This document shows, in pieces, positions 1-20,129 of a DNA stretch of 20,129 nucleotides. This stretch comes from a virus, in IMG/VR virus record IMGVR_UViG_3300031951_001528, positions 1-20,129 of that record; one strand, given 5' to 3'. Every line of letters starts with the position of its first letter. Position 1 is the stretch's first letter. The translations under genes were made by a program, and so were the position numbers. Under the pieces are notes generated by a model that saw only the letters and a program-made list of their open reading frames with translations, did no database searches and was not told the origin of the DNA.

Positions 1-54
1 TCCCCCTACCATTTTCCCATCATCGGCAAAATACCCCCTAGCTTCTACCCATCC

Positions 55-1362
55 CTACCACTCCACACTATACTTCATCTGCCCCTGTGGGATATCATAC
101 AGGCGACGATAATTGATGGAGAGGTACCGCAAGCTATCTACTATGTGCGATGCCCAGTTATGCAATGGCTTTGTTGCAAAGCAGGCGTTAGCCTCGTCAT
201 ACTCTCTCTGGTACTCACGTAATGCTCTAATACCTAGATTGCATTCTGTTGTGTTTATCCTAACCTTAGGCAGCATATACCTTAGTGCCTCAATTCCATC
301 TTCTAGGCTAAGCTTTGGGGTGATTTGAAAGTTCCATCCTGCGCGTCTTGCTTGCATAAGTCTAGACTCTGCCTGTTCCCAACCTTGGTGTTTTTGGCTA
401 ATGTCATGTGGCCCAAAGTGATTTCCCCATTGACACCCCCATTGCTCTTTAAGCTTGTTTGCCCAGTCAAGAAAATGCTTAAGGCCGTAGCCAGTATCGT
501 GTAAGAGAGCAAGTAAATTGATGTAATTACCTTCAACCTGGAATAACCATCCTGCGGTCGCATCTGTTCCCCCTAAGTCCCATACGCTGTGTAATGGTAA
601 GTTTGGATTGGCTCGCAATGGTAATAAACGACCTTCAATATCCATGTCATGCATTTCACGTGTAAAATAAGCACCTTGGTTACCAGTTGTGAAATCACAG
701 TAGAACTCTTGCGCAATCATCTCATCAGACATGCCGCGCTTTTTAATGTCCTCAATGTCTTCCAAGGTAATGATAGGACTGCCGTCAGCTTTAGTAGTCT
801 TATCTATACCAAGATGCTCAATATGGTATTTTGGATTGTCCTTCACGGTCTCGAACAATTCCCATAAATGATTCTTGCCTCGTGGCGTGCTCTGTATAAT
901 CTCAATACCTTTGTTCTGTACAATAATTGGATTAAGATATTGCCGCGCATTAGGGTTGTGTAGTGCAAACTCAGAATAGATAATTGTAACTGGGTTGGTT
1001 CCAATTAAGCCAGTAAGGTTATTACTACCGGCTAACACTAAACGACTGCCATTGATTAATCTGATTTCCATTCTAGCGTCATTCTTGTATTCAATCAGGC
1101 ACTCGGGAATGTTGCTTAAAAAAGGCTTTCCATCAAAATCCATACCAGACCAAATAACGCTTCTGGCCTGTTGCAGTAGAGGAAATAAATAAACATGCGT
1201 TCCAACCCTCTGTAAAGCTCTTAGAATCCACATTTGAAGACAAGCAATATCTTTTCCTGCCCTGCGATGGATAACCGCTAAAATATGCTTGCCTTCGTTT
1301 ACAGCTTTAAACATTCTTTCTTGGTGGGGAAATGGGACGATTGAGGGCAGCCTAATATACAT
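55..1362 (-). CDS. terL: Terminase large subunit (DNA packaging ATPase/nuclease)
   Basis: The product (435 aa) is the packaging motor: an N-terminal ATPase drives DNA into the prohead and a C-terminal RNase H-like nuclease cuts the concatemer. Seen in the sequence: a Walker A of the phage form IHRRAGKD (residues 31-38), a Walker B-like TIIYSE (126-131) with the catalytic Glu, and a coupling motif QSTPRG (157-162). Nuclease acidic residues are D262 (SVWDLGG), D320 (GPHDIS) and D409 (HIVDSLRY). The HRRAGKD plus QRVG...QAR layout resembles terminases of BPP-1/BcepC6B-type phages more than T7 gp19; that kinship is from memory, not a search. The ATG overlaps the stop of the VRR-NUC gene by one base (TAATG), with AGGA 8 nt upstream. 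The stop is TAG; the frame stays open for the 18 codons beyond it to the window edge. No small terminase gene is recognisable next to it. Confidence 0.95.
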   Translation of the reverse strand: MYIRLPSIVPFPHQERMFKAVNEGKHILAVIHRRAGKDIACLQMWILRALQRVGTHVYLFPLLQQARSVIWSGMDFDGKPFLSNIPECLIEYKNDARMEIRLINGSRLVLAGSNNLTGLIGTNPVTIIYSEFALHNPNARQYLNPIIVQNKGIEIIQSTPRGKNHLWELFETVKDNPKYHIEHLGIDKTTKADGSPIITLEDIEDIKKRGMSDEMIAQEFYCDFTTGNQGAYFTREMHDMDIEGRLLPLRANPNLPLHSVWDLGGTDATAGWLFQVEGNYINLLALLHDTGYGLKHFLDWANKLKEQWGCQWGNHFGPHDISQKHQGWEQAESRLMQARRAGWNFQITPKLSLEDGIEALRYMLPKVRINTTECNLGIRALREYQREYDEANACFATKPLHNWASHIVDSLRYLSINYRRLYDIPQGQMKYSVEW

Positions 1363-1772
1363 TAAACAGTCCTCATGTAGGCATCGATGATTGCAATCCC
1401 CAAATCAGTACCAATTGCCCACTCAGCCATATAACCTTTTGATTTCATTTGGTTGATAAAAGCTTGTTGTCTAGCTAAATGTTCTTTCTGTGCTGCGGTT
1501 GGTTTCCAACCATCTTTTTTCACCTCGATAAATAAGCCGGGATACTTAGATGTTGGGTACGCAAAAAATAAGTCACTGGCACCTGGACGCAATCCAAGTC
1601 TTGGTAAAATCTTATTTGTTGAGCGTGACCGTTGCCCCTCATTATGTATTTTTATTACACACTCAGCTAGTTCTGGATAACGTAACCTGCAATAATCCAG
1701 TATTGCCATCTGCGTTTTGTCTTCTGGCTTAAGGTGAAACTTTTTGGTTGTACTCTTTGCTCGCAATTGCAC
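1362..1772 (-). CDS. VRR-NUC domain endonuclease
   Basis: This is a small (136 aa) stand-alone VRR-NUC nuclease of the PD-(D/E)XK superfamily. Members are commonly found in phages and act on branched DNA or other DNA structures. Seen: HNEG at residues 43-46, RPGASDLFF (62-70) with the metal-binding Asp67, and FIEVK (81-85) with Glu83 and Lys85 of the E-x-K core. A helix carrying WKPTAAQ follows. I chose a GTG start at 1772 because AAGGA lies 8 nt upstream; the open frame extends to a TTG at 1808 with no ribosome binding site. The first 44 nt overlap the end of the DUF1353 gene in another frame, and the stop overlaps the terL start by one base. A likely role, inferred from coupling to terL, is trimming or resolving replicating DNA before packaging. 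Confidence 0.88.
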   Translation of the reverse strand: MQLRAKSTTKKFHLKPEDKTQMAILDYCRLRYPELAECVIKIHNEGQRSRSTNKILPRLGLRPGASDLFFAYPTSKYPGLFIEVKKDGWKPTAAQKEHLARQQAFINQMKSKGYMAEWAIGTDLGIAIIDAYMRTV

Positions 1773-2208
1773 AATGATTATCCTTGTTAAAATGACTACT
1801 CCCGGCAATACGAACTGCCAGCCAATACAGGTAAGATTTAACAGGATTCACTAAATTGTCAATTAGAGATGAGTAAAATATGCTATCAATTTTCTGTCTG
1901 CTTAAATTGTTTGGGCAGGTATAAAGATAATCGTGCAATATTGAAGGCGCTATTGTTTTCATATCAAAAGGTGATTCAACAGACCAAAACAACTTTGGTA
2001 TTGATGCAAAATCCGTAATGAAGCCCTTTGGAATAATAACAGACTTATCGTCAATATCAGCTATTAAATTTTGGTTTAATTGAAAAACGCCATCGTTTAT
2101 AGGTGTAACCCTTACAACTCCTACAAAGTTGACGTTTTCGTTTGGAGAACATGTACTAAGAAAACTAGCGCAAATGATAAGTCCAGCAAGAATAAAGGAA
2201 CGTTTCAA
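1729..2208 (-). CDS. DUF1353 family protein, putative lipoprotein
   Basis: The product (159 aa from the chosen start) carries the DUF1353 signature: IPKGFITDFASIP (residues 59-71), then APSILHDYLYTCP (87-99) with the conserved HDxLY. The family is common in phages and its function is unknown. The first 20 residues read as a signal peptide: KR, a hydrophobic run, then LSTC (17-20), close to a lipobox although Thr at -1 is unusual. I chose a TTG start at 2208, with GGGGG six nt upstream, because it gives a clean MKR... signal peptide. An alternative TTG at 2229 adds seven residues and has a poorer setting. The start codon overlaps the stop of a 16-codon ORF (TTGA). If lipidated, it would sit in the inner or outer membrane, so a lysis-related role or superinfection effect is possible but unproven. 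Confidence 0.75.
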   Translation of the reverse strand: MKRSFILAGLIICASFLSTCSPNENVNFVGVVRVTPINDGVFQLNQNLIADIDDKSVIIPKGFITDFASIPKLFWSVESPFDMKTIAPSILHDYLYTCPNNLSRQKIDSIFYSSLIDNLVNPVKSYLYWLAVRIAGSSHFNKDNHCAIASKEYNQKVSP

Positions 2209-2255
2209 AAAATACCCCCAGTAAAACAAGGAGCTGAAAAACCAGGGGTAGGCAT
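2205..2255 (-). CDS. Possible 16-aa leader peptide ahead of the DUF1353 gene
   Basis: A 16-codon ORF reads MPTPGFSAPCFTGGIF and stops with TGA overlapping the TTG start of the DUF1353 gene (TTGA). There is no good Shine-Dalgarno sequence before its ATG, so it may simply be chance. What makes it worth recording is that an arm of a 6-bp inverted repeat lies in its codons and the other arm covers the GGGGG ribosome binding site of the next gene. Translation of this ORF could therefore control access to that site. This is inference only. Confidence 0.2.
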   Translation of the reverse strand: MPTPGFSAPCFTGGIF

Positions 2256-2286
2256 TTTAGCCGAAAAAGCAACGCCTAATCGGTTG

Positions 2287-2308
2287 GTAAATACTAGAGT
2301 GTATTTAC
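2287..2308. repeat. Perfect 8-bp inverted repeat (hairpin or operator)
   Basis: GTAAATAC (2287-2294) and GTATTTAC (2301-2308) are exact reverse complements, separated by TAGAGT. The repeat covers the stop codon of the 16-aa basic ORF and the gap after it. No T-run follows on the minus strand (CCAACCG comes next), so it is not a typical terminator. It could be an mRNA 3' stem, a processing site or a protein-binding operator. Confidence 0.5.
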
Positions 2309-2355
2309 TTGCAGCCTTTGCCACGGCCACCTTTGCCTTTCTTCTTCATTTTCAT
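2305..2355 (-). CDS. Possible 16-aa Lys/Gly-rich microprotein
   Basis: The frame reads MKMKKKGKGGRGKGCK and ends in TAA. GGAG lies about 7 nt before the first ATG, which is a good binding site for such a short ORF. Half the residues are Lys or Arg and it ends in Cys-Lys. Its composition matches the larger basic proteins encoded just upstream (2592-3561), so it may belong to the same functional group or be a remnant of one. The stop codon lies inside an inverted repeat. Small size prevents any domain assignment. Confidence 0.4.
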   Translation of the reverse strand: MKMKKKGKGGRGKGCK

Positions 2356-2378
2356 TCTAGTTCTCCGGTAACACTCTT

Positions 2379-2534
2379 CTATCTTTGCAAAGAAAACAAG
2401 TTACGTCTATATCCTTTGCCTATTATTTTTATATCTGTAGCCATTGTCACCCAGCAAGCGTGTATAAATAGTAGCCCCATTAAACAATATGCTTTATTTT
2501 TTGATATTAATTTATTTAAGGCGTGACAAATCAT
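2379..2534 (-). CDS. Small single-pass membrane peptide (51 aa), unknown
   Basis: This 51-aa ORF starts at ATG 2534 behind AAGGAG (9 nt spacing), one of the best ribosome binding sites in the window. Residues 15-33 (AYCLMGLLFIHACWVTMAT) form one hydrophobic segment, preceded by three lysines and followed by a basic tail (KGYRRNLFSLQR). This is the shape of a small inner-membrane protein with N-in topology. IHAC before Cys27 weakly resembles a lipobox. It is the first gene after the terminator at 2567-2590. In many podoviruses a holin or spanin sits between the fibre and terminase genes, so a lysis role is plausible, but there is no motif to prove it. I recognise no family. Confidence 0.5.
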   Translation of the reverse strand: MICHALNKLISKNKAYCLMGLLFIHACWVTMATDIKIIGKGYRRNLFSLQR

Positions 2535-2566
2535 GAAATATTTCTCCTTGAAATTTTCATACAGGT

Positions 2567-2590
2567 AAAAAAAATCCCCAAATGGGGATG
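2567..2590 (-). terminator. Rho-independent terminator of the structural operon
   Basis: On the minus strand the sequence is ATCCCC, loop ATTT, GGGGAT, followed by eight T residues (complement of the A-run 2567-2574). It begins 2 nt after the TAA of the 52-aa basic protein gene at 2592. This is a textbook intrinsic terminator for the operon coming from the capsid side. The next gene begins only 32 nt beyond it with no obvious promoter, so terL and its neighbours probably rely on read-through. Confidence 0.85.
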
Positions 2591-2591
2591 A

Positions 2592-2750
2592 TTATTTTTT
2601 TCTGGCTACTCTAATATTATCAATTAAATTTGGCCATCGCCTGCCCGCTTTCTTAGCCATGGCTTTCGCTTTGGTCTTTTGCTTAGGCGTTAGCTTCTTT
2701 GGCCTGCCTAAACCTTTTGGTCTTGGCTTGTCCCATATCGCTTTTTTCAT
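2592..2750 (-). CDS. Small basic protein (52 aa), unknown
   Basis: The product begins MKKAIWDKPRPKGLGRPKKL and ends in VARKK. The ATG follows the TAA of the DUF6321 gene directly (TAAATG), so it is probably translated by coupling or re-initiation; there is no clear separate Shine-Dalgarno sequence. About 19 of 52 residues are Lys or Arg. The N-terminal PRPKGLGRPKK stretch resembles an AT-hook-like GRPKK core (R-P-K around Gly), which suggests nucleic-acid binding, though this is composition rather than a proven domain. It is the last gene of the basic-protein cassette, and the terminator begins 2 nt after its stop. Confidence 0.7.
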   Translation of the reverse strand: MKKAIWDKPRPKGLGRPKKLTPKQKTKAKAMAKKAGRRWPNLIDNIRVARKK

Positions 2751-3014
2751 TTAGCAATCCCATTTTTTCAATGCTAGAGCTTTTCTTGTTGGTCGACCTT
2801 TGGCATCTGTCATCGGTCCTTTGACTCCAGACATTCTAGCACAAAAACTTTTTCTGCGTGCAGCAGCTTTAGGAGATTTTTTTGCTTGCTCACGTGATAC
2901 TGGTGCTTGTAAATTAGATCCAGTTAAACGGTTTATCCGCTTACGACCACTAGCAGACAAACCGCCTTTTGGGTTCTTATCACTTTTTCTTAGGCTTACG
3001 TTTTTTCTTGGCAT
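2751..3014 (-). CDS. DUF6321-type small phage protein (87 aa)
   Basis: The sequence pattern is that of a small protein seen in many phage genomes (DUF6321, recalled from memory): [13 protein letters not shown] (residues 17-29), TGSNLQAPV (31-39), [18 protein letters not shown] (50-67), and a C-terminal ALALKKWDC. The function is unknown. I set the start at ATG 3014 (MPRKNVS), with AGGA 8 nt upstream; an upstream in-frame codon at 3047 would add 11 residues unlike the family. The first 35 nt overlap the 3' end of the preceding 51-aa gene in another frame. It is strongly basic, with Cys58 and a C-terminal Cys87. Confidence 0.85.
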
Positions 3015-3135
3015 TTGATTTTCCTGCTGATGACAAACTAGCTGCAATCGCTTGCTTCTGAGGGTATCCCTCTTTCATCATCTTGCGAATATTGCTGCTA
3101 ATTGTTTTTTGGCTTGAGCCTTTTTTGAGTGGCAT
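2980..3135 (-). CDS. DUF6496-like small phage protein (51 aa)
   Basis: This gene is short and easily missed. The product begins [20 protein letters not shown], followed by [19 protein letters not shown] and a Lys/Arg-rich tail ending KPKKK. It matches the common phage micro-family (DUF6496-like, from memory) with the K-G-x-S-x-K-x-I-S-x-N-I ... G-x-P-Q-K-Q-A-(V/I)-A pattern. The ATG overlaps the TAA of the upstream gene by one base (TAATG), with GAGAGGA about 6 nt upstream. The TGA lies 35 nt inside the DUF6321 gene. The YPQKQAIA segment may be a short helical oligomerisation or binding motif, but no function is known. Confidence 0.8.
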
Positions 3136-3356
3136 TATTTTCCTCTCTTTTTCATAGCTTTTTTCATGCCTTTTGATTCATCACGTCTAGCTTTTTTCTC
3201 CATACCAACTTCGCCATAAGCTGTACCAATAGCACGCTTCTTAGAATAGCCAGCTTTCTCCATTACTTTGACATTCTGTTTCATGCCTTTTTTAGTTGCA
3301 GCGGCTTTACCTTTAACCAACATCCCTTTTTTCATTTCACGCTTCACCATTTTCAT
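3135..3356 (-). CDS. Small Lys-rich protein (73 aa), unknown
   Basis: The protein begins [20 protein letters not shown] and ends KKAMKKRGK. Its middle, [20 protein letters not shown] (residues 31-50), resembles the [13 protein letters not shown] helix of the next gene, which suggests the two are distant relatives produced by duplication. Lys plus Arg make up well over a third of the residues, and Met is also frequent. The start ATG 3356 sits 1 nt after the TAA of the upstream gene, with AAAGGA 8 nt upstream; a second in-frame ATG two codons on is also usable. I recognise no named domain. Confidence 0.75.
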
Positions 3357-3357
3357 G

Positions 3358-3561
3358 TTATTTTCCTTTACGTTTTGCTGAAATTTTTTTCAAAGTCATA
3401 GCCAATCTTGCTTGACGTGCAGTGGTTTTATTACTAGATTTAGCAGCTTTTTTTAATTTTGTCATTGGTATATTTTTTTCTACCGGCACACCTAGTTTTT
3501 TACTAAGCGCTCCGGGGCGTTTGATAGCCCCTTTAATCCAGTTGGTTTTGGACTTTTTCAT
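3358..3561 (-). CDS. Small basic phage protein with NWIKGAIK...GALSKKLGV motif (67 aa)
   Basis: The N-terminal half, NWIKGAIKRPGALSKKLGVP (residues 7-26), followed by IPMTKLKKAAKSSNK and ARQARLAMTLKK, is a pattern I recognise from small conserved hypothetical proteins in many phage structural regions, often near capsid or fibre genes. No function is established. It is the first of five small basic genes following the second fibre. AAGGGT overlaps the end of the fibre gene and lies 7 nt before the ATG, so expression should follow the virion genes. The basic charge would suit binding to DNA or a negatively charged capsid lining; this is inference. Confidence 0.8.
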   Translation of the reverse strand: MKKSKTNWIKGAIKRPGALSKKLGVPVEKNIPMTKLKKAAKSSNKTTARQARLAMTLKKISAKRKGK

Positions 3562-3569
3562 ATTTACCC

Positions 3570-4970
3570 TTAAAAATAATATTCTGTGATAATAATTACG
3601 CCAGAGCCACCTGCCCCACCAGTTGCAGACCCTGCCCCAGCTGTCCCACCAGCCCCTACTGCGTAAGAATAAGTTGCAGCAGGAGAGGAAATTATAAATT
3701 GAACTTGCTCGCCTCCTCCACCGCCCCCCGCCGCAGAATTATCAGATCCAGCAGCACCAGCACCACCACCGCCTTGATCCATTCCAGGAAGACCGTTAAC
3801 GTCAGCGGTTCCCTGAAACCAAGCATTTCCACCTGATAAAATCGAACCGCCTCCAGGGCCTTGTGATGTCATGCCTATAGAAGTAATACCTATGCCTGAA
3901 CCTCCACTTGCACCTGCAACACGAAATACTTGCGTGCCAGTCCCAGATGCTCCACCACTGCCGCCAGCTCCTGGGCCTGAGGGATTATTTGGGCCATTTG
4001 TAGCTATTGCACCAGTCCCGCCTATAGCCGTCCAAGAGCCAAAACTTGTTGTGCCTCCATTTCCTCCAGCGCCTGCTCCTACACGAACACCACCACCGCC
4101 ACCGCCTCCGCCACACATCAAAATGTTCAAAGATTTAACGTTAGCAGGAACAGTATAAGTACCTGAGCCACTTGTGTATATTGTTATAGTAGGAGCCGAG
4201 GCAGCAGGAGTTTGGAAAGTTGGTAGTGCGCCAGCACCGTTACTTGTTAAAACTTGGCCTGCGGTTCCAACACTAGCCACTGATTGTTGTGCGCCAGTTG
4301 ATGTAGTCCCGCCACAAATCACTGAATAGGCTGTTGCTGTAGTTCTACCTGAACCTCCCGAACCAACAGGCAATGCATTTGCAAGGGTTGTAACACCAGC
4401 ATTACTAATGCTTAAAGCTGTAACAGGAATCACTGCTCCATTAGGCGTAACCAATAATTCTAGTTTACCTGGAGCTGAGCCATCAGCCAAAGTTCCAGTA
4501 CTATCAGCACTAAAACGAATTTGACCAAAAATACCGTAGTAACTGTTTAACCAACCTGTGGCGTACATGCTGTAAAGAGGCATGTTTGCAGTAACAGTTG
4601 CATGAGCCGAAGTATTAGAATTACTTCTAGCTGCGATTTGTAATGGTTCTTGCGTAGTTGAATGTTTGTGAATTGTCACCATTGCAGGCGCAGTATTGCC
4701 AATATCGTTGACTCTGAATCTGGAATTAAATGCAATGCCATCAATTAGGATATTGCCCACTTCGAGACCTGGGTCTCCAACATCAACATGACCTGTTCCA
4801 TTTGGCTCTAAATATAAATTGCCGTTAGTTGTAACAGTGCTAATTGTGTCCGTGTTAATGTTAATATCATTAATTGTTACATTAGTCATAGTCGGAGCGG
4901 TATCACCAACAAACTTCCCTGTGCCAGTTTGGCCTGCTAGACTTGTATTAATACTATTTTGCGTCGTCAT
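3570..4970 (-). CDS. Second tail fibre/adhesin with C-terminal polyglycine domain
   Basis: The product (466 aa) has three parts. Residues 25-70 contain an NGNLYLEPNGTGHVDVGD element, also present in the main fibre (NGNINLTPDGTGDLVLDG), typical of trimeric beta-structured fibre shafts. Residues 200-260 carry SGGSGRTT and GTAGQVLTSNGAGALPTFQ motifs common in phage tail fibres. From about 262 the sequence TYTVPANVKSLNILMCG leads into a glycine-rich domain (286-458) with GGGGGGGG, several GGGG runs, YSYAVGAGGTAG, and the closing IIITEYYF. This is the Gly-rich adhesin-type domain (PF21722-like from memory), which may fold as stacked polyglycine-II helices with variable receptor-binding loops. The start has AAGGCG 8 nt upstream. 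A 58-nt gap separates it from the main fibre gene, without a clear promoter or terminator. It probably forms the distal tip or a second host-recognition fibre. Confidence 0.85.
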   Translation of the reverse strand: MTTQNSINTSLAGQTGTGKFVGDTAPTMTNVTINDININTDTISTVTTNGNLYLEPNGTGHVDVGDPGLEVGNILIDGIAFNSRFRVNDIGNTAPAMVTIHKHSTTQEPLQIAARSNSNTSAHATVTANMPLYSMYATGWLNSYYGIFGQIRFSADSTGTLADGSAPGKLELLVTPNGAVIPVTALSISNAGVTTLANALPVGSGGSGRTTATAYSVICGGTTSTGAQQSVASVGTAGQVLTSNGAGALPTFQTPAASAPTITIYTSGSGTYTVPANVKSLNILMCGGGGGGGGVRVGAGAGGNGGTTSFGSWTAIGGTGAIATNGPNNPSGPGAGGSGGASGTGTQVFRVAGASGGSGIGITSIGMTSQGPGGGSILSGGNAWFQGTADVNGLPGMDQGGGGAGAAGSDNSAAGGGGGGEQVQFIISSPAATYSYAVGAGGTAGAGSATGGAGGSGVIIITEYYF

Positions 4971-5028
4971 GATTATCGCCTTTTTTCATTTTTAATCCTT
5001 TGTTCCAAGGTATTTTCCCTTGCGGTTA

Positions 5029-7788
5029 TCACGCAATTGTTATATTGCCTTGAGACCCTATGCATGCCCATTCATTATTAGCGGTTATACATATTAATTG
5101 GATGCTGTCATATTGATTTGTACTCGACAAATATCCAGTTGCTCCTGCTGTTGAACTTACAGACCCAAAATGAATTTGCTGGCCCGCTCCTTGAGCAATT
5201 TTCCAACCACCTGCGCCTTTACCTAAAACGGTAATTGCGGTACCAAAAGCAGCAACAGTTGGTAATGTTAGGGTTACTAAACCTGCATTGTTGCTAACAT
5301 AGCCATTATCAGCAGCCATAGTTTGGCTTGTGCTTGTTACCTCTGTCCATCCTATACCAGAACCAGTCCCACTAATTGTTATTGAGCCAGCTCCATTGCT
5401 GATACTGACACCGGGTCCTGCTGTTAATGTCGCAGGAATTGGTGTTGCGCCTGTTGAGCCAATTAATAATTGTCCGTTGGTCATTGACCCAGTCCAAGCA
5501 GGAACACCAGACGCATTAGTCACCAAAGTTGCACTATTAGCAGTTGCTAGACCACCAACTGTATTTGTTGCAGAGCTATAAAGTAATTGATTTGCAGTCG
5601 TTGTTGATGGGTATGTTGCCGTTGTGAATGTATAAATCGAGCCATTGCTTTGTGCTAATGTCCCGTTAGCTCCAACACTGCTTGCGCCTGTACCGCCTCT
5701 AGTTACGCCTAACTGCCCAGACCATCCCAAAGTTAATGATACAGCTTGTAACAATGATGTAGCTGGGGTTCCACCCAAAGTCAAAGTGACGTTGGTGTCG
5801 TCAACTTTAGTCATAGCTGAAGGTGTTGGCAACTGAGAAGTTGTTGCTAAAGTGCCACTTGTTGGGAAAGTTACTGCCGTAATCCCTGTCATAGTGAATG
5901 TTGAAGCAAAAGCTCCAGATGTCGTTAAGCTTCCGCCTAAGGTAATTGTGCTTGTGCCATTGTTGACGCCTGTGCCGCCATAAGCAGAACCTATAATGCC
6001 GCCATTCCATGTACCTGAGCCAATTGTGCCAACACTTGTAATATTACCTTGAACTGCTGTGGGTAATGTAGAGCTGATGCTTGGAACACCACCAGCACTA
6101 GTAATCAATACGCCGTTATTTGCAGTTGCTAATCCAGAAACAGCTGAACCAGTTGTCGCATAATAAGCTAATTCATTTGCTGTGCCTGGGTTAACTACGC
6201 CACCAGCCGAGCTTGATATTTGGATTGTACCAGCACCTGGAGTTACTGTAATTGAACCCGCACCCGTAATGCTGCCTACAACAGGAGTTGCGCCAGTTGA
6301 GCCAATAACAAGCTGGCCATTAGTCATGCTTGATGTAAAACCTGGAACGCCTGTAGAGCTTGTAACAAGAGCGGCACTATTCGCTGTTGTAATTTCACCA
6401 ATAACATTATTGGCAGAGCTGTAAAGAATCTGATTAATGGTAGTTGTTGCAGGATATGTTGCAGTTGTTGCCACCCAGTTAGTACCATCAGCTCTTAATA
6501 TAGTGCCTGTTGCTGTAGCAGTTGCAGGATAAGTTGCAGTAGTCCAAGCGTATTTTGTGCCGTCAGACTGCGCTAATTGCCCAGCTGTTCCTAATATACT
6601 TGTATTAGTACCACCCCTGGAAATTGGCAATAAACCAGACCAACCCATGGTAATTGAAGATGCCTGCAAAAGAGCTGTAGCTGGTGTGCCACCAAGTGTT
6701 ATGGTTACGTTGCTATCACTGACAGAAGTCAAAGCTGCGGGGGTAAAAGGCGCGCCAAATGAAGTCCAGCCTAATTGACCAGCGCCATCTGTAGTTAGTG
6801 CTTGATTTAAAGTGCCATCTGCTTGTGGCCAATTCAAGCCATCTAAAACTAAATCACCTGTGCCATCTGGAGTTAGGTTGATATTACCATTGGTGTCAGT
6901 AGAAATAATACTGTTGCCAGATATTTGAATGTTTCCAATGTTTGCTTGGCCAATGTTGGAGATATTGTAACCATCTGCATCTACGTTACCACCGAATGTC
7001 ATTGTTCCGGGCAATACAAGCGAACTGGATAAACTAAAAACCGGATTGCCTGTACCTGTACCGTTTGTGACATTAATTTGATTAGCAGTGCCTAACAATG
7101 TTCTAGTACTTACAATTCCTGTAGCTGTAACGGATGTCATAAATCCAGTTGCTAATGGACTTAACGCTTGCTGATTAGGAAGTTCACCACTTGGAGACCA
7201 AGGTGTTTGTAATATGTAAGTTGCATCGCTAGGAGCAAGTCCTCCGCCAGTTGGAAAGGTAATCGCCTCAATAGCGGTATTACTTGAATTTTTTTTCCAA
7301 GCTTCATTTGCACCCAAAATAGGTAAGTAAATATCGCCGCCTTCACCGGTCATTGGGTCACCTAAATCTGGCGTTGAAGATACATTATAATGAGGCGCTA
7401 CTTGAGTGTTGTATAACTGCGCTTGTTGGTCAACTAAAGTTAATATACCAACATCTTGGTTAAGCATACTAGGTGTAAAGTTTGTATTGGTGTACAGGTT
7501 TAAACGGTCAGCAGGCGTATCACGTGTGATTGTAACCACATCTCCAGCAGCTCGACCAACTAAGAAAGTTATTTCTACAATCTCTGAGCCACCAATAAAG
7601 GCCACTGTGTAGTTTGTGCTACTAACTAACTGTGTTAAATCATCAGGTTCTTGTGCTGAGCTTCTAGCATAGACAATAACATCAGATGCAGCGTTAGCGG
7701 TCCAGTTAGTTGTAAAAACTGTCTGTCCAGCCGTAGCGGTTATCTGGGTTTTTGGTGGTACATCATTTATTTGTACTTGAGTAGACAT
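5029..7788 (-). CDS. Tail fibre protein with T7 gp17-like N-terminus
   Basis: The protein has 919 aa. Residues 15-135 form the virion-attachment head of podovirus fibres: TAGQTVFTTNW, the DVIVYARS strand, GDVVTITRDTPADRL (82-96), then LNQDVGILTLVDQQAQLYN, as in the T7 gp17 N-terminal family. Residues 300-315 hold the GNINLTPDGTGDL shaft motif. The middle is low-complexity Thr/Ser/Gly/Ala with GGTG repeats and a long internal duplication (352-529 and 658-808), separated by a module containing ITSVGTIGSGTWNG and TFPTSGTLATT. The C-terminal 105 residues (815-919: MAADNGYVSN, TLPTVAAFG, GGWKIAQGAGQQIHFGS, LICITANNEWACIGSQGN) form a compact tip domain found at the end of many phage fibres. The ATG directly follows the stop of the gp16-like gene, with AAGGTG as binding site. 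Confidence 0.92.
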   Translation of the reverse strand: MSTQVQINDVPPKTQITATAGQTVFTTNWTANAASDVIVYARSSAQEPDDLTQLVSSTNYTVAFIGGSEIVEITFLVGRAAGDVVTITRDTPADRLNLYTNTNFTPSMLNQDVGILTLVDQQAQLYNTQVAPHYNVSSTPDLGDPMTGEGGDIYLPILGANEAWKKNSSNTAIEAITFPTGGGLAPSDATYILQTPWSPSGELPNQQALSPLATGFMTSVTATGIVSTRTLLGTANQINVTNGTGTGNPVFSLSSSLVLPGTMTFGGNVDADGYNISNIGQANIGNIQISGNSIISTDTNGNINLTPDGTGDLVLDGLNWPQADGTLNQALTTDGAGQLGWTSFGAPFTPAALTSVSDSNVTITLGGTPATALLQASSITMGWSGLLPISRGGTNTSILGTAGQLAQSDGTKYAWTTATYPATATATGTILRADGTNWVATTATYPATTTINQILYSSANNVIGEITTANSAALVTSSTGVPGFTSSMTNGQLVIGSTGATPVVGSITGAGSITVTPGAGTIQISSSAGGVVNPGTANELAYYATTGSAVSGLATANNGVLITSAGGVPSISSTLPTAVQGNITSVGTIGSGTWNGGIIGSAYGGTGVNNGTSTITLGGSLTTSGAFASTFTMTGITAVTFPTSGTLATTSQLPTPSAMTKVDDTNVTLTLGGTPATSLLQAVSLTLGWSGQLGVTRGGTGASSVGANGTLAQSNGSIYTFTTATYPSTTTANQLLYSSATNTVGGLATANSATLVTNASGVPAWTGSMTNGQLLIGSTGATPIPATLTAGPGVSISNGAGSITISGTGSGIGWTEVTSTSQTMAADNGYVSNNAGLVTLTLPTVAAFGTAITVLGKGAGGWKIAQGAGQQIHFGSVSSTAGATGYLSSTNQYDSIQLICITANNEWACIGSQGNITIA
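5365..5817 (-). repeat. Tail fibre internal duplication, copy B
   Basis: This stretch encodes fibre residues 658-808 and mirrors copy A in order: MTKVDDTNVTLTLGGTPATS, LGWSG, RGGTG, GTLAQSNGS, TTATYP, NQLLYSSATN, TANSATLVT, GSMTNGQLLIGSTGATP and GSITISG. It is about 27 residues shorter than copy A, mainly through loss of one TTATYP block. Confidence 0.8.
6202..6735 (-). repeat. Tail fibre internal duplication, copy A
   Basis: This stretch encodes fibre residues 352-529. It shares an ordered series of motifs with copy B: LTSVSDSNVTITLGGTPATA, MGWSG, RGGT, GQLAQSDGT, TTATYP, NQILYSSANN, TANSAALVT, SSMTNGQLVIGSTGATP and GSITV. It has an additional TTATYPATA block absent from copy B. The DNA copies are clearly related but diverged, so the duplication is old. 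Confidence 0.8.
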
Positions 7789-10700
7789 TTAAGCACCTTG
7801 TATTCTTGCGGCCTCAGCCCTGGTTTCTGGTAAATTTAAAGATTCAATCCATTTATTTAAAACTCTTCTTGTATAAAGTGAGCCTGAAAATGGGATTAAT
7901 CTTGCGCCACGCTTTAAATCATTTTGATTGATTTGCCCTGAAATTGCCATAGAAATTAATCGCCTTGCATCGTTAACGTAACCTAAGGTCGCGCCACCCA
8001 AAACAATGTCAGCGCCCTGTCCTCTATTTTTATACCTTTCTCCTTGGAGTTTTGGTAGCAATTGGTTGTTTAAGGCAAGATTTAATCCTTCTATTGCTTC
8101 AGGCAGAACTCCTAATACACCATTATCCATTAGGCCTTTTAATGCCACATCCAATAGATTATTTTCATCTTCAAATGCTGGCTTTCCATTTGCCAATCTT
8201 CTAAGAGGGTCTTGCCAAATAGCAAGCATTGTCATCATCATTATACCTGTGAAATATTGCGCGTCTGGTCTTTGTAGTAAAGGGATAAGGTATCGTGCTG
8301 TTGCGCCATAAGCCCAGCCATGGAACATAAATAGCGTACCGGCTATTGGGTCATTAGACCATAGGGGGCTAGTGAAAGCGGTTCTTTTGACAATTACTTC
8401 TTCAACGCCTCGCCTAACAGACATTGCCATTCTATTAACCGCGCTAGCATCCTCCCAATCCCACCAATTAGATTGATGCGCTTTACCCTTGAATTGACTA
8501 TAACCTCCTGCTTTTCGGTAGTTATCAGCAAATATTTTTGCCCAATCTTCAAGCTGTATTCCAAGGCTTGCCATTTGAACTTGTTGGTCTTTTGTAATTG
8601 TTCCATCTAAGTGCGCAAAAACAGCACTCATAATATCGCTTTGTATTGCGCTAGCTGCAACTGATTCATTTAAATTTTCAATTGCGTTTATGCCATAAAA
8701 GTTTGATGATAAATGGGCTACGTCTTGTGTAAGCTTTGCTAAGTTGCCATTACCGTTTTGATAAGACATCGCATTACTGCCAAAATATTTTGACATCATA
8801 TTGTCATTGATATGATTTAATCCAAGAAAATGCTTTGCAGCAGCATTTTTAATCTTCTCACCTTCCGGCCCCTTTAACTTTCCATTAAGAGTTCTTAAAT
8901 GAGGTATAACGCCTCGTACCATCCAAGGAAGTATACTAGAGCGAAGTGTTATTGCCGTTAAGTCAGTTAACTGAGAAATTGGCACTGCACCCATTTTTGC
9001 TGCATAGACAAGATTTCTGATAACTCCAATCGCATCGCCTCCGTCAGTTCCGAACTTTCTATAGCGCCCATGATAAACTTCATACATATCACGCATTAGT
9101 TGTTGGTCTTTTTGGAATCGCTTATCTAATTTATTGAGTTCTTTTGCTCTTTCTTTTCCTGAAGGTTTTTTTAATATTTCTGCTCTTGCTGTGTTATATT
9201 CAGATTGAAAATTGCGTAATAAATCTTCTAATCCTCCCGGGCCATAAAGCTCTCCAAACGCTTTTTTCATTCCAATTCTTCTACCCATAGAACTTGCATA
9301 TGCATTTAAAGCTTTGCTTAAATCGTTATCTAAATAGCCATTTACTTGATTAAATAGTTTTTGTGGCAAAAGTATTGTTCTTGCTCTAATAGGATTTGGG
9401 TTTTCAGAATAGCCTGGGGTATTGTGGCCAATGACATTATCAATTAAACGCTCTGGTGTATTTCCTAATATTGATTGAATCCAGGCGTTAGCTTCTTCGC
9501 GCATTTCATTTTCGCTAGCATGTATTTTAGCAAATTTTGGACTGGCATTTGGATCTCTAAATTCAACCTTTCCGTCGCGTAAAGTAAATAATCTTTGATT
9601 GATCTTGCCAGTTCTGGCCATTGATTCAATTTTTGATTGCTCAAGCTCAACTTTATCTTTTAATGTTTCAATTTCTTTATTTTTATTTTCAATTAGTTTT
9701 TTATATTCTTTAATTGCCATCTGAGACTTTTCACGCTCAAGCGAGTCAATGCCTCTTTTAATTCTTGATTGCTCATCACTTAATTGTTTATTAAGTTTTT
9801 CCAAATCTTTTTCGGCTTTTATTCTTTCATATTTTGCCTGGTTAACATCTGTAAATAATTCTTTCAGCTTTACTTTTTCTTCAGTGTTAAGAATGATTCT
9901 ATCTTCTAGTAAATAATGAAAATCTTCATTGTCCCTAAGTTTATTTTCTAATTCTTCTTTTGCTCTATTTAATCTTTCAACGGCTTGTTTTCTTTCATTA
10001 ACAAGTGCTCTTGTTTCAGTCTCAAATCCTGGAGATTCTAATTGTTTTGTCAGTCTATCTACTTCACTTTGTGCAAAATCGACAGGCTTTTTTAATTCAG
10101 TAATTTGCCTGGCTCTTTCTCTTAAGCCATCAACAGCTATATTTACAAAGCCCTCTGGGTCAGTTCGCAACTTATCTAAATTCCAATTTTGAAATATATA
10201 ATTAACTGCATTTTTTGGTGATTCAAATAAATGTGTACCATGTGCATCCGCATAGTCACGGTTAAAACGTTCTAAAGTATCCATAAGGTCTTTTGCGGCA
10301 TTATTAATGTTTGGGCTTGCATCAGTTCCGCCCTCAATGATTACTTGTCTTGTGCGCTGTCCGAATTCTTCCCATGAAATATTTTTTCCTTCAGTAAAAG
10401 TTTGTGTTAAATTTTTTACAGCGTTAACTGTCTGTATTGAGCTAGTTAATCCATTTTCAGCATAGTAATGGTCTTTGTAAACTGAACTAAAATACGTACC
10501 CATGGCTTGATAAAAACTTTTAATGTCCTCGGCGCTATCTGGCCTAGCAATACCTTCTATCACATCAGTGGTTCTAATTGAGCTTTTAGCTATTGTATTT
10601 GTAAAATCGCGTACAGCTTTGAATGGCGAAGTCAATCCTCTAACTAAAGGGCTTCCAACTAATGGATGCCCCCCTAGCCATGCAAGACCTTTTCCTAAAC

Positions 10701-11634
10701 CTCGCACAGCAAAAGCGCCAGACATTGCCATCATATTTTGAGCCGCCTCAGTGCCTTCTTGAACTTTCTGGGCATTTCCAGCTATTCTTTCCCCGGGAAC
10801 AAATTTATGCCCAGTTAACCTGCCTTCCTCGTCAACAACTTGCTCTATTGTAGAACCATCAAATGACATATTTAATGTTTTTCTAGAATTCCAAACTTTC
10901 ATGCTGTTAAACATGGAGCTAACAACGCTACCCGCTCCAACTAATGCATCGCCATATACAACGTCACGAAATGTATCGACCATAGCATCTTGCAAGTTAC
11001 CACCCATTTCGCTGGCTTGTATTAAACCTTCTGTTGCCAATGAGCTGTACGCAATTTTTGGAGTAGCTTGAATTACATTTTGAAGTATATCCTGACCAAC
11101 TTTCCCATATCTAATTGAGCTTAATGTTGGAAGAAACACGTTTGATAAAAATGGTGTTGCTGATAATCCTGCGGCTCCGCCAATAAAGTTGGCAACGAAA
11201 CTACCATCTTCTAATCTTTTGTCATAATAGATTTCATCTTCGACTTGCTCTTTTCTTCTTTGTAAATCTAGGGGGCTTGCAGCATCTCTTAATCTTGGCC
11301 AATATTTTTTTGGATAGGGCTTATAGATTTCAGGGTCATTTGTATTCCAACCTTCTGGAACTGGATCGCTTAAATGGTATAGGTCCATTCCTGTATTTGC
11401 GATAAATTTTCCGAAATTTGCTATAGGATTTACCTTCCAAAAAGCTCTAGCCGTAGTTTCAACAAATCCAGGCGCTTCTTCTTCTAATGTTTTAAATTTT
11501 GGTTGGTTTCCATATTGGATTCCTGCATTAATATTTGATAAATCGTATGGAAAATCATTAGGTCCAACAAAATTGTTTTCGTTGTTATACATTTCCGTCA
11601 ATGCTTTACTATAACGCTCATCTAGATTTTTCAT
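7789..11634 (-). CDS. Large internal virion (ejection core) protein, T7 gp16-like position
   Basis: This 1281-aa protein matches T7 gp16 (1318 aa, known) in size, position after the gp15-like gene, and being followed by the tail fibre; sequence likeness to gp16 is not visible by eye. In T7, gp16 is ejected with DNA and helps build a trans-envelope channel. Seen here: hydrophobic stretches at about 147-175 and 200-240, a long charged coiled coil at 505-675 (repeated Lys/Glu/Leu with QSEVDRLTKQLES and LEKLNKQLSDEQSRI), and hydrophobic segments at 1097-1140 (GTLFMFHGWAYG, FTGIMMMTMLAIW). The C-terminus is rich in Arg. I do not see the SLT transglycosylase domain that begins T7 gp16. AAGGA lies 6 nt before the ATG, overlapping the stop of the gp15-like gene. 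Confidence 0.75.
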   Translation of the reverse strand: MKNLDERYSKALTEMYNNENNFVGPNDFPYDLSNINAGIQYGNQPKFKTLEEEAPGFVETTARAFWKVNPIANFGKFIANTGMDLYHLSDPVPEGWNTNDPEIYKPYPKKYWPRLRDAASPLDLQRRKEQVEDEIYYDKRLEDGSFVANFIGGAAGLSATPFLSNVFLPTLSSIRYGKVGQDILQNVIQATPKIAYSSLATEGLIQASEMGGNLQDAMVDTFRDVVYGDALVGAGSVVSSMFNSMKVWNSRKTLNMSFDGSTIEQVVDEEGRLTGHKFVPGERIAGNAQKVQEGTEAAQNMMAMSGAFAVRGLGKGLAWLGGHPLVGSPLVRGLTSPFKAVRDFTNTIAKSSIRTTDVIEGIARPDSAEDIKSFYQAMGTYFSSVYKDHYYAENGLTSSIQTVNAVKNLTQTFTEGKNISWEEFGQRTRQVIIEGGTDASPNINNAAKDLMDTLERFNRDYADAHGTHLFESPKNAVNYIFQNWNLDKLRTDPEGFVNIAVDGLRERARQITELKKPVDFAQSEVDRLTKQLESPGFETETRALVNERKQAVERLNRAKEELENKLRDNEDFHYLLEDRIILNTEEKVKLKELFTDVNQAKYERIKAEKDLEKLNKQLSDEQSRIKRGIDSLEREKSQMAIKEYKKLIENKNKEIETLKDKVELEQSKIESMARTGKINQRLFTLRDGKVEFRDPNASPKFAKIHASENEMREEANAWIQSILGNTPERLIDNVIGHNTPGYSENPNPIRARTILLPQKLFNQVNGYLDNDLSKALNAYASSMGRRIGMKKAFGELYGPGGLEDLLRNFQSEYNTARAEILKKPSGKERAKELNKLDKRFQKDQQLMRDMYEVYHGRYRKFGTDGGDAIGVIRNLVYAAKMGAVPISQLTDLTAITLRSSILPWMVRGVIPHLRTLNGKLKGPEGEKIKNAAAKHFLGLNHINDNMMSKYFGSNAMSYQNGNGNLAKLTQDVAHLSSNFYGINAIENLNESVAASAIQSDIMSAVFAHLDGTITKDQQVQMASLGIQLEDWAKIFADNYRKAGGYSQFKGKAHQSNWWDWEDASAVNRMAMSVRRGVEEVIVKRTAFTSPLWSNDPIAGTLFMFHGWAYGATARYLIPLLQRPDAQYFTGIMMMTMLAIWQDPLRRLANGKPAFEDENNLLDVALKGLMDNGVLGVLPEAIEGLNLALNNQLLPKLQGERYKNRGQGADIVLGGATLGYVNDARRLISMAISGQINQNDLKRGARLIPFSGSLYTRRVLNKWIESLNLPETRAEAARIQGA

Positions 11635-11642
11635 ACCATTCC

Positions 11643-14078
11643 TTATCGAATTGGGGAAGCTACAAAAGCTTTTTCTAATTGTCCTGGTCTTCTTTCACTA
11701 GTTGTAACTCTTTTAACCATTTGTTCAAAGCTTTCTAAGGGTTGTCCTGGGATGTTAGCCACGCTCGCGTATTTTTGTTTAATATTAGATATATTAGGAA
11801 CATAGGCTGGGTAGGAGTAATTTTTATCAAAAATCCCATAAAGTTGCACGGGAACTCCATTTTCATCCCTCATTTGTACACCATAGCCGCCAATCACAGG
11901 ATTCTCGCCAGTTGATATAGATGTAAATGGACTTGCGGTTATTTCAACAAACCTTGTGTATCTTTGACCATTATCAAATACTTGTTCAAACTCAATCGGG
12001 TTTCCAGCTTCAAATTGAGCTATATTTTTTTTTGCCTCTTGAAACTTTAATGATCGCTCATCTAATTCTTTAGTAATTTCTTGTGGTGTTTTGGCTTTTG
12101 GTTGATAAGGCTTGTCTTGTTCATTTAATAATATTTTTGATTCAGCATATTGCTGATATGTAACTCTTGGTTTTAATTCGTAATAAAAATCTAAATTACT
12201 ATTTGGCTTATCATGTATTGATTTTAAATTTTCAAATTGCTTAGATACTTGCTCATATATGTCATCCATAACTAAAGGTGTAGCATACTTATCTAGGCCC
12301 GCAACTTGTTCTAGTGGCATATAAACATATTCTTCGCGGCCATTGATTTTTGTTACGCCATAAGCTTGTTTCATGCCTTGCTCTAAATATGTGTTAGCAA
12401 GGTTTTGGTCTCCATTAAAAGCAACTAGATAGTCTTTGTATACTTGCTTCATTTGATTATACAAAACTGACTGATTTGGAATTACGGCTCCCCCATCATT
12501 GTTGATAAATTGAGACGCCCACGAAGTTGTTAATGCCGGAGTGTTAACTTTTCTTGACCACTCTGTTGCTATAGCTTGGTTAGCTTCCATTTTTTCTTTG
12601 GGCTGATTGAAAGTCATGCGCGCTAATTCAACTGCTTCAGCATCACCCCTACCCGCTAATTTATATTGGCTAATTGCATGAACCATCATGCTTGCTTGGG
12701 AATTTTGTTTAAAGGTATCGCCTAGCAAATTACCATTATTTGTGTCGAAAAATCTTGATACTGTTGCCGATGCTTGTATTGCAATGCCAGTATCTGGGGA
12801 ATTAAGTTCTGCGGATAAACTATTGATATATTTTGGAATAGGAACTGGGCTTGAAATTGCTGCTTTATATCTTGCCTCTTGTATTGAAATTGGATTTCCA
12901 TTGTCTTGTGCAGTTATATAAATATCATTAGCCTGCATATCAAAAGCAGCATTGCGTTGCTGGCTAGATAAAGAAGACATAATTGCAGGATTATGATAAT
13001 TGGCCGCGCCAAATTGCGCTTGCTCGATTTTACTAATTCTAGAGTTTTCTGATTTAAGATAACTGGTATAGAATGTATTAAATCGTTCAGGATCCAATTG
13101 TTCTTTTAAAGAAGCTATATCGCTTGTAGTTAGGCCGGTTTCTTGTTGTTTGACTAGAGCGTCAGACAAAATTAAATTTTGATTTCTATTTGTAAATTGA
13201 TCTAAGTTTTGAATATAACCTAAAGCTTGCCGTCTAGCCGACTCCCATTGCGTTGGCGTAACTTTTATTCCTTGATATTCTTCTGGTGTCTGGACTAAGC
13301 TATTTAAAAATTGCGCAGTATTTTTATTTTGTTTAGCGCTAGCAGCATCGGCACTTAATAGGCTATTTATATAAGTTTGTTTTGCCGCTTCACGCTGAGA
13401 TTCAGCTTCAACTGGACTAATTAATCCGCTCGCTTCATTACCATTAATATTTTTTATAGTTTTATCTAAAATCTGTTTAGTTTGTGCTGATGCATTCGCG
13501 CCTCCAGAAAGAGCTGTATCAGACATTGCTGTTAATTGTCGACTTTGGTAAACAGAAGCGTTTTCTTTTGCTTGTGTTTTTTGCTGTGATATTAATCTAT
13601 TATTTAAATTAAATACATCTCTTTGGAGTTGACCACTAAATTGTCCCGCAAGATCCATTCTAATTGTTGAAGGCGCTTGATCTATAATTTGCTGCAAACC
13701 CTGTTGCATGTTTTGGTTATAAGCTTGTATTTGACCATTAGATAATTTATAGTTTTTATTTAGCTCAAGTTGACCTTGATTTAACAATTGCTGAGCTTGC
13801 AAGGACAAAGTTTGCTGAGCTTGTGCGCTATATCCATCTACAAATGCTTTGTCTGCTTCAGTTATTGGGGGTAATATGTCGCCGCTTGGAGTTTTTCCAG
13901 CCTCAATTCCACGCAGCTTTTGAAAAGTTTGTGATGCACCAGAGGCCATGTTAGCGCCTATAGTTCCAAGTATAGTTGGTGTGCTAGCTAATTGAGTCAT
14001 AACACCAACAAAATTTTGTGGCTGCGTAGTTAATGATAAGCGTTCTTGAGGTTGTAGCGTTTGAATTTCTTGGGCCAT
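11643..14078 (-). CDS. Internal virion protein, T7 gp15-like position
   Basis: The 811-aa product sits between the gp14-like and gp16-like genes, and its length is near that of T7 gp15 (747 aa, known). It is therefore probably the middle protein of the internal core, which is ejected into the periplasm and forms part of the DNA channel. The sequence is Gln- and Asn-rich, mainly helical in look, with no membrane segment. The first 200 residues are especially Gln-rich (AQAQQTLSLQAQQLLNQGQ at about 85-104). I see no catalytic motif or lytic domain. The ATG overlaps the stop of the gp14-like gene by one base (TAATG), with GGAG 9 nt upstream. The assignment rests on order and size, not on clear similarity. 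Confidence 0.7.
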   Translation of the reverse strand: MAQEIQTLQPQERLSLTTQPQNFVGVMTQLASTPTILGTIGANMASGASQTFQKLRGIEAGKTPSGDILPPITEADKAFVDGYSAQAQQTLSLQAQQLLNQGQLELNKNYKLSNGQIQAYNQNMQQGLQQIIDQAPSTIRMDLAGQFSGQLQRDVFNLNNRLISQQKTQAKENASVYQSRQLTAMSDTALSGGANASAQTKQILDKTIKNINGNEASGLISPVEAESQREAAKQTYINSLLSADAASAKQNKNTAQFLNSLVQTPEEYQGIKVTPTQWESARRQALGYIQNLDQFTNRNQNLILSDALVKQQETGLTTSDIASLKEQLDPERFNTFYTSYLKSENSRISKIEQAQFGAANYHNPAIMSSLSSQQRNAAFDMQANDIYITAQDNGNPISIQEARYKAAISSPVPIPKYINSLSAELNSPDTGIAIQASATVSRFFDTNNGNLLGDTFKQNSQASMMVHAISQYKLAGRGDAEAVELARMTFNQPKEKMEANQAIATEWSRKVNTPALTTSWASQFINNDGGAVIPNQSVLYNQMKQVYKDYLVAFNGDQNLANTYLEQGMKQAYGVTKINGREEYVYMPLEQVAGLDKYATPLVMDDIYEQVSKQFENLKSIHDKPNSNLDFYYELKPRVTYQQYAESKILLNEQDKPYQPKAKTPQEITKELDERSLKFQEAKKNIAQFEAGNPIEFEQVFDNGQRYTRFVEITASPFTSISTGENPVIGGYGVQMRDENGVPVQLYGIFDKNYSYPAYVPNISNIKQKYASVANIPGQPLESFEQMVKRVTTSERRPGQLEKAFVASPIR

Positions 14079-14587
14079 TATGCAATCTCCGTCATGCCAA
14101 AGGATGTTTTACCAGATTTTTTAGTTAATCCACCGGCAAGACTTGATAAAGGTATTAGGTTTAAAAATCTTTGCTGCATTGCTTGGCCAAGTTGAGTTTG
14201 GCTTGATAAAGCATGCAATCCAGACAATGCATTGCCAGCTCTAAGGTCAGCTTCTTTAGCCAATTGATTCATTCGTCTTACTTGCTCATCAGCAGAGTAA
14301 GCTTGCATTGATGCGCCTCTCAAGGCAACAGCAGTTCCAGCAGCAGAACTTGTTCCTCTAGCTGCTTGTACAGCAATTTGAGTACCAATGTTTTGTCGTA
14401 GTTGTCGCATAGACTGTAATGAGTCTTGAGCATATTGTGCTCTTAAGGCTTCAAGATTAGCTTCGTATTGTGCTTGTTCAATATCACGGCCTGCTTGGAC
14501 TAATCCTTGCTGTCTTCTGGTTGAGGTGTAATCCATTACCATGCCGGCAGCTTGCATACCTAATAAAATTCCAGTTAATGGATCCAT
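14078..14587 (-). CDS. Internal virion protein, T7 gp14-like
   Basis: This small (169 aa) Ala/Gln-rich helical protein is the first of three ejection-core genes; T7 gp14 has 196 aa. It begins with a hydrophobic segment (residues 1-18, MDPLTGILLGMQAAGMVM), as gp14-type proteins do; in T7 gp14 enters the outer membrane. The rest is a long helix with QARQL-like heptads, AARGTSSAAGTAVAL (residues 74-88), where the GTSxxxGT motif is frequent in podovirus gp14 homologues, and YSADEQVRRMN (94-104). GAGGAG lies 5-6 nt before the ATG and overlaps the end of the tail tubular B gene. The identification is good by motif, size and order. Confidence 0.8.
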   Translation of the reverse strand: MDPLTGILLGMQAAGMVMDYTSTRRQQGLVQAGRDIEQAQYEANLEALRAQYAQDSLQSMRQLRQNIGTQIAVQAARGTSSAAGTAVALRGASMQAYSADEQVRRMNQLAKEADLRAGNALSGLHALSSQTQLGQAMQQRFLNLIPLSSLAGGLTKKSGKTSFGMTEIA

Positions 14588-14589
14588 TT

Positions 14590-16902
14590 TTACTCCTCAA
14601 TCTTATAATAAACGCCAATCAACCGAATATCGAATGGGTCACTGCTAGTAATTGTTATCGGGTCACGTAAGAATTCATTCCACCCTTTCATTAAAGATTT
14701 TTTAAATAATCCAGTGGCCGGAACAGGTGGTCCGACTAAAGATAATGGCCCAGCCAAAGGATTAAATTGGTCTAAAGATTTCAATGCAATCGGTTGGCCA
14801 TCAACGAAGCCACCAATAGTATTGTTGAACATAAAGGTCACATTTCGTATGTGCTGCGGAAATACAAGGCTGCCAGCTTTTGCGCTTCCGCCAGTTGGAG
14901 GATTGTTAGGCATTAATTCAATTTGCATTTCAACAGGCAGTCCGATTTTTGCCTCTGTGACATCAATAAGTTGTCCATGCGCAATAAATTCTACTGTTGA
15001 GTTTTCTACATCGTCAGTAAAACCATAGCCGTCACCGACCATTGAAACGGTTTGACCATTAAATCTGGGAAGACCGCTAATTGTACTTGTAGGTGGCCCA
15101 CTATAAACATAACTACAATCGGTGAAGACATTGAAACTAAGCTCTTCAATAAAGTACTTTGTACTATAAGTGAATGGCGGCACTAACTCATTTGCAATTT
15201 GTCGTTCAACAACAAACCATGCCCTGCCGTCTGGACTACTAGCACCCCATCTAAAATAACCATTTCTGACATAAGCACCATCAACTATTGTTGTTTGAGT
15301 ATCAGCAAATGTGAAGCCACTAACATTTTCAGCTATGAGGGTCTGGTATATCACCAATGTGCCATCATCGTTAATTAGAAATATATAACGGCTACCAGCT
15401 TGTGTGAAATTAATATAAGCAATTTCATCATGCGGATTTCGAATTAAATGTTCTGATGTAACGCTAATAATATTGGAGGCGTAAGCATTGTTAATTCCAT
15501 CCCAGAGCATTGTATGGACATCGTTACCCGTGACAATAACAATTTGATTGTCAATCCCTTGTGGTTGGATTGCTGTTGCTGGGTTTGATTCTTGTAGCTG
15601 TAAACTAAAGTTTTTTGGTGTTAAAGCGCTTTCAAATGATAATGGCGTACTATAAATTCCAGTGTTCGTATGAATAGTTAGACTTCGATATGGAACAATG
15701 TACTTAATAACGTTTACTGTATCAGATGATGGATAGTATGCAATTGCGTAATCATCGTCTGTTTCAAGCTCGTTAAAGTCATTGTAATCATTGATTACTG
15801 ATAACCATAACCCATTAACCAAAGAGTCCGTATGAGCAAAGATAGCCCTATTCTGAAAGCTTGAACATTTCTGCGGCCAGCCTCTAGTATCACTCCAAGC
15901 TGGTTCGCGGACTAAACAAAGTTTTCCCAATAAGTTTGTTATCGCCGGAAATGAAACAACAATATTAACTGAAACTTGTGTTGTTGATGTATATGCCGTA
16001 ATTGTTGCAACACCAAAGCCATCAGTAAAACTTCCGCCGACATAAGCTGTTGAAAATATTGGAGATGAACTTGTTAACGTTGTAGATGCGCCAACAGTTC
16101 CGCTTCCTAATGTAAATGTAAAAGATGAATAATCCACATCACCAAAGTCATATTGCGGTAAATTTTCAAAAGTGACCGGTGTTAATGTCCATGTATTGTA
16201 AATAAATACTGTGGTTGTACCAGCACCTACGTTATTCAAAGTAAAAGCATTAATATCATTTGCTGCATCACTGGCTGTGGCATAAACCTTTATCAAGGCC
16301 CCAGTGTTATTGCTTCTAGCAAAGTAAGTAATTCCTGCTTTTATTTGTGGTGTTGTTGATGGGTAATCAGCGGGCGTTGGATTAAAAAACCTTACTGGGA
16401 AAATAATATTAGCAGTTGTTGCGGCAGTTAATGTGAATTGATTGCTGACAATACCAGCACCAGTATTAATTGTTGTGTTAGTTGAGCTACGAACTATGTC
16501 TTGTGGCCTTATTGTAGCAGCAGTTAATCGAAACAGATTATCAATAACTGTCCAGTCTGCATTTCGAACAACGTCACTTGTTAGTAGTGTACTTGATACT
16601 GTTGCAACTAAAACATTCTCTAGATAGATTTTAATTGCACCGGAAACAATGGCAAGCAAGTACACGCATTCGTTAAGATACGGAAAGGTTTCAAAGAAAA
16701 TATCTCTCCAGTCTGTAACTCCTGTTATCTCGTTTCTATAAATAGTGCCAAATCTTTTACCAATCCCACCTTGGGGGTAGGTAATTGTGTTGCGCGCTTT
16801 CTTAACGCCTTTATAATATTTGTCAACCGTAATACGACCATACATCAAAGGACTTAATTCACCTACGCTAAATTCATCTTGGGACCATGTAACTTCTGGC
16901 AT
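14590..16902 (-). CDS. Tail tubular protein B (gp12-like tail nozzle)
   Basis: The 770-aa protein corresponds to the tail nozzle of T7-like phages (gp12, 794 aa, known). It forms a hexameric tube below the gp11 adaptor and holds the fibres. The N-terminal signature is visible: DEFSVGELSPLMYGRITVDK (residues 9-28), followed by KKARNTITYPQGGIGKRFGT (residues 34-53), matching the GELSP...GR...Y...N...GG...R.GT pattern of the family. The remainder is rich in beta strands with propeller-like W/F/Y repeats. AAGGA 6 nt before the ATG overlaps the TAA of the tail tubular A gene. The junction with the gp14-like gene is 2 nt. Confidence 0.92.
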   Translation of the reverse strand: MPEVTWSQDEFSVGELSPLMYGRITVDKYYKGVKKARNTITYPQGGIGKRFGTIYRNEITGVTDWRDIFFETFPYLNECVYLLAIVSGAIKIYLENVLVATVSSTLLTSDVVRNADWTVIDNLFRLTAATIRPQDIVRSSTNTTINTGAGIVSNQFTLTAATTANIIFPVRFFNPTPADYPSTTPQIKAGITYFARSNNTGALIKVYATASDAANDINAFTLNNVGAGTTTVFIYNTWTLTPVTFENLPQYDFGDVDYSSFTFTLGSGTVGASTTLTSSSPIFSTAYVGGSFTDGFGVATITAYTSTTQVSVNIVVSFPAITNLLGKLCLVREPAWSDTRGWPQKCSSFQNRAIFAHTDSLVNGLWLSVINDYNDFNELETDDDYAIAYYPSSDTVNVIKYIVPYRSLTIHTNTGIYSTPLSFESALTPKNFSLQLQESNPATAIQPQGIDNQIVIVTGNDVHTMLWDGINNAYASNIISVTSEHLIRNPHDEIAYINFTQAGSRYIFLINDDGTLVIYQTLIAENVSGFTFADTQTTIVDGAYVRNGYFRWGASSPDGRAWFVVERQIANELVPPFTYSTKYFIEELSFNVFTDCSYVYSGPPTSTISGLPRFNGQTVSMVGDGYGFTDDVENSTVEFIAHGQLIDVTEAKIGLPVEMQIELMPNNPPTGGSAKAGSLVFPQHIRNVTFMFNNTIGGFVDGQPIALKSLDQFNPLAGPLSLVGPPVPATGLFKKSLMKGWNEFLRDPITITSSDPFDIRLIGVYYKIEE

Positions 16903-16910
16903 AGCTATCC

Positions 16911-17501
16911 TTAGTTAATAGAGTTTGGATAAACACCGCCAATATAACGGTTGCCCAATACAGGAAAATCGACCTGTGTGAATTGAGGATGATTTTGACA
17001 ATCTACTGCCAATGCCATGCCTTGCTGTCTAATGGCCTCAGCTTTAATTGCTTGATAGTAATCCGTTTTTTCAGCATTACTTAAACACAAGTAAGCTGCA
17101 ATTTCATAAACAAAGTAGTTAACAAAATGCGCTGGTAATCGTGAAACGTCTGGTTGATAGATATACTCCATAAACCATGGGCCTTCAAAGTAAGTATATA
17201 TTCTATCGTTATTAAAAATATTCCAGTCATAAGTATTTGGATAGACTTTTAATACTTTTAGCCATCCACTTGGTAACTGAAATACAGTTCTATAGGGTGG
17301 TGGAACGACCTCAACTAATTGAGACAATTGTTCAATCTTTGTTGCAAATCTCCAGTTCCCTTCTGCTAATTTGCTAGGTAATAGCATATCAAAAGCTTGT
17401 TCAGCAGCGACAACAAGTTCATCTTGGTCTATCAGCGAGACAACGGGCGCATGACCCAATTGTGTGACCGCATTAGAAATAATGGAGGTCTTTGTAATCA
17501 T
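16911..17501 (-). CDS. Tail tubular protein A (gp11-like adaptor)
   Basis: The product has 196 aa, the same length as T7 gp11. It is the dodecameric adaptor between portal and nozzle. Visible family features are the N-terminal ISNAVTQLGHAPV (residues 8-20), where the A-x-x-x-L-G pattern is typical, LLPSKLAEGNWRFAT (40-54) with the conserved NW/RFA, and LPSGWLKVLKVYP (76-88). AAGGAG lies 8 nt before the ATG. It is followed after 8 nt by the nozzle gene, the order found in T7-like phages. Confidence 0.93.
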   Translation of the reverse strand: MITKTSIISNAVTQLGHAPVVSLIDQDELVVAAEQAFDMLLPSKLAEGNWRFATKIEQLSQLVEVVPPPYRTVFQLPSGWLKVLKVYPNTYDWNIFNNDRIYTYFEGPWFMEYIYQPDVSRLPAHFVNYFVYEIAAYLCLSNAEKTDYYQAIKAEAIRQQGMALAVDCQNHPQFTQVDFPVLGNRYIGGVYPNSIN

Positions 17502-17517
17502 GGCCCGTTCTCCTTAA

Positions 17518-18174
17518 TTAACTAGCAGCTCTTAGAACTTGATAATACAATACTAAATCTGCACCTGGGTCTCCAGAGAAGATTACAGTAATGGTATTTA
17601 GTGTAGCTGCTGCTGATAATACTGTACGATTGTTTGTACCATCATTTTTAACTTGTACAAATACTAAGTCAGTTGCTGCAACACCGGTTACGGTAAACGC
17701 TTCTGTAGCACTACCGCCCACAGTTGTTACTTGTGCTGCGTACTTAACAACATGGCTTGGGGCAATACCGGAGGCCAATTTTGCTAAGGTTACGTTAGCA
17801 TTTAAGATTTTAGCAGTTTCAACAGCATCACTAGCAAGTTTAATAGCAGTTACTGCGCCGTTTTGTAGATTAGCTGTTCCAACTGTGCCAACTGGTCCAA
17901 AACTAACGATAGTAATTGTACCGGCTGTACGGTTAACAGCATCAACGACATACATGCCGTTACTATCGCTGGCTTCAATTATTAATACATCACCAATTGC
18001 TAAGTCATAAACTGCTGGTGCAAAATAATTTGCTGCTGTGACTGTTGCAATATTGTCACTTGATGCATAACTGAAAATTGCTGGTCCGTTAGTATCTGTT
18101 GGTCCATCTAATACGACTTGTCCACTGTTAAACGCCAATGTTTGGCGAGTAAATCTTGAATCATTAAAAGCCAT
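17518..18174 (-). CDS. Probable head decoration or head-fibre protein
   Basis: The product has 218 aa and lies directly between major capsid and gp11-like genes. The N-terminal half (residues 27-75: PAIFSYASSDNIATVTAANY, FAPAVYDLAIGDVLIIEAS) is a small beta domain that I recognise from many phage structural proteins; a head or tail-accessory role is usual. A linker at 100-138 (LQNGAVTAIKLASDAVET, AKILNANVTLAKLASG) has heptad-like spacing of a trimeric fibre stalk. The C-terminal 55 residues (DLVFVQVKNDGTNNRTVLSA, FSGDPGADLVLYYQVLRA) form a beta domain also common in such proteins. AAGGGG is 7 nt before the ATG. The tandem domain-stalk-domain plan suggests a capsid-bound fibre or decoration trimer. 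Confidence 0.7.
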   Translation of the reverse strand: MAFNDSRFTRQTLAFNSGQVVLDGPTDTNGPAIFSYASSDNIATVTAANYFAPAVYDLAIGDVLIIEASDSNGMYVVDAVNRTAGTITIVSFGPVGTVGTANLQNGAVTAIKLASDAVETAKILNANVTLAKLASGIAPSHVVKYAAQVTTVGGSATEAFTVTGVAATDLVFVQVKNDGTNNRTVLSAAATLNTITVIFSGDPGADLVLYYQVLRAAS

Positions 18175-18188
18175 GTTAATTCCCCTTA

Positions 18189-19019
18189 TTAGGCTGTTTC
18201 GTCACATTCAATTGCTAACGTACCGCGGTTATCAATTACTACAGCGCCAGCAGAGAATACACCGTTTACTAAGTAAGAGGTATTCTGTGGAATGTAGTTG
18301 ATTTCGGTACGGAAGTTCATGCCGATACCCATACCAGTAGACATTTTGTGCCATGCTAATGCGGTACGGATGTTACCAACTTTTTGCAAGCCACCTTCTG
18401 TCATCTGAGGAATAACGACTACGTTGAATCCTAAGTATTCACGAATGCGTGCACGGTCAATTACGTCATTCTTGGTATAGAACGTAGAAACGAATTGATC
18501 ATCTTGCATCAATGATTTGAAGTTGTTAGCAGACATTGCAACAAAACGCTCTGCTAAAGGAACAGCGTTGTTGTCAAAAAACTCCAAACATTGTGTGAAT
18601 TTTTCGTAGTTGAAGTTAGTTCCGCCATCAGGAATGGTATCGCCAACGTCAGCGGTAACTGCATCGATTGTGATTTGGTCAGAACGTCTGCCCATAGCTT
18701 GAGCAACTAACATGGCGTTTTCCATTTTAGCGTCAAAGTTTACGGTTAGCTCTTGTACTTCGTCTACTGCGGTTGGCGTGGTGTATTTTTGTAAAGTACA
18801 TAATGCTTTGTTGTAACCAGGATCTTGAATGGTAACAGCAGCTAAATAAGCGGTTGGTACAGAGATAACTTGGTTTACTTTACGGAATTCTACTTGCGCA
18901 CCAATTACGTCATATTTCATACGTACTGAATCACGGAGTAAGAAACCTTGCGAACGGTATTCTGCTTTTACAAGTGCATCGAACTCAATCTGTTGCACAT
19001 TAGTTAAAGATATAGACAT
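18189..19019 (-). CDS. Major capsid protein (HK97-fold expected)
   Basis: The 276-aa product follows the scaffold gene and lies just upstream of the decoration and adaptor genes. Visible features fitting a major capsid protein are the N-terminal LTNVQQIEFDALVKAEYRSQ (residues 5-24), the ELTVNFDAKMENAMLVAQ spine-helix-like stretch (90-107), and the terminal region GIGMNFRTEINYIP (230-243). The short length is like the MCPs of BPP-1-type podoviruses rather than T7 gp10 (345 aa); this comparison is from memory. I chose ATG 19019 because AAGGGG lies 7 nt upstream; an upstream in-frame TTG at 19052 is unsupported. Its own promoter and a 5' stem-loop precede it, fitting very high expression. A double stop TAATAA ends the gene. 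Confidence 0.88.
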   Translation of the reverse strand: MSISLTNVQQIEFDALVKAEYRSQGFLLRDSVRMKYDVIGAQVEFRKVNQVISVPTAYLAAVTIQDPGYNKALCTLQKYTTPTAVDEVQELTVNFDAKMENAMLVAQAMGRRSDQITIDAVTADVGDTIPDGGTNFNYEKFTQCLEFFDNNAVPLAERFVAMSANNFKSLMQDDQFVSTFYTKNDVIDRARIREYLGFNVVVIPQMTEGGLQKVGNIRTALAWHKMSTGMGIGMNFRTEINYIPQNTSYLVNGVFSAGAVVIDNRGTLAIECDETA

Positions 19020-19105
19020 TTTATGCCCCTTAAAAAAAGTTAAAGAAAACAACTCGTTTTAAATTGGGCTTGTAATTTTGTTCTGGTTATCCTTTCGGGC
19101 CGGGT

Positions 19106-19152
19106 TAAATACAAGTTATCCAACTTACCAGAAAACTGGACACTTGTATTTA
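19106..19152 (-). promoter_or_regulatory. Large stem-loop in the capsid mRNA leader
   Basis: TAAATACAAGT (19106-19116) and ACTTGTATTTA (19142-19152) are perfect 11-bp reverse complements separated by 25 nt. The loop contains a nested CCAG-AAAA-CTGG hairpin (19128-19139). No T-run follows on the minus strand, so it is not a plain intrinsic terminator. It lies between the -10 box of the putative promoter and the capsid Shine-Dalgarno site. It could stabilise the mRNA 5' end or be an RNase III processing site separating the scaffold and capsid messages. Confidence 0.65.
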
Positions 19153-19180
19153 TAATAAAGATTTATTTGTTATTTTGCAA
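19152..19180 (-). promoter_or_regulatory. Putative sigma70-type promoter for the capsid operon
   Basis: On the minus strand TTGCAA (19175-19180; 4/6 to TTGACA) is followed after exactly 17 nt by TATTAT (19152-19157; 5/6 to TATAAT), in an AT-rich stretch at the very end of the scaffold gene. Initiation would fall near 19145, inside or at the edge of the inverted repeat. The setting, directly before the major capsid gene, is where T7 has its strong phi10 promoter. Confidence 0.5.
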
Positions 19181-19864
19181 TCTTTCAATCTTTTCGGTAA
19201 TTTCTTTTCTGTATCGAGCATCTGTTTTGTAACGACCAATATTATTGGTTAGCTCTGCTTGTAAATCTTCAAGATTATAAATTCCATCAGATTGAGCCTG
19301 CTCATTGCCGGGTATCATTGTATTTTGTCCTAACATTTTTGACCTCAATTCTTCTAGTGCTAATACAGCATCAGCAGTTCTTAAGTTGCTTGTAAGTGCT
19401 TGGAATGCTGATTCCGATAAGTTGCTTTTAGCCCAGTTGTTCAATACATCCAGTCTCTGGTCAGCGTTTTCACCAAGAGCAGCTTTTTCAGCCTCGTAGT
19501 CTATACCAAATTCATCAAGGTACTTTCCTACGGTGCTTAGCATTTTATCCATTACATCTTGTGGTACTCTTTTAGATTTAGCAAATTGCGCTAATTCTTG
19601 GAATGGCTCATAGTCGGGCTCAATCCATCCTTTGCCGGCCTCCCATGAATATTCATTAGGCGCTTCACCAAAACGTTTTTGTAATTCAGCATAAGACTTA
19701 GCTACATCAGACGCTTTTTTAAACTGGCTTGGCAACCAGTCAGGGCGTTCACCGACACCGGGAGTATTGTCATCAAGCCACCAAGATGGTTCTGGAGTAT
19801 TTGATAAAGCGGCATCTTGTGCCGCCATATCTTCAACTGTTGCAGAGATAGTATCAAAGCTCAT
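19163..19864 (-). CDS. Capsid assembly scaffolding protein
   Basis: The 233-aa product is acidic and helical, as scaffolds are. The N-terminal section after an acidic Trp-containing patch (PSWWLDD, about residues 26-32) has RPDWLPSQFKKASDVAKSYAE (in pieces at 39-59), the typical RPDWLP-xx-F-K-x-x-x-D-x-A-K-S-Y motif of scaffold and phage head-assembly proteins. The C-terminus is charged and helical (EITEKIERLQNNK), fitting a capsid-binding helix. I set the start at ATG 19864, overlapping the upstream stop by one base (TGATG); the TTG one codon earlier is less likely. The gene lies between a Bbp19-like gene and the capsid gene, matching T7 gene 9 in position. Confidence 0.88.
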   Translation of the reverse strand: MSFDTISATVEDMAAQDAALSNTPEPSWWLDDNTPGVGERPDWLPSQFKKASDVAKSYAELQKRFGEAPNEYSWEAGKGWIEPDYEPFQELAQFAKSKRVPQDVMDKMLSTVGKYLDEFGIDYEAEKAALGENADQRLDVLNNWAKSNLSESAFQALTSNLRTADAVLALEELRSKMLGQNTMIPGNEQAQSDGIYNLEDLQAELTNNIGRYKTDARYRKEITEKIERLQNNK

Positions 19865-20129
19865 CAAACACCTGCCTGTTTAGCCTCGTGATCTTTTCTC
19901 GATTGATAGCTTTGCACGCTACCAAGAATCTGTCTTAAAGCTTCACGATAACCTTCGTAGAATACACACATGTGAGGGTATTTCTCATCAACTGGACCGG
20001 GCGTTGGAGCGATTAAAAATTTTTCTTTGATAATTTCTAAAAGTTTTTTCCCGTCAGTTGTGTTGAATACATTCCAACAGAGCTCATCAAGTGGTGTTCC
20101 TGATTGCTGGCTTTCTGCTGTTGTATAGT
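19864..20129 (-). CDS. Bbp19-like phage protein, C-terminal part (5' end outside window)
   Basis: An open minus-strand frame runs in from the window edge and stops at TGA 19864-19866, giving at least 87 residues. The pattern fits the Bbp19-like domain named from Bordetella phage BPP-1 (recalled): WNVFNTTDGKKLLEIIKEKF, then a variable segment, then FYEGYREALRQILGSVQSY, a closing helix with the F-x-E-G-x-R-x-x-x-x-x-I signature. It ends DHEAKQAGV. Function is unknown; such genes lie near portal and scaffold genes in podoviruses. The start and any portal gene are beyond the window. The stop overlaps the scaffold ATG, so the two are probably co-translated. Confidence 0.75.
   Translation of the reverse strand, partial: YTTAESQQSGTPLDELCWNVFNTTDGKKLLEIIKEKFLIAPTPGPVDEKYPHMCVFYEGYREALRQILGSVQSYQSRKDHEAKQAGV

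Follow-up and report, generated by a model that had tools for sequence, protein, structure and literature searches.

Five very small, Lys- and Arg-rich proteins are encoded one after another behind the last fibre gene of a T7-like podovirus, and the locus raises the question of what such a set of proteins does there and whether it acts as a unit. The window, by which we mean the whole 20,129-base stretch analysed, is a fragment holding part of this phage, with its genes in the order major head, tail proteins, internal virion proteins, fibres, cassette, DUF1353, VRR-type nuclease and large terminase. The cassette occupies 2592-3561 on the minus strand as five contiguous ORFs. On balance, and from sequence comparison, we lean towards the five being small basic head proteins, here called beads, that most likely bind DNA and serve as minor components of the head or as assembly factors. 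The features discussed are the following.

3570-4970, minus strand: putative fibre/adhesin with a Gly-rich C-terminal region, directly upstream in the operon of the cassette
3358-3561, minus strand: ORF1, 67 aa, predicted four-helix small basic protein, remote SSV1 VP2 relative, phrog_20603-like
3135-3356, minus strand: ORF2, 73 aa, paralogue of ORF3 carrying a 12-letter motif
2980-3135, minus strand: ORF3, 51 aa, phrog_2423 family
2751-3014, minus strand: ORF4, 87 aa, DUF6321, with co-varying cysteines C58 and C87
2592-2750, minus strand: ORF5, 52 aa, phrog_34011 family
2589-2574, minus strand: intrinsic terminator, ATCCCC-ATTT-GGGGAT followed by a T run, directly past the ORF5 stop
1362-2229, minus strand: DUF1353 protein and VRR-type nuclease genes, which bound the cassette slot on the terminase side
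55-1362, minus strand: large terminase subunit (phrog_2, 6.7e-22), which marks the same slot in related phages

Five small basic genes at the end of a transcription unit

The coordinates, Lys plus Arg content and isoelectric points agree with the preliminary description of five consecutive small basic genes joined by gaps of 0-1 nt or by overlaps. ORF1 begins 8 nt after the fibre ORF, and the junctions from ORF1 to ORF5 are a 1-nt gap, a 1-nt overlap, a 35-nt overlap and a 0-nt gap, taking the ATG start of ORF4 (an upstream TTG start would give 98 aa in place of 87). From ORF1 to ORF5, Lys plus Arg make up 33, 36, 31, 29 and 38% of residues, the pI values are 12.0, 10.6, 11.1, 11.8 and 12.0, and the net charges are +21, +20, +15, +21 and +18. 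A Lys plus Arg content of at least 25% is reached by only one of the 74 other window ORFs of 40-110 aa, for which the median is 10%.

Codon comparison with close relatives gave dN/dS values of 0.01-0.12 for orthologous pairs of cassette ORFs (ORF1 0.05-0.12, ORF2 0.01-0.07, ORF3 orthologues 0.02-0.12, ORF5 0.08-0.09), with higher values for two replaced genes, the partly swapped ORF4 of locus L018 (up to 0.19) and the swapped ORF3 of locus L057 (up to 0.30). Purifying selection thus acts on all five ORFs, and the genes are real. A purine-rich stretch precedes the start codons of ORF1 to ORF4, and the start of ORF5 directly at the ORF4 stop suggests translational coupling.

The terminator past ORF5 is palindromic and is terminator-like on the plus strand as well. 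It closes the transcription unit, and in that sense the placement of the cassette at the end of the virion operon stands; it is the end of that unit only, because beyond it the same strand carries the DUF1353, VRR-nuclease and terminase genes. Since a PHROG search with the 3570-4970 gene returned no match, its reading as a fibre rests on position and composition. This last fibre gene is 93-94% identical to its match in loci L004 and L007-L010, whose terminase is only about 64% and whose other fibre about 52% identical to those of the window, so that this tip/adhesin gene may have been exchanged recently among these phages. On the other side of the cassette, the DUF1353 protein (1729-2229; phrog_1158, 'tail assembly chaperone') has an N-terminal lipoprotein-like signal sequence ending in Cys.

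ORF1 and the virion protein VP2 of SSV1

ORF1 matches phrog_20603 weakly (9e-6) and scores 12.8 bits against the Pfam family PF25632 (Fusello_VP2_Capsid), under the gathering cut-off of 27, and we therefore call it a VP2 relative and not a member of PF25632. PF25632 is matched by 25 of 68 ORF1-family members, one of which (L340) exceeds the cut-off, and no other Pfam family is matched. In the reverse direction the ORF1 profile finds SSV1 VP2 at an E-value of 3e-5, the best of 2000 shuffled VP2 sequences reaching 0.05, and an hhalign comparison of the ORF1 family with SSV1 VP2 gave a probability of 94% and an E-value of 1e-7 over 36 columns. The similarity is concentrated in a W-[IV]-x-x-A-I-K-R-P-G core. 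These comparisons indicate that the ORF1 family is remotely homologous to SSV1 VP2. The AlphaFold2 model of ORF1 has four helices (pLDDT 80.6), and ORF1-type domains also lie inside larger proteins of 159-967 aa. A scan of 84,980 genomes of bacteria and archaea confirmed the ORF1 profile on 18 contigs, and the titles of nearly all of these mark them as metagenome-assembled genomes.

SSV1 VP2 is reported to be a DNA-binding virion protein (PMC5748691), and a review describes VP2 homologues in unrelated archaeal and bacterial viruses and reports that VP2 of SSV1 is dispensable (PMC9608457). Like ORF1, VP2 is small and very basic (35% Lys plus Arg, net charge +22) and shares the common core, and its gene likewise lies at the end of a structural transcript, directly before the mapped terminator. 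They differ in that VP2 is a single gene of a spindle-shaped archaeal virus, whereas ORF1 comes from a tailed phage and stands in a tandem row of five beads.

ORF4 is a DUF6321 protein

The assignment of one gene to DUF6321 is borne out by Pfam: ORF4 matches PF19846 at 1.3e-25 (90.3 bits against a cut-off of 28.5) over positions 2-72 of the 72-column profile. The conserved core in ORF4 comprises GGL, FCARM and a C-terminal WxC, which are invariant or nearly invariant alignment columns. Among distinct, related sequences, 69 have both C58 and C87, seven have neither and none has only one, and because the cysteines are present or absent together the pair is likely to act jointly, in a disulfide or in metal binding, even though shared ancestry among the sequences inflates the statistical significance of this pattern. 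The variants that lack both include those of L020, L045, L235 and L237 (SFLARM ... AWGA), and two extra cysteines occur in the DUF6321 proteins of L018 and of Microcystis phages.

The AlphaFold2 model of ORF4 is compact and largely helical (pLDDT 88.6). Sequence searches of the PDB with the ORF1- and ORF4-family alignments gave no match, and Foldseek/VIA searches of the PDB with the two predicted models gave nothing useful; these missing matches are not evidence of a new fold. A BFVD search returned mostly proteins of the same families, together with DUF6321 on proteins named AAA-domain and Ferritin/DPS.

In T4-like cyanophages DUF6321 is the C-terminal domain of T4-GC119 proteins, mosaics of 233-517 aa, and in this they are unlike ORF4. 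One of them, ORF29 of S-SCSM1 (517 aa), is labelled 'virion protein', and 45 virion proteins of that phage were detected by mass spectrometry (PMC9602691). The T4-GC119 gene of P-HM1 bears the note 'similar to Synechococcus phage S-SM1 protein'. In the stretch of the P-HM1 record covered, gp3, gp13-15, gp18-21 and gp23 bear the same note, and gp16, gp17, gp22, uvsY, uvsW, gp46, gp47 and gp55 do not. Since S-SM1 is a phage with a measured virion proteome (PMC3037559), the note probably marks detected virion proteins. The mass-spectrometric support in these relatives concerns long fused proteins and not stand-alone beads. Passages located in the cryo-EM paper on P-SCSP1u make no mention of its DUF6321 protein, and the DUF6321 gene of S-CREM2 could not be matched to an entry in that phage's virion proteome table.

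T4-GC119-type proteins (L199:13537-15024, L201:3705-5258, L202:4320-5603, L229:3153-3863) are strings of small recurring modules whose order varies: KDACYHKVKSRYxVWPSAYASGALVKCRK, CWxGYEKKG, LHKWFKGSKSKDGKxGW and DUF6321. They resemble beads in one polypeptide.

In the autographiviruses among the cyanophages and pelagiphages DUF6321 is, like ORF4, a stand-alone gene; it lies beside capsid or scaffold genes and is followed by a basic partner of about 50 aa. In L191:5234-5383, L192:4232-4387 and L198:4234-4410 this partner, directly after DUF6321, reads GLYANIHAKRKRIxAGSGEKMRKxGxKGAPT; it has no significant Pfam match and is another bead family.

ORF2, ORF3 and ORF5

ORF3 matches phrog_2423 over its full length (9e-15, residues 1-47 on 1-47 of 52) and ORF5 matches phrog_34011 likewise (1.7e-16, residues 2-52 on 4-52 of 55). 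ORF2 has no match to curated families; its profile and that of ORF3 match the same 198 ORFs, from which we take the two to be paralogous, and an ORF3 homologue lies within 1.5 kb of ORF2 in 21 of 35 ORF2 loci. The ORF5 family has 54 loci in viral contigs, and an ORF5-type domain forms the C-terminus of a 178-aa protein. A match of ORF5 to HTH_32 (E 0.0025) was below the cut-off and was set aside. DUF6496, which had been suggested for a member of the set, was dropped, the PF20106 profile having no match in the window, ORF3 included, at E<=10. An NCBIfam search gave nothing convincing for any of the five ORFs. Searches of phage records by tblastn found no match for ORF1, ORF2 or ORF5; as the IMG/VR scans did find homologues of all three, the low-complexity filter may explain these misses.

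The ORF3-type domain also begins larger proteins. Residues 1-41 of the DUF2213 head-maturation protease of Obolenskvirus AP22 are an ORF3-type module (E 2.3e-19), with DUF2213 at 72-240. ORF3 itself has no DUF2213 match and corresponds only to the N-terminal module of the protease, carrying a Lys-rich tail where the protease has its catalytic domain. The AP22 module is not basic, and 3 of 72 clusters of ORF3 homologues have a net charge of +3 or less, strong positive charge being otherwise near-universal; charge alone therefore cannot be the conserved property. Several proteins of unknown function have the same N-terminus. In L244:5980-6657, L257, L259 and L274 it is joined to an uncharacterised domain that contains the motifs GRTDHLPMHVPSGSYVIPAD and GGEYVI and closes with LPGPKKD.

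Clustering and exchange of the genes

Profiles were built from 345 loci, which were grouped by nucleotide similarity into 174 clusters; shuffled decoys gave no match. The loci are the best matches for each query, so the co-occurrence counts that follow are not rates over all phages. An ORF2/3-type gene lies within 1.5 kb of DUF6321 in 16 of 34 clusters and ORF5 in 7 of 34, and DUF6321 lies within 1.5 kb of ORF3 in 10 of 49, against 0-1 co-occurrences in control windows 2.5-5.5 kb away. With ORF1 as anchor co-occurrence is weak (ORF2/3 in 2 of 56 clusters). Other small basic ORFs are enriched near every family (0.27-1.04 against 0.04-0.11 per kb, p 0.03 to 8e-5), near DUF6321 at 0.84 against 0.06 per kb. 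A phage record, MW202825, has both an ORF3 gene and a DUF6321 gene. Each of the five genes thus belongs to a micro-family found on contigs of unrelated tailed phages, where the families adjoin one another, in other orders, far more often than expected by chance. The preliminary description would have been refuted had the families never co-occurred elsewhere, and it passes this check.

The closest relatives keep the order 1-2-3-4-5 or 2-3-4-5 with single beads replaced: in L018 the ORF2 slot holds an ORF3-type gene and ORF4 has four cysteines, in L057 the ORF4 protein is identical and the adjoining ORF3 64% identical, and L059 is without ORF4 and ORF5. In the more distant L004 and L006 the order is 4-5-3, and in relatives with about 65% identical terminases the slot is taken by different tiny basic genes, or no such gene reaches threshold. 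The slot upstream of the terminase in L098, L104 and L105 holds other tiny basic families, with the patterns KLTxxxRNxLPxxAFAxPxxRxYPxxDxSHAANAKAR and MKGxxKSPVKxSKTxVxDRxQYAPNYDAKxQTG. All five in the order 1-2-3-4-5 turned up in just a single nucleotide cluster, made up of close relatives. The earlier view of the set as one functional unit is therefore borne out in part: the families co-occur, but subsets and other orders are the rule.

Such variation in order and content, down to relatives with different tiny genes or none reaching threshold, is what would be expected if the cassette were a late-operon hotspot filled with unrelated accessory micro-genes that have no common task. We consider this improbable, because the same families meet again outside this slot in unrelated phages and four of the five (ORF1, ORF3, ORF4 and ORF5) occur as modules of larger proteins.

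Variable, exchangeable content would equally suit accessory genes whose products stay out of the virion and act late in infection on the host's nucleic acids, ribosomes or nucleoid, and a nucleoid or RNA effector could plausibly be a small basic protein. Action on host nucleic acids had been proposed for this set; no evidence for it was found, and no named host-takeover family was matched in Pfam, PHROGs or NCBIfam. The place of the genes in a late structural unit, the fusions to virion and head proteins and the head-gene neighbours in unrelated phages also speak against such effectors, which we hold to be still less probable than a hotspot.

The neighbours point to the head. In a plain tally, the large gene closest to a bead is most often one for a portal, large terminase, major head or head-tail adaptor protein. 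ORF3 homologues in annotated phages sit between portal/head-morphogenesis and capsid genes, and in pelagiphage HTVC031P DUF6321 lies between scaffold and capsid genes. Both placements would also be expected of assembly helpers, an electrostatic glue of beads that bind the acidic proteins of capsid, tail and fibre or the scaffold or portal during prohead assembly and need no contact with DNA. The gp12-like, fibre and capsid proteins of the window are indeed acidic (pI 4.7, 4.9 and 4.9), an ORF3-type module forms the N-terminus of a maturation protease, and ORF3 homologues without net charge exist. Set against this, VP2, the nearest characterised relative of ORF1, is reported to bind DNA, and nearly all family members keep a strong positive charge, so that we regard assembly without DNA contact as rather unlikely.

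Proposed function

The reading of the cassette as DNA-binding head beads draws on purifying selection, operon position, clustering, fusions to virion and head proteins, head-gene neighbours and the relation of ORF1 to VP2. The reported dispensability of VP2, the indirect nature of the P-HM1 note, the near-uncharged ORF3 homologues and the lack of a useful match among solved structures count against it. On this reading the beads, produced alongside the structural proteins, would lodge in the head or on its surface, would most likely bind DNA, whether packaged or incoming, and would act as minor head or assembly proteins; we infer virion presence in this phage, DNA binding and one task common to all five. 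As the same beads occur alone or fused to larger proteins, the fused ones may serve as docking modules that place their partner in the head. The virion-associated DNA-binding or assembly role first proposed for the set gains support through relatives, namely the DUF6321 protein of S-SCSM1, VP2, the AP22 protease and the head-gene neighbours.

Full neutralisation of the DNA charge is implausible. The five proteins together carry +95, and even at 100 copies of each only about 12% of the charge of a 40-kb genome would be balanced. A chlorovirus paper states that evidence is lacking for any large share of basic proteins in the charge neutralisation of phage dsDNA; it describes, in PBCV-1, basic modules that are joined to other domains and occur attached to the virion DNA (PMC3281028). 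This basic adaptor domain and the other virion DNA-binding proteins of PBCV-1 are like the beads in principle, with no sequence relation claimed, and differ in being long proteins of a eukaryotic virus.

The beads would resemble the internal head proteins of T4, which are small and basic and are packaged in the head with the DNA, but which carry a cleaved capsid-targeting sequence.

A limited literature search turned up no account of the cassette, none of beads being exchanged between mini-genes and domains of virion proteins, and no paper naming DUF6321 or DUF6496. Single pieces relate to known things (VP2, DUF6321 and the phrog families), so that 'undescribed' applies to the cassette within that search and not to the ORF1 family, given its tie to VP2.

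Tryptic proteomics easily overlooks small Lys/Arg-rich proteins of this kind. Tailed phages are usually thought to pack their DNA with cations, polyamines and little protein, and the beads would be a testable exception. If the reading is true, it would give functions to the large unknown families DUF6321, phrog_2423, phrog_34011 and phrog_20603, and would provide natural tags for bringing proteins into phage heads. More tentatively, and with doubt prevailing, tailed phages and archaeal spindle-shaped viruses may share a pool of interchangeable basic beads that bind the genome inside the head and carry cargo proteins into the virion. Encoded either by mini-genes in tandem or as tags attached to larger proteins, such beads would form a modular, virus-encoded system that is chromatin-like and docks cargo.
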